A program made the translations under genes and the position numbers. The notes under the pieces are model-generated. The model saw only the letters and a list, made by a program, of their open reading frames with translations. It searched no databases and was not told where the DNA came from. From contig JAUSIH010000029.1 in NCBI GenBank assembly GCA_030648205.1, positions 1 through 49,089 on the forward strand: a stretch of DNA of 49,089 nt. Reading direction: 5' to 3'. The first letter of the stretch is position 1. The number at the start of each line of letters is the position of its first letter. Below are positions 1 to 49,089 of the stretch, piece after piece. The DNA is from Dehalococcoidia bacterium. Its GTDB lineage: Bacteria > Chloroflexota > Dehalococcoidia > JAUSIH01.

Positions 1-1844
1 AGGGCCTGCCCAACGGCCTCCTCCTCCGCGCGCCAGCGCGCGACTGCTTCCCGCGCCTGCCGGAGGGCGTTGCGCTCCTCTTCCACGCGCTGACGGGCCT
101 CCTCCAGCTTCCGGTGCTCCTCGTCGAAGGACGCCAGATCGGCGAGCCTGCGCTGCGCCGCCTCGTGCCGGGCCGGGTCGTAGCCCAGCGCGTCGCGGGC
201 CTGCGCCGCCTGCGTCAGCCGCCGGCGCTCGTCCGGAGCGAAGTCGCCCGCCTGGAGACGGGTAAGGGTGCTCTCCCGACGCGGGCGGGCCTGGGCCAGC
301 TCGTCGGCGCTGCGTTTGCCCTCTTGGATGTCGCGCTGGATGGCGGCGAGACGCCCGTCGAGGGCGCGGCGCTCCTGCGACCACTTAGCCTCGGCCTGCG
401 CGCTCTCCCGCTTCAGCGCGTCCGCGCGCTGGCGGAGCAGGGCTATCTCCTGCTCGTTGACGCGGAAGCGGGCCTTCTTCTCCTGTCCCTGGGCGGCGTA
501 GTCCTCCACGATATGCGCGCAGCGGTCTTCCCCCAGGTGCGTGCCGCACACGAGGCACTCCGCCTTGCCCTGCAAGCGGTCTATCCTGTCCCGCAGTTCC
601 TGCATCTCCCGCTTGAGCTGCTCGTTGTCCTGCTGCAAGCGCGCCGCCTGCTCCAACGCCGCCTGAGACTCATCCCGCCGGGCGACGACCTCCCGTTCCG
701 CGGGCTGCAACGCGACAAGCTGCTGCTGGCCATGGGCGGCCTGCGCCTCCAGTTGGGGCACGGCCTCGGCCAGAGGCCCCAGTCGCGCGATGTCCCGCTC
801 CGCCTGCTGCTGCTCCGCCAGAAGCTTCTGCCGCGCCGCCTCGATCTGTCCTTCCAGGCGTATGCGGTCCTTGTCCAGCGCGTCATGCTGCTGGCGCGCC
901 CGCACGAGGGCCTCCACGGCGACGCGGACGTCCATCATCTCCTGATAGCCTTGCTGGACCGCGTCCTGCCGCGCGAGCAGCGCATCGTACGCGCCGACGT
1001 GCCGCGTACGCTCCGCGGCATCCTTCTCGGCGCGCGCCTGCTCGTCCAGCGCCTGCCGACGGCGGCGGCGGGCGTCCTCCACCTGGCCCTTCCTCGACTG
1101 GAGGCTGCCGACCTGGGTGTGGAGGGCCGTTACCTGCGCCTGTGCCTGCTGCGCGGTCGCCTCGGCGGCGGCCAGGGATGCGGCGGCCTGCTCCGCCTCC
1201 GACTGGTGGGTTGGCCGCTGCGCCAGATCGCTCTCCATCTGGGACAGGGCGGACTCGCGGCTGCGGGCATCGGCCTCGCGCTGGCGGGCGCGCTCGCTGG
1301 CGCGCTTGGCGAGCGTGTCGTAGTAGGCCAGGCCCAGGATGTCCGCGAGCACATCCTTGCGCTCGGCGGGCCGCTGGCGGGTGAACTCGTCGGCCCGGCC
1401 CTGGGCAAGGTAGGCGCTGTTGATAAACGTGGTGTAGTCCAGCCCCACCAGCTCCAGTATCTTGCGCTGCGTCTCCGCCACGGTATTGCCACCCGTGCTC
1501 CGCCATGCGGAGCCGTCGGACGCTGCCTGAAGGTCGAGCAAGGTCGCGCCTGACCGGCGGCCCGGCCTGGACTTGCTGCGCTTGCGGACGACCCGGTGGC
1601 GGTCGCCGCGCGCCTCGAACTCCAGGTCCACCTCCATGTCCGTCTCACCCATGTGAACAAGGTCGTCGTCGGACTTGGCGCGGCACTCGCCCCAGAGCGC
1701 CCAGGTGATGGCGTCCAGAATGGCGGACTTGCCGTGCCCGTTCGGCCCGCACAGGCAGGCGACATGCAGCCCCTCGAAGCTGAGCGGCTCCGGCGGGTTG
1801 GTGTAGCACATGAAGTTGCGCAGGGTGAGGCGCAGGGGAATCAT
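1..1844 (-). CDS. sbcC: Rad50/SbcC-type zinc-hook ATPase (3' end cut by window)
   Basis: This is the N-terminal part of an SMC-like DNA-repair ATPase. The start ATG is at 1844, and about 614 codons stay open to the window edge. The N-terminus reads MIPLRLTLRNFMCYT, followed by a Walker A motif GPNGHGKS near residue 37. A long, highly charged Gln/Glu/Arg/Ala-rich coiled coil follows. A CxxC zinc hook (Cys430-Leu-Val-Cys433) sits where the Rad50 coiled coil turns. The returning coil is visible, but the C-terminal Walker B lobe lies outside the window. The ATG overlaps the stop of the upstream nuclease gene (ATGA), so translation is probably coupled. Proteins of this family tether and process DNA ends with a nuclease partner. 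No SbcD/Mre11 gene is visible here. Confidence 0.9.
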   Translation of the reverse strand, partial: MIPLRLTLRNFMCYTNPPEPLSFEGLHVACLCGPNGHGKSAILDAITWALWGECRAKSDDDLVHMGETDMEVDLEFEARGDRHRVVRKRSKSRPGRRSGATLLDLQAASDGSAWRSTGGNTVAETQRKILELVGLDYTTFINSAYLAQGRADEFTRQRPAERKDVLADILGLAYYDTLAKRASERARQREADARSRESALSQMESDLAQRPTHQSEAEQAAASLAAAEATAQQAQAQVTALHTQVGSLQSRKGQVEDARRRRRQALDEQARAEKDAAERTRHVGAYDALLARQDAVQQGYQEMMDVRVAVEALVRARQQHDALDKDRIRLEGQIEAARQKLLAEQQQAERDIARLGPLAEAVPQLEAQAAHGQQQLVALQPAEREVVARRDESQAALEQAARLQQDNEQLKREMQELRDRIDRLQGKAECLVCGTHLGEDRCAHIVEDYAAQGQEKKARFRVNEQEIALLRQRADALKRESAQAEAKWSQERRALDGRLAAIQRDIQEGKRSADELAQARPRRESTLTRLQAGDFAPDERRRLTQAAQARDALGYDPARHEAAQRRLADLASFDEEHRKLEEARQRVEEERNALRQAREAVARWRAEEEAVGQA

Positions 1845-3439
1845 AGGACAGACAGGTCGGGCTTTTCCAGCGTGATGGCCTTGCCGCGCTCCGGCACGAT
1901 AACCTTCCGCCCATGCAGCTTGTCCTGGAACAGCTTGGGCTGCTCTGTATGGACGGGGATGACTAGCTTCGGGTCCATGATGTTGATGAGCCGCACCAGC
2001 TCGTCGCCGGAGATGTGGCCGGAGGCGTGCAGGCCCTCGTCCTCCGGGCGCGGCTTGCGCGTGACCGGGTCCGGCACGCCCGCGTGCGTCAGCCCGAAGC
2101 GCTCCAGCCACGCCTTCAGGCGCGTGATGTCCATGACCATCTCCTCGGAGTACGCCTCGCTGGACGAGTAGATGTACAGTCCGCCCGGCGCGGGCTTGAT
2201 GTCAATCAGGTTGTTCATATCGAAGTAGCTGAAGCACAGGATGTAGTCGTGCTGCGCGTCGTGAATCTGTCGCGGCGTGACCATCCTGCCGCGCGCGGCG
2301 TACGCTTCGACCAGATTGCGCTCCCACAGCAGCTTGCTGCCTTTCGACTCGTCGTACACCAGCAGCGCATCGTCCTCGATGGGATCGGCGACATCGCTCG
2401 GGATGACGCGGCTCACCGCGTCCAGCACGTAGGCGTCCCGCGACAGCACGACGAGCCTGCGCCCGCAGTCGCGCGCGATCTGGCGGAAGGCCAGCAGGCG
2501 CTCCAGGTTGCGCGGGCCGAAGTCGGCGATGACGAGCCGCCCGTGCGCAGCCCGCACGCGCTCCAGGGCGCGCTGGTGCACCACCTCCTCGGTCACGTCG
2601 TCCGCGGGCCTGTCAATGCGCGTGCCCTCGCAGACGAGGACGGCGGGCCGCAGCGCCGCGACCGCCTCCGCGAAGCGCTGGGTCAGGTGGCTCTTCGTGC
2701 CGTGCAGGCGGATGTCGCCCGTGTACACGACCCAGCCTATGCCGGTCTCGACGGCGTAGGCGGCGGAACCGAAGATGGAGTGGTCCACGGGGAAGTAGCG
2801 CAGCGGCAGGCCGCCGACGCTTTCGGCGACGCCGAGAGGCCGGGAGCGGAACGTCTTCCTGTCGGACGGGATGCCGCCCCAGAAGCTCGTCAGCGCGGGC
2901 GAGATCTCCTCGCCGCGCGGCACGAGGAAGGGGCGCTGCACGACCTCTCCGCCCGTGGTGGTGAGCAGCCCCGTTTTAGCGCTCACCGCGCGTTGTGTGG
3001 CATAGCACGTCTCCTTGTCGAATCCCCCCGGTGCGGAGTCCTGCACCGCCTTGGCGATGGCGATGGCTAGCGGCCGCGCGACGACCGGGATGTCCGGGCG
3101 CAGGAAGGAGATGTGTCCGCTGTGGTCCAGGTGCGCGTGAGAGAGGAGCACGGCGTCCACGTTGGCGTCGCTGCGCGCGTGGGACGGAGTCCAACTCCAG
3201 ACGTCGTCGCTGTCCAGCGCCATGTCCTCGCGGTAGATGCCGCGCAGGGGGGGCAGGATGTCCAGCGCGAGGAAGTCCAAGAGGCCGCGAGGAGAGCGCG
3301 GCTGCATATACTCCTCGAAGTACTGCGACAGGAGGTGATAGTTCGTGCCGAAGTCGAAGAAGAGGCGGGCGCCGTCCGCCTCCAGCATGATCTTGTTGCC
3401 GCCCACCACGCCCGCGCCGTCGTACACCGTGATGCGCAC
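1841..3439 (-). CDS. Beta-CASP metallo-beta-lactamase nuclease (RNase J/SNM1-like)
   Basis: This is a metallo-beta-lactamase exonuclease of the beta-CASP type, the group that holds RNase J, archaeal CPSF-like nucleases and SNM1 DNA nucleases. Visible motifs are the metal-binding HAHLDHSGH, a VYTGDIRLHG strand with the bridging Asp, and a C-terminal VIPVHTEQP with the last metal-binding His. I prefer the GTG start at 3439 because a TGCTACAAT promoter element lies just upstream, inside the longer open frame that could begin at 3547. The gene overlaps the Rad50-like gene by 4 bp. That coupling suggests a DNA-end-processing role rather than RNA decay, but this is an inference. An RNase J-type function remains possible. 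Confidence 0.85.
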   Translation of the reverse strand: MRITVYDGAGVVGGNKIMLEADGARLFFDFGTNYHLLSQYFEEYMQPRSPRGLLDFLALDILPPLRGIYREDMALDSDDVWSWTPSHARSDANVDAVLLSHAHLDHSGHISFLRPDIPVVARPLAIAIAKAVQDSAPGGFDKETCYATQRAVSAKTGLLTTTGGEVVQRPFLVPRGEEISPALTSFWGGIPSDRKTFRSRPLGVAESVGGLPLRYFPVDHSIFGSAAYAVETGIGWVVYTGDIRLHGTKSHLTQRFAEAVAALRPAVLVCEGTRIDRPADDVTEEVVHQRALERVRAAHGRLVIADFGPRNLERLLAFRQIARDCGRRLVVLSRDAYVLDAVSRVIPSDVADPIEDDALLVYDESKGSKLLWERNLVEAYAARGRMVTPRQIHDAQHDYILCFSYFDMNNLIDIKPAPGGLYIYSSSEAYSEEMVMDITRLKAWLERFGLTHAGVPDPVTRKPRPEDEGLHASGHISGDELVRLINIMDPKLVIPVHTEQPKLFQDKLHGRKVIVPERGKAITLEKPDLSVL

Positions 3440-3473
3440 GTCCGTCCCTGGCCTCTCACTCGAATCTGGCGCT

Positions 3474-3482
3474 ATTGTAGCA
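3474..3482 (-). promoter_or_regulatory. Extended -10 promoter element for the nuclease/Rad50-like operon
   Basis: The minus strand reads TGC-TACAAT, an extended -10 (TGn plus a TATAAT-like hexamer), about 35 bp before the chosen GTG start. No good -35 hexamer is seen. It lies back to back with a similar element for ffh. Confidence 0.5.
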
Positions 3483-3525
3483 TAGCGGGCCTGAGAAGAT
3501 GACGCATGGTAGTGTACCGCACGGC

Positions 3526-3555
3526 CTGAAGCAGACGCGCCTCCCATGCTACAAT
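3526..3555 (+). promoter_or_regulatory. Promoter of ffh
   Basis: An extended -10 TGC-TACAAT ends at 3555, with a weak -35 (CTGAAG) 18 bp upstream. Transcription would begin around 3562, about 25 nt before the ffh ATG. Confidence 0.5.
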
Positions 3556-3587
3556 GATGGCGCAGTCTGGGACTTCATCGAGGACTC

Positions 3588-4919
<1,332 letters not shown>

Positions 4920-5177
4920 AGCGCGCCGTCCGCCCGCGGGAGATTCCTCGTCCTTCCCCGGAAGGATGAGGAATGACATCAGTATTGGGTCACCCTGAAC
5001 GCGGTGAAGGGTCCAGGTCAGTTTCAACAGACCTAAATTCTTCGCTTCACTCAGAATGACCGGGGACGCCGCAATCATCGGTTCCTTGGGGGTGACCCCC
5101 AGTGTTTTCTGCCGTCCCCCTTCTCGCCGGGAAGGGAGACACAGGGGAATGGCCAAACTTCACAGCGGGAGGGCGCC
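4920..5177. repeat. Intergenic palindromic repeats downstream of ffh
   Basis: There is no gene here. At 4943-4974 two 15-nt arms pair (ATTCCTCGTCCTTCC against GGAAGGATGAGGAAT, one G:U) around CC. It may act as a transcription end but lacks a T run. From 4987 a second unit resembles scattered 'CACCCTGA..AAGGGTC / TTCGCTTCACTCAGAATGAC' intergenic repeats. Around 5089-5160 a third unit (GGGTGACCCCCAGTGTTTTC, then a CCCTTCTCGCCGGGAAGGG hairpin) belongs to the same family as 5845-5995 and 37945-38090. Confidence 0.6.
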
Positions 5178-5819
5178 ATGACCGTCATCTACACAGGGCC
5201 CGACCTGGAGGTCCGCAAGCTCGTCCTGGGGCCGTACGCCAACAACGCCTACGTCGTCGTGTCGCCCCGCACGCGAGAGAGCGTGCTCATTGACGCGCCC
5301 GCCGAGCCGGAGAAGTTCCTGGCCGAAGCCGCCGGCACCACCATCCGCGCCATCCTCATCACCCACTGCCACGCCGACCACCTCCTGGGGCTGCCGAAGC
5401 TCAAGGCGGCCACACGCGCGCCCGTGTATGTCCATCCCGCGGGCGCCGACAAGCTACCGGCGCCCCCCGACCACACGTATGTCCACGGCGACTCCTTCGC
5501 TTTCGGCGACGTGACGCTGCGGGTCATCCACACCCCCGGCCATACTCCGGAAGAGGTCTGCCTCCTCTACGAGCGGCACCTGTTCGTCGGCGATACGCTG
5601 TTCCCCGGCGGGCCGGGCCGGACCGCCACGCCGGAGGCATTCCGCCAGTCGTGCCGCTCCATCAAGGAGCGCCTCCTGCCGCTGCCGCCGGAGACCGTGG
5701 TGTACCCCGGCCACGGCGACAACACCACCATCGCGCAGGCGCGGGAAGAGGTGCGCGCCTTCGACGGCAGACCGCACAAACCGGACCTCTGCGGCGACGT
5801 ACTCTGGCTTAAGAGCTAG
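5178..5819 (+). CDS. MBL-fold hydrolase, glyoxalase II-like
   Basis: This 213-residue metallo-beta-lactamase fold hydrolase has the full binuclear metal site: HCHADHLLG near residue 63, HTPGHTP near 118, VGDTLFPGGPG near 135 and VYPGHGDNTT near 173. This arrangement is typical of glyoxalase II and persulfide dioxygenase-like enzymes, which hydrolyse or oxidise thioesters or persulfides. The substrate cannot be read from the sequence. The ATG is preceded by GGGAGGGCGCC. It stands alone between repeat-rich gaps, downstream of ffh and facing the BtuF-like gene. Confidence 0.85.
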   Translation: MTVIYTGPDLEVRKLVLGPYANNAYVVVSPRTRESVLIDAPAEPEKFLAEAAGTTIRAILITHCHADHLLGLPKLKAATRAPVYVHPAGADKLPAPPDHTYVHGDSFAFGDVTLRVIHTPGHTPEEVCLLYERHLFVGDTLFPGGPGRTATPEAFRQSCRSIKERLLPLPPETVVYPGHGDNTTIAQAREEVRAFDGRPHKPDLCGDVLWLKS

Positions 5820-5844
5820 TGCAGCGCCTCTAACGCTTCGTTAC

Positions 5845-5995
5845 AGGGTTCCTGTCCGGAGTTTTCGACAGGGGGGAGTCCAGAGGGGGAGTCACCCCCT
5901 TTGACCGGGGCGCTGGGGGCGTCCCCCAGTATTTTCTTCCCCTGGACAGGAAGGGGGCCATGGGAATGGTCCCGTGGGTGAAGGACCAGGACGCT
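5845..5995. repeat. Copy of the GGGGGCGTCCCCC intergenic repeat family
   Basis: This non-coding stretch holds nested short palindromes: GGGGGAGTCACCCCC, CTGGGGGCGTCCCCCAG, and CCTGTCC near 5851 pairing with GGACAGG near 5945. It ends GGAATGGTCCCGTGGGTGAAGGACC. The same order of units recurs at 37945-38090, is partly present near 5089-5160, and appears in diverged form inside recG. Its role is unknown. It may be a mobile or REP-like element. Confidence 0.6.
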
Positions 5996-6026
5996 AGAGG
6001 GGAATCAATATTGCAGAGCCTTGGGT

Positions 6027-6164
6027 AGTGTATCAGTTTGCCGTGGTAGGGAATGGGACTCTACCCGTCACACCGGCGAATGTCGGTGTCCAGAGACGTG
6101 CGTGGGGAGACGCTCTGATGGATTCCGGCTTTCGCCGGAATGACGACGACCTAACTGATACACT
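6027..6164 (+). mobile_element. MITE-like element, copy A (12-bp perfect inverted ends)
   Basis: The 138-bp unit begins AGTGTATCAGTT and ends AACTGATACACT, a perfect 12-bp terminal inverted repeat. Inside are two palindromes, CACCGGCGAATGTCGGTG and ATTCCGGCTTTCGCCGGAAT. A homologous copy in the opposite orientation lies at 44392-44531. The flanks show a similar motif on both sides (GAGCCTTGGGT before, GAGCCTTGCGGGT after), possibly a target duplication or part of a longer unit. It encodes no transposase. Open frames across it are artefacts of the repeat. Confidence 0.65.
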
Positions 6165-6217
6165 GCCGAGCCTTGCGGGTAACGAGCTTGCGGAGGCACT
6201 CTATCAAGGCGAGGGAG

Positions 6218-7045
6218 CTAGACGCGGCGCGCCGCGCCCTTGCGGACGCAGTCCCGCACCTGGCGCAGGCCCTCCAGGATGGCGGGGCCGGGCTGGAGGA
6301 TGTCGGGCGAGGGTATCTCGTACAGTTGCCCGTTCCGCACGGCGGCAACCTGGTCCCACCCGGGGCGCTCCGTGATGACGCTCCACACCACCTTCTTGCT
6401 GCACCAGGAGGCGAGTATCACGTCCGGGTTGCGGCGCACGACCTCCTGAGGGTCCACCACCCGCTGCGCGGCGAGGCTGCACGCGCGCATCTCTGGGAAG
6501 ACGTCCCGGCCTCCCGCAAGCTCGATAAGCTCGCTCACCCAGCTTATGCCACTGATGAGGGGTTGGTGCCACTCCTCGAAGTAGACCCCGGGGTGAAACG
6601 ACAGGCGGGAGGCCTCATCCGCGGCGGCCTCGAATGCGAGACGCATCTCCTCGGCCAGGCGGCGGGCCTCCGCCTCGCGGCCCACGACGGCGCCCAGAAG
6701 CAGGCAGATGTTCAGGATGTCCCGCAGGCTGCGCTGGTTGAGGGCCAGCACCTGGATGCCCCGTGCAATAAGCTCTTTGGCGGGCTCGGCCTGGAGGTCT
6801 GAGAACGATATGACCAGGTCCGGCCCCAGGGCCAGCACCTTCTCCACGTTGACGCTGGTGAACCCGCCCACCGTCGGCTTCTGACGCACCTCGGGAGGCC
6901 GCTTGGCGACGCCGGACACGCCCACCACAAGGTCGCCCGCGCCCATGCGGTACAGGAACTCGGCGGTCTCACCGGTCAGGCAGACGATGCGTTGGGGGAG
7001 GCCCGTGTCGCGAAAGGACGGAAGGGCCGCCGCGCTCTTCGTCAC
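6218..7045 (-). CDS. BtuF-like cobalamin/iron-chelate binding domain protein without signal peptide
   Basis: This is a periplasmic-binding-fold protein of the BtuF/FepB type (275 residues). Recognisable stretches are QRIVCLTGETAEFLYRMGA near the N-terminus, SVNVEKVLALGPDLVISF in the middle, and NPDVILASWC with a PGWDQVAAVRNGQLYEI end. The GTG start at 7045 overlaps the stop of the response regulator (GTGA), so the two are probably translated together. No signal peptide or lipobox is present, unlike a transport partner, and no permease or ATPase genes are adjacent. A cytoplasmic sensing or storage role is possible. The cbiB gene elsewhere in the window shows that cobalamin chemistry is relevant in this genome. 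Confidence 0.75.
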   Translation of the reverse strand: MTKSAAALPSFRDTGLPQRIVCLTGETAEFLYRMGAGDLVVGVSGVAKRPPEVRQKPTVGGFTSVNVEKVLALGPDLVISFSDLQAEPAKELIARGIQVLALNQRSLRDILNICLLLGAVVGREAEARRLAEEMRLAFEAAADEASRLSFHPGVYFEEWHQPLISGISWVSELIELAGGRDVFPEMRACSLAAQRVVDPQEVVRRNPDVILASWCSKKVVWSVITERPGWDQVAAVRNGQLYEIPSPDILQPGPAILEGLRQVRDCVRKGAARRV

Positions 7046-7710
7046 GCCCGGCCCTCTTCCCGAAAGCGGTAGCCCACGTTGCGCACCGTCTCGATGAAGA
7101 CGTGGCCCCGGTCCTCGATTTTGCTGCGCAGCCGCCGGACATGCACGTCCACCGTCCGGGTGCCGCCGTAGTAGTCGTAGCCCCACACCTTGTTGAGCAG
7201 GACATCACGGGTGAACACCTTGCCCGGGTGGGTGGACAGGAACTTCAGGAGCTGGTACTCCTTGAACGTGAGGATAATGCGTCGCGTGTTCACCGCGACC
7301 TCGTAGCGCGCCAGGTCAATGACCAGGTCCCCCGCGCGAATCGTGTCCTGCCCGCCAGTCGTGCCAGTCTGCCAGAGGTTCTTACGGATGCGGGCCAGCA
7401 CTTCAGGGGTCTTGAAGGGAGCGAGGACAAAGTCGTCGGCGCCAATCGTGATGTCGTAGCTGTTGGCTTGCTCCGCGGGCACCAGGGCGATGACAGGGAC
7501 GCCGCTCGCCTCCTTCACCTCTCCGATGAACGCCCTCGCGCGCCGCTCATCGGCGAGGCCCAGGTCCAGCAGAACGAGGTCCGGCTCCTCTTGCGAGAGC
7601 GTCTCGATCACCTGACTGAGGTCAGTCGCCTCCAGAGCCACGTGGCCGGCCATGCGGATGGCCTCCGTGAGGGGGTGCGGCTCTGCCGCGACAATGAATA
7701 TCTTGCCCAT
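7042..7710 (-). CDS. OmpR-family response regulator with degenerate receiver
   Basis: The protein has 222 residues: an N-terminal receiver-like domain (1-115) and a C-terminal winged-helix DNA-binding domain ending in RTVDVHVRRLRSKIE and VRNVGYRF. The likely phospho-acceptor is Asp49 in LVLLDLGL. The acidic pair near residues 8-9 is Ala-Ala-Glu, the conserved Thr/Ser is Val, and the KPF lysine is Ala (LAPF). Phosphorylation control is therefore doubtful. The start is ATG 7710, preceded by GGAGAG, with an extended -10 (TGCTATACT) at 7750-7758. No histidine kinase is nearby. It overlaps the BtuF-like gene by 4 bp and follows the sulfur-relay genes, so it may control either. Confidence 0.88.
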   Translation of the reverse strand: MGKIFIVAAEPHPLTEAIRMAGHVALEATDLSQVIETLSQEEPDLVLLDLGLADERRARAFIGEVKEASGVPVIALVPAEQANSYDITIGADDFVLAPFKTPEVLARIRKNLWQTGTTGGQDTIRAGDLVIDLARYEVAVNTRRIILTFKEYQLLKFLSTHPGKVFTRDVLLNKVWGYDYYGGTRTVDVHVRRLRSKIEDRGHVFIETVRNVGYRFREEGRA

Positions 7711-7749
7711 GTTATGTGCTGTCTCTCCGCCCTCTGCTAACGAGCTAGT

Positions 7750-7758
7750 AGTATAGCA
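7750..7758 (-). promoter_or_regulatory. Extended -10 element upstream of the response regulator
   Basis: The minus strand reads TGC-TATACT about 40 bp before the ATG at 7710. This gives the regulator a possible promoter separate from the sulfur-relay operon. No clear -35 hexamer is seen. Confidence 0.45.
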
Positions 7759-7809
7759 GAACACACGGAAATGCGCGGACAGGTTGTGAAGAAAAGCGCA
7801 AGCGGCAGG

Positions 7810-8067
7810 CTACCAGGAAACGACGCGGTCGTGCTCGAACATCATCCGGACAATAGCGTCGTAGTCCACGGTGGGGTAGGCGCAATGCCCGCCCCTGGCG
7901 CGGACGTCGTCGGCGCAGGCGGAGACGGGGCCGGGAAACGCGGGCCGGGCCAGCACGGCGTCGTGGAGGAGCATCAGCGCCACATCATGGCCCTGCTCCC
8001 GCTGGGCGCACGCGGTCTCAACAGCGCGGGCGTCGTCCAGAGAGCGGAGGATGTGCAGAATGCGCAT
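7810..8067 (-). CDS. DsrH/TusB-like sulfur relay protein
   Basis: This 85-residue protein resembles TusB/DsrH, the small subunit of the DsrEFH/TusBCD sulfur-transfer hexamer. It starts MRILHILRS and ends VDYDAIVRMMFEHDRVVSW, which matches the family's closing pattern (Asp-Tyr, Val/Ile-Arg, His, Trp). It directly follows DsrF- and DsrE-like genes in the order DsrE-DsrF-DsrH. TusB itself carries no catalytic cysteine. It is the last clear gene of the sulfur-relay run. Confidence 0.75.
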   Translation of the reverse strand: MRILHILRSLDDARAVETACAQREQGHDVALMLLHDAVLARPAFPGPVSACADDVRARGGHCAYPTVDYDAIVRMMFEHDRVVSW

Positions 8068-8070
8068 GGC

Positions 8071-8439
8071 CTAGAACACAATCACGGCGTCGGCTGCGGC
8101 GACTTCCTCGGCCACCTGCCGCGCGGGAATCACCTGCACGCCAGGAAGGATGTCGGCGGCGGGGATGCCGTAGCGCTCCAGGGACTCGCGCTCCACCAGC
8201 ACCCGGTGCTTCAGGAACCGCAGCATCTCGATGTGCTTCTTGATGGTGGGGGCCTCAATAGCCTCCGGCGCCAGAGGGACGCTCAGCCACGCCGCCTGGT
8301 CCAGCAGGAGCACGGTGATGTCCAACGGTGCGAGGACCAGCCCGACGCTCTGACGCAGGCCTTCCGAAGCCATGACGGAGTTCAAGGGAGTGCGCCGCAC
8401 CACGACGGCCACCCGCTTGTGCGGCTTCTTGTCAGCCAA
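8071..8439 (-). CDS. DsrF/TusC-like sulfur relay protein
   Basis: This 122-residue protein of the DsrE/F superfamily has the pattern VAVVVRRTPLNSVMASEGLR, a hydrophobic VGLVLAPLDITVLLL strand, and the C-terminal ADAVIVF strand. The start is TTG at 8439, overlapping the end of the DsrE-like gene by 8 bp, which indicates tight coupling. It contains no cysteine, in keeping with a structural TusC-like role in a heterohexamer with its two neighbours. Confidence 0.75.
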   Translation of the reverse strand: MADKKPHKRVAVVVRRTPLNSVMASEGLRQSVGLVLAPLDITVLLLDQAAWLSVPLAPEAIEAPTIKKHIEMLRFLKHRVLVERESLERYGIPAADILPGVQVIPARQVAEEVAAADAVIVF

Positions 8440-8728
8440 GGACGATCACCCGGTCCGCCCAATAGACCGTTTCCGCCCAGTCGTTCTGGCCGCCGAAGAG
8501 GATTCCCTCCGTCCGAGGCACGCCCCATGAGTGCGCGTTGTAGGCGCAGATGGCTACGGGGCGGTCAGGCACGGAGAGGTCTTTGAGCTGGGCAAGCTGG
8601 AAGACAGCGTGGTCCATGGCGAAGATTCTGACCTCGTGCCCCTGGCGGCGCGCAGCCTCCACCAGCTTGCGCAGGGTGCGCAAGTCCTCGGAGCCGGCGC
8701 CGCTGGTAATCTCTATGCCCAGCTTCAT
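8432..8728 (-). CDS. DsrE/TusD-like sulfur relay protein
   Basis: This 98-residue DsrE-fold protein begins MKLGIEITSGAGSEDLRTL and ends WADRVIVLG. The cysteine in VAICAYNAHSWG lies where TusD/DsrE carries its persulfide-bearing Cys, so it is the likely sulfur acceptor of the three-protein set. It is shorter than the roughly 130 residues usual for TusD. The ATG at 8728 follows a TusA gene by 11 bp. Confidence 0.75.
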   Translation of the reverse strand: MKLGIEITSGAGSEDLRTLRKLVEAARRQGHEVRIFAMDHAVFQLAQLKDLSVPDRPVAICAYNAHSWGVPRTEGILFGGQNDWAETVYWADRVIVLG

Positions 8729-8739
8729 GGGTGCTGACG

Positions 8740-8991
8740 CTACGCCTTGCGGACCGTCACCGTCCAGTCGGTGGCGTTGACCTGCTTGACGCCCAGCACC
8801 TCATGGCCCTCACCGGAGAGGCTTCGCGGGACGTTTTCAACAGCGGGCAGGTGGTCCAGGATGACACGGAGCACCTGGCCCGACTCCAGGTCCTCGATGG
8901 CGAGCTTGGACTTGACGAAGGTGTACGGGCACACCTCGCCCTTCAGGTCAATCTCCTGGTCAATTTTCACGTCTGTTTTTGTCTGGGCCAT
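8740..8991 (-). CDS. tusA: TusA-family sulfur carrier (third copy)
   Basis: This is an 83-residue SirA/TusA fold with the signature LKGEVCPYTFVKSKLAI, in which Cys-Pro carries the persulfide. The mid-protein stretch LRVILDHLPAVENVPRSL fits the family. The N-terminal extension (about 10 residues) is longer than in the other two copies of this operon. It lies 9 bp after the DsrE3-like gene and before the DsrEFH set, so it probably hands sulfur between them. Confidence 0.9.
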   Translation of the reverse strand: MAQTKTDVKIDQEIDLKGEVCPYTFVKSKLAIEDLESGQVLRVILDHLPAVENVPRSLSGEGHEVLGVKQVNATDWTVTVRKA

Positions 8992-9000
8992 GTGCTTCTC

Positions 9001-9543
9001 CTAGACGAAGAGTGTCACCTGCGCCTTGGAGGCGTACTCCAGGAAGGCGGCTGCCCCTTGCATCTCCACGCCGTCCAGCAACTCTTCCTTCTTGACTCCC
9101 ATGATGCCCATGGTCGTAGTGCACGCGATGAGCCGGACGTTGAGCTGCCGCGACAGCGCCAGGAACTCGCCGATGGTGGGTATCTTCTGCTTTCGCATCA
9201 TGCTGTTCATCACCCACGTGGCCGCGGCGGTCGCGCCGGGGATGGCGCCCAGGATGTTGGGCACGGGCAGGGGCGCCGCCGGGTTGCCCAGGGGCGCCAC
9301 CTGCAGCCTGTTGTGCTTGCTCTTCTTCAGGATGTCCAGGCCGTAGAAGGTGAAGAAGACCCCGGCCTCCATCCCCATGGCCGCCGCCGTCGTCGCCAGG
9401 ATGAGCGGCGGGTAGGCCATGTCCAGCGTCCCCTTGGACGCGACTATTGCCAGACGTTTGACATCCGTCGCTTTGTGCGACTCCGCGTGCAGCCGGTTGA
9501 AGGTCTGCGCGTCCAGGACTACCTTCTCCGCGAGTGTGGTCAT
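9001..9543 (-). CDS. DsrE3-like (COG2210-type) sulfurtransferase
   Basis: This 180-residue protein belongs to the DsrE/DsrF/DrsH-like group often annotated as 'peroxiredoxin family'. Family features are LAIVASKGTLDMAYPPLILA, FFTFYGLDILKK, and the cysteine in LIACTTTMGIMGVKKEEL, the proposed persulfide site. In sulfur oxidisers such proteins occur with rhodanese and TusA and pass sulfane sulfur along, which is the arrangement here. The ATG at 9543 follows GGGAGGG and overlaps the TusA stop (ATGA), so the two are coupled. Confidence 0.87.
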   Translation of the reverse strand: MTTLAEKVVLDAQTFNRLHAESHKATDVKRLAIVASKGTLDMAYPPLILATTAAAMGMEAGVFFTFYGLDILKKSKHNRLQVAPLGNPAAPLPVPNILGAIPGATAAATWVMNSMMRKQKIPTIGEFLALSRQLNVRLIACTTTMGIMGVKKEELLDGVEMQGAAAFLEYASKAQVTLFV

Positions 9544-9788
9544 GCTCCCTCCCCTTTTTGAAGCCAGTACGTGTACGTACCCTTCTCGCTCCGCGCCTCC
9601 AGCAGCTTGTGCCCCTGCGCCCGCGCGAAGGCGGGCATGTCGTCGCACGACGCGACGTCCGTTGCAATCACCTTGATGATCTGGCCCAGGCTGAGCTTGT
9701 CCAGGGCCAGGCGCGTCTTAATCACCGGCATCGGGCACAGCTCGCCCGTCACGTCCAGGACTTGGGCCTCCTGATAGGTTGTCGCCAT
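9540..9788 (-). CDS. tusA: TusA-family sulfur carrier (second copy)
   Basis: This is an 82-residue TusA fold with VTGELCPMPVIKTRLALDKL, the classical CPxP sulfur-carrier motif, followed by ASCDDMPAFARAQGH. Its stop overlaps the ATG of the DsrE3-like gene. It lies 21 bp after the rhodanese lipoprotein gene, which fits a route from rhodanese through TusA to DsrE3. Confidence 0.92.
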   Translation of the reverse strand: MATTYQEAQVLDVTGELCPMPVIKTRLALDKLSLGQIIKVIATDVASCDDMPAFARAQGHKLLEARSEKGTYTYWLQKGEGA

Positions 9789-9809
9789 AGTTACCCTCCC
9801 CCGATTATG

Positions 9810-10817
9810 CTAGGCCGCGGGCTTCTCAATGGGCGTGGCCTGGTCGTTGCCCCAGTCCTCCCAGGAGCCGTCGAAGTTGCGCACCTTGGTGTAGCCGAGC
9901 AGTTGATGGGTGAAATAGCCGTGGGCCGCCCGGACGCCGCTCTGGCAGAGCGTAATGATCTCCTTGTCTTTGGTCAAGCCCTGGGCCTCGTAGAGCTTCG
10001 CAATCTCGGCGGCGGGCTTGAAGACCGCGCCCGGGTCCGAGTTGGTCATGGCTGTCTCCCAGTTCACGTTCTTGGAGTCCGGGATATGTCCGCCACGGGC
10101 GGCGCGCACGTCCTTGCCCGCGTACTCGTCGGGTGTGCGGGTGTCGCAGACGCCTATGGCCAGGTTCTTCAGGTTCGCCAGGATGTACTCCTTAGTGGCG
10201 AGCTTGGAGCTGTCAGCCGTGGCGGTGTACTTCACCGGCGTCAGCTTCGGCACCTGCCGGGTGACATCGCGATTTTCCTTCTCCCACTTGGGATTGCCGC
10301 CATTGAGGATGCTGATCTTCTTGTGCCCATAGTAGTCTAGCACGAAGTAGGCGCGGGCCGCCGACAGGCTGCGCTGGTCGTCGTACAACACGATGCGGGC
10401 GTCGTTGCCGATGCCGGCGCTGCCCAGCAGCTCCTCCAGCTTGTCTTGGGGAGGCAGCTCGTTGGTCAGCTTGCCGACTGTCACGTTCATGGTTCCGCTG
10501 GGGATGCTGATAGCGTTGGGCAGGTGGCCCGCCGCGTACTTGTCCGCCGGGCGCACGTCCACGATGCGCAGGTCAGCGTCGTTCACGTGCTGCGCCAGCC
10601 AGCCGGTGCTCAGCAGCAACTCAGGGCGGGCGTAGCCCAGCGCCGCTATCTCCGGGTCAGCCGCGGGCGCGGCGGCCGGGGCAGGCTTCGCGGGCGCAAC
10701 GGCGGCAGGAGCGGCGGGCTGAGCGGGCGCGGGCGAGCACGCCGCGACCAGCAGCGTAGCGGCCAGGCCAACCACGACCAGGGCCCTATGTGAAAGCCAG
10801 ATAGGCAGCATTCTCAT
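9810..10817 (-). CDS. Two-domain rhodanese (thiosulfate sulfurtransferase) lipoprotein
   Basis: This exported sulfurtransferase has 335 residues from the ATG at 10817, chosen because AGGAGG lies 9 nt upstream. It has a signal peptide with lipobox LLVAAC near residue 27, then an Ala/Pro-rich linker, then two rhodanese domains. The first has DVRPADKYAAGHLPNA and no active-site Cys. The second has DTRTPDEYAG and the active site TLCQSGVRAAHG. It would take sulfane sulfur from thiosulfate outside the membrane. The TusA genes on both sides and the YedE-type transporter suggest sulfur capture and import. Confidence 0.92.
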   Translation of the reverse strand: MRMLPIWLSHRALVVVGLAATLLVAACSPAPAQPAAPAAVAPAKPAPAAAPAADPEIAALGYARPELLLSTGWLAQHVNDADLRIVDVRPADKYAAGHLPNAISIPSGTMNVTVGKLTNELPPQDKLEELLGSAGIGNDARIVLYDDQRSLSAARAYFVLDYYGHKKISILNGGNPKWEKENRDVTRQVPKLTPVKYTATADSSKLATKEYILANLKNLAIGVCDTRTPDEYAGKDVRAARGGHIPDSKNVNWETAMTNSDPGAVFKPAAEIAKLYEAQGLTKDKEIITLCQSGVRAAHGYFTHQLLGYTKVRNFDGSWEDWGNDQATPIEKPAA

Positions 10818-10868
10818 GGTGTTGTTCCTCCTGTTATCCATTCTCTTTATGTAGCGTTCGACTTTTGT

Positions 10869-11090
10869 CTAGGACGCCTGCCGGGCCAGGTGAATACACC
10901 ACTCGCCCGGTCGGGTCTCCTGGATGCGCGCGGTCCACCCGAGCCGCGCCGCCTGGGTGGGAACCGTCTCCAGCGAAGGCGGATGATCGGTGATGAGCTC
11001 TATGCTCTCACCGCTCTTCGCTTTCCGCATCGCCTCCACCGCCTTGATTTGCGGGTACGGGCAGATTTCGCCCCGCACGTCAATCTTCAT
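10869..11090 (-). CDS. tusA: TusA-family sulfur carrier (first copy, next to the transporter)
   Basis: This is a 73-residue TusA fold: MKIDVRGEICPYPQIKAVEA with the CPxP motif, and a DHPPSLETVPTQAARLGW mid-section. The start is ATG 11090 behind AGGAGG. It lies 29 bp after the YedE/TsuA-type gene. Such pairs are known, with TusA receiving the imported sulfur species. Confidence 0.92.
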   Translation of the reverse strand: MKIDVRGEICPYPQIKAVEAMRKAKSGESIELITDHPPSLETVPTQAARLGWTARIQETRPGEWCIHLARQAS

Positions 11091-11119
11091 GCGCCTATGC
11101 CTCCTGCCATCTCCTACCG

Positions 11120-12355
11120 CTAGCTGATGCGGCGGATAACCTGTATGCCGATCAATGCTCCCACGGCCAGGCTGGCGCCGAAGAACCAGCCGTTGAGTCC
11201 GAGGGATGGAATAGCGGAGAAAAAGCCGCCCAGGGTGCACCCCGCCGCCAGGCCCGCGCCGTAGCCCATGAGGATGCCTCCACCGAAGGACTGCCCGTAG
11301 CGGCGCGCCTGCCGGGGCACGCGCAGCCGGAACTCACCCGCCAGGACGGAGGCCGCGAACGACCCGAGGATGATGCCCCCGTTGATCATCAGCCCCCAGG
11401 TCAGCAAGGTCGGCGACGCGTCGGTGACGGCGCAGGGTCCCACGCCTCCCGCGTGCGCCGGAGGCGGCAGGCCGATCAGGTTCAGGACCCCCTCGCTCCA
11501 CCGGCCCACCTCGTTCACCACGCCCACGGGCCGCTCAAACAGGTAAAACATGACGTTCAGGCCGCCCAGGGCGACGCCGCCCACGATGGCCGGCCAGCCC
11601 TTGACGAACACGGAGCGCAGCAGCGAGCGCAGCTTCGCGGAGAAGCCAGCGGCGTCCTCCTGTGGGGACGCTGGGCGCACGATGGCGAAGGCGCTGGCGC
11701 GAGACTCTATCCATATGATGAAGCTGGCGGCAGCCGCCAGCACGAGCAAGACAAGGACCACGGCGCCGCCCCAGCCCAGGGTGGGCGGAAGCCAGACCAG
11801 CGGCTGACGGGAGATGTAGTTCTCCCACCACCAGTTCCAGGTGAAGTGGATGAAGGCCAGGCCGACCATCATGCCGCCGACCGCCACCAGCGAGCCAACG
11901 TATCCCTCGCCTATGCGGTAAAGGCTGCCGGAGGTGCACCCGCCAGCCACCACCATGCCGACGCCAAACAGCACGCCGCCCAGCAGCAGGTGCAGGCCCA
12001 GGGGCACCACGCCCGCGTTGAACGGCAGGCGGCCCGCCGCCAGGCTGGGCGTGAGGTTGTACTGAACCAGCGCGAAGCCGACGGTGGCAATAGCCAGCCC
12101 GCCCAGGACGGCCTTCATCACCCGGCCGTCCTGCAGGAGAAAGAGGTCGCGGAAGGCTGAGGCGAAGCAGAACCGGCTCCGCTGGAGTATGAACCCGAAG
12201 GTCACGCCGAAAGCCCAGAACACGGCCAGACGCGAGTCAACCGCCGCCATGGCCAAGCCAATGGCGATGAGTAAGGCTACCACCAGCGCACGAGCAACAA
12301 CCCCGCGCAGGTCCGGGACCGCCTGTTTCGCCTGGCCCACTGTTACCGTCGTCAA
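11120..12355 (-). CDS. YeeE/YedE (TsuA)-type sulfur-compound transporter
   Basis: This polytopic membrane protein (411 residues, about ten hydrophobic segments) belongs to the YeeE/YedE family, whose studied members import thiosulfate. Family motifs are RSRFCFASAFRD (near 65), VVAGGCTSGSLYRIGEGY (near 138), and a second half with GGILMGYGAGLAAGCTLGG. Cys residues in these motifs line the conduction path in the family. The frame extends to a TTG at 12376, but the TTG at 12355 has AGAGG at a suitable distance. It heads the sulfur-relay operon. YedE-like proteins also occur in selenium-using bacteria, so selenium handling is an alternative. Confidence 0.88.
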   Translation of the reverse strand: MTTVTVGQAKQAVPDLRGVVARALVVALLIAIGLAMAAVDSRLAVFWAFGVTFGFILQRSRFCFASAFRDLFLLQDGRVMKAVLGGLAIATVGFALVQYNLTPSLAAGRLPFNAGVVPLGLHLLLGGVLFGVGMVVAGGCTSGSLYRIGEGYVGSLVAVGGMMVGLAFIHFTWNWWWENYISRQPLVWLPPTLGWGGAVVLVLLVLAAAASFIIWIESRASAFAIVRPASPQEDAAGFSAKLRSLLRSVFVKGWPAIVGGVALGGLNVMFYLFERPVGVVNEVGRWSEGVLNLIGLPPPAHAGGVGPCAVTDASPTLLTWGLMINGGIILGSFAASVLAGEFRLRVPRQARRYGQSFGGGILMGYGAGLAAGCTLGGFFSAIPSLGLNGWFFGASLAVGALIGIQVIRRIS

Positions 12356-12490
12356 CGTTGTCTGCCTCTGTATCAACTAATTAGATTTGCATCATCTAGT
12401 CATGCTATCATTATCGTCAATAAGGAAATCGCGCTAGGCAACTAATCGTATTGCACCAGCCCGATGTCCCTCCTGATTTTTCCTCCGCCG

Positions 12491-12523
12491 AATAAAAAAC
12501 CCCACGGCTCAAAGCTCGTGGGG
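12491..12523 (-). terminator. Intrinsic terminator in the leader of the sulfur-relay operon
   Basis: The minus strand forms CCCCACG-A-GCU/UUG/AGC-CGUGGGG (7 bp, a bulged A, 3 bp, tri-loop), followed at once by UUUUUUAUU. It faces the same way as the operon, lies between the leader promoter and the first gene, and would stop transcription before yedE unless the hairpin is prevented. Confidence 0.8.
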
Positions 12524-12541
12524 CGCATTGCTCTGTATCCG

Positions 12542-12557
12542 CGGGGCGTACGCCCCG
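12542..12557 (-). promoter_or_regulatory. Palindrome able to compete with the leader terminator
   Basis: This is a perfect 16-nt palindrome, CGGGGCGTACGCCCCG. On the transcript its GGGGCG arm (12556-12551) can pair locally with CGCCCC or, alternatively, with the CGCCCC at 12525-12520 that overlaps the 5' arm of the terminator. The two pairings exclude each other, as in attenuators. That it works this way is an inference. Confidence 0.5.
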
Positions 12558-12572
12558 GCACGGGACGCCGCG

Positions 12573-12623
12573 CTACCGCTCAGCCCCTATGTGCCACGTA
12601 CAGGCGCACATCACACATATCAT
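12573..12623 (-). CDS. Cysteine-rich 16-codon leader ORF
   Basis: The ORF reads ATG then MICVMCACTWHIGAER and a TAG stop, with cysteine codons at positions 3, 6 and 8. Its ATG lies 10 nt after the -10 hexamer, so the message would be almost leaderless. It precedes a competing palindrome, an intrinsic terminator and a sulfur-import operon. Cys-rich leader peptides are known from mycobacteria as cysteine-responsive attenuators. Function here is inferred from this layout. It has no homologue that I recognise. Confidence 0.5.
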   Translation of the reverse strand: MICVMCACTWHIGAER

Positions 12624-12633
12624 AACTTCTGGT

Positions 12634-12663
12634 AGTATAGGTTGAAATCGGGCGCAATGTCAA
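12634..12663 (-). promoter_or_regulatory. Consensus promoter for the sulfur-relay leader
   Basis: The minus strand has a perfect -35 TTGACA (12663-12658), an 18-bp spacer and a -10 TATACT (12639-12634). It is one of the best housekeeping-type promoters in the window. Transcription would begin about 12627, just before the Cys-rich ORF. Confidence 0.75.
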
Positions 12664-12726
12664 GCGGAGTGCAAGCGACGCCCCGCCTGGCGTCAGGCGC
12701 AAGTGACTATGTGAAAGGGGTTGCCG

Positions 12727-13986
12727 ATGCCGCAGCGGAAAAAGCGCGAGATGACGTCCTTTGAGGAGGTCTCCCACTTCTTTGACCAGGCCGCTGACCA
12801 ACTGAATATCAAGGACGAACTGCGGGACATCATGCGCAGCTCGTACCGCGAGGTGCGCGTGCAGTTGCCCGTTCGCATGGACGATGGCTCCATCAAGGTC
12901 TTCGTGGGCTACCGCATCCAGCACAACGGCGCGCGGGGACCGTACAAAGGGGGATTGCGCTATCATCCGGAGGCGGACCTGGACGAGGTGCGCGCCCTGG
13001 CCGCGCTGATGACCTGGAAGACGGCCGTCGTCGGCCTGCCCTACGGCGGCTCCAAGGGCGGCGTCCAATGTGATCCCGCGTCGCTGAGCCAGATGGAGCT
13101 GAACAAGCTGACGCGCCGGTACACTCAGAGCATCGCCCACATCCTGGGGCCGAGCCGGGACATTCCCGCTCCTGACCTGGGAACGAACGCGCAGGTCATG
13201 GCCTGGATGATGGACGCCTACGGCCAGCTCCACGGGTACACCCCCGCGGTCGTCACGGGCAAGCCGGTCGAGCTGGGCGGCTCCTACGGTCGGGACGCGG
13301 CGACGGGCCGCGGCCTGGTCTACGTGCTGGCTGAGGCGGCGCACGCGCTCAAGATGGACCTCAAGGGCGCCAGGGTGGCAGTCCAAGGCTTCGGCAACGT
13401 CGGCTCGTGGACGGCGCGGCTCATCGGCGAGCTGGGCTGCAAGGTCATCGCGGTCAGTGATGTGAAGAGCGGCGTGGTGAACGAGCGCGGGCTGGACATA
13501 TCGCGCCTCATGGACCACAACAAGCAGGCGGGGACTCTCGCGGGCTTCCGCGGGGGCGAAGCGCTCACCAACGATGAGCTTCTGGCCCTGAACTGCGACT
13601 TGCTCATTCCCGCGGCCATTGGCAACGTCCTGCACGCGGGCAACGCGGGAAAGGTGCAGGCCAAGGTCGTGGTGGAGGGCGCCAACCATCCCACGACCCA
13701 TGACGCGGACGACATTCTCGAGGACCGGGGCGTCATGGTGCTGCCGGACATCCTGGTCAACGCGGGCGGAGTGACGGTCTCCTACTTTGAGTGGACGCAG
13801 AATATCCAGGAGTTCCGCTGGGAAGAGGACAGGGTCAACCACGAACTGCAGAAGGTGATGAGCAGGGCCTTCTGGAACGTCTGGGAGAGGGCGCAGTTCG
13901 CCCATGTGCCGCTGCGGTTGGCGGCCTTCATGGTGGGCGTGGAGCGCGTCGCACGCGCCATCGAGCTGCGCGGCTTCGTCGTGTAA
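12727..13986 (+). CDS. gdhA: Glutamate dehydrogenase (Glu/Leu/Phe/Val family)
   Basis: This NAD(P)-dependent enzyme interconverts glutamate and 2-oxoglutarate plus ammonia. It has 419 residues. Substrate-binding motifs are GPYKGGLRYHP, KTAVVGLPYGGSKGG (catalytic Lys) and PAPDLGTNAQVMAW. The dinucleotide-binding motif is VQGFGNVGSWTA near 225, and the C-terminal hinge reads NAGGVTVSYFEWTQN. I chose the ATG at 12727 because AAAGGGG lies 6 nt upstream. A TTG at 12721 touches that site. The gene diverges from the sulfur-relay operon and stands alone. Confidence 0.95.
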   Translation: MPQRKKREMTSFEEVSHFFDQAADQLNIKDELRDIMRSSYREVRVQLPVRMDDGSIKVFVGYRIQHNGARGPYKGGLRYHPEADLDEVRALAALMTWKTAVVGLPYGGSKGGVQCDPASLSQMELNKLTRRYTQSIAHILGPSRDIPAPDLGTNAQVMAWMMDAYGQLHGYTPAVVTGKPVELGGSYGRDAATGRGLVYVLAEAAHALKMDLKGARVAVQGFGNVGSWTARLIGELGCKVIAVSDVKSGVVNERGLDISRLMDHNKQAGTLAGFRGGEALTNDELLALNCDLLIPAAIGNVLHAGNAGKVQAKVVVEGANHPTTHDADDILEDRGVMVLPDILVNAGGVTVSYFEWTQNIQEFRWEEDRVNHELQKVMSRAFWNVWERAQFAHVPLRLAAFMVGVERVARAIELRGFVV

Positions 13987-14019
13987 GGGGCTTCTGGAGC
14001 CGTTTGCAGAGGCCTGTTT

Positions 14020-14045
14020 GGGGAGAGCCTGAGCAGGCTCTCCCC
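14020..14045. terminator. Strong hairpin between convergent genes
   Basis: Arms GGGGAGAGCCTG and CAGGCTCTCCCC (12 bp, perfect) lie between gdh and the convergent UPF0173 gene. There is no T run on either side, so it may be a factor-dependent or bidirectional end, or one of the scattered palindromic repeats. Confidence 0.45.
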
Positions 14046-14095
14046 ACTCCCTTCGCAATGGAGAGGGGAGACAAGGGGTGAGGGTTTCGCGACAG

Positions 14096-14734
14096 CTACC
14101 GGACCGGCTCCAGCACGACCACCTGGGTCTGCTGAGGCACGTTGCTGGCGGTGACGGAGAGACGGGCCAGAGGTTGCACGTTCGCGAGTCCCATCGCCTT
14201 CAGGAACCGCTCCAGCGGCTCCAGGTTGACCTTCGTGTCGGTGGTCGGATAGTGCATCGGCACCACCAGCTTGGGCTCCAGCGCGCCGATGACCTCCGCG
14301 GCCGTGGACGCGTTGATGGTGCAGACGCCGCCGACAGGCACGAGCAACACGTCAATGGCGCCAAGGTCGGCGATCTCCTTGGACGAGAGCGTGTGGCCCA
14401 GGTCGCCCAGGTGGCACACCCGAACATCGTCCATCTCAATGAGATAGACGATGTTCTTGCCCAGATCCTTCCCTTTGACTGCGTCGTGGTAGGTGGGGAT
14501 ACCCATCACCAGAACGTGGGCGACCTCATACTCGCCCGGCCCGCGAATGGTGCGCACCGCGCCAGCCACCGCCGCCACGTTGTTATGGTGGGGATGGTCG
14601 TTGCTGACCGTCACGAGGGTCGCCTCGATCTTGCCCAACGACCGGCCCAGAGTGTCCGCGTACGGGTCGGTGATGACGGACGCTTCCTTCCCCTTCAGGC
14701 GGAAGCAGGAGTGTCCCAGCCACGTAATCTCCAT
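14096..14734 (-). CDS. UPF0173-type MBL-fold hydrolase with altered metal motif
   Basis: This 212-residue protein of the UPF0173 metal-dependent hydrolase family begins MEITWLGHSCFRLKG. The middle has VRVCHLGDLGHTLS and the end LVVPMHYPTTD. The usual HxHxDH motif (as in SHEHGDHNN of the paralogue at 21414-22061) reads SNDHPHHNN here, so the first His is Asn and the Asp-His pair is changed. Metal binding may be altered or lost. The ATG follows the BioY stop by 6 bp, so it is probably co-transcribed with bioY. No substrate is known for the family. Confidence 0.85.
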   Translation of the reverse strand: MEITWLGHSCFRLKGKEASVITDPYADTLGRSLGKIEATLVTVSNDHPHHNNVAAVAGAVRTIRGPGEYEVAHVLVMGIPTYHDAVKGKDLGKNIVYLIEMDDVRVCHLGDLGHTLSSKEIADLGAIDVLLVPVGGVCTINASTAAEVIGALEPKLVVPMHYPTTDTKVNLEPLERFLKAMGLANVQPLARLSVTASNVPQQTQVVVLEPVR

Positions 14735-14740
14735 ATTGTT

Positions 14741-15361
14741 TTACTTGTGGCCCAGGAGCGCCCACGCGGAAGGCAGGACGCCCGCCGCGATGAGCAGCTT
14801 GATGGCGTCACCGGGGAGGAAGGGCAGCACGCCGAGCGCCAGGGCCTTGTCCAGGCCCAGAGCCGCGCCGCTGGTCGGGCTGAGCACGAAGGCGAGCTGC
14901 GGCACGCCGAAGAGGTAGATGATGGCGGTGCCGATGAGCATGGCGAGGGCCGCGGTCCACACCGTGCGGTCCCAGCCGCGCTCAGTGAGGAAGCCCACCA
15001 GGAAGGCGGCGGCCAGGAAGCCCCAGATGTAGCCGCCGGAGGGCCCCAGCAGGATGGGCAGGCCGGCCCGTCCCGCGGAGAAGACCGGCAGGCCCGCGGC
15101 GCCCTCGGCGATGTACGCGAGGAGCGCCAAGGCCCCGCGCTTGCTGCCCAGGACGGCGCCGGTCAGGAGCACGGCCAGGGTCTGCGCGGTGATGGGGACG
15201 GGCGTGAACGGCAGGAAGACGGCGATTCTGGCGGAAAGGGCAATCAGCGCGCTGAAGCCAACGACCAGGAGCACGTCCCGGAGCAACGCCCGGGAGATGG
15301 TGAGGTTGCGCCCCGGGACCAGCGCCTCGACAAGGGTGGCCGGGCGGAGTTGGTTCTGCAT
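14741..15361 (-). CDS. bioY: Biotin transporter BioY
   Basis: This is the substrate-binding membrane subunit of an ECF-type biotin importer (206 residues, about six helices). The BioY pattern is visible: ALSARIAVFLPFTPVPITAQ, TLAVLLTGAVLGSKRGALAL, and GGYIWGFLAAAFLVGFL, with LPFLPGDAIKLLIA near the end. No EcfT or EcfA genes are beside it, so it works alone or with a shared module. The neighbouring FabH gene fits a biotin and fatty-acid theme. Confidence 0.93.
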   Translation of the reverse strand: MQNQLRPATLVEALVPGRNLTISRALLRDVLLVVGFSALIALSARIAVFLPFTPVPITAQTLAVLLTGAVLGSKRGALALLAYIAEGAAGLPVFSAGRAGLPILLGPSGGYIWGFLAAAFLVGFLTERGWDRTVWTAALAMLIGTAIIYLFGVPQLAFVLSPTSGAALGLDKALALGVLPFLPGDAIKLLIAAGVLPSAWALLGHK

Positions 15362-15450
15362 GAGTTCCTCCTGTGCACAGTCGGTCTAGAATTCGCCCGT
15401 GCGCGTGACGTGACCGGTAGATTGACGGCGGGGCGTCGCCGCTTTAACGC

Positions 15451-16449
15451 TCATGTTGACGACGGCGCGGGCGGCGGGTTCCACCGGATCCCCATGGCGG
15501 CGTACGTCAGGCCCGCTCCGAAGGCGAGGAACAGCACGTTGTCGCCGGGCTTCAGGCGTCCCTCGTCCACCGCGTCGCAGATAGCGATGGGAATGGTGGC
15601 CGAAGAGGTGTTGCCGTACCGCTCAATGTTGCAATAGACCTTCTCCGGAGGCGCTCCCAGCGCCCTGCCGGTCGCATCCAGAATGCGCTTGTTGGCCTGG
15701 TGCGGGATGACAAGCTGGACATCCGAGAGCGTCCAGTTCATCTTCCCCATCAGCTCCTGTCCCGCCTTGGCCATGACACGGACCGCGTTTTTGAAGACCT
15801 CCGGCCCCTGCATCACGGTGAAGTACTCGCCGGGCGGCCCCGCCTGCTCGGCCACGTCGAACGGCCCTCTGACGAAGAGGACGTCGGCGTGATCGCTGTC
15901 GCAGCCGAGGACAAAGTTGAAAGGGCCGTCCTTCGCCTCGGGTGACGCCTGGACGATCACCGCCCCCGCGCCGTCGCCGAAGAGGACGCACACCCGCCGG
16001 TCCGTCTGGTCAATGACGCGGCTCAGTATCTCGCTGCCGATGACCAGGATGGTCCGGAAGGCGCCGCTCTTGATGAAGTTATAGGCCGTGGCGAGGCCGT
16101 AAACGAAGCCCGGGCAGGCAGCCTGCAGGTCAAACGTCGCGGCGCGCTTCGCACCAATCTTGCGCTGGACGATGGATGCAGTTGCGGGGCTGGTCTTGTC
16201 CGGGGTCATCGTGGCCAGAATGATGAGGTCTATGTCTTCGGGGGAGATGCCCGCGCGCTTGATGGCCATACGCGCGGCCTCCGCGCCGAGGACGGATGCG
16301 GACTCGTCGGGGCCGGCCCAGTACCGTTTGCGAATGCCCGTCCGCTCCACAATCCACTCACTGGTGGTCTCCACCATCCGCTCCATGTCGGCGTTGGTGA
16401 GGCCTCTGGCGGGAACAGCCTTCCCCCAGCCAATGATGCGTGGCCCCAT
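15451..16449 (-). CDS. fabH: 3-oxoacyl-ACP synthase III (FabH)
   Basis: FabH condenses a short acyl-CoA with malonyl-ACP to start fatty-acid synthesis. From ATG 16449 the catalytic residues fall at the family's positions: Cys112 in FDLQAACPGF, His in VIPHQANKRI and Asn in ERYGNTSSATIP. I prefer this start to the ATG at 16467 because GGAGGA lies directly before it. The length (332 residues) is normal. Related enzymes make 3-hydroxyacyl intermediates in other pathways, so the primer acid is not certain. Confidence 0.93.
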   Translation of the reverse strand: MGPRIIGWGKAVPARGLTNADMERMVETTSEWIVERTGIRKRYWAGPDESASVLGAEAARMAIKRAGISPEDIDLIILATMTPDKTSPATASIVQRKIGAKRAATFDLQAACPGFVYGLATAYNFIKSGAFRTILVIGSEILSRVIDQTDRRVCVLFGDGAGAVIVQASPEAKDGPFNFVLGCDSDHADVLFVRGPFDVAEQAGPPGEYFTVMQGPEVFKNAVRVMAKAGQELMGKMNWTLSDVQLVIPHQANKRILDATGRALGAPPEKVYCNIERYGNTSSATIPIAICDAVDEGRLKPGDNVLFLAFGAGLTYAAMGIRWNPPPAPSST

Positions 16450-16656
16450 TCTTCCTCCGTTGTCCATAGTCGCGCGCAGCCGTTTCTCCCTTGCGACAAA
16501 CGATTTTCAGTATAGCAAGAGTCGCTCACACGGTCAACCTGCGTTGTTCCCACGCGCATCGCCTCGCCAAAAGCGTGCGGGCATCCTGGGCCGCTCCGCT
16601 TGACACTCCCAAGGCGCTGGCCTATGATGGGCCAAACGACCCCATAGGAGTTTCCT

Positions 16657-17991
16657 ATGGGCTTGAGATATGTCAGTATGCGCACCGACGCCCTGGATGT
16701 GTTCCCCGAGGCCACCTCGGTAGCTCCCTCCGGCCATCTGGTCATCGGCGGCTGTGACACCGTGGAGATGGCGCGGCGCTTCGGCACGCCCCTGTACGTC
16801 TTCGACGAGCGGACACTGCGCGGCATGTGCCGCGCCTTCGTCGGCGAGTTCGGGCGGCGTCATCCTCAGAGCCAGGTGCTCTACGCCAGCAAGGCGTACA
16901 TCAATCCGGCGCTGGCCCGCATCTTTCAGGAGGAGGGCCTGGGGCTGGACGTAGTGTCCGCCGGAGAGATGGCCATCGCGCGGGCGGCCGGCTTTCCGCT
17001 GGAGCGCGTGTACTTCCACGGCAACAACAAAGGCCCGGAGGAGTTGAAGCTGGCCCTGGAGTGGGGGATAGGACGCGTGGTGGTGGACAATTTCCATGAG
17101 CTTGACCTGCTTGACCGCCTGGCGCGGGAAGCGGGCAAGGTGCAGGACGTGCTCGTCCGCGTCTCCCCTGGCGTTGACCCGCATACGCACGCGCACACCA
17201 CGACGGGCATCCTGGACAGTAAGTTCGGGATGTCCATCCAGACTGGCCAGGCGGAGGAGGCCGTCGCGCGGGCGCGGAAGGCGAAGGGGCTTCGTCTGAT
17301 GGGCCTGCACTACCACCTGGGTTCTCCCATCTTTGAGCTGGAGCCTTACGCCCAGGGGATGAAGGTCGTGCTGGAGTTCGCCGCAGCCATGCGCCAGCGC
17401 CACGGGCTGGAGATGAGGGAGCTGAGTCCCGGCGGCGGCTTCGCCGTCCAGTACACGCGCCAGGCGCCACCCGCCGTGGGGCAGTACGCGGAAACCATCG
17501 TCAGCGCGCTGCGCCAGGGCTGCGACGCCCACAACCTGCCGTTGCCGCGCCTGGTGCTAGAGCCGGGGCGGGCCATCGTCGGGCGGGCGGGCGTAGCCCT
17601 GTACACGGTGGGCGCGCGAAAGGACATTCCCGGCGTACGCACCTACGTGTCCGTGGACGGCGGCATGGGCGACAACATCCGACCCGCCATCTACAGCTCC
17701 GAGTACGAGGCGCTGGTGGCGAACAAGGCGGGAGCGGCCCCCGCGGAGAAGGTCACCATCGCGGGGAAGTACTGCGAGTCCGGCGACATCCTGCTAAAAG
17801 ATATCGTGCTGCCACCGCTGGAGCCGGGCGACGTGCTGGCGGTGCCCGCGTCCGGGGCGTACTGTCTGTCCATGGCCAGCAACTATAACGCGAGCCTCAA
17901 GCCGGCCATCGTGCTGGTGAAGGACGGCCAGGCCAGGCTTATCCGCAGGCGGGAGACCTTTGACGACCTCCTGCGCTGCGACGTGTACTAG
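16657..17991 (+). CDS. lysA: Diaminopimelate decarboxylase
   Basis: This PLP enzyme performs the last step of lysine synthesis. It has 444 residues, slightly longer than usual because of a 20-residue N-terminal extension. The PLP lysine is Lys79 in LYASKAY. The phosphate-binding motif SPGGGFAV and EPGRAIVGRAG follow, and the C-terminal active-site CESGD and GAYCLSMASNYN are present. The ATG is preceded by AGGAG at 6 nt. holB begins 11 bp after its stop, suggesting one transcript. Confidence 0.95.
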   Translation: MGLRYVSMRTDALDVFPEATSVAPSGHLVIGGCDTVEMARRFGTPLYVFDERTLRGMCRAFVGEFGRRHPQSQVLYASKAYINPALARIFQEEGLGLDVVSAGEMAIARAAGFPLERVYFHGNNKGPEELKLALEWGIGRVVVDNFHELDLLDRLAREAGKVQDVLVRVSPGVDPHTHAHTTTGILDSKFGMSIQTGQAEEAVARARKAKGLRLMGLHYHLGSPIFELEPYAQGMKVVLEFAAAMRQRHGLEMRELSPGGGFAVQYTRQAPPAVGQYAETIVSALRQGCDAHNLPLPRLVLEPGRAIVGRAGVALYTVGARKDIPGVRTYVSVDGGMGDNIRPAIYSSEYEALVANKAGAAPAEKVTIAGKYCESGDILLKDIVLPPLEPGDVLAVPASGAYCLSMASNYNASLKPAIVLVKDGQARLIRRRETFDDLLRCDVY

Positions 17992-18002
17992 GAGGAGCTA
18001 TC

Positions 18003-19076
18003 GTGGGGTGGGGCCTGGTGGGCCATCGGGAGGCTGTTGTCCAGCTCAGCCGCGCGCTGGCGACGGGACGCCTGGCGCACGCCTACCTCTTCGTGGGGCC
18101 GAAAGGCGTGGGCAAGGGTACGCTGGCCCGCGCTCTGGCCCAGGCCGTGAACTGCTCCGCCGCGGAGCCGCCCTGCGGCGAGTGCGCGTCGTGCAGGCGC
18201 ATTGGCGCGGGCAAGCACGCCGACGTGCGCGTCCTGGCCATAGGGGTGAAGGATGTCAAGGAGCGCGCGGAACGCAAAGAGCGCACAGAGATCGGTTTTG
18301 AGCAGGTGGAGGAGTTGCAGCGCCTGGCCGCCTTGCGGCCCTTCGAGGGCACATACAGGGTATTCATCGTGGACGGCGCGGAGCGCTTGTCGGCGCCAGC
18401 GGCGAACCGTCTGCTGAAGACGCTGGAGGAGCCGCCGCCCCAGGTGCTGCTCATCTTGCTGACGGCGAACGAGCGGGAGCTTCTGCCCACGCTCTTCTCC
18501 CGCTGCCAGCCTATCCGGCTGCGGGCGCTGGCGGAGGCGGACGTGCAGGCGGCGCTGCGGGAGCGGGGCATGGCGGACGAGGAGGCCCGGCGCGTCGCGC
18601 GGCTGGCTCAGGGACGCATCGGCTGGGCGCTCGCGGTCGCCGCCGACGGGGCGCTGCTCCAGAAGCGGGAGGAGCGGCTGGACCAGGTGTTCGGGCTGAC
18701 GGAGGCGGATAGAGAGCAACGGTTCGCCTTCGCAACCGAGATGGAGACTCTGTTCAGGCGCAACCGGGAGGAGGGACGGGCAGTCCTGGAGCTGTGGCGG
18801 GAGTGGTGGAGGGACCTGTTGCTGTGGAAAACGGGCATGGGCGAGTGGGCGACAAACCTGGACAGGCACACGGCGGCAGAGGCCCAGGCTGCGCGTCTGG
18901 AGTTGGGCGAGATCGCCGCGACGTTGCGACGGCTTGACGAGACAGCCGCCGCGCTTGAGGCCAACGTGACGCCCCGCCTGGCCCTGGACGTGCTGATGCT
19001 AGCCATGCCCCGCGTGGACGCCGGGACTGCGGGCCAGCAGGTGCGCGCCCCCGAGACAGTCCAGAGCGAGGCCTGA
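18003..19076 (+). CDS. holB: DNA polymerase III delta' subunit
   Basis: This is a clamp-loader AAA+ subunit with 357 residues. The N-terminus reads GLVGHREAVVQLSRAL, then Walker A GPKGVGKGT near 39. A zinc module CGECASCRRIG lies near 62-70. A Walker B-like FIVDGAERL, the sensor region LLKTLEEPPP and a C-terminal helical collar follow. The start is GTG 18003 behind AGGAGG. It follows lysA closely and precedes a PSP1 gene, a pairing (holB-yaaT) common in Gram-positive and Chloroflexota genomes. Confidence 0.93.
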   Translation: MGWGLVGHREAVVQLSRALATGRLAHAYLFVGPKGVGKGTLARALAQAVNCSAAEPPCGECASCRRIGAGKHADVRVLAIGVKDVKERAERKERTEIGFEQVEELQRLAALRPFEGTYRVFIVDGAERLSAPAANRLLKTLEEPPPQVLLILLTANERELLPTLFSRCQPIRLRALAEADVQAALRERGMADEEARRVARLAQGRIGWALAVAADGALLQKREERLDQVFGLTEADREQRFAFATEMETLFRRNREEGRAVLELWREWWRDLLLWKTGMGEWATNLDRHTAAEAQAARLELGEIAATLRRLDETAAALEANVTPRLALDVLMLAMPRVDAGTAGQQVRAPETVQSEA

Positions 19077-19160
19077 TGAGCTTGCGGCGGTGCGTGGGCG
19101 ATATACTGATGGAAACGTCCGAGGCTGCGTTCATAGTAGCCAGAAAGGGACGGTAGACCT

Positions 19161-20081
19161 GTGACCCAACCATCCGCGGGCACTCAGCAGAAGGTTGTGG
19201 GCGTCCGCTTCAAGAAAGCGGCCAAGATGGCCTATTTCGACCCGGCGGGCCTGGACCTTCGCGCGGGGGACATGGTCGTGGCGGAGACGGCTCGCGGTCT
19301 GGAGGTGGGGTGGGTGGCCATCCTCCCTGACCAGGTGTTGTTCAGCGAGCTGAAGGAGCTGCTGAAGCCGGTCGCGCGCAAGGCGACCGCTGAAGACCTG
19401 GCCCGGCGGGACGAACTGCAAAAAAAAGCATCCGAGGCCTTTGGCATCTGCAAGTCAAAGGCCTCGGAGATGGGCCTGCCGATGAAGATGCTGGGGGCTG
19501 AGTACACCCTTGACGAGTCGCGGCTGACATTCTATTTCACGTCCGATACCCGTGTGGACTTCCGCAGTCTTCTCAAGGAGATCAACACCCGTTTTACGTC
19601 CCGGGTGGACCTCCGGCAGGTGGGCGCACGGGACTGCACGAAAGTCATCGGGGGCGTCGGCGTCTGCGGGCGGGAGCTCTGCTGCTCATCCTGGCTGATC
19701 GATTTCAATCCCGTCTCGATGAAGATGGCCAAGGAGCAGGGCCTGCCTCTGAATCCGGGCAATCTGGCGGGCGCCTGCGGCAGGCTGCGCTGCTGCCTGC
19801 GCTACGAGTACGAGACCTACCGGCAGATCAATCAGCAGTTCCCCAAGATGGGCGAGCGGGTGACGACGCCGCAGGGCGTGGGCGTCGTCGTGGTGGGGCA
19901 CCCTGTCAAAGAGACCGTCTCCGTCCGTTTCCATGAACAGGACAAAGACACTGTCGTTGAGGTACCCCTGGGCCAGATCAAGCGGAGCAACATGGTGGTC
20001 GAGCGGGACGACCGGCCGCTCCGGCCCTGCGGCGGTGGAGGGCCTTGCGCCAAGGCCCCTGAGCAGGGCAAACCGGAGTAG
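19161..20081 (+). CDS. PSP1 (YaaT-like) domain protein
   Basis: This 306-residue PSP1-domain protein is of the kind that, in Bacillus (YaaT), helps assemble a complex affecting phosphorelay and RNase Y. Family features are VVGVRFKKAAKMAYFDPAGL at the start, TFYFTSDTRVDFRSLLKEI, and the Cys-rich core GGVGVCGRELCCSSWL plus CGRLRCCLRYEYETY that likely binds iron-sulfur or zinc. The start is GTG 19161. Its position after holB matches the usual order. Confidence 0.92.
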   Translation: MTQPSAGTQQKVVGVRFKKAAKMAYFDPAGLDLRAGDMVVAETARGLEVGWVAILPDQVLFSELKELLKPVARKATAEDLARRDELQKKASEAFGICKSKASEMGLPMKMLGAEYTLDESRLTFYFTSDTRVDFRSLLKEINTRFTSRVDLRQVGARDCTKVIGGVGVCGRELCCSSWLIDFNPVSMKMAKEQGLPLNPGNLAGACGRLRCCLRYEYETYRQINQQFPKMGERVTTPQGVGVVVVGHPVKETVSVRFHEQDKDTVVEVPLGQIKRSNMVVERDDRPLRPCGGGGPCAKAPEQGKPE

Positions 20082-20122
20082 CATTCTGGCGGCGGAGACG
20101 TCGCCGTGATACGCTAAGACGC

Positions 20123-20755
20123 GTGAGTCCCAAGATTAAGGCGGCCCTGGCGCTCGCGGGCGCCGTTGCATTCGTGGCCCTGTCCGTGATGGCGTATGCC
20201 TCGCCCGCGCTCCCCGGCGACGTGGCGCTGACGCACCTGGCGCAGGGCTGGCGCCCGTCAGCCCTTGATGGAGTCCTCCGTAGCGTCAGCCTCATCGGGT
20301 ACGGGCCTGTGGCGCTGGCGATTACGCTCCTGGTGGCGGGGGGCCTGTACGTGGTCGGACGCCGCTGGGACGCCGTGTTCGCCGCGGCTACCCTTCTGGC
20401 GGACGCGGCGGGCGTCGTCGTCAAGATGGTCATTGCCCGTCCGCGCCCTGAGACGGCTCTCGTGCAGGACTACGACAAGCTGCTGCCCTTCAGCTTCCCC
20501 AGCGGCCACGCCACGCACGCCTTCGCCTTTTACGGCTTCCTGTTTTTCGTCGTCGCGGCGTTGCCGGGCAGCATAGCCTGGCGTCGCGGCGCGCAGGTGG
20601 CGCTGGTCCTGCTCATTGCCCTGACCGGACTCTCACGGGTGTACCTGGGCGCGCACTGGCCCAGCGACGTGGCGGGCGGCTTTCTCCTGGGCGCGCTGGC
20701 GCTGGGCGGGCTGCTGGCATTGCGCCAGCGGATAGCTGGTTCGCGCGTCAGTTAG
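20123..20755 (+). CDS. PAP2-family membrane phosphatase
   Basis: This integral-membrane phosphatase of the PAP2 type (210 residues, about six helices) acts on lipid phosphates such as undecaprenyl diphosphate or phosphatidate. The three catalytic motifs are complete: KMVIARPRP near 103, PSGHATHAF near 130, and SRVYLGAHWPSDVAGG near 173. The start is GTG 20123. Position and length do not fix the substrate. Confidence 0.92.
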   Translation: MSPKIKAALALAGAVAFVALSVMAYASPALPGDVALTHLAQGWRPSALDGVLRSVSLIGYGPVALAITLLVAGGLYVVGRRWDAVFAAATLLADAAGVVVKMVIARPRPETALVQDYDKLLPFSFPSGHATHAFAFYGFLFFVVAALPGSIAWRRGAQVALVLLIALTGLSRVYLGAHWPSDVAGGFLLGALALGGLLALRQRIAGSRVS

Positions 20756-20769
20756 AGCGCCGCTCGGGG

Positions 20770-21177
20770 CTACGCTTGTGCAACCGACCCCCCGACCCTC
20801 TCCGGCTTGATTTTGAGAATGAGCCTCACCTCGCTGGACCGGCGGAATGGGTAAGTGTCCTTGCCCAGGTACTTCTTGGCCATCTTGTCAATGTGGGCGT
20901 CCGCGCCCGCAGTGATGATATCCACGACCTTGCCCCGGACCTGCAAAGTGACGTAGTTGTCGGCGGCGTCCACCACGGAGAGCGCGACATGCGGATTGCG
21001 CCGCACGTTCCTGGTCTTGAGCCTACCCTCCGCGGTGTTGACCAAGACGTACTCGCCGTCCGTGTCCACCCACACGGGGGTAACTTGGGGCAAGCCGTCC
21101 TTCATCAGCGTCACCACGTGGGCCAGTACGGGTTTCTTCAGCAGATCAATCGCCTTTTTTGAGAGTGTGGTTGCCAC
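20770..21177 (-). CDS. PPOX-class, probably F420-dependent, FMN-fold protein
   Basis: This 135-residue split-barrel protein is of the pyridoxamine-oxidase/F420-dependent class. Typical pattern: LLKKPVLAHVVTLMKDGLPQ, VTPVWVDTDGEYVLVNTAEG, and RLKTRNVRRNPHVALSVVD, which form the flavin site, then the C-terminal RLILKIKPER. The start is GTG 21177, chosen because AAAGGAGG lies 9 nt upstream. Members reduce small molecules with F420H2, but the substrate cannot be inferred. Confidence 0.88.
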   Translation of the reverse strand: MATTLSKKAIDLLKKPVLAHVVTLMKDGLPQVTPVWVDTDGEYVLVNTAEGRLKTRNVRRNPHVALSVVDAADNYVTLQVRGKVVDIITAGADAHIDKMAKKYLGKDTYPFRRSSEVRLILKIKPERVGGSVAQA

Positions 21178-21413
21178 GGTGTCAGGCCTCCTTTGGGCTG
21201 TTTGAATGGTGTCCGCCACCGGGGCGAACACGTCCACCAACGCTAAGACTATTCTAAAGATAGCATAAAGCAATGCTGCGGACAAGGTCCAAAGCGTGGC
21301 GTTCCTGGAGACAGAAGAGAAACAGTGGCAGACTTGCCCGCTCATGCCGCGGCGCACACGCCCCACCACGGGAGACTGAATTCGTCGGTTATCCTGCGAG
21401 CGGCCTTCGCCGC

Positions 21414-22061
21414 TTACAGGGCGGGCTTCAGGACGACCGTCTCCGCCGCTCCGGGCAGGCGCTCCTTCGTGAACTCAACCTCGCTGCCGTCCACCGTTCG
21501 GACGTTCGAGCGTGCTTTCAAAAAGGCTCCGGCGTCGCTGATGGGATAGCCGCAGCGGGCGGTGCGGAAATGCATGGGCACAGTCACCCTGGCCTTCAGC
21601 GCGTCAGCCACCTGGGACGCGGTATGCCCCTCGATGGTGTAGGTGCCGCCCACGGGCGTCAGCAGGATGTCCACCGCGCCGACCTCCTGGCGCTGTTTCT
21701 CATCCAACGCATGGCCCAGGTCACCAAGGTGAGCGATGCGCACGCCGTCCACCGTGATGCAAAAGATGGTGACGGGGCCTCTCTGCCTGCCCTGAACGGT
21801 ATCGTGAAACGCGGCGACACCTTTGATGACCACACCTCGGATCGTCTTGCTGCCCGGCCCTCTGACGACCTGGGGATTGCCCTTTATCCCGCTCGCGTTG
21901 TTGTGATCCCCGTGCTCGTGGCTGACCGTCACGATGTCCGCCGACTCCGCGATGGGCGCATAGGTCAGCGGGCCGCCCGACATGTAGGGGTCCGTGATAA
22001 TCCGTGTTCCATCGGCGGCGGTGATGAGAAAGGACGCATGCCCCAGCCATCTGAGTTTCAT
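21414..22061 (-). CDS. UPF0173-type MBL-fold hydrolase
   Basis: This 215-residue paralogue of the gene at 14096-14734 keeps the intact metal motif SHEHGDHNN near 50. It also has MKLRWLGHASFLIT at the start, VRIAHLGDLGHALD in the middle and ARVTVPMHFRT near the end. The start is ATG 22061 with AGGAGG 8 nt upstream. A GTG at 22070 would touch the ribosome site. It is a single-gene unit with unknown substrate. Confidence 0.88.
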   Translation of the reverse strand: MKLRWLGHASFLITAADGTRIITDPYMSGGPLTYAPIAESADIVTVSHEHGDHNNASGIKGNPQVVRGPGSKTIRGVVIKGVAAFHDTVQGRQRGPVTIFCITVDGVRIAHLGDLGHALDEKQRQEVGAVDILLTPVGGTYTIEGHTASQVADALKARVTVPMHFRTARCGYPISDAGAFLKARSNVRTVDGSEVEFTKERLPGAAETVVLKPAL

Positions 22062-22474
22062 CGGCGACACCTCCTGGCGCGTGATTCAGGCGGAAGCCTG
22101 GCGGTCACGCCACGACTATAGCACGCTGAAAGCGGCCAGCCAAGAGAACACTTGTGCAAGGCCTGTTCCTTCCTGATTGGCGCTAAAGGTAAGTCCAAAC
22201 GCAACATCAGCGACAATCAAGCGGAACCCCCGCTGCTCAGCCCTTGACTTACATTGTATAATTCGGCTAACTTCCTGTTTGCCGGCATCTTCGTGGTCTC
22301 CCGGAGTTGACACCCAGCGTTCTGGACCTCTATTGATGCGGAAGCATGGGCATAGCGACTCGTGTGTTCTGGAGACTGGTCATCATCGTCAACGCTCCCC
22401 GCTCTTGCTACGCCGCTCTGGCGCAGCCCTGCTCTGAGTGACGGAAGAAAACAGACCTCAAAGGAGGATTTGAC
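22062..22474. other. 413-bp gap with a probable promoter
   Basis: I find no convincing gene here. Short open frames on both strands lack ribosome sites and family patterns. The 3' half holds a promoter-like pair (separate entry), and TTGTATAAT at 22255-22262 is a second -10 candidate. Base composition dips around 22180-22270. Confidence 0.5.
22307..22336 (+). promoter_or_regulatory. Probable promoter of the dehydratase pair
   Basis: This holds -35 TTGACA (22307-22312), an 18-bp spacer and -10 TATTGA. It would give a leader of about 130 nt before the first dehydratase-like gene. Confidence 0.45.
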
Positions 22475-23701
22475 ATGCAGCAGAAGGTGTCGCAGCCCAA
22501 GGGAGTAGAGGGCCTCATCACCGACGAAGCCATTGAGGCGGCGAGGCGGCGCATCGGCATTGAGATGCCCCAGGACCGGCCTGGCTGGGAGTATGCGGAC
22601 ATAGACCCCATCCGCAACTACTCGGAGGGAATCGGCGACCTCAACCCGCTGTACCGGGACGTGGAGTACGCCCGGAAGACGCGATGGGGAGACCTCATCG
22701 CGCACCCGACCATGATGACGCAGATGGGCATTGCCAACAAGAAGAAGCTCACGCCTGAGGAACGGGAGCGCGGACAGGGCGGCGGCCTCGCCGGCGTGCA
22801 CTCGTTCTACTCGGGAGATGATATCGAGTGGTTCCGCCCGGTCCGTCGCGGCGACCGCCTCACGGTGCGCGGCGGCATGGCGAAGGTGGAGCCAAAGGGC
22901 AGCCGGATGACCGGCACGCGCTCTGTTCATATGACCACCGACCGCGTATACCACAACCAGAACGGCGAGCTTGTCGGCGCGCGCCACACGCTGCAGATCC
23001 GGGTGGAGCGTCACAACGCGCGAGAGGCGGGGAAATACAAGGACATCCAGACCCAGACATACACCCCCGAGGACATGGCGCGTATTGACGCCGACTACGC
23101 CAAAGAGGAGATCCGCGGCGCCAACCCCCGCTATTGGGAGGACGTGACGGTGGGACAGGAGCTGACGCCCGTGGTGAAGGGGCCGTGGACGGCGACGGCG
23201 TACATCGTGTTCTGCGAAGGCACCGGACACCGCAACGAGTTCCACAGGGCACACAGCAGCGCCTACCAGTACCGCAAGCGCCACCCGAACGCCTTCCCGC
23301 TGACCAAGTACGGTTTCCCTGACGTCATCATGCGCGTGCACTGGGAGCATGAGATGGCGCGGGAGACCGGCCTGCCGGCGTACTACGACTACGGCGGTGA
23401 GCGGATTGCATGGCTATCCCACGCTGTGACCGACTGGATGGGAGACGACGGCTTTTTGCGATGGCTGCACGTTGAACTCCGCCGTTTCTGCTTCTACGGC
23501 GACACGATGTGGATAAAGGGGCGCGTCGCGAACAAGTACGTCGAGGAGGGGGAGCACGTCGTCGAGCTTGACCTCTGGGCGGAGAACCAGCGCGGCGAGT
23601 TGACCGCGCCAGGCAAGGCGAAGGTGCTGCTGCCCTCGCGGACCGCCGGGCCGGTCAAAATTCCTACGCGCATCCCAAGCGATGTCTCACCTTATGCCTA
23701 G
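22475..23701 (+). CDS. FAS1-like/MaoC double hot-dog dehydratase, copy 1
   Basis: This 408-residue protein has two hot-dog halves. The N-terminal half carries the FAS1-type dehydratase pattern: IRNYSEGIGDLNPLYRDVEY, then WGDLIAHPTMM and DIEWFRPVRRGDRLTVRG. The C-terminal half has RYWEDVTVGQELTPVVKGPW and an FYGDTMWIKGRV strand. Such proteins hydrate or dehydrate enoyl-CoA thioesters, and family pairs are common in Chloroflexota. AAAGGAGG lies 7 nt before the ATG. A paralogue follows directly, so the two may form a heteromer. Substrate unknown. Confidence 0.85.
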   Translation: MQQKVSQPKGVEGLITDEAIEAARRRIGIEMPQDRPGWEYADIDPIRNYSEGIGDLNPLYRDVEYARKTRWGDLIAHPTMMTQMGIANKKKLTPEERERGQGGGLAGVHSFYSGDDIEWFRPVRRGDRLTVRGGMAKVEPKGSRMTGTRSVHMTTDRVYHNQNGELVGARHTLQIRVERHNAREAGKYKDIQTQTYTPEDMARIDADYAKEEIRGANPRYWEDVTVGQELTPVVKGPWTATAYIVFCEGTGHRNEFHRAHSSAYQYRKRHPNAFPLTKYGFPDVIMRVHWEHEMARETGLPAYYDYGGERIAWLSHAVTDWMGDDGFLRWLHVELRRFCFYGDTMWIKGRVANKYVEEGEHVVELDLWAENQRGELTAPGKAKVLLPSRTAGPVKIPTRIPSDVSPYA

Positions 23702-23726
23702 CCCGTTCCCTAAAACACAGTGGAGT

Positions 23727-23753
23727 CCCGCCAGCCTGTGACAGGCTGGCGGG
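23727..23753. repeat. Intercistronic hairpin between the dehydratase paralogues
   Basis: Arms CCCGCCAGCCTG and CAGGCTGGCGGG (12 bp, perfect) enclose TGA, with no T run. It may protect or separate the two messages. Confidence 0.6.
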
Positions 23754-23791
23754 ATGCGGCCCCTCACGCCTGACCGAAGGAGTGTATCACC

Positions 23792-24958
23792 ATGCCTGAA
23801 TCACGGCTCACCGACGAGGCCATTGCGCACCTGCTGAAGAGGAAAGGCAAGTACAGGGCCATCGCTCCGTGGAACAAGGTCGCCAGCGAAGACGCCATCC
23901 GGCACTTCTCCCGGGCCATCGGCGATGACAATCCCCTGTGGAACGACCCCGCGTACGCCGCGGGGACGCGCTGGGGGGGCATCGTCGCGCCGCCGGCCTA
24001 CCTGGAGACGACCCGTCGCGGCGGCGGACTGCCCATGGGCCTGCCGGGCGTGGCGGGCGTGCAGATATGGGACGACTACGAGTGGTTCCGGCCGGTGCGC
24101 GCGGGCGACGTCATCGTCCGGAAGGCTGGCCTGAAGGACTTCATCGAGCGCTCCAGCGAGCACGCGGGACGCGCCTTCGACCAGATCAACGAGTCTCCGC
24201 ATATCAACCAGCGCGGAGAGGTTATCGCCGTCCACCTGGGCGCGGTCCGCCGGTTCGAAAAGGGGAAGACGAAAGGCTCGTCAGGAGGGCGACGGTACGA
24301 GGGCTGGAAACGGTGGGTTTACAGCCCGGACGACCTGCGCCACATTGACGAAGGGTACGCCGCGGAGGTGCAGCGCGGACGCGAGCCGCGGTACTGGGAG
24401 GACACGCAGATCGGCGAGGAGCTTCCGCCGATGGTCAAAGGCCCGTTCACGGTGACGGAAGTGATCGCCTGGTACTGCGGGGCGGGAGCGCCGCTGGCGC
24501 TGGCGAGCCGGTTGCGGTGGAAGTATTTCAAGGATCACCCGGGCGCCAACATACCGGACCCGGAAACCAACACTCCTGACGTGCCCGAGCGCATCCACTG
24601 GGAAACGACAATGGGCCGGGCGTTCGGCGCGCCCGACCTCTTCGACGTGGGCGCTCAGCGGGTCGCATGGCTAACCCACATGATGACCAACTGGATTGGG
24701 GACGACGGGTTCCTCCGCCGCGTGAAAGGCGAGTCGCGGCGCTTCAACCTGCACGGCGACACCTGCTGGATACGAGGAAAGGTGGTCGGGAAACGCAGAG
24801 CGGGTGATGAGAACCTCGTGGACTGCGAGCTCTGGATAAAAAATCAGCGCGGCGAGCTTCTGATGCCCGGCACGACCACCGCCAGCCTGCCCTCACGTGA
24901 GCGCGGGCCGGTCATGCTGCCGCCGCTGCCCAAGCTGCCGCCCGGAGCCGCCGACTAG
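23792..24958 (+). CDS. FAS1-like/MaoC double hot-dog dehydratase, copy 2
   Basis: This is a 388-residue paralogue of the preceding gene with the same order of motifs: IRHFSRAIGDDNPLWNDPAY, WGGIVAPPAYL and YEWFRPVRAGDVIVR, then RYWEDTQIGEELPPMVKGPF, GDDGFLRRVKGESRRF and NLHGDTCWIRGKV. In the second half the region before the RW motif differs from copy 1 (CGAGAPLALASRL instead of CEGTGHRNEFHRA), so the two probably have different substrates or one is structural. The ATG follows GAAGGAG. Confidence 0.85.
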   Translation: MPESRLTDEAIAHLLKRKGKYRAIAPWNKVASEDAIRHFSRAIGDDNPLWNDPAYAAGTRWGGIVAPPAYLETTRRGGGLPMGLPGVAGVQIWDDYEWFRPVRAGDVIVRKAGLKDFIERSSEHAGRAFDQINESPHINQRGEVIAVHLGAVRRFEKGKTKGSSGGRRYEGWKRWVYSPDDLRHIDEGYAAEVQRGREPRYWEDTQIGEELPPMVKGPFTVTEVIAWYCGAGAPLALASRLRWKYFKDHPGANIPDPETNTPDVPERIHWETTMGRAFGAPDLFDVGAQRVAWLTHMMTNWIGDDGFLRRVKGESRRFNLHGDTCWIRGKVVGKRRAGDENLVDCELWIKNQRGELLMPGTTTASLPSRERGPVMLPPLPKLPPGAAD

Positions 24959-24976
24959 CGGAGTGGCGCGCGCAAG

Positions 24977-26371
24977 CTACCGCCGTTTGTCCTTAAGCCC
25001 CGCGCGCTCCACGAAGCGATTGAGAGCGTGCTCCAGCACGGGGCCGCGCTCCCGCAGCTCGTAGTCCACCTCCGCCAGCGGCTTGTTCAGCTTCACCAGC
25101 CGCGATAGCGTGACAGGCGTCGCGTCAATCACCGTGTCGCACGGCGTGGCGCGAATGGTCGCCTCAAGCTCCCGCACCTGCGCCGGCGAGTAGCCCATCG
25201 CGGGCAGCGCCGCGTCGATGTGCGGAAACTTCGCGAACACCTCCCGCAGCGAACCCTGCGCGTACGGGCGCGGGTCCACCGCCCGCGCGCCAAGCCGCCG
25301 CGCCACCAGCGCGCCCGCGCCGGACGGCGCGCCGCCGTGCGTGAGCGTGGGGCCGTCCTCCACCACCAGAACGCGCTTGCCACGCACGAGGTCGGGCCTG
25401 TTCACCGTGGTCGCGAGGTCGGCGAGCGTGTGGGGCCGCCGAGGCCGCAGCGCGCGGATGTTGGCGAGCACCTGCCGCAGCCCCTCGCGCGGGGCGCTGT
25501 CCGCCTTCGTGACCACGAGCAGGTCCGCCATGCGGAAGTTCACCTCGCCCGGGTGGTAGGCCAACTCGTGGCCGGGCCGGTGCGGGTCAACGAGCGTGAT
25601 CAGCAGGTCGGGCCGCACGAACGGGAAGTCGTTGTTGCCACCGTCCCACAGGATGAAGTCGGCGCCCTTCTGGACAAGCGCCAGAATGCGCGCGTAGTCC
25701 ACGCCCGCGTAGATGGGCACGCCCAGCTTCACGTATGGCTCGTACTCCTCACGTTCCTCGATGGTGCAGTCGGCGGCGTCGATGTCGCGCAGCGAGACGA
25801 AGCGCTGCACCGCCTGCCGCTCCAGGTCGCCGTACGGCATCGGGTGGCGGATGACCGCGGGGCGCAGGCCACGCTCCAGCGCCCATTGCACAATGCGCCG
25901 CGACGCCGGGCTCTTGCCTACGCCCGTCCGCACGGCGCACACGGCCACGACAGGCAACGCCGAACGCAACATGGTATGCGCCGGCCCCAGCAACGCGAAG
26001 CTCGCGCCCGCCGCCTGCGCGATGGACGCCTTGTGCATAACCTCCGTATGCGGCAGGTCGCTGTACGCCAGAATAACCAGGTCCGCGCGGAGGCGGCGCA
26101 CCAGATTCGACAGGTCATCCTCCGGAAGAATCGGCACTCCCTTCGGGTAGAGCGCGCCCGCCAGCGACGGCGGGTACACCCGCCCGGCGATGTCCGGTAT
26201 CTGCGCCGCCGTGAACGCCACCACGCGCCACTCCGGCTTGTCGCGGAAGGCGACGTTGAAGTTGTGGAAGTCGCGGCCCGCCGCGCCCAGGATGATGACG
26301 CGCAACGGCCGGCGCTTCGTCGGGACGAACGGTAGCGGAAGCTCAACTTCAGGGGACGATACGCGTGCCAT
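24977..26371 (-). CDS. Cyclic 2,3-diphosphoglycerate synthetase-like GTPase (COG2403 type)
   Basis: This 464-residue protein has an N-terminal Rossmann-like start (RVIILGAAGRDFHNFNVAFR), a P-loop-like RTGVGKSPASRRI near 157, ADFILWDGGNNDFPF near 226, TLVDPHRPGHELAYHPGEVN and the base-recognition strand LLVVTKAD. This is the pattern of archaeal cyclic-2,3-diphosphoglycerate synthetase and its bacterial homologues. The start ATG 26371 follows GGAGGAGAGAG and overlaps the end of arcC by 23 bp. Whether the bacterial protein makes cDPG is unknown. Confidence 0.82.
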   Translation of the reverse strand: MARVSSPEVELPLPFVPTKRRPLRVIILGAAGRDFHNFNVAFRDKPEWRVVAFTAAQIPDIAGRVYPPSLAGALYPKGVPILPEDDLSNLVRRLRADLVILAYSDLPHTEVMHKASIAQAAGASFALLGPAHTMLRSALPVVAVCAVRTGVGKSPASRRIVQWALERGLRPAVIRHPMPYGDLERQAVQRFVSLRDIDAADCTIEEREEYEPYVKLGVPIYAGVDYARILALVQKGADFILWDGGNNDFPFVRPDLLITLVDPHRPGHELAYHPGEVNFRMADLLVVTKADSAPREGLRQVLANIRALRPRRPHTLADLATTVNRPDLVRGKRVLVVEDGPTLTHGGAPSGAGALVARRLGARAVDPRPYAQGSLREVFAKFPHIDAALPAMGYSPAQVRELEATIRATPCDTVIDATPVTLSRLVKLNKPLAEVDYELRERGPVLEHALNRFVERAGLKDKRR

Positions 26372-27293
26372 CTCTCTCCTCCAGCGCCGCCTTTAACGCC
26401 TCCGGCGTGGTGATGAGCGCGGGACAGCCCGTGCGCTCCGCAAAGTCGGCGGCGGCCTCCACCTTGGGCCCCATGCTGCCGGGCGGGAAGTGACCCTCAG
26501 CCAGGTAGCGGCGCGCCTGTGCGGCGGTCATGCGGTCAATGTCTTTCCGCCTGGGCGTGTTGTACCACAGCGCCGCTTTCCGCACGTCCGTCAGCATAAT
26601 GAGCAGCTTCGCCCTCAACGTCACCGCCAGGCACGCCGACGCCAGGTCCTTGTCTATCACCGCGTCCACGCCCTCCAGCCTGCCGCCGCGCTCGACGACA
26701 GGGATGCCACCACCGCCCGCGGTGATGACCACCACATCCTGCGCCGCGAGGCGTCGAACGGTGTCAGCCTCCACGATACGCAGCGGCCTCGGCGAGGCGA
26801 CCACGCGCCGCCAGCCATACCCGTCCGCGAACGCGAGCGGGACGCCGCGCTTCCGCAGCGGCCTCGCCTGGCGCTCCGTGTAGAACGGGCCGATAGGCTT
26901 CGTCGGCATGTGGAACGCGGGGTCGTTCAGGTCAACAAGCACCTGCGTCAGCACGGTGACGACGGCGTGCGGGAGGCGGGAGCGCCGCAGCTCGTTGTGC
27001 AGCGACTGCTGGATGATGTAGCCGATCTCGCCGCCGGACTCGGCGACGGCCACGGAGAGCGGGATGGGGTACGCCTTCTTCGCGGCGATCTCAGAGCGCA
27101 GCAGGATGTTGCCCACCTGCGGGCCGTTGCCGTGCGTGAGCACCACATCCCAGCCGCGGCGGAAGAGGACCATCATGTGGCGCATGGCGCGCTGGCACGC
27201 GCGGAACTGCCCAGCGACAGTCGGCTTCTCGCCCTTCGGCAGCAGCGCGTGTCCGCCCAGCGCGACGACGGCCATGGGACGCGTGGGGATCAT
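26349..27293 (-). CDS. arcC: Carbamate kinase-like protein
   Basis: This 314-residue amino-acid-kinase fold protein reversibly transfers phosphate between ATP and carbamate. Motifs are VVALGGHALL at the start, LTHGNGPQVGNILLR near 53, TAGGGGIPVVERGGRLEGVD near 192 with DKDLASACLA, and the end region HFPPGSMGPKVEAAADF, all typical of ArcC. It overlaps the downstream cpgS-like gene by 23 bp, so the two are certainly one message. No arginine deiminase genes are nearby, which speaks against a standard arginine-fermentation role. Confidence 0.92.
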   Translation of the reverse strand: MIPTRPMAVVALGGHALLPKGEKPTVAGQFRACQRAMRHMMVLFRRGWDVVLTHGNGPQVGNILLRSEIAAKKAYPIPLSVAVAESGGEIGYIIQQSLHNELRRSRLPHAVVTVLTQVLVDLNDPAFHMPTKPIGPFYTERQARPLRKRGVPLAFADGYGWRRVVASPRPLRIVEADTVRRLAAQDVVVITAGGGGIPVVERGGRLEGVDAVIDKDLASACLAVTLRAKLLIMLTDVRKAALWYNTPRRKDIDRMTAAQARRYLAEGHFPPGSMGPKVEAAADFAERTGCPALITTPEALKAALEERDGTRIVP

Positions 27294-27464
27294 CGCGTAC
27301 CTTACCCCCTGGGTCTCCCTTTCAAGTGTACGCTCTCAATGGCCCTGTCTGGTCAGCCCCCAAGCAATCGGGACCATCGCGCGCGGTATGTGGTCACTAT
27401 GACACGGCGGACTCCGCGGTACAAGCTCCGAATCACAGAACCCCCTAGAGAGAGCACTGCCCGG

Positions 27465-27493
27465 TTGACGGCGCGGGGCGGCTCCCGTAAAAT
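27465..27493 (+). promoter_or_regulatory. Promoter of the M16 peptidase gene
   Basis: This holds -35 TTGACG (27465-27470), a 17-bp spacer and -10 TAAAAT (27488-27493), with transcription starting near 27500, about 60 nt before the ATG. Confidence 0.65.
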
Positions 27494-27561
27494 GAAGGGT
27501 ACTCACAGTTTATGTCGCGTTCGCATTCCCCCATCGCATCGCCCGCAGGATGAAGGATACT

Positions 27562-28824
27562 ATGTACCAGAAGACCACCCTGGACAACGGGTTACGCATC
27601 CTCACCTCGTCCATGCCCCACACCCGCTCGGTCAGCCTTAGCTTCTATACAGGCGCGGGATCACGCTACGAAGAGGACCGCGAGGCAGGCATCTCGCACT
27701 TCATCGAGCACCTGATGTTCAAAGGGACGCAGCGCAGGCCTACGTCGAAAGAGGTCAGCGAGGCCATCGAGAGCGTGGGCGGCGTCCTGAACGGCGGGAC
27801 CGACCGGGAGCTGACCATCTACTGGAGCAAGGTGCCCCGGCCCCACTTCCCTCTGGCTCTGGATGTTCTGGTGGACATGCTCCGCAACTCCAAGTTTGAC
27901 GCCGCGGACGTGGTCAAGGAACGCCAGGTCGTCATCGAAGAAATCAACATGGTGAACGACTCCCCCCACCAGCGGGTGGACGTTCTCATTGACGAGGTGG
28001 TCTGGCCGGGCCAGCCCCTGGGCCGTGAGATAGGCGGCAGCCGGGAGACCGTCAGCTCGTTTGAGCGCGCACATGCCGTGAACTACCTGGCCCAGCAGTA
28101 CGGCTCGGGCAACACCGTCGTCAGCGTGGCCGGCAACATCAGCCACGACGAGGTGGTGGACGCCGTGAGCAAGGCCCTGGGCGACTGGCGTCCCGCAACG
28201 CCGCGGCCTTTCTTCCCCGCGCTGAACGGGCAGCACGGCCCTCGGGTGAAGGTGGAGTACCGCCGCACCGAGCAGGCCTACCTGATACTGGCCGTTCCGG
28301 GAGTCTACCTGTCCCACCCGGACCAGTATGCCCTGAACATCCTAAACATCATTCTGGGTGGCGGCATGAGCAGCCGCCTGTTCATGGAGATACGGGAGAA
28401 GCGCGGCCTGGCCTACGACGTCTATAGCTACAACAACCACCTCCTGGACACGGGGGCCTTCGCCGTCTTCGCGGGCGTTGACCCCAAGCGCATCGGAGAC
28501 GCCCTGCAGGCCATTCTGCAGGAGCTGGCCCGCATCCGCGACGACGTGCGTGAGGAGGAGGTCCAAAAGGCGAAAGACCTGACGAAGGGCCGCATGCTCC
28601 TGCGGATGGAGGATACGCGAAGCGTCTCCTCATGGCTGGGTTCGCAGGAGGCCCTGTTGGGTCGCGTCAAGACGGTGGACGAGGCGGTGCAGCAGGTGGA
28701 TGCTGTTCCGTTGGAGGATGTCCAACGGGTAGCCCGACAACTCCTGGTCCAGGACAAGCTCAATCTGGCCGTCGTCGGCCCGTACAAGAGCGACAAGCGG
28801 TTCCTCCCCCTCCTCAAGATGTAG
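27562..28824 (+). CDS. M16-family zinc peptidase (processing-peptidase-like)
   Basis: This 420-residue M16B peptidase carries the inverted zinc motif HFIEH (residues 46-50) in GISHFIEHLMFKGT. The third ligand region is KERQVVIEEINMVNDSPHQ, and the R/Y substrate-binding pair is in LGGGMSSRLFMEIREKRGL. Such enzymes act on peptides, often as dimers of an active and an inactive subunit. Only one gene is present here. The ATG at 27562 has GAAGGA upstream, whereas the earlier ATG at 27550 has no ribosome site. Confidence 0.92.
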   Translation: MYQKTTLDNGLRILTSSMPHTRSVSLSFYTGAGSRYEEDREAGISHFIEHLMFKGTQRRPTSKEVSEAIESVGGVLNGGTDRELTIYWSKVPRPHFPLALDVLVDMLRNSKFDAADVVKERQVVIEEINMVNDSPHQRVDVLIDEVVWPGQPLGREIGGSRETVSSFERAHAVNYLAQQYGSGNTVVSVAGNISHDEVVDAVSKALGDWRPATPRPFFPALNGQHGPRVKVEYRRTEQAYLILAVPGVYLSHPDQYALNILNIILGGGMSSRLFMEIREKRGLAYDVYSYNNHLLDTGAFAVFAGVDPKRIGDALQAILQELARIRDDVREEEVQKAKDLTKGRMLLRMEDTRSVSSWLGSQEALLGRVKTVDEAVQQVDAVPLEDVQRVARQLLVQDKLNLAVVGPYKSDKRFLPLLKM

Positions 28825-28901
28825 GGCATCGCGTCGGCGCCAGCCCCACGGGAGCAAGACACCAGCCCCCGCTGCAAGCGGAACGCTGGTGTGCGGCAAA
28901 A

Positions 28902-28930
28902 GAGCGGCGGGTCCGCCGCTCTTTTATTTT
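28902..28930 (+). terminator. Intrinsic terminator after the M16 peptidase gene
   Basis: The hairpin GAGCGGCG/GGTC/CGCCGCTC (8 bp, perfect) is followed by TTTTATTTT. It separates the peptidase from maf, which starts 14 bp later. Confidence 0.9.
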
Positions 28931-28943
28931 GCCAGGCAGGGAT

Positions 28944-29645
28944 ATGCCCACAGCAAAAGAGACAGGGCAAACGCTCGTCCTCGCCTCGGCGTCACCCCGG
29001 CGCAAGGAGCTGCTGGCGCACTGGGGCGTGCCGTTCCACGTCGTCGCGCCGCATGTGGATGAGGAGGCCGTCCCGCCGGGCGCCACGCCTGAAGAGACGG
29101 CATGCCGCATCGCCCACGCCAAGGCCCGCGCGGTAGCGGAGCGTCATCCGCACGCGCTGGTCATAGGGGCGGACACAATCGTGGCGGACCGCTGGGGCAT
29201 GCTGGGCAAGCCCCGCTCCGCCGACGACGCGCGCCGAATGCTGCGGCGTCTGCGGGCACGCCGTCATCGGGTCATCACAGGGGTCGCGCTGGTGCGACTG
29301 CACCCCAGGCTGGACGTGGTCAACCACGCCGTGAGCCATGTGACCATGCGCGCCTACACCGACGCCGAGATTGCGGCGTACGTCGCGTCCGGCGACCCGC
29401 TGGACAAGGCGGGCGCGTATGCCATTCAACACCCGATCTTCGCCCCCGCGTCCGCCGTAGTGGGCTGCTACTGCAACGTGGTGGGCCTCCCTTTATTGCA
29501 CCTGTGCGCGTTGCTGCGGCAGGCGGGGTTCGCGCTTCCCCAGGCCAGCCCGGCCGCTCTCCCACGCGCGTGTGCCCGCTGCACGGACGCGGCTGGCGCA
29601 ACAACGGGCTTCCGGTCTGACATACGGCGCCCGTCCTCGCTATAA
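28944..29645 (+). CDS. maf: Maf-family nucleoside triphosphate pyrophosphatase
   Basis: This house-cleaning enzyme removes non-canonical NTPs and is linked to division control. Motifs are LVLASASPRRKELL near residue 11, LVIGADTIVADRW near 71, GKPRSADDARRML and KAGAYAIQ. The 233-residue length is longer than the usual 190-210 because of an Ala/Arg/Cys-rich C-terminal tail of about 35 residues. The stop codon TAA lies inside the TATAAT element of the tatA promoter. Confidence 0.93.
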   Translation: MPTAKETGQTLVLASASPRRKELLAHWGVPFHVVAPHVDEEAVPPGATPEETACRIAHAKARAVAERHPHALVIGADTIVADRWGMLGKPRSADDARRMLRRLRARRHRVITGVALVRLHPRLDVVNHAVSHVTMRAYTDAEIAAYVASGDPLDKAGAYAIQHPIFAPASAVVGCYCNVVGLPLLHLCALLRQAGFALPQASPAALPRACARCTDAAGATTGFRSDIRRPSSL

Positions 29646-29646
29646 T
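29617..29646 (+). promoter_or_regulatory. Promoter of tatA-tatC
   Basis: This holds -35 CTGACA, an 18-bp spacer and a perfect -10 TATAAT (29641-29646), which overlaps the maf stop codon. Transcription would start near 29653. Confidence 0.7.
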
Positions 29647-29683
29647 GGGTTGAGCGCCAACGAACGGTTGAAGGGGCACGATC

Positions 29684-30043
29684 GTGGACTTCATGGGCAT
29701 CGGGTGGATGGAGGTCCTCGTCATCCTCGTGGTGGCGCTCCTCGTGCTGGGCCCCGATAAGCTGCCGGATGTCGCCCGAAACGTCGGCAAGTCGGTGCGT
29801 GAGGTGCAGCAGGCGCTTCGTGAGACGACCCGCGTTCTCACGGAGGAGGAGCCGGAGGATGCCCGCAAGACGCGAGAGACCATAGCCGCGCAGCGCCAGA
29901 GCGCCCAGCTCCCGGCCGCGCCCGTCGCCAACGCCAGGCCCGCCGAGGGACAGGCGCCGCCGGCAGCCCCCGGGACAGCCCAGGCGCAGCAGCCGCAGCC
30001 CGTCAGCCAGGGCGAGCCCAGGCCGCAGCAGACCCCTCGCTAG
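29684..30043 (+). CDS. tatA: Twin-arginine translocase TatA/TatB-type subunit
   Basis: This 119-residue protein has one N-terminal helix (IGWMEVLVILVVALLVLGPD), the conserved GPDKLPDVARNVGKSVRE hinge and amphipathic helix, and a disordered Pro/Ala/Gln-rich tail. It forms the Tat pore for folded proteins with the TatC encoded 18 bp downstream. The GTG start at 29684 has AAGGGG upstream. An in-frame ATG at 29693 is the alternative. Confidence 0.92.
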   Translation: MDFMGIGWMEVLVILVVALLVLGPDKLPDVARNVGKSVREVQQALRETTRVLTEEEPEDARKTRETIAAQRQSAQLPAAPVANARPAEGQAPPAAPGTAQAQQPQPVSQGEPRPQQTPR

Positions 30044-30061
30044 GCGGAGATGATTTAAGCC

Positions 30062-30796
30062 GTGCCCGAAGACAGAAGCCTGACACTGACGGAGCACCTC
30101 CGCGAACTGCGCTCCCGCCTCATCAAGGTCGTCATCGCCCTGGGTGTGGCCACTCTCCTCGCCTTGATCTTCACCGACCGGATATTCCGCTTGCTCCTTG
30201 TGCCCGCGGGCGACATCAAGCTCGTTTTCATTGAAGTCACCGAAATGCTGGGCACCTACTTCAAGGTAGCCCTGCTTTCTGGCTTCGTCCTCGCTTTGCC
30301 TTTCATCCTGTACCAGGTGGTCATGTTCGTCGCGCCCGGCCTGAGGCCTCAGGAGCGCAGGTGGTTGTACATCTTCCTGCCCGCGGCGGTCGTCTCGTTC
30401 GTGATAGGCGCCCTCTTTTGCTACTTCCTCATGCTGCCCGCCGCCCTCAAATTCCTGCTCTCTTTTGGCGCCGACCTTGTCACTCCCCAGATACGAATAA
30501 GCAACTATGTTGACCTTGTCCTAGGCATGATGTTATGGGTGGGGATTGTATTTGAGACTCCGCTGGTCATGTACTTCCTGGCCCGTCTGGGCATCGTGAC
30601 GCCCCAGGCGCTTGGGCGCTTCCGCAAGTTCTTCATCGTGCTTGCGTTCATCATAGCCGCCGTCATCACGCCCACGCCGGACCCCATCACCCAGACGCTG
30701 GTCGCCGTGGCGATGATTGCGCTCTACGAAGTCGGGGTGCTGCTGGCCCGCCTGGCGGCGCGGCAGCGCCGACGCGCCAGCGAGTCCGCCTCCTAG
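30062..30796 (+). CDS. tatC: Twin-arginine translocase subunit TatC
   Basis: This 244-residue, six-helix TatC is the receptor for twin-arginine signals. The N-terminal motif LTEHLRELRSRLIK, ALPFILYQVVMFVAPGLRPQERR, and the loop with Glu in IVFETPLVMYFLARLGIV are all present. The GTG start follows tatA closely. It precedes recF, which has its own promoter. Confidence 0.95.
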   Translation: MPEDRSLTLTEHLRELRSRLIKVVIALGVATLLALIFTDRIFRLLLVPAGDIKLVFIEVTEMLGTYFKVALLSGFVLALPFILYQVVMFVAPGLRPQERRWLYIFLPAAVVSFVIGALFCYFLMLPAALKFLLSFGADLVTPQIRISNYVDLVLGMMLWVGIVFETPLVMYFLARLGIVTPQALGRFRKFFIVLAFIIAAVITPTPDPITQTLVAVAMIALYEVGVLLARLAARQRRRASESAS

Positions 30797-30800
30797 CGCT

Positions 30801-30830
30801 TTGACCGCTCAAGCGAGCGCCAGCTACAAT
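30801..30830 (+). promoter_or_regulatory. Promoter of recF
   Basis: This holds -35 TTGACC (30801-30806), an 18-bp spacer and -10 TACAAT (30825-30830), about 35 bp before the recF ATG. Confidence 0.65.
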
Positions 30831-30864
30831 AGGCCGGACGCGGGGAAGGCTATGGGCAAAACCC

Positions 30865-32070
30865 ATGTATATCCGACTTCTGTCTCTATCCAACTTCCGT
30901 AACTACGCGGACCTGGAGATTGGGCTGCCTCCGGGCGTCTGCATCTTCTGGGGCGGCAACGGGCAGGGCAAGACGAACCTCCTGGAAGCCGCCTACTTCC
31001 TGGCGACCACCCGCTCCTTTCGGGCCGAGGCGGAGCGCGAGGTGGTGCGATGGGATGCGTGGACCGACCCCATTCCCGCGGGGCGCATCATGGGACAGAT
31101 AGCAACGACTCGCGGCCCTACCACCATCGAGGTGGTGCTGCACGCGGCCCGACGGGAGGCGCCCCCAGCACCGGCGGAAGGCCAGCGGCCACTGGTGCAG
31201 AAGCGCGTCCGCGTGAACGGCCTGACCAAACGCGCCAGCGACGCCGTCGGCGAGCTCATCGCCGTGCTGTTCAGCGCCACGGAGATACATCTGGTGGACG
31301 GCTCGCCATCCGACAGGCGCCGCTATCTGGACACGGCGGCGAGCCAGGTTGACCGGCGCTACCGGCAGGTACTGGCCCGCTACAGCCAGGTGGTCGCGCA
31401 GCGCAACAGCCTGCTGAAGGCGGTGCAGGAGGGACGCGCCCGGCGCGAGGAGCTTGCTTTCTGGGACGACGAGATGGTGCAGCAGGGAGCGGCCCTGATG
31501 CTGATGCGCCGCGACCTCGTAGCCGAGGTCAGCCCCCGGGCGCGGGAGGTCCACGCGCATCTGACCGAGGGGCGGGAAGACCTGGACGCGGAGTACCGGC
31601 CCGCCCTTCCGCTGCCCACTGTACCCAGCGCAGCGTCCGTGGCAGCGGCCTTCCGTCGCGCCCTGGCGGAAGGCGTGGCGCGGGACATCGCGGCGGGCAT
31701 GTCGCTCGTCGGGCCGCACAGGGACGATCTCTCCTTTCTTGTGGAGGGCGTGGACATGGCCATGTACGGCTCCCGGGGCCAACAGCGGACCATCGCCCTG
31801 AGCATGAAGCTGGCGGAGGCTGCGTTCATGGAGGCGCGCCGCAGCGACAAGCCGGTGCTCATTCTGGACGACGTCTTCTCGGAGTTGGACACGCCACGCC
31901 GCCGGCAGTTGATGAGCGCGATGGGCCGATTTGAGCAGGTGCTCATTACATGTACGGATATGGACCCCTTCGATGATGCGTTCCTGGAGCGCGCTACTGT
32001 ATACTGGGTGCAGGATGGCCGTGTGGAGGCGCAACGCCTCCCCGCCGAGGTGCGCGAGCGGTCGCCGTGA
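30865..32070 (+). CDS. recF: DNA replication and repair protein RecF
   Basis: RecF is an SMC-like ATPase that helps load RecA at gaps. It has 401 residues with MYIRLLSLSNFRNYADL at the start, Walker A WGGNGQGKTNLLEA near 31, the signature YGSRGQQRTIALSMKLAE near 303 and Walker B VLILDDVFSELD near 330. It lies away from dnaA/dnaN/gyrB, the usual place, and next to tatC and an S1C protease. The ribosome site is weak. Confidence 0.95.
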   Translation: MYIRLLSLSNFRNYADLEIGLPPGVCIFWGGNGQGKTNLLEAAYFLATTRSFRAEAEREVVRWDAWTDPIPAGRIMGQIATTRGPTTIEVVLHAARREAPPAPAEGQRPLVQKRVRVNGLTKRASDAVGELIAVLFSATEIHLVDGSPSDRRRYLDTAASQVDRRYRQVLARYSQVVAQRNSLLKAVQEGRARREELAFWDDEMVQQGAALMLMRRDLVAEVSPRAREVHAHLTEGREDLDAEYRPALPLPTVPSAASVAAAFRRALAEGVARDIAAGMSLVGPHRDDLSFLVEGVDMAMYGSRGQQRTIALSMKLAEAAFMEARRSDKPVLILDDVFSELDTPRRRQLMSAMGRFEQVLITCTDMDPFDDAFLERATVYWVQDGRVEAQRLPAEVRERSP

Positions 32071-32086
32071 TGCGGGAGGGGAAAGT

Positions 32087-32977
32087 TTGACGGCTCTGCG
32101 GCTGCCTCTGGAAGTTGCGGCGCTCATCAGCGCGGTAGCGCTTCTGGCTGGCTGCGCCGACGACCGCCTGGCCGACATGCAGAAGCAACTGACGCTTCAG
32201 AACGAGCAGTTGGCACGGATAGAGGCTGTCATGGCCACCGTGACCGCCCCGACACCGACTCCCACCGCCACTCCCATCCCAACCCCCACTCCCATACCCA
32301 CACCCACACCCGTGCCCACCCCGACACCGACTCCCATTCCAACTCCTACGCCGCTCCCGACGCCGCGGCCCGTGACGCTGGGAAACGTTCTGGAGAAGAC
32401 CATCGTGAAGGTCCGCCCGTCCGTGGTGCGGATAATCAACAACCAGGCGCGCGTCACCGGCTCAGGCATCGTGCTGGACGGGGCCGGACATATCCTGACC
32501 AACAATCATGTGGTCGTCTCGGCCAGCGTTGTCACGATCGTGATGGAGGACGCGCCGCCGGTGACGGGACAGGTGATAGCAAGAGACACGGTCAGGGACC
32601 TGGCTATCGTGAAGATTCCCGCGGGCGGCCTCACGCCCGCGGTGCTGGGCTTGTCCGCGCCGGTGCGGCCCGGCGAGGAGGTCGTCGCGGTGGGCTACGC
32701 CCTGGGCATCGCGGGCCCGCCCACGGTCTCCTACGGCGTTGTCTCGGCCATCCGCGTGCAGCGGACTCCGAACCTGACCTATATCCAGACAGACGCCGCG
32801 GCCAACCCGGGGAGCAGCGGCGGCCCCCTGGTGAACCTGGACGGCGAAGTCATCGGCATCATCACGCAGCGAGTCCTCGCGCCGCCGGGAACCGCCCAGA
32901 CCGCGGAGGGGCTGAACTTCGCGACGGCCATAGACGGCATCCGCGCGGTGTTGCCCGACCTGCTGCGCGGGAACTAG
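32087..32977 (+). CDS. Trypsin-like S1C (DegP-type) protease lipoprotein
   Basis: This exported serine protease has 296 residues from the TTG at 32087, with GGGAGGGG upstream. A signal peptide with lipobox LLAGC is followed by a short coiled coil and a Pro-Thr repeat linker (about residues 50-95, TPTP/IPTP units). The catalytic domain has His in LTNNHVV, Asp in RDLAIVKIP and Ser in ANPGSSGGPLVN. No PDZ domain follows, unlike DegP. It probably sits on the outer face of the membrane. The nearby tat genes may be coincidental because the signal lacks a twin arginine. Confidence 0.9.
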   Translation: MTALRLPLEVAALISAVALLAGCADDRLADMQKQLTLQNEQLARIEAVMATVTAPTPTPTATPIPTPTPIPTPTPVPTPTPTPIPTPTPLPTPRPVTLGNVLEKTIVKVRPSVVRIINNQARVTGSGIVLDGAGHILTNNHVVVSASVVTIVMEDAPPVTGQVIARDTVRDLAIVKIPAGGLTPAVLGLSAPVRPGEEVVAVGYALGIAGPPTVSYGVVSAIRVQRTPNLTYIQTDAAANPGSSGGPLVNLDGEVIGIITQRVLAPPGTAQTAEGLNFATAIDGIRAVLPDLLRGN

Positions 32978-33039
32978 CCCCCACGGTCATCCCCCTTCAA
33001 TGGCGCGCCCCATCCTCGCCTGCGCGTAGGTAGACCCCC

Positions 33040-33984
33040 ATGCTGACCGACCTGCTCATCCTGGGACTGGCCGCCGCGCTGGACGCGGCCTTCGGCGAGC
33101 CGCCGCGCCCGCTGCACCCAGTCGTATGGATGGGCAAGGCCATCTCCCTGCTGGAGCGGCTGGCCCCGCGCGCCAGCCCACCGCGAGAGTTCGTGTACGG
33201 GCTGGGCATGGCCATCATCGTGACCGTCGTGGCGGGCGGCGTGGCCGCTGTCGCCGTGGCGGCGGCGCGCGGCGTGAGCGCGGTCGCCTACGTGATCGTT
33301 GGCGCGCTGCTCCTGAAAGGCGTCTCCGCCGTGCGGGAGCTGGCGGCCTCCGCGGAGCGGGTGCGCGCGTCGCTGGCCGCGGGCGACCTTGAGGGCGCGC
33401 GCAACGCCGTCAGGGCCATCGTCGGACGGGAGACGGCGCAGCTTGCGCCGGAGATGGTGGCGTCGGCTGCGGTCGAGTCGGTGGCGGAAAACAGCACGGA
33501 CGCGTTCATCGGCCCGTGGCTCTACTTCGCCCTGTTCGGCGTGCCCGGCGCCGTCATCTACCGCGCCATCAATACGCTGGACAGCATGGTGGGACATCGG
33601 GGAAGGTACGAGTGGCTGGGCAAGGCGTCGGCCATGCTGGACACGGCGGCGAACCTCGTTCCGGCCCGGCTGACCGGCCTGCTCATCGTCGCCGCCAGCG
33701 TCGTGGCGGGTTGCGACGGCCGGGGCGCATGGCGCGTCATGTGGCGCGACCACGGCGTGACCGCCAGTCCCAACGCGGGCTGGACCATGAGCGCGATGGC
33801 GGGCGCGCTCGGCGTGCGACTGGAGAAAGTCGGCCACTACGCGCTCGGCCCTTCCGTGGAAGGGCGCCCGCCGCGGCCCGACGACATCCGCTCCGCGACG
33901 CGCATCATGTGGGTGGCGGCAACGCTCGGCCTGCTCATTGCGCTGGGGATGGCCGCCGCGCTGCGAGCGCTGGCTACAGGGTAG
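33040..33984 (+). CDS. cbiB: Adenosylcobinamide-phosphate synthase CbiB/CobD
   Basis: This membrane enzyme attaches aminopropanol phosphate to adenosylcobyrate in cobalamin synthesis. It has 314 residues. Family pattern: LDAAFGEPPRPLHPVVWMGK, AAVESVAENSTDAFIGPWLYF, INTLDSMVGHRGRYEWLG and SPNAGWTMSAMAGALGV. In the C-terminal part, the loop GPSVEGRPPRP is encoded by an 18-nt palindrome also seen in other genes here. No other cobalamin-synthesis genes are adjacent. It converges with the SnoaL-like gene, overlapping by 11 bp. Confidence 0.94.
   Translation: MLTDLLILGLAAALDAAFGEPPRPLHPVVWMGKAISLLERLAPRASPPREFVYGLGMAIIVTVVAGGVAAVAVAAARGVSAVAYVIVGALLLKGVSAVRELAASAERVRASLAAGDLEGARNAVRAIVGRETAQLAPEMVASAAVESVAENSTDAFIGPWLYFALFGVPGAVIYRAINTLDSMVGHRGRYEWLGKASAMLDTAANLVPARLTGLLIVAASVVAGCDGRGAWRVMWRDHGVTASPNAGWTMSAMAGALGVRLEKVGHYALGPSVEGRPPRPDDIRSATRIMWVAATLGLLIALGMAAALRALATG
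33848..33865. repeat. In-frame palindrome inside cbiB
   Basis: GCCCTTCC-GT-GGAAGGGC, with 8-bp arms, encodes Pro-Ser-Val-Glu-Gly in the loop between two conserved blocks. The same palindrome core occurs in recG and twice in fakA. Confidence 0.7.
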
Positions 33985-34396
33985 GATAGCCCCGCTGGCG
34001 GTACGGGAAATCCTTCAGTTCCGATGTGATGCGCGGCTCGATGGGGTGATGGTAGAAGGCGCGGATCTCGCTGATGCGCCCCTCGTGGAAGACGCACCAG
34101 TCCACGCCGCGCCAAAGCACCGCATGGCTGGCCCCGCGAGGTATGAAGCGCATGGTCCACTCCATGACCGCCTCGTTGCCCTGTACCACGGTGCGGTCAA
34201 TGGCCCACGTAGCGCCGAGGCGCTGGTGCAGATCGAGCCAGTGGGCCGCGAGGGCGTCGGCGCCGCGGACGGGGTCACGCAGGGGGAAGTAGTGGACGAC
34301 GTTCGGCGCGAACGCGCTCTTCATCAGGACCACGTCGCCCGCGCTGCATCCCTGGTAGTAGCGCTTGAGTACGTCCAGGTACGGATAGTCGCTCAT
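33974..34396 (-). CDS. SnoaL/NTF2-like protein
   Basis: This 140-residue cone-fold protein of the SnoaL-like group is known to include small isomerases, hydrolases and binding proteins. Pattern: LDVLKRYYQGCSAGDVVLMK, VVHYFPLRDPVRGADALAAH, VMEWTMRFIP and CVFHEGRISEIRAFYHHP. The start is ATG 34396 with GGGAGG upstream. The function cannot be given. The genes around it offer no clue. Confidence 0.75.
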   Translation of the reverse strand: MSDYPYLDVLKRYYQGCSAGDVVLMKSAFAPNVVHYFPLRDPVRGADALAAHWLDLHQRLGATWAIDRTVVQGNEAVMEWTMRFIPRGASHAVLWRGVDWCVFHEGRISEIRAFYHHPIEPRITSELKDFPYRQRGYPTL

Positions 34397-34597
34397 ACGC
34401 TGCCTCCCGCGCCGATGTGCCGCCATTATGGGGGATAGGCGCACCGCAGGCAAGGGAGCGCGGGGAAGGCCGCCAGTCGATTACTGTCTTGTGGCTTTGT
34501 CTTACTCGAACGCTTAGGCACATAGTAAGCATGACACGTGCGCCACAAGCTATCAATCTCTCAAGACGGATTGCAACAAAGCAAATGCAATCTCGCC

Positions 34598-34843
34598 CTA
34601 ACGCTTGTATTTGGATATCAATTCTTGTAGCCCGGACCTGCCCAAGCCAGTCTGTTTGACGCTCAGGATGGCTGCAAGTGTGCCGTTAGGAAGGCCGTCG
34701 TTCTTATCTGGTATCACAGTAGTGCGTGGATATCTCTCGCCTGGAAACTGTTTGAAAAGAAAAACGCCGTGGGTAGCTTGCCCACGGCGTTGCCATTTGT
34801 CCTTTTTGAGAAGCTGTATCAGACCCTTGCCGCTAATGTTCAT
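34598..34843 (-). CDS. hicA: HicA-like toxin
   Basis: This 81-residue HicA-type mRNA interferase fold has GKGLIQLLKKDKWQRRGQATHG, with the catalytic His in THGVF, and ends NGTLAAILSVKQTGLGRSGL. Codon use and base content are clearly more AT-rich than the neighbours, indicating transfer. It follows its antitoxin by 9 bp, whereas many HicAB pairs have the toxin first. A terminator-like hairpin with a T run lies inside its coding region (separate entry). Confidence 0.82.
   Translation of the reverse strand: MNISGKGLIQLLKKDKWQRRGQATHGVFLFKQFPGERYPRTTVIPDKNDGLPNGTLAAILSVKQTGLGRSGLQELISKYKR
34751..34791 (-). terminator. Intrinsic-terminator-like hairpin inside hicA
   Basis: On the minus strand AACGCCGTGGG and CCCACGGCGTT (11 bp, perfect) enclose a 7-nt loop and are followed directly by TTTCTTTTCAAA. 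It lies in codons for Gln-Arg-Arg-Gly and Thr-His-Gly-Val-Phe, next to the catalytic His. It could stop part of the toxin transcription. Confidence 0.6.
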
Positions 34844-34852
34844 GCACGCAGA

Positions 34853-35179
34853 TTACACAGCCGCAGCCACTGGCGCTGCCCAAGAGGCCTTGCGTGAGGA
34901 CGATGATTTTGGTGGACGAATAACGCTTGGATGGACTCCGTGGTCCGCAAGAAACTCCTTGCTGAAACCCATCTGCTCTACTTGGTTCAATTGAAGCAGT
35001 ACCGCGCCGGTAAGCTCTTTACGCACTACTTTCAAGGTGCTGCCATATGTCGCCGTGCCCAATTCAAGACATTCGGCTAGCCACTCCCCTGCCTCCTCTC
35101 TGAATTCAGCAGTAAGGATGATCTGTTCTATAGACTTGCCGCCGCCCTTGAACCGAATGACCGAAAACGTCGCTCGCAT
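34853..35179 (-). CDS. hicB: HicB-like antitoxin
   Basis: This 108-residue HicB-type antitoxin has a partial RNase-H-like fold: ILTAEFREEAGEWLAECLEL, LGTATYGSTLKVVRKELTGA and VLLQLNQVEQMGFSKEFLADH, then a charged tail. The start is ATG 35179, chosen because GGAGGG lies about 9 nt upstream. The ATG at 35212 has none. It is AT-rich like hicA, and the pair forms a small acquired module. It is first in the operon, as suits an antitoxin. Confidence 0.85.
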   Translation of the reverse strand: MRATFSVIRFKGGGKSIEQIILTAEFREEAGEWLAECLELGTATYGSTLKVVRKELTGAVLLQLNQVEQMGFSKEFLADHGVHPSVIRPPKSSSSRKASWAAPVAAAV

Positions 35180-35494
35180 TGGCGCACCCTCCATAATAGT
35201 GGAACTAATCAACGTTACAGGATCAAAATGTCATGCCAGATATTATACACTATGTGTTCATTGCCAACAGGTTACTTTGCAAAACGTACTCTATTGCATC
35301 CAAACGTTGCACTTGCATGACTTGCGTACCACCTCCCAAAGTGGTGCAAATACAAACCGACCCACTATCCTCCGCCTGCCTCGTCCCGCCGTTGCGGAAC
35401 CCACACCCTATGGCGTAGAATAGTCGTTTGGCTGGCCCGCGTCCTTCCGCGGAAGGAGCGCGTCGCCTTCACCACTGTGAAAGGAGCCCCGGGT
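35180..35494. other. Gap upstream of the MetE-like genes
   Basis: The AT-rich first half (35180-35330) belongs to the HicAB module and holds AT-rich promoter-like runs (ATATTATACACTATG). No gene is supported. A perfect palindrome TCCTTCCGCGGAAGGA sits at 35442-35457, 24 bp before the ribosome site of the next gene, and belongs to the CCTTCC..GGAAGG family. Confidence 0.5.
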
Positions 35495-36472
35495 GTGATC
35501 ACCACCGTCGTCGGCAACTACCCCAAGATACCCCCGTCCGGGCAGGGAGTCCCCAGCCTGCGCGCGAGCATCCAGTTGCTCGACCAGGGCAAGCTTACCC
35601 AGGCCCAGCTTCGGGCGGTCCAGGAACAGAACACCGTTGACGTCATCAACGAGCACGTCCAGGCCGGCATTGACCTGGTCACGGACGGCCATGTGCGGTG
35701 GGACGACCCCATGACCTACCTCGCGGGCGCGATAGACGGCTTCGCGCTCACCGGCCTGGTCCGCTGGTTCGACTCGAACACCTACTACCGCCAGCCCGTC
35801 TGCCAGGGCAAGCTGACGTGGAAGGGCCCCATCACCGTCCGCGACTACACGTTCGCGGCGGGGCACAGCCCCCGGCCCGTGAAGGCCGTCCTGACGGGAC
35901 CGTACACCCTGGCGAAGCTCTCGGTGGACACCTGCTACAAGGACTTGCGCGCCTTTACGCTGGCCCTGGCCCAGGTCCTGAACCGGGAGGCCAAGGCGCT
36001 GGAGAAGGCGGGCGCCAAGCTCATCCAATTCGACGAGCCGGCCATCGTACGGAACAAGGGAGACATCGGGCTGTTCAAGGAGGCCATGACCGCGCTGACG
36101 GCGGGACTCACGGCCCGGACCGCCCTGTACACCTACTACGGCGACATCCAGAGCATCGCTTCGGACTTCCTGAAGCTGCCGTTCAACATCCTCGGCCTGG
36201 ACTTCGTGGGAGGCGCGGCGAACTGGGCCGTGCTGCGCGACTTCCCGCAAGACAAAGAGCTGGCAGCCGGCATCATGGACGCCCGCAACACGCGCATGGA
36301 GACGGTGGACGAGGTCGCGGAGTCGGTGCGGCGGCTCTCCAAAATCATGCCGCTGTCCCGCCTTTCCGTCAACCCAAGCTGCGGGCTGGAGTTCCTGCCC
36401 CGTGTGAGCGCCCGTCAGAAGCTGAATCGGCTGGTGGAGGGCGCGCGCAAGGCCCAGGAGGTGTTGGCATGA
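35495..36472 (+). CDS. MetE-like protein lacking zinc ligands (N-terminal-domain-like)
   Basis: This 325-residue barrel protein is of the cobalamin-independent methionine synthase superfamily. It resembles the N-terminal half of MetE: LVRWFDSNTYYRQPV recalls the WFDTNYHY motif, with LTGPYTLAKL and KLIQFDEPAIV following. At the zinc-site positions it has Tyr212 and Tyr214 in place of His and Cys and Asp236 in place of Glu. Only Cys296 remains. Alone it should not bind zinc. The start is GTG 35495 with AAGGAG 8 nt upstream. The stop overlaps the start of the zinc-site paralogue (ATGA), so the pair probably forms one enzyme. Confidence 0.82.
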   Translation: MITTVVGNYPKIPPSGQGVPSLRASIQLLDQGKLTQAQLRAVQEQNTVDVINEHVQAGIDLVTDGHVRWDDPMTYLAGAIDGFALTGLVRWFDSNTYYRQPVCQGKLTWKGPITVRDYTFAAGHSPRPVKAVLTGPYTLAKLSVDTCYKDLRAFTLALAQVLNREAKALEKAGAKLIQFDEPAIVRNKGDIGLFKEAMTALTAGLTARTALYTYYGDIQSIASDFLKLPFNILGLDFVGGAANWAVLRDFPQDKELAAGIMDARNTRMETVDEVAESVRRLSKIMPLSRLSVNPSCGLEFLPRVSARQKLNRLVEGARKAQEVLA

Positions 36473-37485
36473 CCACGGGACTCTGGACGACGGCTGTCGG
36501 AAGCTACCCCAAGCCCGATTATCTGCTCCAGGCACGCAACAAGGCCGCGCGCAAGGAGATCACCCCCGCCGAGCTGAACAAGCTGGAGCGCCAGGCCACC
36601 GAGATGTGGATGCGCTTCCAGGACGAGCTAAGCATGGACCTGCCCGTGGACGGCGAGATGTATCGCGGCGACATGGCCGCCTACTTCGCCGAGAACATGG
36701 AGGGCTTCACCACCAGCGGCCTGGTGCGCTCCTACGGCAATCGCTACTACCGCAAGCCCATCGCCAAGGGGGCCGTGGGCCGCAAGGGGCCTATCACCGT
36801 CGAGTGGTGGCGCTACGCGCAAAGCCTCACGTCCCGGCCGGTCAAGGGCATGCTCACCGGCCCGTACACCATCGCCGACTGGTCGTTCGATGAGCATTAC
36901 TCCACTCGCGAGGCGTTCATCATGGACCTGGCGCGGGCCATCCATGACGAGGCCGCCGACCTGGAGAAGGCGGGCGCCCAATTTATCCAGATAGACGAGC
37001 CGGCTGTCAGCGTGCGGCCTGAGGAGATGGAGATAGCGGTCAAGGCTATGGCCGTCGTGACCAAAGGGCTGAAGGCCCACACCCTCACGCACATGTGCTA
37101 CGGCAACTTCGACCTGGTCTATCCCGGCATCCTGCGCCTGGCGGTGGACCAGATTGACCTGGAGATGGCCAACAGCAACTACGACCTCCTGGCCTACTTC
37201 AAGAAGCAGCCCTTCACCAAGTACATCGGCCTGGGCGTCGTGGACGTGCACACGCACAAGCTGGAGACGGTGGAGGAGGTCAAGCGCGGCATCAAGCTGA
37301 CGATGGAGGTCATTCCGCCGGAGCGCATCTTCGTGGACCCGGACTGCGGGCTGAAGACGCGCCAGGTGGACGAGGCCAAGGCCAAGCTCAAACTGATCGC
37401 GCAGGCGGTGCGCGAGGTCAAGAAAGAGATGGGCATCAGCGACGGCCCGCTGCCCGGCAAGCTGCCGGAGGCCGCCCGCCGATAG
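36469..37485 (+). CDS. Core methionine synthase-like protein with full zinc site
   Basis: This 338-residue protein is homologous to the C-terminal (catalytic) half of MetE. Zinc ligands are His208, Cys210, Glu232 and Cys293. The offsets from the His (+2, +24, +85) are the same as in E. coli MetE (641, 643, 665, 726). Other motifs are AVGSYPKPDYLLQARN, MLTGPYTIADWSFDEHY and QFIQIDEPAVSV. Short 'core' MetE enzymes in Dehalococcoides and archaea take the methyl group from a corrinoid protein rather than from folate, and that is the likely donor type here. An open frame continues upstream to 35698, but the ATG at 36469 begins the conserved N-terminus. Confidence 0.88.
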   Translation: MTTGLWTTAVGSYPKPDYLLQARNKAARKEITPAELNKLERQATEMWMRFQDELSMDLPVDGEMYRGDMAAYFAENMEGFTTSGLVRSYGNRYYRKPIAKGAVGRKGPITVEWWRYAQSLTSRPVKGMLTGPYTIADWSFDEHYSTREAFIMDLARAIHDEAADLEKAGAQFIQIDEPAVSVRPEEMEIAVKAMAVVTKGLKAHTLTHMCYGNFDLVYPGILRLAVDQIDLEMANSNYDLLAYFKKQPFTKYIGLGVVDVHTHKLETVEEVKRGIKLTMEVIPPERIFVDPDCGLKTRQVDEAKAKLKLIAQAVREVKKEMGISDGPLPGKLPEAARR

Positions 37486-37493
37486 GCCCGCCC

Positions 37494-37655
37494 CGCGAGA
37501 AGGCCCGCTCATGGATTCGACAAGCTCACCATGAGCGGGGAATAGTCTTCCGCTCGTCCTTCGACACGATCAGGACGAGCGAGCGGGCCGCTCTTGGTTC
37601 GAGAACCCTGGGACACAATGACGTCCGCCTCGTCCCGAACCATGGGGACCGCTCG
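37494..37655. repeat. Cluster of three intergenic hairpin repeats
   Basis: The hairpins follow one another: CCGCTCATG...CATGAGCGG (9 bp around GATTCGACAAGCTCAC), CGCTCGTCCT...AGGACGAGCG (10 bp around TCGACACGATC), and GGTTCGAGAACC. This TTCGACA-containing type is scattered between genes in many bacterial genomes. The first may act as the end of the MetE operon. Confidence 0.6.
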
Positions 37656-37940
37656 TTGAACCGTCACGTCGGTATCACCGGAGGCGACCCGCAAGGCATG
37701 TACCCCGCGATTGAGCGCATCGCCGTCGATGCCGAGCGCGCGGGCTTCGACTCCTTCTGGCTCATGGACCACATGATGCAGACTGGCCACACGGGTGGGG
37801 ACGCCTGTGCAGTGCGTGGAGCAGTGCGCCAGGCTGCTGGAGGCGGGCGCGGACTACCTGATCTTCGGCTTCCCGGACGCGGACACGCTGGAGCCGCTGC
37901 GCCTGCTCATGGAGGAGGTCGCGCCTCCAAAGCCTTGCCG
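37656..37940 (+). pseudogene. Remnant of a luciferase-like (F420/FMN) monooxygenase
   Basis: The first part reads like the N-terminus of a luciferase-family oxidoreductase: AIERIAVDAERAGFDSFWLM and DHMMQTGHTGG. The next part, in another frame from 37795, reads like its C-terminus: GTPVQCVEQCARLLEAGADY then LIFGFPDADTLEPLRLLMEE. The intervening roughly 200 residues of the barrel are missing and the frame has shifted. It is a deletion remnant among repeats and should not make a working protein. Confidence 0.75.
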
Positions 37941-37944
37941 TGAG

Positions 37945-38090
37945 ACCCCGTCTGAACTTCCGGCACCAGGGAGTTCAGACGGAGCAAGCTCCCTTTGACG
38001 GAGCAATGGGGGCGTCCCCCAGATTTCTCGCTCCCCCTTCCTGCGAGGAAGGGGGAGCGAGGGGGATGGTCCCGCGCAGGTGAAAGACCA
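37945..38090. repeat. Fullest copy of the GGGGGCGTCCCCC repeat family
   Basis: Ordered hairpins are GTCTGAACT...AGTTCAGAC, CTCCCTTTGACGGAG, TGGGGGCGTCCCCCA (38007-38021), and GCTCCCCCTTCCT-GCG-AGGAAGGGGGAGC (13-bp arms, 38031-38059), then GGGATGGTCCCGC. It may end lemA transcription, but no T run is present. Related copies occur at about 5089-5160 and 5845-5995 and inside recG at 41085-41170. Confidence 0.65.
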
Positions 38091-38100
38091 AGCCCCTGCT

Positions 38101-38673
38101 CTAAAACTCCACCTTGGGGGCCGTCGCGGCGCCGGTCACGGACTGGAAGTACGCGCGCTCCTTGAACCCGAACATGCCCGCGAACGCGACCGTCGGGAAC
38201 GTCTTGATGGACGTGTTGTACCGCTGCACAGTCTCGTTGAAGCGGCGGCGCTCCACGGAGATGCGGTTCTCGGTGCCCGCCAGCTCCGCCATCAGCCCCT
38301 GCACCGCCTCCAGCGACCGTATCTGCGGGTAGTTCTCCATCACCACCAGCAGGCGCGCCAGCGAGCCTTCAACCTGGCTCGCCGCGGCGGCCTTGGCGTC
38401 CGGCGTCGGCGCGCCGGCGTAGCGCGTGCGCGCCTCGGCGATGGCGTCGAAGACGGCGCGCTCCTGCGCCATGCCGCCCTTCACCGCGTTCACCAGGTTC
38501 GGGATGAGGTCGTAGCGGCGCTGGTACTGGGTCTCCACCTGCGCCCACTGGGCGTCCACGGCCTGCGACTGTGACACCATCGAGTTGTAGGTGCCCGAGA
38601 CAATGGCCACGCCGATGAGGACGATGGCCAGGATAACGCCGACGGTGATGAGAACAGGGAGAAGCGTCTTCAT
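38101..38673 (-). CDS. lemA: LemA-family membrane protein
   Basis: This 190-residue protein has one N-terminal transmembrane helix (LITVGVILAIVLIGVAIVSG) followed by the helical LemA domain: AQVETQYQRRYDLIPNLVNA, VKGGMAQERAVFDAIAEAR and YPQIRSLEAVQGLMAELAGT, then ENRISVERRRFNETVQRYN. It ends GFKERAYFQSVTGAATAPKVEF-like. The start is ATG 38673 with AAGGAGG upstream. The role of the family is poorly known. A partner with a TPM domain, common elsewhere, is not adjacent. Confidence 0.92.
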   Translation of the reverse strand: MKTLLPVLITVGVILAIVLIGVAIVSGTYNSMVSQSQAVDAQWAQVETQYQRRYDLIPNLVNAVKGGMAQERAVFDAIAEARTRYAGAPTPDAKAAAASQVEGSLARLLVVMENYPQIRSLEAVQGLMAELAGTENRISVERRRFNETVQRYNTSIKTFPTVAFAGMFGFKERAYFQSVTGAATAPKVEF

Positions 38674-38801
38674 CAGAGTGGATACCTCCTTGCGCCGTAT
38701 TGACTCCATTATAGGGCACGCCGAGGTCATGATGCCCTGTCATTCCGCGCGACGCCTTTCCAGGGAAGGACTGGACTCCCCTCACATGAGCAGTCGCGCC
38801 G

Positions 38802-41456
38802 CTAGCTGGCCTCCGTAGCCCCGCCGGGCATGCGCCGCGCCATCTCGTCCCGGAGCAGGCGATGCTCCGCTCGCGCCAGGCGCGGGTCCGCGTCGAAGAG
38901 CCGTTGCGCCTCTTTGCGCGCCGTTTCCAGCAGCGGCAGGTCCGAAAGGCGGGCCATGCGCAGGTCAGGGAGACCGCTCTGCCGCGTGCCGAAGAACTCG
39001 CCAGGGCCGCGCAGCCGCAGGTCCTCCTCCGCGAGTTTGAACCCGTCGTGCGTCGTCTCCATCACGGCCAGGCGCTCGCGCGCCTCCTCGGACGGCGAAT
39101 CGGACACCAGGATGCAGTAGCTGGCGTACTCACCCCGACCGACGCGGCCGCGGAACTGGTGGAGTTGAGCGAGACCGAAGCGGTCCGCTCCCTCGATGAG
39201 CATGACCGTGGCGTTGGGCACGTCAATGCCCACCTCCACAACGGCGGTCGAGACCAGGATGTGCAGCTCTCCCTCCCGGAAGCGCCGCATGACCTCCTCC
39301 TTGTCCCGTGAGCTCATGCGGCCGTGGAGCAGCCCCACACGGAGGTCCGGGAACACGTCCACGGAGAGACGCTGGAACTCCTTGACCGCCGCCTTCGCCT
39401 CGATGGCCTCCGACTCCTCGATGAGCGGGCAAATGGTGAACGCCTGCCGCCCCTGGGACACCTGCTCGCGGATGAAGCGGTAGGCCGCCTCGCGCTTGTC
39501 CGGGCCGATGGCCCGCGTGCGGACGCGCTGCCGTCCCGGCGGCATCTCGTCAATGACCGACAGGTCCAGGTCGCCGTAGACCGTAAGCGCCAGCGTGCGC
39601 GGAATGGGCGTGGCCGTCATGGCGAGCAGGTGCGGATTGTAGCCCTTCTGTCGCAGCGCCGAGCGTTGCTCCACGCCGAAACGGTGCTGCTCGTCCACCA
39701 CCGCCAGGCCGAGCCGCTCGAAGGCCACCCCTTCCTGAATGAGCGCATGCGTGCCCACCAAAAGCTGCACCGCCCCCGCGGCGACACGCTTGTACAGCTC
39801 CGCTTTCTGCTTCTTCGTGGTAGCGCTTGTCAGCAGGCCCACGGCGATGGGATTCGGCCACGGGTCCAAGTAGGTCACCAGCAGGTTGTCCCGCTCCTCC
39901 GCGCGCGGCAGGCGTCCCAGCAGGCGGCGCACCGTCAGAAAGTGCTGCTCCGCCAGCACCTCGGTCGGCGCCATGAGCGCACCCTGGAAACCGTTCGCGA
40001 TAGCCGTCAGCAGGGCGGCCAGCGCGACAACCGTTTTGCCGCTGCCCACATCCCCCTGCAAGAGGCGGCTCATGGGCCTTTCGCGCGCCATGTCGGCCAG
40101 CACATCGTCCAGCACGCGCCGCTGTGCGCCCGTCAACGGGAACGGCAATGCCTCCAAGAACGCGTCCAGCACCTCCCTGTTGACGGGTAGGGGGTTGCCT
40201 TTCTCCATCTGCCACTGCTGCTTGCGGCCCATGACGGCTATCTGCATCAGGAACAGCTCGTCGAAGGCCAGACGGCGACGCGCGAGGTCGTTGCCCTCCG
40301 CGCTGTCGGGATAGTGGGCCTGCCGGACGGCCTCCGGCAGCGGCAGCAAGGCATCGCGCTCGCGGATGGCGTCGGGCAGGAAATCGGCCAGAGCGGGCGC
40401 AAAGCGGTCCACCGCCGACTTGACCAGCCGCCGCGCCGTGCGGGCGGGCAGCCCCGCCGTCAGCGGATAGACGGGCACCAGCCGGCCCGTGTGTATCAGA
40501 TTGTCCGTCTCCTGGTCAACGATCTCATATTCCGGCGACTCGAAGACGCGGCGGCCCCGGAAGTCCACGGTGATGCGGCCGGAGAGGACGACCCGTGTGT
40601 TGGGCCGCAGCCGCTGCGCAAGGTACGGCTGGTTGTACCAGATGACGCGCATGTTGCCCGTCGCGTCGCCGACGACAGCCTCCGTCGCCTTCCGGCCACT
40701 CCTGAGGCGCGCCTGGGACGCCTCCCAGACCGAGACGACCACGGTCTGGTCTCTCCCCAACTCAAGCTCCGCCACGCTCTTCATATGCGCGAAGTCGTTA
40801 TGGCGATGCGGGAAAAAGTAGAGCATGTCGCCCACCGTCCGCACGCCCAGCTTGTTGAACTTGGCGACGGTGGCCGACTGCACGCCGCCCAGCACGGCGA
40901 TGGGCCTGTCGAGGAGGCCGGAGGCGGGCTGCCCTTCCGTGGAAGGGCCGGGCTGCACGCGGGACTTGCCCGCGACGGGCGCTCGTGGCCGCTGCGGTTT
41001 TGGCGACTGCGCCGCGTCGCGCCCTTCCGCCCTTGCGACTGGACGCCGCGCTGCGCCCTTCCGGAGAAGTCCCGAGGGGGCGGCCTCCGTTGACGGAGGA
41101 CTCGGGGGAGTTCCCCGAACCTTCTGTCGCTCCTTCTCTCCCGACGCGGGAGAGGTCGCCGGGGGGCGGGGGCCGCTCACGTCGCTCGCCCACGCAAGCA
41201 GCGCGGTGATGAACGCGCGACGCTCGTCGAGCGTCATGGCGGCGTAGGAGCGCCTGCCGGGGCCTATCGCGTCAAGGCGTGAGGCCTGCGCCGGAGGGAG
41301 CTTCGCCGCGTTGGACTCCATCCAGCGGGAGAGGAAGGCGTCCAGACCGCCGAAGACGATTCGGTCGGCGCAGCCCTTCGACAGCTCCTGCTTCAGCACC
41401 TTGCCGAGCGAGACCACCGGGCCGTCCAGCGAGGCGCGTGCCTCTTGCCGCTCCAC
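38802..41456 (-). CDS. recG: ATP-dependent DNA helicase RecG
   Basis: RecG remodels stalled replication forks and Holliday junctions. From GTG 41456 it has about 884 residues, longer than E. coli RecG (693), because of an N-terminal helical region and a low-complexity linker of about 90 residues. A wedge/OB domain follows (LYFFPHRHNDF, VIWYNQPYLAQRLRP). Helicase motifs are LLQGDVGSGKTVVALAAL, TEVLAEQHFLT, DEQHRFGVEQR, MTATPIPRTLAL and HQFRGRVGRGEYASYC. The linker is encoded by palindromic repeat DNA. The start is 15 bp after the stop of fakB, so the genes are probably co-transcribed. Confidence 0.94.
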   Translation of the reverse strand: MERQEARASLDGPVVSLGKVLKQELSKGCADRIVFGGLDAFLSRWMESNAAKLPPAQASRLDAIGPGRRSYAAMTLDERRAFITALLAWASDVSGPRPPATSPASGEKERQKVRGTPPSPPSTEAAPSGLLRKGAARRPVARAEGRDAAQSPKPQRPRAPVAGKSRVQPGPSTEGQPASGLLDRPIAVLGGVQSATVAKFNKLGVRTVGDMLYFFPHRHNDFAHMKSVAELELGRDQTVVVSVWEASQARLRSGRKATEAVVGDATGNMRVIWYNQPYLAQRLRPNTRVVLSGRITVDFRGRRVFESPEYEIVDQETDNLIHTGRLVPVYPLTAGLPARTARRLVKSAVDRFAPALADFLPDAIRERDALLPLPEAVRQAHYPDSAEGNDLARRRLAFDELFLMQIAVMGRKQQWQMEKGNPLPVNREVLDAFLEALPFPLTGAQRRVLDDVLADMARERPMSRLLQGDVGSGKTVVALAALLTAIANGFQGALMAPTEVLAEQHFLTVRRLLGRLPRAEERDNLLVTYLDPWPNPIAVGLLTSATTKKQKAELYKRVAAGAVQLLVGTHALIQEGVAFERLGLAVVDEQHRFGVEQRSALRQKGYNPHLLAMTATPIPRTLALTVYGDLDLSVIDEMPPGRQRVRTRAIGPDKREAAYRFIREQVSQGRQAFTICPLIEESEAIEAKAAVKEFQRLSVDVFPDLRVGLLHGRMSSRDKEEVMRRFREGELHILVSTAVVEVGIDVPNATVMLIEGADRFGLAQLHQFRGRVGRGEYASYCILVSDSPSEEARERLAVMETTHDGFKLAEEDLRLRGPGEFFGTRQSGLPDLRMARLSDLPLLETARKEAQRLFDADPRLARAEHRLLRDEMARRMPGGATEAS
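40931..40948. repeat. In-frame palindrome inside recG
   Basis: GCCCTTCC-GT-GGAAGGGC is read on the minus strand as Pro-Ser-Thr-Glu-Gly in the recG linker, just before the wedge domain. It is identical in sequence to the copy in cbiB. Confidence 0.7.
41083..41170. repeat. Diverged intergenic-type repeat inserted in the recG linker
   Basis: The plus strand reads CTCCGTTGACGGAG, GGGGGAGTTCCCCGA, then CTTCTCTCCCGACGCGGGAGAG. This matches unit by unit the order in the copy at 37945-38090 (CTCC..TTGACGGAG, GGGGGCGTCCCCCAG, CTCCCCCTTCCTGCGAGGAAGG). It is translated in frame as a Pro/Ser/Glu/Arg-rich linker near residues 95-125 of recG. Confidence 0.6.
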
Positions 41457-41470
41457 GAAACGCCCGCCGC

Positions 41471-42325
41471 CTATGCGTCGGTGAGCGCCGCGACGGCCAG
41501 CGCGCCCGGGCCGACATGGGTGCCGAGCACAGGCCCCATCCGCGCCATCACGATGCTCTCCCGCGAGTGACCGGTTGCCAGGCGGTCGGCCAGGGCGGCG
41601 GCCTCGTCGGGCGTGGTGTTGTACATGACCGCCATGTCGCGGATGCGGGGCAGTCCCTGCGCCAGCTCGCACAGGCGGTCGAGAGCGCGCGCCCGCGTGC
41701 GCGCCCGCTCCAGCGGCCAGGGCGCGCCGTCGCGGAAGGAGAGCAGCGGCTTGATATGCAGCAGGGCACCCAGGAACGCCTTCACGTTGCCAATGCGCCC
41801 TCCCTTGCGCAGGTACTCCAGGGTGTCCAGGACGGCATAAATGTGGGTGCAGGGAATGGCGTCGCGGACCAGCCGCGAGACGTGCTCCAGCCGCCCGCCG
41901 TCGCGCGCCGCACGCGCCGCCAGCAAGACCTGCAGGCCCAGGGCCATTGAAAGGTGCTGGGAGTCCACCACCTCGATGCGACACCCCTTCGGCGCTCTCT
42001 CCCGCCCCAGGAGCGCCGCCTGGTGGGTGCCGCTGAGCTTCGACGAGATGTGGATGGAGATAATCTCGTCCGTCTCGCGGGCCAGCGCCGTGTACACGTC
42101 CACAAACGCGCCCACGGAGGGCTGCGAGGTCGTGGGCAGCACAGGGCCAGGGAGGATGTCGCGATAGAACGTCTCGGCGTCCAGGTCCACGCCCTCGGTG
42201 AACGTGCGGTCGCCCACGTGGACGTGCAGGGGCACGACGGTGATGCCCAGCTCCCGCGCCAGGCTGGCGGGCAGGTCAGAGCTGCTATCGGTAACGACGC
42301 GCACGGTCACGGTCGGCTCTCGCAC
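41471..42325 (-). CDS. fakB: DegV-family fatty-acid-binding protein (FakB)
   Basis: This 284-residue DegV fold protein binds a fatty acid for phosphorylation by FakA. Motifs are VVTDSSSDLP at the start, LPTTSQPSVGAFVDVY near 88, ISIHISSKLSGTHQAA near 117, DTLEYLRKGGRIGNVKAFLG near 190 and IVMARMGPVLGTHVGPGALA near the end. The fakA gene lies just upstream, giving both parts of the kinase system for using exogenous fatty acids. The GTG start has GACGGAGT upstream. Confidence 0.93.
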   Translation of the reverse strand: MREPTVTVRVVTDSSSDLPASLARELGITVVPLHVHVGDRTFTEGVDLDAETFYRDILPGPVLPTTSQPSVGAFVDVYTALARETDEIISIHISSKLSGTHQAALLGRERAPKGCRIEVVDSQHLSMALGLQVLLAARAARDGGRLEHVSRLVRDAIPCTHIYAVLDTLEYLRKGGRIGNVKAFLGALLHIKPLLSFRDGAPWPLERARTRARALDRLCELAQGLPRIRDMAVMYNTTPDEAAALADRLATGHSRESIVMARMGPVLGTHVGPGALAVAALTDA

Positions 42326-42377
42326 TCCGTCCGGTTCTTGACACTACGCAGCATATCAGACCAACGAGGCCTTCGCC

Positions 42378-44033
42378 CTACTCCACCGAGATAAGGTAAT
42401 GATAGTGCGGTTGCCCGCCCATCACCACCTCCGCCTCGCAGCCGGGGAAACGCGCCAGCGCCCACCGCGCCAGCACCTCCGCGTCCTCCCGCGTGGCGTC
42501 CGCCCCATAGTACAGCGTGAGCAGTCGCCCTGCCTCGACGCCCATCCTCTCGATGGTGACGCGGGCCGCAGCCTCCGGCGTGGCCTCCACCGCCGCCAAC
42601 TCGTCGTCCACCAGGCCGATGACCTGTCCGGCGACGACCTCGCGACCGCCTATGTGCGCCGGGCGGCTCGCCGTGGTCACCACCGCCGAGCGGACGCGGC
42701 CCGCCGCCCGCGTCATTGCGGCGCAGTTCGCATCGAGGCTGACCTCCGCGCGGAACGCCACCAGCGCCGCGATGCCCTGCGGGACAGTGCGCGTCGGCAC
42801 GACCTTGACCTGCTTGGGGGCCATTCGCGCGGCCTGCTCCGCCGCGGGCAGGATGTCGCCGGAGTTGGGCAGAAGCACGACCGTCTCCGCGTGACACATC
42901 TCGATGGCGCGCAGCAGGTCCTGCACGCTGGGCTTGCCGGAGCGCTCGTCCGGCGTCAGGACCTGCGCCGTGAGGCTCCGCATCACGTCGGCGAGGCCTC
43001 TGCCCGGCGCTACGGCGACCAGCCCCACCTGGCCCCCTTCCACGGAAGGGTGGGCCTCGGAGGCGCTCCGGCGACCGGAGAACTCGCGGTGCTGCTGGTC
43101 AATGTTCTCGACCTTCGTGTGCACGACGACGCCCAGCCCCCGCGCGAAGGCCAGCACGGCGTCCGGGTCGCTGCCGTGCAGGTGGACTTTGACCAGCCCC
43201 TCGGCGCCCGCGACGATAGTGGAGTCGCCGAACTCCCGCACCTGGCGACGTATGTGCTCCGTGTCTAGACCCTTGCCCTCCAGCATGAACTCGATGCAGT
43301 AGCCGTAGGTGACCGTCCCAGGCCGCGTGGCTCCTTCCACGGAAGGACGAGGGGCGGCGACCCCCAACTCACGGGCCGGTGGAGGCGTACGCTCACCACG
43401 TAGAAAGTGCATTCCGCCATCCAGAAACACGGCCAGCCCCTGGCCGCCCGCGTCCACCACACCCGCCTCGCGCAGAATGGGGAGGAGGTCGGGGGTGCGG
43501 GCGACGGACGCACGGGCAACGGTGGCGGCGACATTGAGCACGTCCGGGACGCCCCCGCCTTGTCGGGCTGCGTCCAGCGCCGCGGCGGTGACATCCTTCA
43601 TGACGGTGAGGATGGTCCCCTCCACCGGATTGCTGACCACCTTGTACGCCAGCCTGGTCGCCTGATCGAGCGCATCGGCGATGTCGCTCCCCGTCGCTGC
43701 TTCCTTGCCGTCCAGGGCCTGGGCCAGGCCCTGAAAAAGCTGAGAGAGAATAACTCCGCGGTTGCCCCGCGCCCCCATGAGCGCGCCGTGGGCCATGGCC
43801 CGCGCAACAGCCCCGGCGCTTGCGCCCTGAGGGCAGGCCAGCGCCTGCTCCGTGGTGGCGCGCAGCGTGAGCGTCATGTTCGTGCCGGTGTCGCCGTCCG
43901 GCACGGGGAAGACGTTCAGAGCGTTGATCTCAGAGGCGGACGCGGCGACCCACGCGGAGCCAGCCTTGACCATTTCCAGCAGATCCCACCCCGACAATGT
44001 CCTGAAGGGTCGGGCTATCGCATCCGGGGTCAC
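42378..44033 (-). CDS. fakA: Fatty acid kinase FakA (DAK/YloV family)
   Basis: FakA phosphorylates FakB-bound fatty acids. The protein has 551 residues: an N-terminal DhaL domain with FPVPDGDTGTNM near 43-53 and HGALMGARGNRGVILSQ near 84, a middle domain with YGYCIEFML and VKVHLHGSDPDAVLAFA, and a C-terminal domain with HAETVVLLPNSGDI and QPHYHYLISVE. Two Pro-Ser-Val-Glu-Gly insertions coded by palindromes lie in linkers. The start is GTG 44033. It diverges from rpmB, an arrangement found in many Firmicutes and Chloroflexota. Confidence 0.95.
   Translation of the reverse strand: MTPDAIARPFRTLSGWDLLEMVKAGSAWVAASASEINALNVFPVPDGDTGTNMTLTLRATTEQALACPQGASAGAVARAMAHGALMGARGNRGVILSQLFQGLAQALDGKEAATGSDIADALDQATRLAYKVVSNPVEGTILTVMKDVTAAALDAARQGGGVPDVLNVAATVARASVARTPDLLPILREAGVVDAGGQGLAVFLDGGMHFLRGERTPPPARELGVAAPRPSVEGATRPGTVTYGYCIEFMLEGKGLDTEHIRRQVREFGDSTIVAGAEGLVKVHLHGSDPDAVLAFARGLGVVVHTKVENIDQQHREFSGRRSASEAHPSVEGGQVGLVAVAPGRGLADVMRSLTAQVLTPDERSGKPSVQDLLRAIEMCHAETVVLLPNSGDILPAAEQAARMAPKQVKVVPTRTVPQGIAALVAFRAEVSLDANCAAMTRAAGRVRSAVVTTASRPAHIGGREVVAGQVIGLVDDELAAVEATPEAAARVTIERMGVEAGRLLTLYYGADATREDAEVLARWALARFPGCEAEVVMGGQPHYHYLISVE
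43035..43050. repeat. In-frame palindrome inside fakA, C-proximal copy
   Basis: CCCTTCC-AC-GGAAGGG is read on the minus strand as Pro-Ser-Val-Glu-Gly in a linker between the middle and C-terminal domains (SEAHPSVEGGQVG). Confidence 0.7.
43332..43347. repeat. In-frame palindrome inside fakA, N-proximal copy
   Basis: TCCTTCC-AC-GGAAGGA is read on the minus strand as Pro-Ser-Val-Glu-Gly in the linker after the DhaL domain (APRPSVEGATRPG). Confidence 0.7.
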
Positions 44034-44136
44034 GGCGACCGCATCCTTGTCAACTCTCCAAAGATGTGATAACGTATTGTTTTGACGTTGACCGCATTCT
44101 AACGAAATTACCCTGGAGCGTCAAAGGGATATAGCT

Positions 44137-44322
44137 ATGGCCGTCTGTAAGATCTGCAACAAGGGGCCGCGCTTCGGAAACGCCATAAGCCACTCCAAGC
44201 GGCACACGCGGCGCATGTGGGAACCCAATATGAAGAGGCGCTCCATCCTGCTGGACGGGCAGCCCCAGCGCGTGAACATCTGCACACGCTGCCTCCGCAC
44301 GCGCGCCAAGAGCGTCAAGTAG
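44137..44322 (+). CDS. rpmB: Ribosomal protein bL28
   Basis: This 61-residue large-subunit protein has MAVCKICNKGPRFGNAISHS at the start, the conserved KRHTRRMWEPN, and LLDGQPQRVNICTRCLRT. It is the zinc-binding form: Cys4, Cys7, Cys49 and Cys52 form the zinc site. AAAGGGA lies before the ATG. It is transcribed away from fakA. Confidence 0.97.
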   Translation: MAVCKICNKGPRFGNAISHSKRHTRRMWEPNMKRRSILLDGQPQRVNICTRCLRTRAKSVK

Positions 44323-44391
44323 CCTCTAGCCGGTTCTCCGTTCCCGCCCGTTAGAGCGTAAACGGCCTCGCCTTCTGACCGCGCCCTCGGT

Positions 44392-44531
44392 GGTGTATCA
44401 GTTAGGTTCTTGTCATTCCGGCGAAGGCCGGAATCCAGAGAGCGTCTCCCTCTCGCCGGTTTCTGGACACCGGCTTCCGCCGGTGTGACGGATAAAGCCC
44501 CCATCCCTGGCACGTCAGACTTCGACACTAC
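44392..44531 (-). mobile_element. MITE-like element, copy B (inverted relative to copy A)
   Basis: On the minus strand this 140-bp stretch aligns end to end with 6027-6164. It has the same CGTCACACCGGC...GCCGGTGTCCAG palindrome, the shared GGAGACGCTCT core, the ATTCCGGCCTTCGCCGGAAT palindrome and a TAACTGATACAC end. The other terminal repeat has decayed (AGTGTCGAAGTC). It lies between rpmB and the transporter gene and codes for nothing. Confidence 0.65.
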
Positions 44532-44584
44532 CGCGCCCTCCGTTGTCTTGCCGTTTCTCCACCGCCGGTGTAGCATGTGAAGCC

Positions 44585-45286
44585 ATGCGCGTCACACCCT
44601 GGTTCGTCGTCATTACCTCCGTGTTCATCACCACGCTGATCACCGCCAACATCATCGCGGTGAAGCTCATCAGCGTGTTCGGCCTCGTCCTTCCGGCGGC
44701 CATCATCATCTTCCCCATCAGCTACATATTCGGCGACGTGCTCACCGAGGTGTACGGGTACTCGCGGGCGCGCATAGTCATCTGGCTGGGGTTCTTCTGC
44801 AACCTGCTGGCGGTAGCGGGCATCATGGTCGGCCAGGTATTGCCCCCGGCGAGCTTCTGGGCGGACGCCCAGCCCGCCTACGAGCGCATCCTGGGCTACG
44901 CCCCGCGACTGCTGCTCGCGTCCTTCCTCGGCTACCTGGTCGGCTCCTTCGCCAACTCCATGGTCATGGCCAAGATGAAGGTCTGGACCAGGGGACGTTT
45001 CCTGTGGACGCGGACCATCGGCTCCACGCTGGTCGGCGAGGGCCTGGACACGCTGGTATTCATCACCGTGGCGTTCTCCGGCGTCCTCCCCGGCGCGCAG
45101 ATGGCGACCACCATCGTCACCCACTGGCTGCTGAAATCCGTGTACGAGGCGGCGGTCACTCCCCTGACCTACGTCGTCGTCCGAGCGCTGAAGCGGGCCG
45201 AGGGGCAGGACGTGTACGACGACAGGACCAACCTCAACCCGCTGGCCGTGTTCGCATCCGGCGGGCGCGGGACTGAATCCCCCTAG
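44585..45286 (+). CDS. yhhQ: Queuosine precursor transporter (YhhQ family)
   Basis: This 233-residue, six-helix membrane protein of the VUT/YhhQ family imports 7-deazaguanine precursors for queuosine in tRNA. Family pattern: TTLITANIIAVKLISVFGLV, ISYIFGDVLTEVYGYSRARI, VGSFANSMVMAKMKVWTRGR, and FLWTRTIGSTLVGEGLDTLV. I prefer ATG 44585 to the GTG-type start at 44543, because the conserved part begins there. It is followed after 60 bp by the thioredoxin-like gene. Confidence 0.92.
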   Translation: MRVTPWFVVITSVFITTLITANIIAVKLISVFGLVLPAAIIIFPISYIFGDVLTEVYGYSRARIVIWLGFFCNLLAVAGIMVGQVLPPASFWADAQPAYERILGYAPRLLLASFLGYLVGSFANSMVMAKMKVWTRGRFLWTRTIGSTLVGEGLDTLVFITVAFSGVLPGAQMATTIVTHWLLKSVYEAAVTPLTYVVVRALKRAEGQDVYDDRTNLNPLAVFASGGRGTESP

Positions 45287-45346
45287 CGGCGCGCCGCATC
45301 CAACCACCGACAGGGCAGTCAGCCCATAGCACGCAAGGAGTATCTC

Positions 45347-45835
45347 GTGTCGTTCCTCAACCACTACTCGTTCGCGCTCGCCGGCGCCGTCCTTCTGCTG
45401 GGCGTCGGCTACGCGCTCCTGCAGAACGGCGTTCTGCCGTGGAAGGTGGCTGTGCTGGCGGCGCTGACCGCCGCGCTGGTGGCCATCCCGCTGACGCTCC
45501 GCACCGCACCAACGGCCCCGGACTCACCCGCCGCCGTGGAGGCGACGCTGCGGAGCGGCCAGCCGACCGTCGTCGAGTTCTACTCGAACTTCTGACTGGT
45601 GTGCATGAGGAGCAAGCCCGTCGTGGATGGGCTGGAGCGAGACCTGGCCTCCCATGCGCGCGTGCTGCGCCTGGACATCCTCAGCCCCACGGGCCAGGCG
45701 ATGGCGCAGTCCCGCAACGTGGAGCTGGTGCCCACGTTTCTGGTCATTGACGGGCGGGGACGCGAGACGGCGCGCTTCAGCGGCCCGGACACGGAGGGCG
45801 TCACGCGGGCGGTGCGACAGCTTCCCGCGTCGTAG
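45347..45835 (+). CDS. Membrane-anchored thioredoxin-like selenoprotein with UxxC motif
   Basis: The gene reads from GTG 45347 (AAGGAG 6 nt upstream) through one in-frame TGA at 45593-45595 to TAG at 45835, giving 162 residues with selenocysteine at 83. Two hydrophobic segments (8-25 and 32-50) anchor it. The thioredoxin domain runs PTVVEFYSNF-U-LVC-MRSKP, then LVPTFLVID with the cis-Pro. TGA stands exactly where the first redox Cys of CxxC belongs, and both sides are thioredoxin-like. A SECIS-like hairpin follows. A caller would give two pieces, ending at 45595 and starting at 45605. Sequencing error or a dead gene are the alternatives. Confidence 0.82.
45615..45633 (+). promoter_or_regulatory. 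Candidate SECIS hairpin of the thioredoxin-like gene
   Basis: AGCCC pairs with GGGCT (5 bp) around GTCGTGGAT. The loop begins with G, 24 nt after the TGA. Known bacterial SECIS elements have a G near the start of the apical loop, about 16-37 nt after UGA. The fit is good, though the stem is short. Confidence 0.6.
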
Positions 45836-45962
45836 CGCCGCCATCTTGCCGTAAACGCTGGACAGAGGGGCCGGACTCTTCACAGTTTGGCCCCTCACTC
45901 TCCCAAAGCCAGAAAAGCCATGAATGCTGGCGTTGGACCGAGCAAGTGCTTCCCAGTTCGCG

Positions 45963-46904
45963 CTATATGAGTGGCGGAAACTGCGTGGTGCTGACCGGCT
46001 TTCCCATGTACCAAAAACATGATCGCAGTTTAGTTGCAACGGTTGGTTTGGTGTTGCTGACGAAGAGATAACCGGCGTGGGAAGCAGATACCAGACACGC
46101 TAGCTCCGCGGGTTTCGCTCTATCCATCCTAGTGGAGTTTGCCTGGAAAAGAGTCCCTAATTTGCTAACCAGTGGTGCAAGGTCTTCATCAGTGCTAACG
46201 AGATAGATGGCCATGTCGGCTCCCAGAATGTTGACACGCCTCAGAAATGCTTCAAGCTCCTTGTCAATGACCTCCGACATATCTTCTATGCATTCAATAT
46301 AACAAAGCCTCGAACCGGATAATGCGATAACATCAAAACTGCCATCGGGGACACCTTTCAACTTGACCCCCCACTCTGCTGGGATCGAGAAGGCCTTCCT
46401 CAGAGTTGCAGCTACATCACATGCAAACCTATTCGGCCCGTCACTCCTAGCCTCAAAAACCACCCCTTTTTGTTTCAACAAGGACTCGACAGGCGAACCG
46501 AGGAGACGAGACTGTATCTCTTCAGGACTCATTACTTGAGTTGTCTTTCCCATTCTGATGAAAGACTTCCCATAAGACTGATATAGCGTGTTATGCATAT
46601 CTGGTACTATTTGTGCAGCGAGCACAGTATTGCCCCCACTCTCCACTTGAAACAGGAAGGGAGCCAATGGTGGTTTGGTGTTCTGACGGATCGTGTTAGC
46701 AAAAACTTCGATTCCCTTTTTCCCCAGTTGCACCCCACAAATGTGCCCATCATTTGTGACCCCAATGAGCACTGTCCCGCCGACCGCATGCACAAATGCA
46801 CACAGCGCCTCAATAGCTTGTTTCGTCTCTTTAAGACTTTCCTTGAACTCCAATTGCTGTCCCTCACCTTGCTTGATGAGAGCTAGCAACTCTTCCTGAG
46901 TCAT
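45963..46904 (-). CDS. AlbA_2 (Schlafen-like) domain protein
   Basis: This protein has an N-terminal AlbA_2/Schlafen AAA-4 type domain: EGQQLEFKESLKETKQAIEA, then LCAFVHAVGGTVLIGVTNDG, ICGVQLGKKGIEVFANTIRQ, and KSFIRMGKTTQVMSPEEIQS. The C-terminal half (from about 165) is not recognised. It has strands such as YIECIEDMSEVIDKELEAFL resembling a small nuclease-like fold, but this is weak. The gene is far more AT-rich than its surroundings and was probably acquired. The ATG at 46904 is chosen for GGGGGA upstream. Such domains occur in regulators and in phage defence, but the role here is unknown. Confidence 0.75.
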   Translation of the reverse strand: MTQEELLALIKQGEGQQLEFKESLKETKQAIEALCAFVHAVGGTVLIGVTNDGHICGVQLGKKGIEVFANTIRQNTKPPLAPFLFQVESGGNTVLAAQIVPDMHNTLYQSYGKSFIRMGKTTQVMSPEEIQSRLLGSPVESLLKQKGVVFEARSDGPNRFACDVAATLRKAFSIPAEWGVKLKGVPDGSFDVIALSGSRLCYIECIEDMSEVIDKELEAFLRRVNILGADMAIYLVSTDEDLAPLVSKLGTLFQANSTRMDRAKPAELACLVSASHAGYLFVSNTKPTVATKLRSCFWYMGKPVSTTQFPPLI

Positions 46905-46987
46905 TTCATCCCCCACAGACACGTGATTCTAAAAGCAGAGGAGGCCAGACCGTGTGTCCAGCCTCCTCGTATTCGCTCCCTTTTGCC

Positions 46988-48703
46988 CTACTTCTTGCGG
47001 TTCTTGAAATCGTACACGGACGCGGCGGGCGTGCCATCCTTGAACGCGATAGGCCGCGTCGTCGGAATGGTCGGGTCGCCGAAGGTGGGCAGGAACTGCC
47101 CGTGCGCGCCCACGGCGCCGATGACCACCACCATGATGTCGTCCGGCTTGTCCGTGATGGACATGAAGGCGTCGTGCACGTCCCAGCCGAACTTCGGCCG
47201 GCGCAGTTGGTAGTGCGGCACCTCCAGCCTGTGGAGATCGCCCAGCGAGATGTGCGCGTTGTCGTACATGTACTTCTGCACGTCCGCCCTGCTGTACCCC
47301 AGCCGCGAGACGATCTGCGCGTGGCCGGGGTTCATCACCAGCACCGCGGTGCCCGCGTGGAACGCGTTGTTCGTCGCGAAGGCCGACATGGCGTTGGCGG
47401 CCACGCTCAGGAAGCTCTCGCCCGTGCCGTCCCATACCACGAAGTTGTGCTCCGCCTGCACGCCGACCACCGTGACGGCGCTGACCTCCTTCTTGAGGCC
47501 GCGGCTCACGTGGAGCGGCTCCCAGGGACTCTCCTCCTCATTCTCCCCGGCGCAGAATGTGAACTTGGCGGGATGCCCATGAATGGCCTTGTCCGTCGTG
47601 CCCGGCATGCCGCCGCCGATGTTCACCAGCATCAGACGAATCGCCCTGCCGAGGGTGGCGTTGGCCTGCCATCCGGGGCCGAACGCGCCGAAGCTGTAGT
47701 TGACTTTCAGCTCGTTGCGCACCGGTCCGTTGACGATGAGCAGGGGCGCCACCGGATTCGTCGTCGCCTGCAGCGCGAAGAGGTTGAACTGCGGGTCGCC
47801 GAGCGCTTCGACGGCGGCGACGAGCACCGGCATGTACTCCGGCAGGCAGCCCGCCATCACCGCGTTCACCGCGATCTTTTCCGGAGTCGCCTTGCCCCAG
47901 CGGGGCGCCAGCTTGACGATTGTCTCGTCCCGCTTCCGGTCGGTGAACTGGAGCATCTCCTCCACCAGTTCCTCCGTCGGCGGGATGATGGGCAGACCGT
48001 CCGTCCATCCGCGCTCGTAGAAAGCAGCGGTGGCCTCCCGCGCGTTGGCCCGTGACTTCACCTTCTCCTGGGTGGGCATCACCCGTGGGCGGGAGAGCTT
48101 CTGCTCCACTTCCTCGATATTGTTCTTGGAGCGGAACTCTTCGATAAGCTTCTCCCGGGGCGTGGTCAGGACTCGCACGATCTCGTCAATGAGCTTGTCC
48201 GCCGCTTCCTCGATCTGCTTGTCGGAGAGGCCGAACAGCTCGTGCGGGATGGAGACGATGGGCAGCGAGGGGACGCCCATGTGACGGGCCTCGGCGCGGC
48301 CCAGGACGTTGAAGCCGGTGGAGCATATGGTGGCCGTGGGCTTGCCCAGCTTCTCGACGGTGGTAGTGTCAACGACAGTCCATGTCGTGCAGCCCCCTCA
48401 GATGCCCAGGCCGTCTATGACGAAGTCCGCCTCCTTCGCTATCTCCTCCAGGCCCGGCGCCTTGCTGCTGGAGCGGCGCTTGCGCGCATGCAGCACCTTG
48501 GAGAAGTTGTAGCGCTCCAGCAGGCGCTTCTCCACCTGTCCCAGGAAGACATTCGCGCCCTCCTTGCCGTTGTCCACGATGGCGGCCACCTTGCCGTTCA
48601 GCGTGGTCAGACGCGGCGCCAGCCCGATGTCAAGCTGGTCTGTCTCCGCGATAGGGTTCATGAGGTCTATAACCTGTGCCTGGGTCTTCAGCTCTCCGGA
48701 CAT
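46988..48703 (-). CDS. UGSC-family selenoprotein (in-frame UGA)
   Basis: From ATG 48703 (AAAGGAGG upstream) the frame runs through one TGA at 48400-48398 to the stop at 46988, giving 571 residues with selenocysteine at 102. Around it the protein reads DFVIDGLGI-U-GGC-TTWTVVDTTTVEKLG, the pattern of UGSC-type (seleno)proteins, here U-G-G-C with Cys105. ATICSTGFNVLGRAEARHMG and LPIVSIPHELFG follow, continuous with the fold. The C-terminal domain (about 190-571, TDGLPIIPPTEELVEEML onward) is of unknown function. A SECIS-like hairpin follows the TGA. Callers would give a 101-residue piece and a 430-residue piece starting at 48280. Confidence 0.87.
48372..48388 (-). promoter_or_regulatory. Candidate SECIS hairpin of the UGSC gene
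   Basis: On the minus strand ACGACA pairs with TGTCGT (6 bp, perfect) around TGGAC. The loop has G at its second position and begins 15-16 nt after the TGA, at the lower edge of the range known for bacterial SECIS elements. Confidence 0.7.
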
Positions 48704-48850
48704 GCTTGCCCTCCTTTAGAGCAGGGGGATGATCCAGCCGCGCAGACACGGGACAGACGTCGCCAACGGCTGCGCTGCGGTGATTACGCAGCGGCATTGT
48801 AGCTAACACCTTGCGGGAAGTCAATGCGAGCGGCGTTTTCTACCGGACAA

Positions 48851-48879
48851 TTGGCGGGGGAGTATCTGGGGAGTATAAT
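48851..48879 (+). promoter_or_regulatory. Promoter of the PAS-domain gene
   Basis: This holds -35 TTGGCG, a 17-bp spacer and a perfect -10 TATAAT (48874-48879). The rest of the gap 48704-48974 shows no gene. Confidence 0.7.
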
Positions 48880-48974
48880 ACGCGGGCCAGGCATAATCTC
48901 AGACGACTGTGTGGTTTTTCGTTGCTCCTCATGGAAAGACATGACTGTAACTCGGTGTAGCAGGAGAGGTTGAC

Positions 48975-49089
48975 GTGCCGAAGAGGAAGAGGAGCATCAA
49001 TAGTGGCGGCGGTTTATCCCGCGACGCCACCGTCAGCAAGCGGGCGGAGGACGCTCTGCGAGAGAGCGAGGAGCGGTTCAGAAAAGCGT
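48975..49089 (+). CDS. N-terminus of a PAS-domain sensor protein (cut by window)
   Basis: GTG 48975 lies behind AGGAGAGG. The 38 visible codons give a basic start (PKRKRSINSGGG) and SKRAEDALRESEERFRKA, the typical lead into a PAS domain of histidine kinases or diguanylate cyclases. The output domain lies outside the window. Confidence 0.75.
   Translation, partial: MPKRKRSINSGGGLSRDATVSKRAEDALRESEERFRKA

Follow-up and report, generated by a model that had tools for sequence, protein, structure and literature searches.

Classical attenuators of the trp/his type combine regulatory codons and a U-tailed terminator with an antiterminator close to where the leader ORF ends. Compared with these, the leader considered here has cysteine codons, a near-leaderless start and a sulfur-import operon downstream.

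For cysteine, Cys-rich leader peptides have been predicted upstream of actinobacterial cys operons, where, as far as the cited account goes, a conserved terminator hairpin was not found (PMC1262725). Mycobacterial Cys-rich leader peptides are backed by ribosome profiling (PMC4633059), the leaderless polycysteine uORFs of mycobacteria have been described as cysteine-responsive (Canestrari et al. 2020, as cited in PMC9094748), a later paper names the control by actinobacterial polycysteine uORFs translational (PMC13236596), and leaderless genes have also been surveyed across bacteria (PMC3160421). The window, i.e., the whole stretch of 49,089 nt analysed here from a Dehalococcoidia bacterium, resembles the mycobacterial systems, as those sources present them, in having a leaderless or near-leaderless Cys-rich uORF before sulfur or cysteine genes, but differs in its intrinsic terminator (with antiterminators in relatives), its phylum and the genes concerned. 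The run of Cys near the uORF end, a mycobacterial trait, is absent in the window and occurs in several relatives.

A short Cys-codon ORF with an intrinsic terminator behind it makes up the uORFC-8-2 motif before cysS in Rhodobacterales, for which Cys-tRNA attenuation has been proposed (PMC8632094). The window shares this succession of short Cys-codon ORF and intrinsic terminator, whereas uORFC-8-2 has tandem Cys at codons 14–15, lies before cysS in alphaproteobacteria and is described in that account without mention of leaderless translation; in the window, there is neither tandem Cys at about codons 14–15 nor cysS downstream. Our literature searches turned up cysteine attenuators in actinobacteria and Rhodobacterales only, none for yedE or Chloroflexota, and nothing on sulfur-uptake control in uncultured Chloroflexota, so that the claim of the initial annotation that no such control had been described for this operon in Chloroflexota agrees with the searched literature. 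Ribosome-mediated cysteine attenuation is thus known, and it is the combination of a near-leaderless uORF and an intrinsic terminator before a sulfur-import operon that is most likely new.

The leader and its downstream sulfur operon

The leader lies on the minus strand within a 371-nt intergenic stretch between yedE and a divergent glutamate dehydrogenase gene. Its elements and the neighbouring genes are the following:

12721–13986, plus strand: glutamate dehydrogenase gene, divergent from yedE
12634–12663, minus strand: sigma-70-type promoter TTGACA-18-TATACT, 11/12 consensus (-35 at 12663–12658, spacer of 18 nt, -10 at 12639–12634)
12573–12623, minus strand: predicted near-leaderless uORF, MICVMCACTWHIGAER and stop, read from the sequence (ATG at 12623, TAG at 12573; Cys codons 3, 6 and 8 at 12617–12615, 12608–12606 and 12602–12600)
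12583–12587, minus strand: GGGGC (nt 37–41) at the end of the uORF, proposed from ribosome-masked folding as the antiterminator 5′ strand that would pair with GCCCC of the terminator arm at a Cys8 stall
12542–12557, minus strand: perfect 16-nt palindrome CGGGGCGTACGCCCCG, from sequence and folding
12494–12524, minus strand: intrinsic terminator GCCCCACGAGCTTTGAGCCGTGGGG with TTTTTT, arms CCCCACG...CGTGGGG, -15.7 to -17.7 kcal/mol
12391–12420, minus strand: weak promoter-like site TTGACG-18-GATGAT between terminator and yedE, 9/12, a possible independent start
11120–12355, minus strand: yedE/tsuA-type sulfur (thiosulfate) transporter, TTG start (PF04143, 8.8e-64; PDB 6leo YeeE, 1.5e-26)
10869–11120, minus strand: TusA (PF01206)
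9810–10841, minus strand: two-domain rhodanese (PF00581, two stretches)
9540–9788, minus strand: TusA (PF01206)
9001–9648, minus strand: DsrE_2 family protein (PF13686), open frame whose true start is probably further in
8740–8991, minus strand: TusA (PF01206)
8432–8728, minus strand: DsrE-like (PF02635)
8071–8439, minus strand: DsrE/TusC-like (PF02635; TIGR03010 below cut-off)
7810–8067, minus strand: TusB-like (TIGR03011 below cut-off; no Pfam family)

The initial annotation had read from these letters a consensus promoter, an almost leaderless 16-codon ORF with three Cys, a perfect 16-nt palindrome and an intrinsic terminator with a U run (six T after the hairpin), all aimed at a YedE-TusA-rhodanese-DsrE operon; every element was found again at the positions listed, and the genes named there have Pfam matches downstream. 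A simple scanner for terminators missed this one; an outer loop of more than 8 nt is the probable reason. The putative uORF starts 10 nt past the -10 box, which would place it among near-leaderless ORFs in the mycobacterial sense; if transcription begins at the usual distance from the promoter, its 5′ leader would measure about 3–5 nt. The three Cys codons are separated among 16 codons, with no Cys run.

Promoter sites of at least 11/12 number three in the 49-kb window, that of the leader among them, and a promoter this good 4–13 nt before an ATG has p=0.003 in shuffles. At least three Cys in six codons occur in 15 of the 1479 small ORFs of the window (~1%), and when the intergenic stretch was shuffled 1000 times, 39 of the shuffled versions contained a terminator of such strength. 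Promoter, Cys uORF and terminator are improbable together, although all of these measures were selected post hoc and their product can serve as a guide only. The palindrome could, according to folding, form a self-hairpin or pair through its 5′ half either with the upstream GCGUCCCG or with the terminator arm. It occurs once in the window at up to two mismatches; a genome-wide repeat was considered and rejected, as its 14-nt core has one exact copy in the genome and one-mismatch sites are no more frequent than in the backward control.

From the terminator hairpin to the yedE start the distance is 144 nt, and this unusually long gap (12490–12356) carries AGGAGG and then GTG CAA TAC GAT TAG. The yedE frame opens at 12376, with the best start at the TTG of 12355, preceded by GAGG. 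The RFCF, GGCTSG and AGCTLG motifs of this YedE align with the Cys motifs of the solved thiosulfate transporter YeeE (6leo); we infer its substrate, since none of the NCBIfam models reaches its cut-off. In E. coli, YeeE and the TusA-like YeeD import thiosulfate, a possible feed for cysteine synthesis according to the cited account (PMC11073785). A cysteine synthase gene lies directly upstream of yedE in the relatives G036, G024 and G073 and one frame apart in G015, and the G036 enzyme scores above the cut-off of the cysKM subfamily model. Thiosulfate uptake by YeeE and cysteine synthase next to yedE in relatives make cysteine-sensing control plausible, and the operon would serve cysteine synthesis.

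As a separate observation, the YedE of families f62 and f78 contains one in-frame TGA in eight genomes (G335, G268, G112, G286, G237, G311, G360 and G274). At all seven loci inspected (L045, L049, L054, L066, L070, L072 and L074), the codon stands after PGT and before V in PGT-TGA-V...PGQLTWG, near the position of Cys315 in the window YedE frame, followed by a palindrome of SECIS-like look, GGTCAGTTGACC, which is exact in five of the seven and has one change in G237 and G274. The Dehalococcoidales/Dehalococcoidia loci L024 and L025 have one TGA each in YedE as well. The TGA-bearing proteins are possibly selenocysteine versions of YedE.

Equivalent leaders in related genomes

The window genome is the sole member of its order in the comparison set. 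Direct searches with the leader DNA gave short GC-rich chance matches only in 100 genomes; a plasmid collection gave no match. YedE relatives were gathered from overlapping sets of 60 genomes (18 with a match), 393 genomes of the class (63), 147 and 117 genomes of another order (22 and 15) and 400 genomes of the phylum (40). In total, 77 oriented loci were read, two of which were dropped (less than 200 nt upstream), and 75 were tested by the rule of an ORF 5–45 codons long that holds three or more Cys within six codons, then an intrinsic terminator.

Such Cys ORFs were found in 10 of the 75 yedE upstream regions, and a terminator follows in nine, window included, as against means of 1.7 ORFs and 0.05 ORFs with terminator (largest 5 and 1) in 40 rounds of dinucleotide shuffles, and 2 of 1472 natural control tiles with both from the same loci. 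The nine (window, G326, G307, G200, G049, G014, G484, G404 and G480) belong to six families, and their Cys parts read CVMCAC, CCCCTC, CLRNCLCMRC, CCCC, CCCSC, CICCC, CCRACCC, CSCC and CMCCC. The Cys ORF is absent upstream of yedE at 65 of the 75 loci of the class, and none of the 23 yedE loci outside the class qualifies. Two of the 75 antisense controls matched (G479 and G497) and turned out to be Cys leaders of divergent tusA, namely MNNISSNLTTRGCCCMR in G497 and, by reading of the alignment, MIKLSSNQMNCCCCMR in G479, each ending at a stop. Between these sister species the CCC/CCCC run, terminator and antiterminator are kept and the amino end of the peptide has drifted.

The nine and three leaders added by hand, namely G440 and G036 (two Cys) and G497r (tusA), make up a set of 12. 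The uORF starts of G014, G200, G484 and G480 were picked by hand, and in G326 and G200 the late lone Cys was excluded as a stall site. Omitted were G059 (MQFCSLCSCG, without terminator), G381 (GCCRCC, far upstream) and G197/G362, whose ORF lies inside an apparent upstream coding frame. In G059 (L011), the MQFCSLCSCG... ORF stands 165 nt before yedE with no recognisable U-tailed terminator, and the short inverted repeat GAAGTTGACTGAGTAGCTCAACTTC that follows it is present in G151 too.

The near-leaderless layout recurs among the relatives: in six of the 12 leaders (window (G000), G326, G014, G484, G440 and G497r), a promoter at p≤0.027 leaves 6–12 nt between the end of its -10 box and the start of the uORF, as in G326, which reads TTGACA-17-TATACT-10-ATG, then CCCCTC and the antiterminator GGCTGGGGTGTGG/CCACACCCCAGCC. 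The first gene lies 17–46 nt past the terminator hairpin in ten relatives, which makes a separate promoter unlikely there. The closest YedE is that of G036 (60%), whose leader ends in ...YVCFCTL and a stop. The expectation set out with the initial annotation, that Cys codons and hairpins should be kept while the rest drifts, holds for these equivalent leaders from other families of the class, in which the elements recur with matching geometry.

By its sequence, the predicted device precedes tusA too and, rarely, cysK. The latter gene was found in 107 of 148 genomes, and a Cys leader stands upstream at two of the 47 cysK loci examined (G480 and G036), for which reason a general cysK regulon was rejected; the two cysK loci of the window genome have no Cys leader. 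The G480 leader (L141), MDICKTYTYKATCCCLCTPL with its stop, has a strong antiterminator and terminator with a switch of 11.6 kcal/mol (p=0.005). That of G036, with two Cys (p=0.08 and 0.23), has the layout nearest to the window's: MYNRTCACTY and a stop, GGGC, a nested hairpin and a GCCC terminator arm (p=0.23). Shortly before cysK in the window genome (G000:C49, L135) there is a strong G+C-rich hairpin, GTGTCCCGCCGCGGCGTCGCGGCGGGACAC, with neither U run nor Cys leader.

Predicted switching and competing explanations

For the 12 leaders, RNA was folded up to the terminator 5′ arm. A ribosome was placed in turn on every clustered Cys codon and on the stop, all RNA as far as its leading edge was kept from pairing, and the energy needed to free the terminator arm served as the readout. 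The stalled-minus-stop cost beats shuffles in nine of the 12 (p≤0.04 each; Fisher's combined p for all 12, 1.5e-9), and it is not above shuffles in the window (p=0.49), G484 (0.14) and G036 (0.84, automatic hairpin). In G036 with a second terminator, picked by eye and given no shuffle test, the arm cost is 9.4 stalled and 1.3 at the stop. By a second measure, the switch exceeds 0.3 in 8/12 leaders. The candidate antiterminator strand starts 7–19 nt past the last Cys codon in 7/12, as expected, since at this spacing a stalled ribosome frees the strand and a terminating ribosome covers it. These models indicate that, in the equivalent leaders of relatives, antiterminator availability would depend on ribosome position.

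In the window's own leader, the predicted switch has the right direction and is weak. Freeing the arm costs 1.6, 4.5 and 5.6 kcal/mol with the ribosome at Cys3, Cys6 and Cys8 versus 3.2 at the stop, which does not exceed shuffles (p=0.49; p=0.27 by the other measure). In the model, a ribosome at Cys8 leaves GGGG (nt 37–40) paired with the terminator CCCC (0.99), one at Cys6 or Cys3 mainly lets the palindrome GGGG pair with the arm (0.94 and 0.67), and one at the stop lets the palindrome fold on itself. GGGGC in the last uORF codons is accordingly proposed, from folding and by analogy, as the antiterminator 5′ strand at Cys8. The alternative pairing of GGGGCG with CGCCCC put forward in the initial annotation does exist as complementarity but, taken alone, is no better than in shuffles. 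In the model, the palindrome GGGG of this pairing holds the arm at Cys3 and Cys6, and at Cys8 GGGGC (nt 37–41) would act instead. The ribosome-free RNA behaves at the arm like the Cys8 case; with this, and with a switch no better than shuffles, the window has to be judged mainly by analogy.

The leader might also be no sensor at all: its promoter could be constitutive and its terminator leaky, or a former switch could have been lost, and the window antiterminator is indeed no better than shuffled sequence. This sensor-free reading is nonetheless distinctly unlikely, since late in transcription, with the transcript at nt 119–120, the arm stays held at 0.79 with the ribosome at Cys8, compared with 0.07–0.11 at the stop (0.40–0.23 at Cys6), which is the right direction, and the architecture agrees with that of the relatives. 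A stand-alone small RNA of ~130 nt, with a separate yedE promoter in the 144-nt gap and the Cys codons there by chance, is unlikely: promoter and terminator do bracket a stable RNA (z -2.56), and the long gap before yedE holds the weak promoter-like site at 12420–12391, but no Rfam family reaches its gathering score (best weak match 16.1 bits, with 49.5 required), similar DNA does not rise above noise in 100 genomes, the relatives of the same arrangement leave little or no space for a second promoter, and the Cys density of the uORF is rare. For a riboswitch or T-box as well, Rfam gave sub-threshold matches only for the leader.

Instead of reading Cys-tRNA supply through its codons, the leader peptide might respond to metal or redox state by way of its Cys side chains (CxxCxC...H), and CVMCAC with a later His in the window would suit this. 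We regard it as very improbable, as the relatives' CCCC, CICCC, CCCSC, CCCCTC, CSCC and CMCCC have no fixed spacing, which is expected of codons rather than of a binding motif, and the genes downstream are sulfur genes.

The window has a promoter, a short Cys-codon ORF and an intrinsic terminator before the first gene, as an attenuator would, and cysteine-sensing attenuation, as initially annotated, is upheld as the best reading by the equivalent leaders across the class. Counted against it are the weak switch of its own leader, the lack of close relatives, the 144-nt gap with a promoter-like site, only three Cys among 16 codons, the absence of a Cys ORF at most yedE loci of the class and at all 23 outside it, and the missing Cys leader at both cysK loci of the window genome. 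Judging from sequence, folding models and analogy, we consider it quite likely that the window leader is a ribosome-mediated transcription attenuator responsive to cysteine. In this scheme, RNA polymerase would start a few nt upstream of the uORF and a ribosome would load onto the near-leaderless AUG; with ample Cys-tRNA, the ribosome would reach the stop and mask the GGGGC at the uORF end, the terminator would form and transcription would halt before yedE. With scarce Cys-tRNA, the ribosome would stall at the Cys codons, GGGGC or the palindrome GGGG would pair with the terminator 5′ arm, and the terminator would fail to form in time, so that the sulfur-import and sulfur-relay genes would be transcribed. 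The transcription start, uORF translation, stalling and switch of this scheme are presumed.

More broadly, the balance leans towards a Cys-tRNA-sensing device of near-leaderless uORFs and intrinsic terminators that recurs across several orders of a single Chloroflexota class, chiefly upstream of yedE and sometimes of tusA or cysK, and that would tie thiosulfate/sulfane-sulfur import directly to Cys-tRNA charging. Its sequence signature could help to locate co-regulated sulfur genes. If this is true, cysteine attenuation extends to another phylum by way of an intrinsic-terminator mechanism, and the YedE-TusA-rhodanese operon would feed cysteine synthesis rather than energy metabolism in these cells.

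What the first reader, a model, noticed from the sequence alone, without database searches (positions are those of the whole stretch)
45347..45835. Thioredoxin-like membrane protein with UxxC made by UGA read-through
TGA falls exactly at the first cysteine of the redox motif (FYSNF-U-LVC), with a thioredoxin strand before it and a cis-Pro strand (VPTFLVID) after it in the same frame. A 5-bp SECIS-like hairpin with G at the loop start lies 24 nt downstream. It lies only about 2.6 kb from the UGSC gene's TGA, so two independent genes support selenocysteine use. UGA is an ordinary stop for ffh-neighbour, recF, TusA and MetE-like genes, so the code is not reassigned.
Basis: partly seen in the sequence, partly recalled or inferred. 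Interest (0 to 1): 0.85.

Follow-up and report, generated by a model that had tools for sequence, protein, structure and literature searches.

The report
Membrane-anchored selenocysteine thioredoxin
The apparent stop codon inside this bacterial gene is a selenocysteine codon: the gene makes a membrane-anchored thioredoxin with selenium at its active site, one of a widespread set of such proteins in the Chloroflexota that ordinary annotation would cut in two.

Summary
The finding is right. The TGA at 45593-45595 sits exactly where thioredoxins carry their attacking cysteine (FYSNF-U-LVC). About 50 distinct relatives from many Chloroflexota families have TGA at the same codon, 16 have Cys, and none has TAA or TAG. 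On a tree, Sec and Cys swap at least 10 times. The TGA is followed by an 8-bp hairpin with loop GUG, 27 nt downstream. In TGA forms it is kept by compensatory changes: 6.94 of 8 pairs against 5.15 in synonymous-codon shuffles, z 13.7. In Cys forms it is at background: 4.00 against 4.07. The genome carries selA, selB, tRNA-Sec and a selD that itself has an in-frame TGA at its active site. The protein is modelled with high confidence as two membrane helices plus a thioredoxin domain. Seleno-thioredoxins with UxxC are a known class, so this is a new member, of a subfamily with no specific NCBIfam model. Relatives with UxxS motifs, and one with UxxU, are the less ordinary by-products.

The parts
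45335..45340 (+). Ribosome-binding site AAGGAG, 6 nt before the GTG start
   Evidence: Read in the sequence
45347..45835 (+). Selenoprotein gene: membrane-anchored thioredoxin, 162 aa with Sec at residue 83, TAG stop at 45833-45835
45368..45499 (+). Two predicted transmembrane helices (residues 8-26 and 31-51)
   Evidence: Hydropathy and AlphaFold2 model, mean pLDDT 95
45527..45817 (+). Thioredoxin domain, about residues 61-157, containing the U-L-V-C motif and cis-Pro129
45593..45595 (+). UGA codon read as selenocysteine (residue 83)
   Evidence: TGA/TGC/TGT alternation across relatives, never TAA/TAG; Sec machinery in the genome
45602..45604 (+). TGC, resolving cysteine Cys86 of the UxxC motif
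   Evidence: Sequence; Cys in most relatives, Ser in two clades
45615..45633 (+). bSECIS hairpin: 8-bp stem, loop GUG, loop 27 nt after the UGA
   Evidence: Covariation in 45 TGA relatives, absent from Cys relatives; covariance model 46.6 bits (the window is one of the sequences it was built from)
46988..48703 (-). Second selenoprotein gene in the window: UGSC-family protein with a long C-terminal extension; TGA at 48398-48400, motif GI-U-GGC, own hairpin ACGACA-UGGAC-UGUCGU
44543..45286 (+). Upstream gene on the same strand, 60 nt away: queuosine precursor transporter (TIGR00697/Vut_1); co-transcription possible, no functional link shown

Best explanation
The gene encodes a selenoprotein. When the ribosome meets the UGA at 45593, SelB carrying Sec-tRNA-Sec is recruited by the hairpin just downstream (45615-45633), and selenocysteine is inserted at residue 83 instead of termination. 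The product is a small thioredoxin held in the membrane by two N-terminal helices. Its selenolate (Sec83) attacks disulfides of partner proteins and is released as a selenenyl-sulfide by Cys86, as in other UxxC thioredoxins. The thioredoxin domain most likely faces outwards and acts as a disulfide reductase or oxidoreductase for envelope proteins. Shown: position of the UGA, Sec/Cys alternation, conserved hairpin, Sec machinery, predicted fold. Inferred: the incorporation itself, the direction the domain faces, the redox chemistry. Unknown: substrate and electron donor.
For: Homologues: 52 distinct loci with TGA and 16 with TGC/TGT at the same codon, none with TAA/TAG, with protein similarity continuing on both sides. 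At least 10 Sec/Cys changes on a tree built with that column masked. Hairpin: 89.7% of pairs formed in 45 TGA relatives, 45 cells changed on both sides, covariation score 0.359 against 0.169 shuffled (0 of 500); one pair is A-U in 21 and G-C in 21 sequences. Pairs exceed synonymous-codon shuffles in TGA forms (z 13.7, 0 of 1000) but not in Cys forms (z -0.3). Machinery in the same genome: SelB 351 bits, tRNA-Sec with anticodon TCA, SelA 564 bits, SelD 366 bits with its own in-frame TGA at the active site. Fold: mean pLDDT 95.3, pTM 0.88, two membrane helices plus a thioredoxin domain, matching solved thioredoxins at TM about 0.8. Facing: the inter-helix loop carries 61 K/R against 11 D/E over the two-helix group; distant relatives have lipoprotein-like signal peptides.
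Against: No protein or read data. The window's own hairpin is not unusual when folded alone. SelB occurs in 311 of 400 sampled genomes of the phylum, so its presence is a weak test. The segment after the second helix is also net positive (44 K/R, 18 D/E), so the outward orientation is not secure. One genome with a TGA form (G217, 86% complete) shows neither SelB nor SelA. The nearest relatives are only about 40% identical.
Confidence: 0.93

Rival explanations
1. The TGA is a genuine stop or a sequencing or assembly error in a Cys-type thioredoxin gene (TGC or TGT), or the gene is a decayed pseudogene.
For: The window is a contig of a draft assembly in 120 pieces, and TGA differs from TGC/TGT by one base.
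Against: TGA stands at the same codon in 52 distinct loci of many families, several in one-contig genomes, and never TAA/TAG. The coding frame and domain continue after it. The hairpin is kept only with TGA.
Confidence: 0.02
2. UGA is reassigned to an amino acid in this organism (for example Trp, as in table 4, or Gly), so the read-through is a code change and not selenocysteine.
For: The frame is open if TGA is read as a residue.
Against: Among the tRNA candidates examined, the only one with anticodon TCA is tRNA-Sec. Genes in the window end in TGA. The homologous residue is Cys, not Trp or Gly, in the other relatives.
Confidence: 0.01
3. The UGA is read as cysteine (or leaks at low level) in this branch and the hairpin only enhances read-through, without selenium.
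For: Sec machinery can misincorporate Cys when selenium is scarce (general knowledge); function would survive, as Cys relatives exist.
Against: SelA, SelB, SelD and tRNA-Sec are all present, and three genes of the genome keep TGA with bSECIS-type hairpins.
Confidence: 0.03
4. The thioredoxin domain faces the cytoplasm and serves as an ordinary cytosolic reductant merely held at the membrane (still a selenoprotein).
For: The stretch after helix 2 is net positive (44 K/R, 18 D/E), as expected of an inner-side segment.
Against: The loop between the helices is more strongly positive (61 to 11), the N-terminus is neutral, and one-helix and lipoprotein-like relatives place the same domain outside.
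Confidence: 0.25

Closest known systems
Thioredoxin (Trx) selenoproteins, PF00085, UxxC
   Same: Same domain, same UxxC motif with Sec at the first position, listed as experimentally verified in prokaryotes (PMC13188914, Table 1).
   Different: This one has two N-terminal membrane helices and an FYSNF-U-x-x-C context; it scores only 33 bits against NCBI's thioredoxin equivalog cut-off of 97.
Trx-like 3 selenoproteins (cd02950, UxxC) of the Global Ocean Sampling survey
   Same: UxxC thioredoxin-like proteins, 212 Sec and 183 Cys forms in marine metagenomes (PMC2398784, Table 2). From memory, cd02950 is the TxlA/HCF164 family of membrane-anchored thioredoxins, which would fit.
Thiol:disulfide interchange protein (PF13098) and TlpA-type selenoproteins
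   Same: Membrane or envelope thioredoxin domains with Sec in UxxC or UGC motifs (PMC13188914).
   Different: PF13098 is matched below its cut-off (18.5 against 27 bits); there is no DsbD-type multi-helix membrane domain.

Membership tests
Bacterial selenoprotein | In-frame UGA aligned with a redox Cys of homologues | tested here: met
   52 TGA and 16 TGC/TGT loci at residue 83
Bacterial selenoprotein | Downstream hairpin of the bSECIS model: 3-9 nt loop, 4-16 bp stem, G in the first two loop positions, loop 16-37 nt after UGA, MFE at or below -7.5 kcal/mol (PMC13188914, Fig. 2) | tested here: met
   Loop GUG, 8 bp, 27 nt, -12.5 kcal/mol
Bacterial selenoprotein | Hairpin under selection, not by chance | tested here: met
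   Compensatory changes and synonymous-codon control; absent from Cys forms
Bacterial selenoprotein | Sec machinery in the same genome | tested here: met
   selA, selB, selD, tRNA-Sec
Bacterial selenoprotein | Selenium in the purified protein | not testable with these tools
   Needs mass spectrometry or 75Se labelling
Thioredoxin family (PF00085) | Score over Pfam cut-off, thioredoxin fold, redox motif before helix, cis-Pro | tested here: met
   34.4 against 23.5 bits; fold; P129 invariant
NCBIfam thioredoxin equivalog TIGR01068 | Score over 96.8 bits | tested here: not met
   33.2 bits
Trx-like 3 / TxlA (cd02950) selenoproteins | Sequence similarity to the published Trx-like 3 sequences | not testable with these tools
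   Sequences and CDD models not available
UGSC family (neighbouring gene) | Match to PF24696/NF041046 across the TGA, with U at the motif | tested here: met
   Pfam 130.8 bits against 25; NCBIfam 112.3 bits, just under its 125 cut-off; motif U-G-G-C rather than U-G-S-C

The most novel reading that the evidence does not exclude
The family is an unlisted, phylum-wide set of membrane-anchored seleno-thioredoxins in Chloroflexota. It has repeatedly lost the resolving cysteine (UxxS, in two clades) and once appears with both redox cysteines replaced (U-I-P-U), so that these act as one-selenol or diselenide thioredoxins at the cell surface.
Probability: 0.35. Interest if true: 0.55.

Novelty: new member of a known kind. 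Interest (0 to 1): 0.42.

Why it matters
Standard gene calling would end this gene at the UGA, so a widespread family of membrane redox proteins in a large, mostly uncultured phylum is probably truncated or missing in the databases. The family offers a clean natural series (UxxC, CxxC, UxxS, UxxU) for testing why selenium is kept or lost at one site, with the hairpin decaying to background once Sec is lost.

Tried and rejected
Folding the window's hairpin alone: no signal, so single-sequence stability was dropped as evidence. Presence of SelB as a co-occurrence test: too common in the phylum (311 of 400) to discriminate. Searching the genome with the family's hairpin model for further selenoproteins: the second-best hit (C13:14353) is judged a chance match outside any plausible selenoprotein frame. 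Conserved gene neighbours: methyltransferase genes next to several loci of one family, an AhpC/TSA redoxin upstream of one Cys form, an ECF sigma factor next to another; nothing constant, so no function was drawn from context. Rfam search of the window: no hits. Papers on selenoproteins in Chloroflexota, SAR202 or TxlA: none found that describes this family, judged from titles and abstracts. Laying the whole genome in the Python box and two family-search calls failed; they were redone in another form or not needed.

Full report
What was checked. The window was read at 44900-46100, and the frame 45347-45835 is open apart from one TGA at 45593-45595, codon 83. A good ribosome-binding site (AAGGAG, 45335-45340) stands 6 nt before the GTG start. 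Read through, the protein matches Pfam Thioredoxin over the curated cut-off from residue 68 to 150, and the TGA takes the place of the first cysteine of the CxxC motif. Two numbers need correcting: the hairpin has 8 pairs rather than 5, and the UGSC gene's TGA (48398-48400, minus strand) is 2.8 kb away.

Homologues. The nearest named relatives are five Chloroflexota genomes: four have TGA and one has TGC at the very codon. A search of 400 genomes of the phylum gave many more. In all, 52 distinct loci have TGA, 16 have TGC or TGT, and none has TAA or TAG at that codon. On a tree of 67 proteins with the column masked, the state changes at least 10 times. Cys and Sec forms are mixed within groups, which is the usual picture for selenoprotein families. 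Because the TGA recurs in independently assembled genomes, sequencing error is excluded for practical purposes. The nearest relatives are only about 40% identical, so the protein-level conservation past the TGA is also strong evidence that the downstream part is translated.

The SECIS element. The bSECIS model asks for a 3-9 nt loop, a 4-16 bp stem, G in the first two loop positions, a loop 16-37 nt after the UGA and at most -7.5 kcal/mol (PMC13188914). The window has AGCCCGUC-GUG-GAUGGGCU, 8 bp with one G-U pair, 27 nt after the UGA, -12.5 kcal/mol. Folded alone, the region is no more stable than shuffles, and 4-5% of synonymous versions do as well, so this sequence alone would not convince. 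Across 45 TGA relatives 89.7% of the pair cells are standard pairs, with 45 cells changed on both sides. The covariation score is 0.359 against 0.169 in shuffles, with 0 of 500 as high, and sliding the partner by one column destroys it. One pair is A-U in 21 sequences and G-C in 21. With the protein held fixed and synonymous codons redrawn, TGA forms have 6.94 of 8 pairs against 5.15 expected (z 13.7, 0 of 1000); Cys forms have 4.00 against 4.07. The hairpin therefore goes with Sec and not with the protein sequence. A few Cys forms (L023, L073, L076, L078) still show 6 or 7 pairs, which could be recent loss of Sec or chance. One distant TGA form (L082) lacks the hairpin at this register.

Machinery. 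The same genome (2.69 Mb, 95% complete) has SelB (351 bits), tRNA-Sec with anticodon TCA, SelA (564 bits) and SelD (366 bits). SelD itself has an in-frame TGA in its active-site motif G-U-AAK. Of 48 genomes holding a TGA form, 43 have SelB above the cut-off; of the other five, four have SelA. SelB is common in the phylum (311 of 400), so this agreement is necessary but weak evidence. The genome of the Cys relative L017 has neither SelA nor SelB. UGA remains a stop elsewhere: the delta-prime and amino-acid-kinase genes of the window end in TGA.

What the protein is. AlphaFold2 with the 46-sequence alignment gives mean pLDDT 95.3, two N-terminal helices (8-26, 31-51) and a thioredoxin domain, which matches solved thioredoxins at TM about 0.8 over about 100 residues. 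Cis-Pro129 and position 83 are the only invariant columns. The loop between the helices is rich in Lys and Arg across the two-helix group (61 against 11 acidic), which suggests that the loop is inside and the thioredoxin domain outside. The stretch after helix 2 is also somewhat positive, so this is inference. One-helix relatives and lipoprotein-like relatives carry the same domain, which supports an envelope location. The most likely role is disulfide reduction or exchange at the outer face of the membrane, with Sec83 attacking and Cys86 resolving. Partner and electron source are unknown, and gene neighbours did not help.

The neighbouring UGSC gene. Read through its TGA, 46988-48703 on the minus strand gives a 571-residue protein whose residues 14-180 match the UGSC family at 130.8 bits, with motif GI-U-GGC and a 6-bp hairpin with loop UGGAC. 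With SelD, this makes three likely selenoprotein genes in the genome.

Known or new. Thioredoxins with UxxC are a listed, experimentally verified selenoprotein family, and Trx-like 3 of the ocean survey may be the same subfamily (PMC13188914, PMC2398784). No NCBIfam model covers this protein over its cut-off, and no paper found in the held library describes such a family in Chloroflexota. It is best filed as a new member of a known kind. The less ordinary points are the UxxS paralogues in two clades, in one of them in tandem with a UxxC copy, and one relative with UGA at both redox positions (U-I-P-U).

Noticed in passing
L027:2277-2738, L042:1082-1564, L043:847-1329, L044:2249-2731; L053, L065, L074: Paralogues that keep Sec but have Ser in place of the resolving Cys (UxxS), in two separate clades; the first set lies in tandem with a UxxC copy and has a weaker hairpin (4 outer pairs). 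L027's copy also loses similarity halfway, as by a frameshift.
   Followed up: partly
L089:634-645: Lipoprotein-like relative with TGA at both redox positions (U-I-P-U), which would make a diselenide thioredoxin; the hairpin is kept and the frame continues as a thioredoxin domain.
   Followed up: partly
L098 (G000:C53:41321-42244): The genome's SelD is itself a likely selenoprotein: TGA in the active-site motif G-U-AAK, followed by a possible hairpin GGACCU-GGUCG-AGGUCC.
   Followed up: partly
window 46988-48703, minus strand: UGSC selenoprotein fused to a C-terminal region of about 390 residues with no Pfam match.
   Followed up: partly
L079-L087: More distant group of Sec thioredoxins, most with lipoprotein-like signal peptides and the same hairpin after the TGA, in several Chloroflexota families.
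   Followed up: partly
window 44543-45286: Queuosine precursor transporter gene 60 nt upstream on the same strand.
   Followed up: no

What the first reader, a model, noticed from the sequence alone, without database searches (positions are those of the whole stretch)
46988..48703. UGSC-type selenoprotein hidden by an in-frame UGA
Two same-frame ORFs abut at a TGA, and the joined protein reads smoothly through it: GLGI-U-GGC-TTWTVVD. This is the motif position of UGSC-family proteins, which exist in Sec and Cys forms. Residues after the TGA and before the first Met of the second ORF (codons 103-141) are conserved-looking protein rather than random sequence. A perfect 6-bp stem with a 5-nt G-containing loop follows 15-16 nt after the TGA. 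The C-terminal 380 residues form a domain whose function is not known to me. The motif here is UGGC rather than UGSC.
Basis: partly seen in the sequence, partly recalled or inferred. Interest (0 to 1): 0.85.

Follow-up and report, generated by a model that had tools for sequence, protein, structure and literature searches.

The report
Giant family of paired selenium enzymes
The gene cut in two by an in-frame stop-like codon is one of 41 related genes in this bacterium (and at least 173 in a relative) that all appear to use that codon to insert the rare selenium amino acid, far more selenium proteins than the largest count found in the reviewed literature for one bacterium.

Summary
Confirmed: one 571-codon minus-strand frame (46988-48703) is interrupted only by TGA at codon 102. 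The joined protein has a Pfam UGSC domain (130.8 bits, gathering score 25) with the TGA at the motif, followed by a 366-residue domain with no Pfam or clear PDB match. The genome has selB, selD and tRNA-Sec. Sec is well supported: 105 of 110 UGSC domains in 80 named loci carry TGA there and 3 carry Cys, and a hairpin 17-20 nt after the TGA exceeds synonymous-codon controls at family level. The window gene's own hairpin proves nothing alone. The UGSC/'Unknown_1' fusion was reported in 2008, so this gene is a new member of a known kind. 40 of 41 are fused to, or on the same strand near, the second domain, so the two parts look like one enzyme. Neighbours are solute-binding proteins, CoA-transferases and transporters. 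The UGSC profile aligns with the Sec region of glycine reductase GrdB, Sec on Sec. Best reading: substrate-specific catabolic selenoenzymes; GrdB-like chemistry is inferred.

The parts
46988..48703 (-). whole UGSC/'Unknown_1'-type fusion gene, 571 codons plus TAG stop
   Evidence: translation with TGA=U
48710..48716 (-). ribosome-binding-site-like AAGGAGG, 6 nt before the ATG
   Evidence: sequence
48164..48664 (-). UGSC domain (PF24696)
48398..48400 (-). in-frame TGA, codon 102, read as selenocysteine
48389..48391 (-). Cys105, second half of the UxxC pair, nearly invariant
   Evidence: alignments
48372..48388 (-). 6-bp stem with 5-nt loop TGGAC (loop 15 nt after the TGA), SECIS candidate
   Evidence: not significant alone; family-level excess at loop start 17-20 nt
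46991..48088 (-). C-terminal domain (residues 206-571), 'Unknown_1'-like, conserved Cys286 and Cys384, no Pfam match

Best explanation
It is a selenoprotein: UGA102 is decoded as selenocysteine by the genome's own SelB/tRNA-Sec machinery. It is one copy of a two-part enzyme (Sec-bearing Rossmann-like UGSC domain plus a larger partner domain, fused here, separate neighbouring genes in most other copies of this genome) that this lineage has multiplied to 41 Sec copies, and a relative to at least 173. Inferred: each pair is a substrate-specific catabolic enzyme for a different organic compound, often taken up by transporters encoded next door; the Sec, backed by Cys105 three residues on, acts as a nucleophile as the Sec of glycine reductase protein B (GrdB) is thought to, attacking the substrate at a carbon with a leaving group, with Cys105 resolving the intermediate and the partner domain binding the substrate. 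Shown: Sec position, machinery, pairing, multiplication, GrdB-like Sec region. Inferred: catabolic role (about 0.65) and GrdB-like chemistry (about 0.4). Sec itself about 0.95. The confidence given here is for the catabolic, substrate-specific selenoenzyme reading.
For: TGA at the motif column in 41 of 44 G000 domains and 173 of 178 G027 domains, 105 of 110 in 80 named loci from many phyla, with Cys in Sphingomonas, Sphingomonadales and Natrialba. selB 351 bits, tRNA-Sec 69 bits with tca anticodon, selD 366 bits. Hairpin with loop 17-20 nt after TGA in 30 of 41, 126 of 173 and 72 of 74 genes versus 14.2, 59.0 and 38.8 in synonymous controls. 40 of 41 G000 Sec domains fused with, or on the same strand within 1.2 kb of, a C-domain, none on the opposite strand. 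Neighbours: SBP_bac_5, BPD_transp_1, CoA_transf_3, MFS, Bac_luciferase; 18 of 55 SBP genes within 5 kb of a Sec domain, 6.7 expected; similar catabolic neighbours on plasmids of other phyla. UGSC versus GrdB profiles: probability 93.3, E 2.8e-7, 94 columns, Sec aligned with Sec; reversed control E 0.2.
Against: No protein-level evidence. The window gene's own hairpin is not significant by itself and its loop starts at 15 nt, outside the family mode. PF07355 (GrdB) matches none of 36 fusion proteins at E <= 1, the GrdB profile rests on 4 sequences, and those GrdB proteins lack the Cys at +3. In its window the gene sits at a contig end beside a Schlafen/AlbA_2 protein and no transporter or CoA-transferase was seen next to it, so the catabolic inference rests on the paralogues. 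Eight paralogues without Sec (3 in G000, 5 in G027) have N, H, A, S, S, S, G or Q there, none Cys. selA was not searched.
Confidence: 0.65

Rival explanations
1. General redox protein: the UxxC pair makes a selenenyl-sulfide and the family serves thiol redox homeostasis, as proposed with a thioredoxin-like fold in 2008.
For: UxxC motif, nearly invariant Cys105; Zhang and Gladyshev call the fold likely Trx-like (passage); a thioredoxin-disulfide reductase gene lies near one Variovorax pair.
Against: The predicted fold is a strict beta-alpha alternation and the best structural rows are Rossmann/CheY/B12-binding-like folds; 41 to 173 diverged paralogues beside uptake and catabolic genes are hard to explain as one housekeeping redox function.
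Confidence: 0.25
2. TGA is a real stop and two shorter proteins are made, or the gene is a decayed pseudogene.
For: Standard ORF calling ends at the TGA; the downstream ORF has an ATG at 48280.
Against: Residues 103-141 between TGA and that ATG are conserved; the same TGA stands at the same column in 41 domains of this genome, 173 of a relative and 105 in named loci; Sec machinery present.
Confidence: 0.03
3. TGA is reassigned genome-wide (for example to Trp or Gly).
For: Many genes with internal TGA in this genome.
Against: All 41 G000 Sec domains hold exactly one TGA, always at the motif column; the standalone C-domain genes and most other genes hit have none inside; a Sec tRNA with tca anticodon is present.
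Confidence: 0.01
4. The large count in G027 is inflated by a mixed bin.
For: G027 is a MAG with 7% contamination from a co-assembly.
Against: Among 150 domains one pair exceeds 85% identity, so strain duplicates are not the source; one selB over the cut-off is listed; the window's own genome (0.95% contamination) already has 41. A mixture of distant species at the 7% level is not excluded.
Confidence: 0.1

Closest known systems
UGSC family (PF24696; NCBIfam NF041046 'UGSC family (seleno)protein')
   Same: domain match over Pfam's cut-off; Sec or Cys at the motif; Cys at +3
   Different: below the NCBIfam cut-off (112.3 vs 125 bits); UGGC instead of UGSC
UGSC/Unknown_1 fusion of Zhang and Gladyshev 2008 (PMC2398784)
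   Same: UGSC selenoprotein fused with a conserved unknown domain (passages read)
   Different: identity of the two C-domains could not be tested (Figure S1 not held); [quoted passage not shown]
GrdB / PrdB (PF07355), selenoprotein B of the glycine, betaine, sarcosine and proline reductases
   Same: Sec after a beta strand, UGxx, 'E..GIP' and 'PHP' blocks align with Sec on Sec
   Different: no full-length match; partner domain is not a named GrdE; Cys at +3 is missing in the GrdB proteins of this class
Largest bacterial selenoproteomes in print: 57 (Olavius algarvensis Delta 1 symbiont) and 63 (a Methylomirabilota MAG), as given in PMC13188914
   Same: many selenoproteins in one bacterial genome
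   Different: at least 173 genes of one family in G027; the record numbers are totals per genome (passages read)

Membership tests
UGSC family (PF24696) | profile match over gathering score | tested here: met
   130.8 bits vs 25, residues 14-180
UGSC family (PF24696) | Sec/Cys exchange at the motif in homologues | tested here: met
   105 U, 3 C, 1 Q, 1 gap of 110 domains in 80 loci
NF041046 UGSC (seleno)protein equivalog | score over NCBI's curated cut-off | tested here: not met
   112.3 vs 125 bits
UGSC/Unknown_1 fusion (2008) | UGSC domain followed by a conserved unknown domain in one chain | tested here: met
UGSC/Unknown_1 fusion (2008) | C-terminal domain is the same as Unknown_1 | not testable with these tools
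   the alignment is in Figure S1A, which is not held
bacterial selenoprotein | selB, tRNA-Sec and selD in the genome | tested here: met
   selA not searched
bacterial selenoprotein | SECIS hairpin just after the UGA | tested here: inconclusive
   window gene: hairpin present but also in 5562 of 20000 recodings; family: clear excess
bacterial selenoprotein | Sec found in the protein | not testable with these tools
   needs mass spectrometry or 75Se
GrdB (PF07355) | family match by HMMER | tested here: not met
   no match at E <= 1 in 36 members; no match at E <= 0.001 in G000
GrdB (PF07355) | homologous Sec region | tested here: met
   hhalign probability 93.3, E 2.8e-7, 94 columns
GrdB (PF07355) | pyruvoyl partner GrdE and GrdA/GrdC/GrdD in the genome | not tested
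   no search made
thioredoxin-fold selenoproteins | thioredoxin fold of the UGSC domain | tested here: inconclusive
   predicted beta-alpha alternation and Rossmann-type rows; absence from a list does not exclude

The most novel reading that the evidence does not exclude
A lineage of Chloroflexota (probably Dehalococcoidia) has built a catabolic toolbox of dozens to nearly two hundred substrate-specific, two-part, GrdB-like selenoenzymes per genome, giving by far the largest selenoproteome described and a new class of reductive selenoenzymes with an unknown partner domain.
Probability: 0.4. Interest if true: 0.88.

Novelty: new member of a known kind. Interest (0 to 1): 0.72.

Why it matters
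Selenocysteine is costly, and the bacteria with the largest selenoproteomes in the reviews read have 46 to 63 selenoprotein genes. A genome with 173 Sec genes of one family would raise that upper bound nearly threefold, point to a metabolism that depends on selenium, and mean that gene callers which stop at TGA break that many genes in one genome. The GrdB link turns a family without known function into one with a testable chemistry, and the paired domain gives a partner to assay.

Tried and rejected
Genome-wide TGA reassignment, true stop and pseudogene were considered and rejected (see rivals). Strain duplication as the source of the copies was tested and not supported. Structure search of the C-domain gave no clear relative: best Foldseek E 2.8e-3 (fumarate hydratase of Leishmania), best Z 5.2 (two-subunit fumarate hydratase) and 5.0 (cyclic amide hydrolase), hardly above the rows below them; GrdB and Trx folds were absent from the rows shown, which excludes nothing. 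No solved relative by sequence. Rfam found nothing in the window at gathering scores. Paper searches for a known function or for Chloroflexota selenoproteomes gave nothing usable: 'UGSC family' + selenoprotein 0 papers, SAR202 + selenocysteine 2 listed, not opened, Chloroflexota + selenoproteins 2 listed, not opened; a text search of the SAR202 enzyme-family paper PMC6946804 found no 'selen' or 'UGSC'. Deng et al. 2026 (source of the number 63) was not read; it is cited through PMC13188914. The search was set too loosely to be informative beyond one paper opened. Neighbour lists without a baseline were backed by the SBP_bac_5 count over the genome.

Dropped before counts: in G000 two of 46 domain hits do not cover the motif. 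In the first SECIS scripts 184 of 187 Sec domains passed the motif and length filter (41 + 143); one search used 41 + 173 + 74, the 74 being Sec domains of named loci outside 16 loci titled Chloroflexi/Chloroflexota/Dehalococcoidia/SAR202. In G027 58 of 208 candidates were left unscored by the tool; a second query reached 26 more TGA domains and the fetched DNA one more. Of 46 named loci considered for the structure alignment 36 passed a no-other-stop filter and 35 of these (L239 left out) were aligned with P0001.

Full report
OBSERVATION. The minus-strand frame from ATG 48703 to TAG 46988 holds 571 codons and a single in-frame TGA at codon 102. Table-11 ORFs stop at it: 48398-48703 and 46988-48280. 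An AAGGAGG lies 6 nt before the ATG. The stretch between TGA and the next ATG (residues 103-141) is 77% identical to its best match in genome G027, against 61% before and 63% after, with most differences at third codon positions.

SELENOCYSTEINE. Pfam PF24696 UGSC matches residues 14-180 with 130.8 bits (gathering 25); the NCBIfam model scores 112.3, below its cut-off of 125. The genome (G000, 2.69 Mb, 95% complete, 0.95% contamination) has selB over its cut-off, a tRNA-Sec that ARAGORN reads with anticodon tca, and selD, itself with one in-frame TGA. selA was not searched. In 80 named loci from genome contigs, 110 UGSC domains were found: 105 have TGA, 3 Cys (Sphingomonas L239, Natrialba L287, Sphingomonadales L314), 1 Gln, 1 gap. 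On plasmids a Variovorax and a Natrinema copy have Cys and an Acidovorax copy TGA; a divergent Sporomusa copy has Met. Among 100 genomes of the class, I count 12 with listed matches whose UGSC part holds TGA (the list was cut by the tool); 11 of the 12 have selB over the cut-off, the exception, G045, being 62% complete, against 60 of 100 overall.

SECIS. The window hairpin (ACGACA-TGGAC-TGTCGT, loop 15 nt after TGA) is not remarkable alone: 5562 of 20000 synonymous recodings have one as good, and shuffle z-scores lie between -0.80 and 0.00. The family is different. In the 42 nt after TGA folding is more stable than synonymous recodings (mean z -0.57 in 41 G000 and -1.18 in 143 G027 genes), while windows at other offsets give mean z from -0.32 to +0.66. 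A hairpin with the loop starting 17-20 nt after TGA is found in 30 of 41 G000, 126 of 173 G027 and 72 of 74 genes of other phyla, against 14.2, 59.0 and 38.8 expected from synonymous recodings; nearly all loops hold a G. The window gene's loop starts at 15 and so is outside that mode.

SCALE. PF24696 finds 46 domains in G000; 44 cover the motif, 41 have TGA, three have A, H or N. In G027 (contig lengths equal to JACPQD01, 'Chloroflexi bacterium NC_groundwater_644'; 96% complete, 7% contamination) 208 candidates were seen and 150 scored; with a second query and fetched DNA 178 domains cover the motif and 173 have TGA there; none has Cys. The copies are diverged: nearest-neighbour identity has a median of 0.51 in G000 and 0.70 in G027, with one pair above 0.85. 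In a tree of 222 domains G027 forms 31 single-genome clades, the largest with 36, 35 and 17 members (support 0.877, 0.144, 0.947), and G000 another 31, mostly of one or a few: old diversity plus later bursts. A 2026 review gives 63 as the largest predicted bacterial selenoproteome, with a warning about mixed MAGs, and 57 before it (PMC13188914, passages read); a 2025 paper gives 46 as its largest (PMC12013277, passages read).

TWO PARTS. 40 of 41 Sec domains in G000 are fused (6) with, or lie on the same strand within 1.2 kb of (34), a gene for the second domain; none is on the opposite strand. In G027 it is 147 of 173 (96 fused); the other 26 are about as many as the domains fetched with only about 300 bases of flank, so they are mostly untested. 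AlphaFold gives pLDDT 90.8 and pTM 0.92 for the fusion and 91.3 and 0.92 for the C-domain alone. The UGSC domain is a beta-alpha alternation with Sec just before the helix that follows a strand; the best structural rows are Rossmann/CheY/B12-binding-like (Z about 10), not the Trx-like fold suggested in 2008. The C-domain has no clear match (Z at most 5.2), no Pfam match, and conserved Cys286 and Cys384.

RELATIVES AND MECHANISM. The UGSC profile aligns with the C-terminal Sec region of four GrdB proteins of the class (probability 93.3, E 2.8e-7, 94 columns, Sec on Sec) and more weakly with 13 short PrdB-like proteins (80.1, E 1.4e-5); reversed profiles give E 0.2 and 0.023. Neighbouring genes of the copies encode SBP_bac_5 proteins, permeases, MFS transporters, family III CoA-transferases and a luciferase-like monooxygenase (20 proteins scanned, chosen from recurrent or adjacent ORFs). 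18 of 55 SBP_bac_5 genes lie within 5 kb of a Sec domain, 6.7 expected, binomial p 5.7e-5 (neighbouring copies are not independent, so the p-value is optimistic). Pairs on plasmids of Natrinema, Variovorax, Acidovorax and Sporomusa lie among CoA-transferases, tripartite-transporter binding proteins, enoyl-CoA hydratases, isocitrate lyase/PEP mutase-like proteins and MFS transporters. I infer substrate-specific catabolic enzymes and, less surely, a GrdB-like nucleophilic Sec resolved by Cys105. How GrdB works is recalled, not taken from a call. The window copy itself has no transporter seen beside it; its downstream neighbour is a Schlafen/AlbA_2 protein and it lies near the contig end.

TAXON. 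Its class holds genomes of 1.4 to 1.9 Mb in one contig and named relatives titled Dehalococcoidia and SAR202, so I take it to be Dehalococcoidia (Chloroflexota); this is inference.

VERDICT. As a gene: a new member of a known kind, since the UGSC family is curated and the UGSC/Unknown_1 fusion was reported in 2008 (PMC2398784, passages read). The number of copies and the GrdB link are what a specialist would find surprising; I found no paper on either in the searches, which cover open-licence PMC papers only.

Noticed in passing
G027:C101:30937-31443 (within L232): One UGSC copy reads UGTU: both the Sec and the Cys of the UxxC pair are TGA, a possible double-Sec site.
   Followed up: partly
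G000:C53:41321-42244 (L316): selD of the window's genome carries an in-frame TGA, so it is probably a selenoprotein itself.
   Followed up: no
L324-L337 (class genomes): PF07355 matches of about 140 residues run into an in-frame TGA, mostly in a U-x-x-C context: apparently PrdB-like selenoproteins; G027 has two PF07355 matches, one of them read here.
   Followed up: partly
L363 8001-9509 (NZ_CP021650.1, Acidovorax sp. T1 IncP plasmid): A plasmid typed as conjugative carries a TGA-type UGSC copy; the listed gene there ends at the TGA.
   Followed up: partly
G000 contigs C14, C16, C43; G027 contigs C17, C20, C58, C62, C101: Eight copies have neither Sec nor Cys at the motif (A, H, N; Q, G, S, S, S) and have also lost the Cys at +3; they may have another function.
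   Followed up: no
window 45966-46922 (-): Downstream neighbour is a Schlafen/AlbA_2 domain protein.
   Followed up: no
L247, L269, L274, L283, L296: MAGs titled 'Bordetella parapertussis' hold UGSC copies; the title looks like a misassignment.
   Followed up: no
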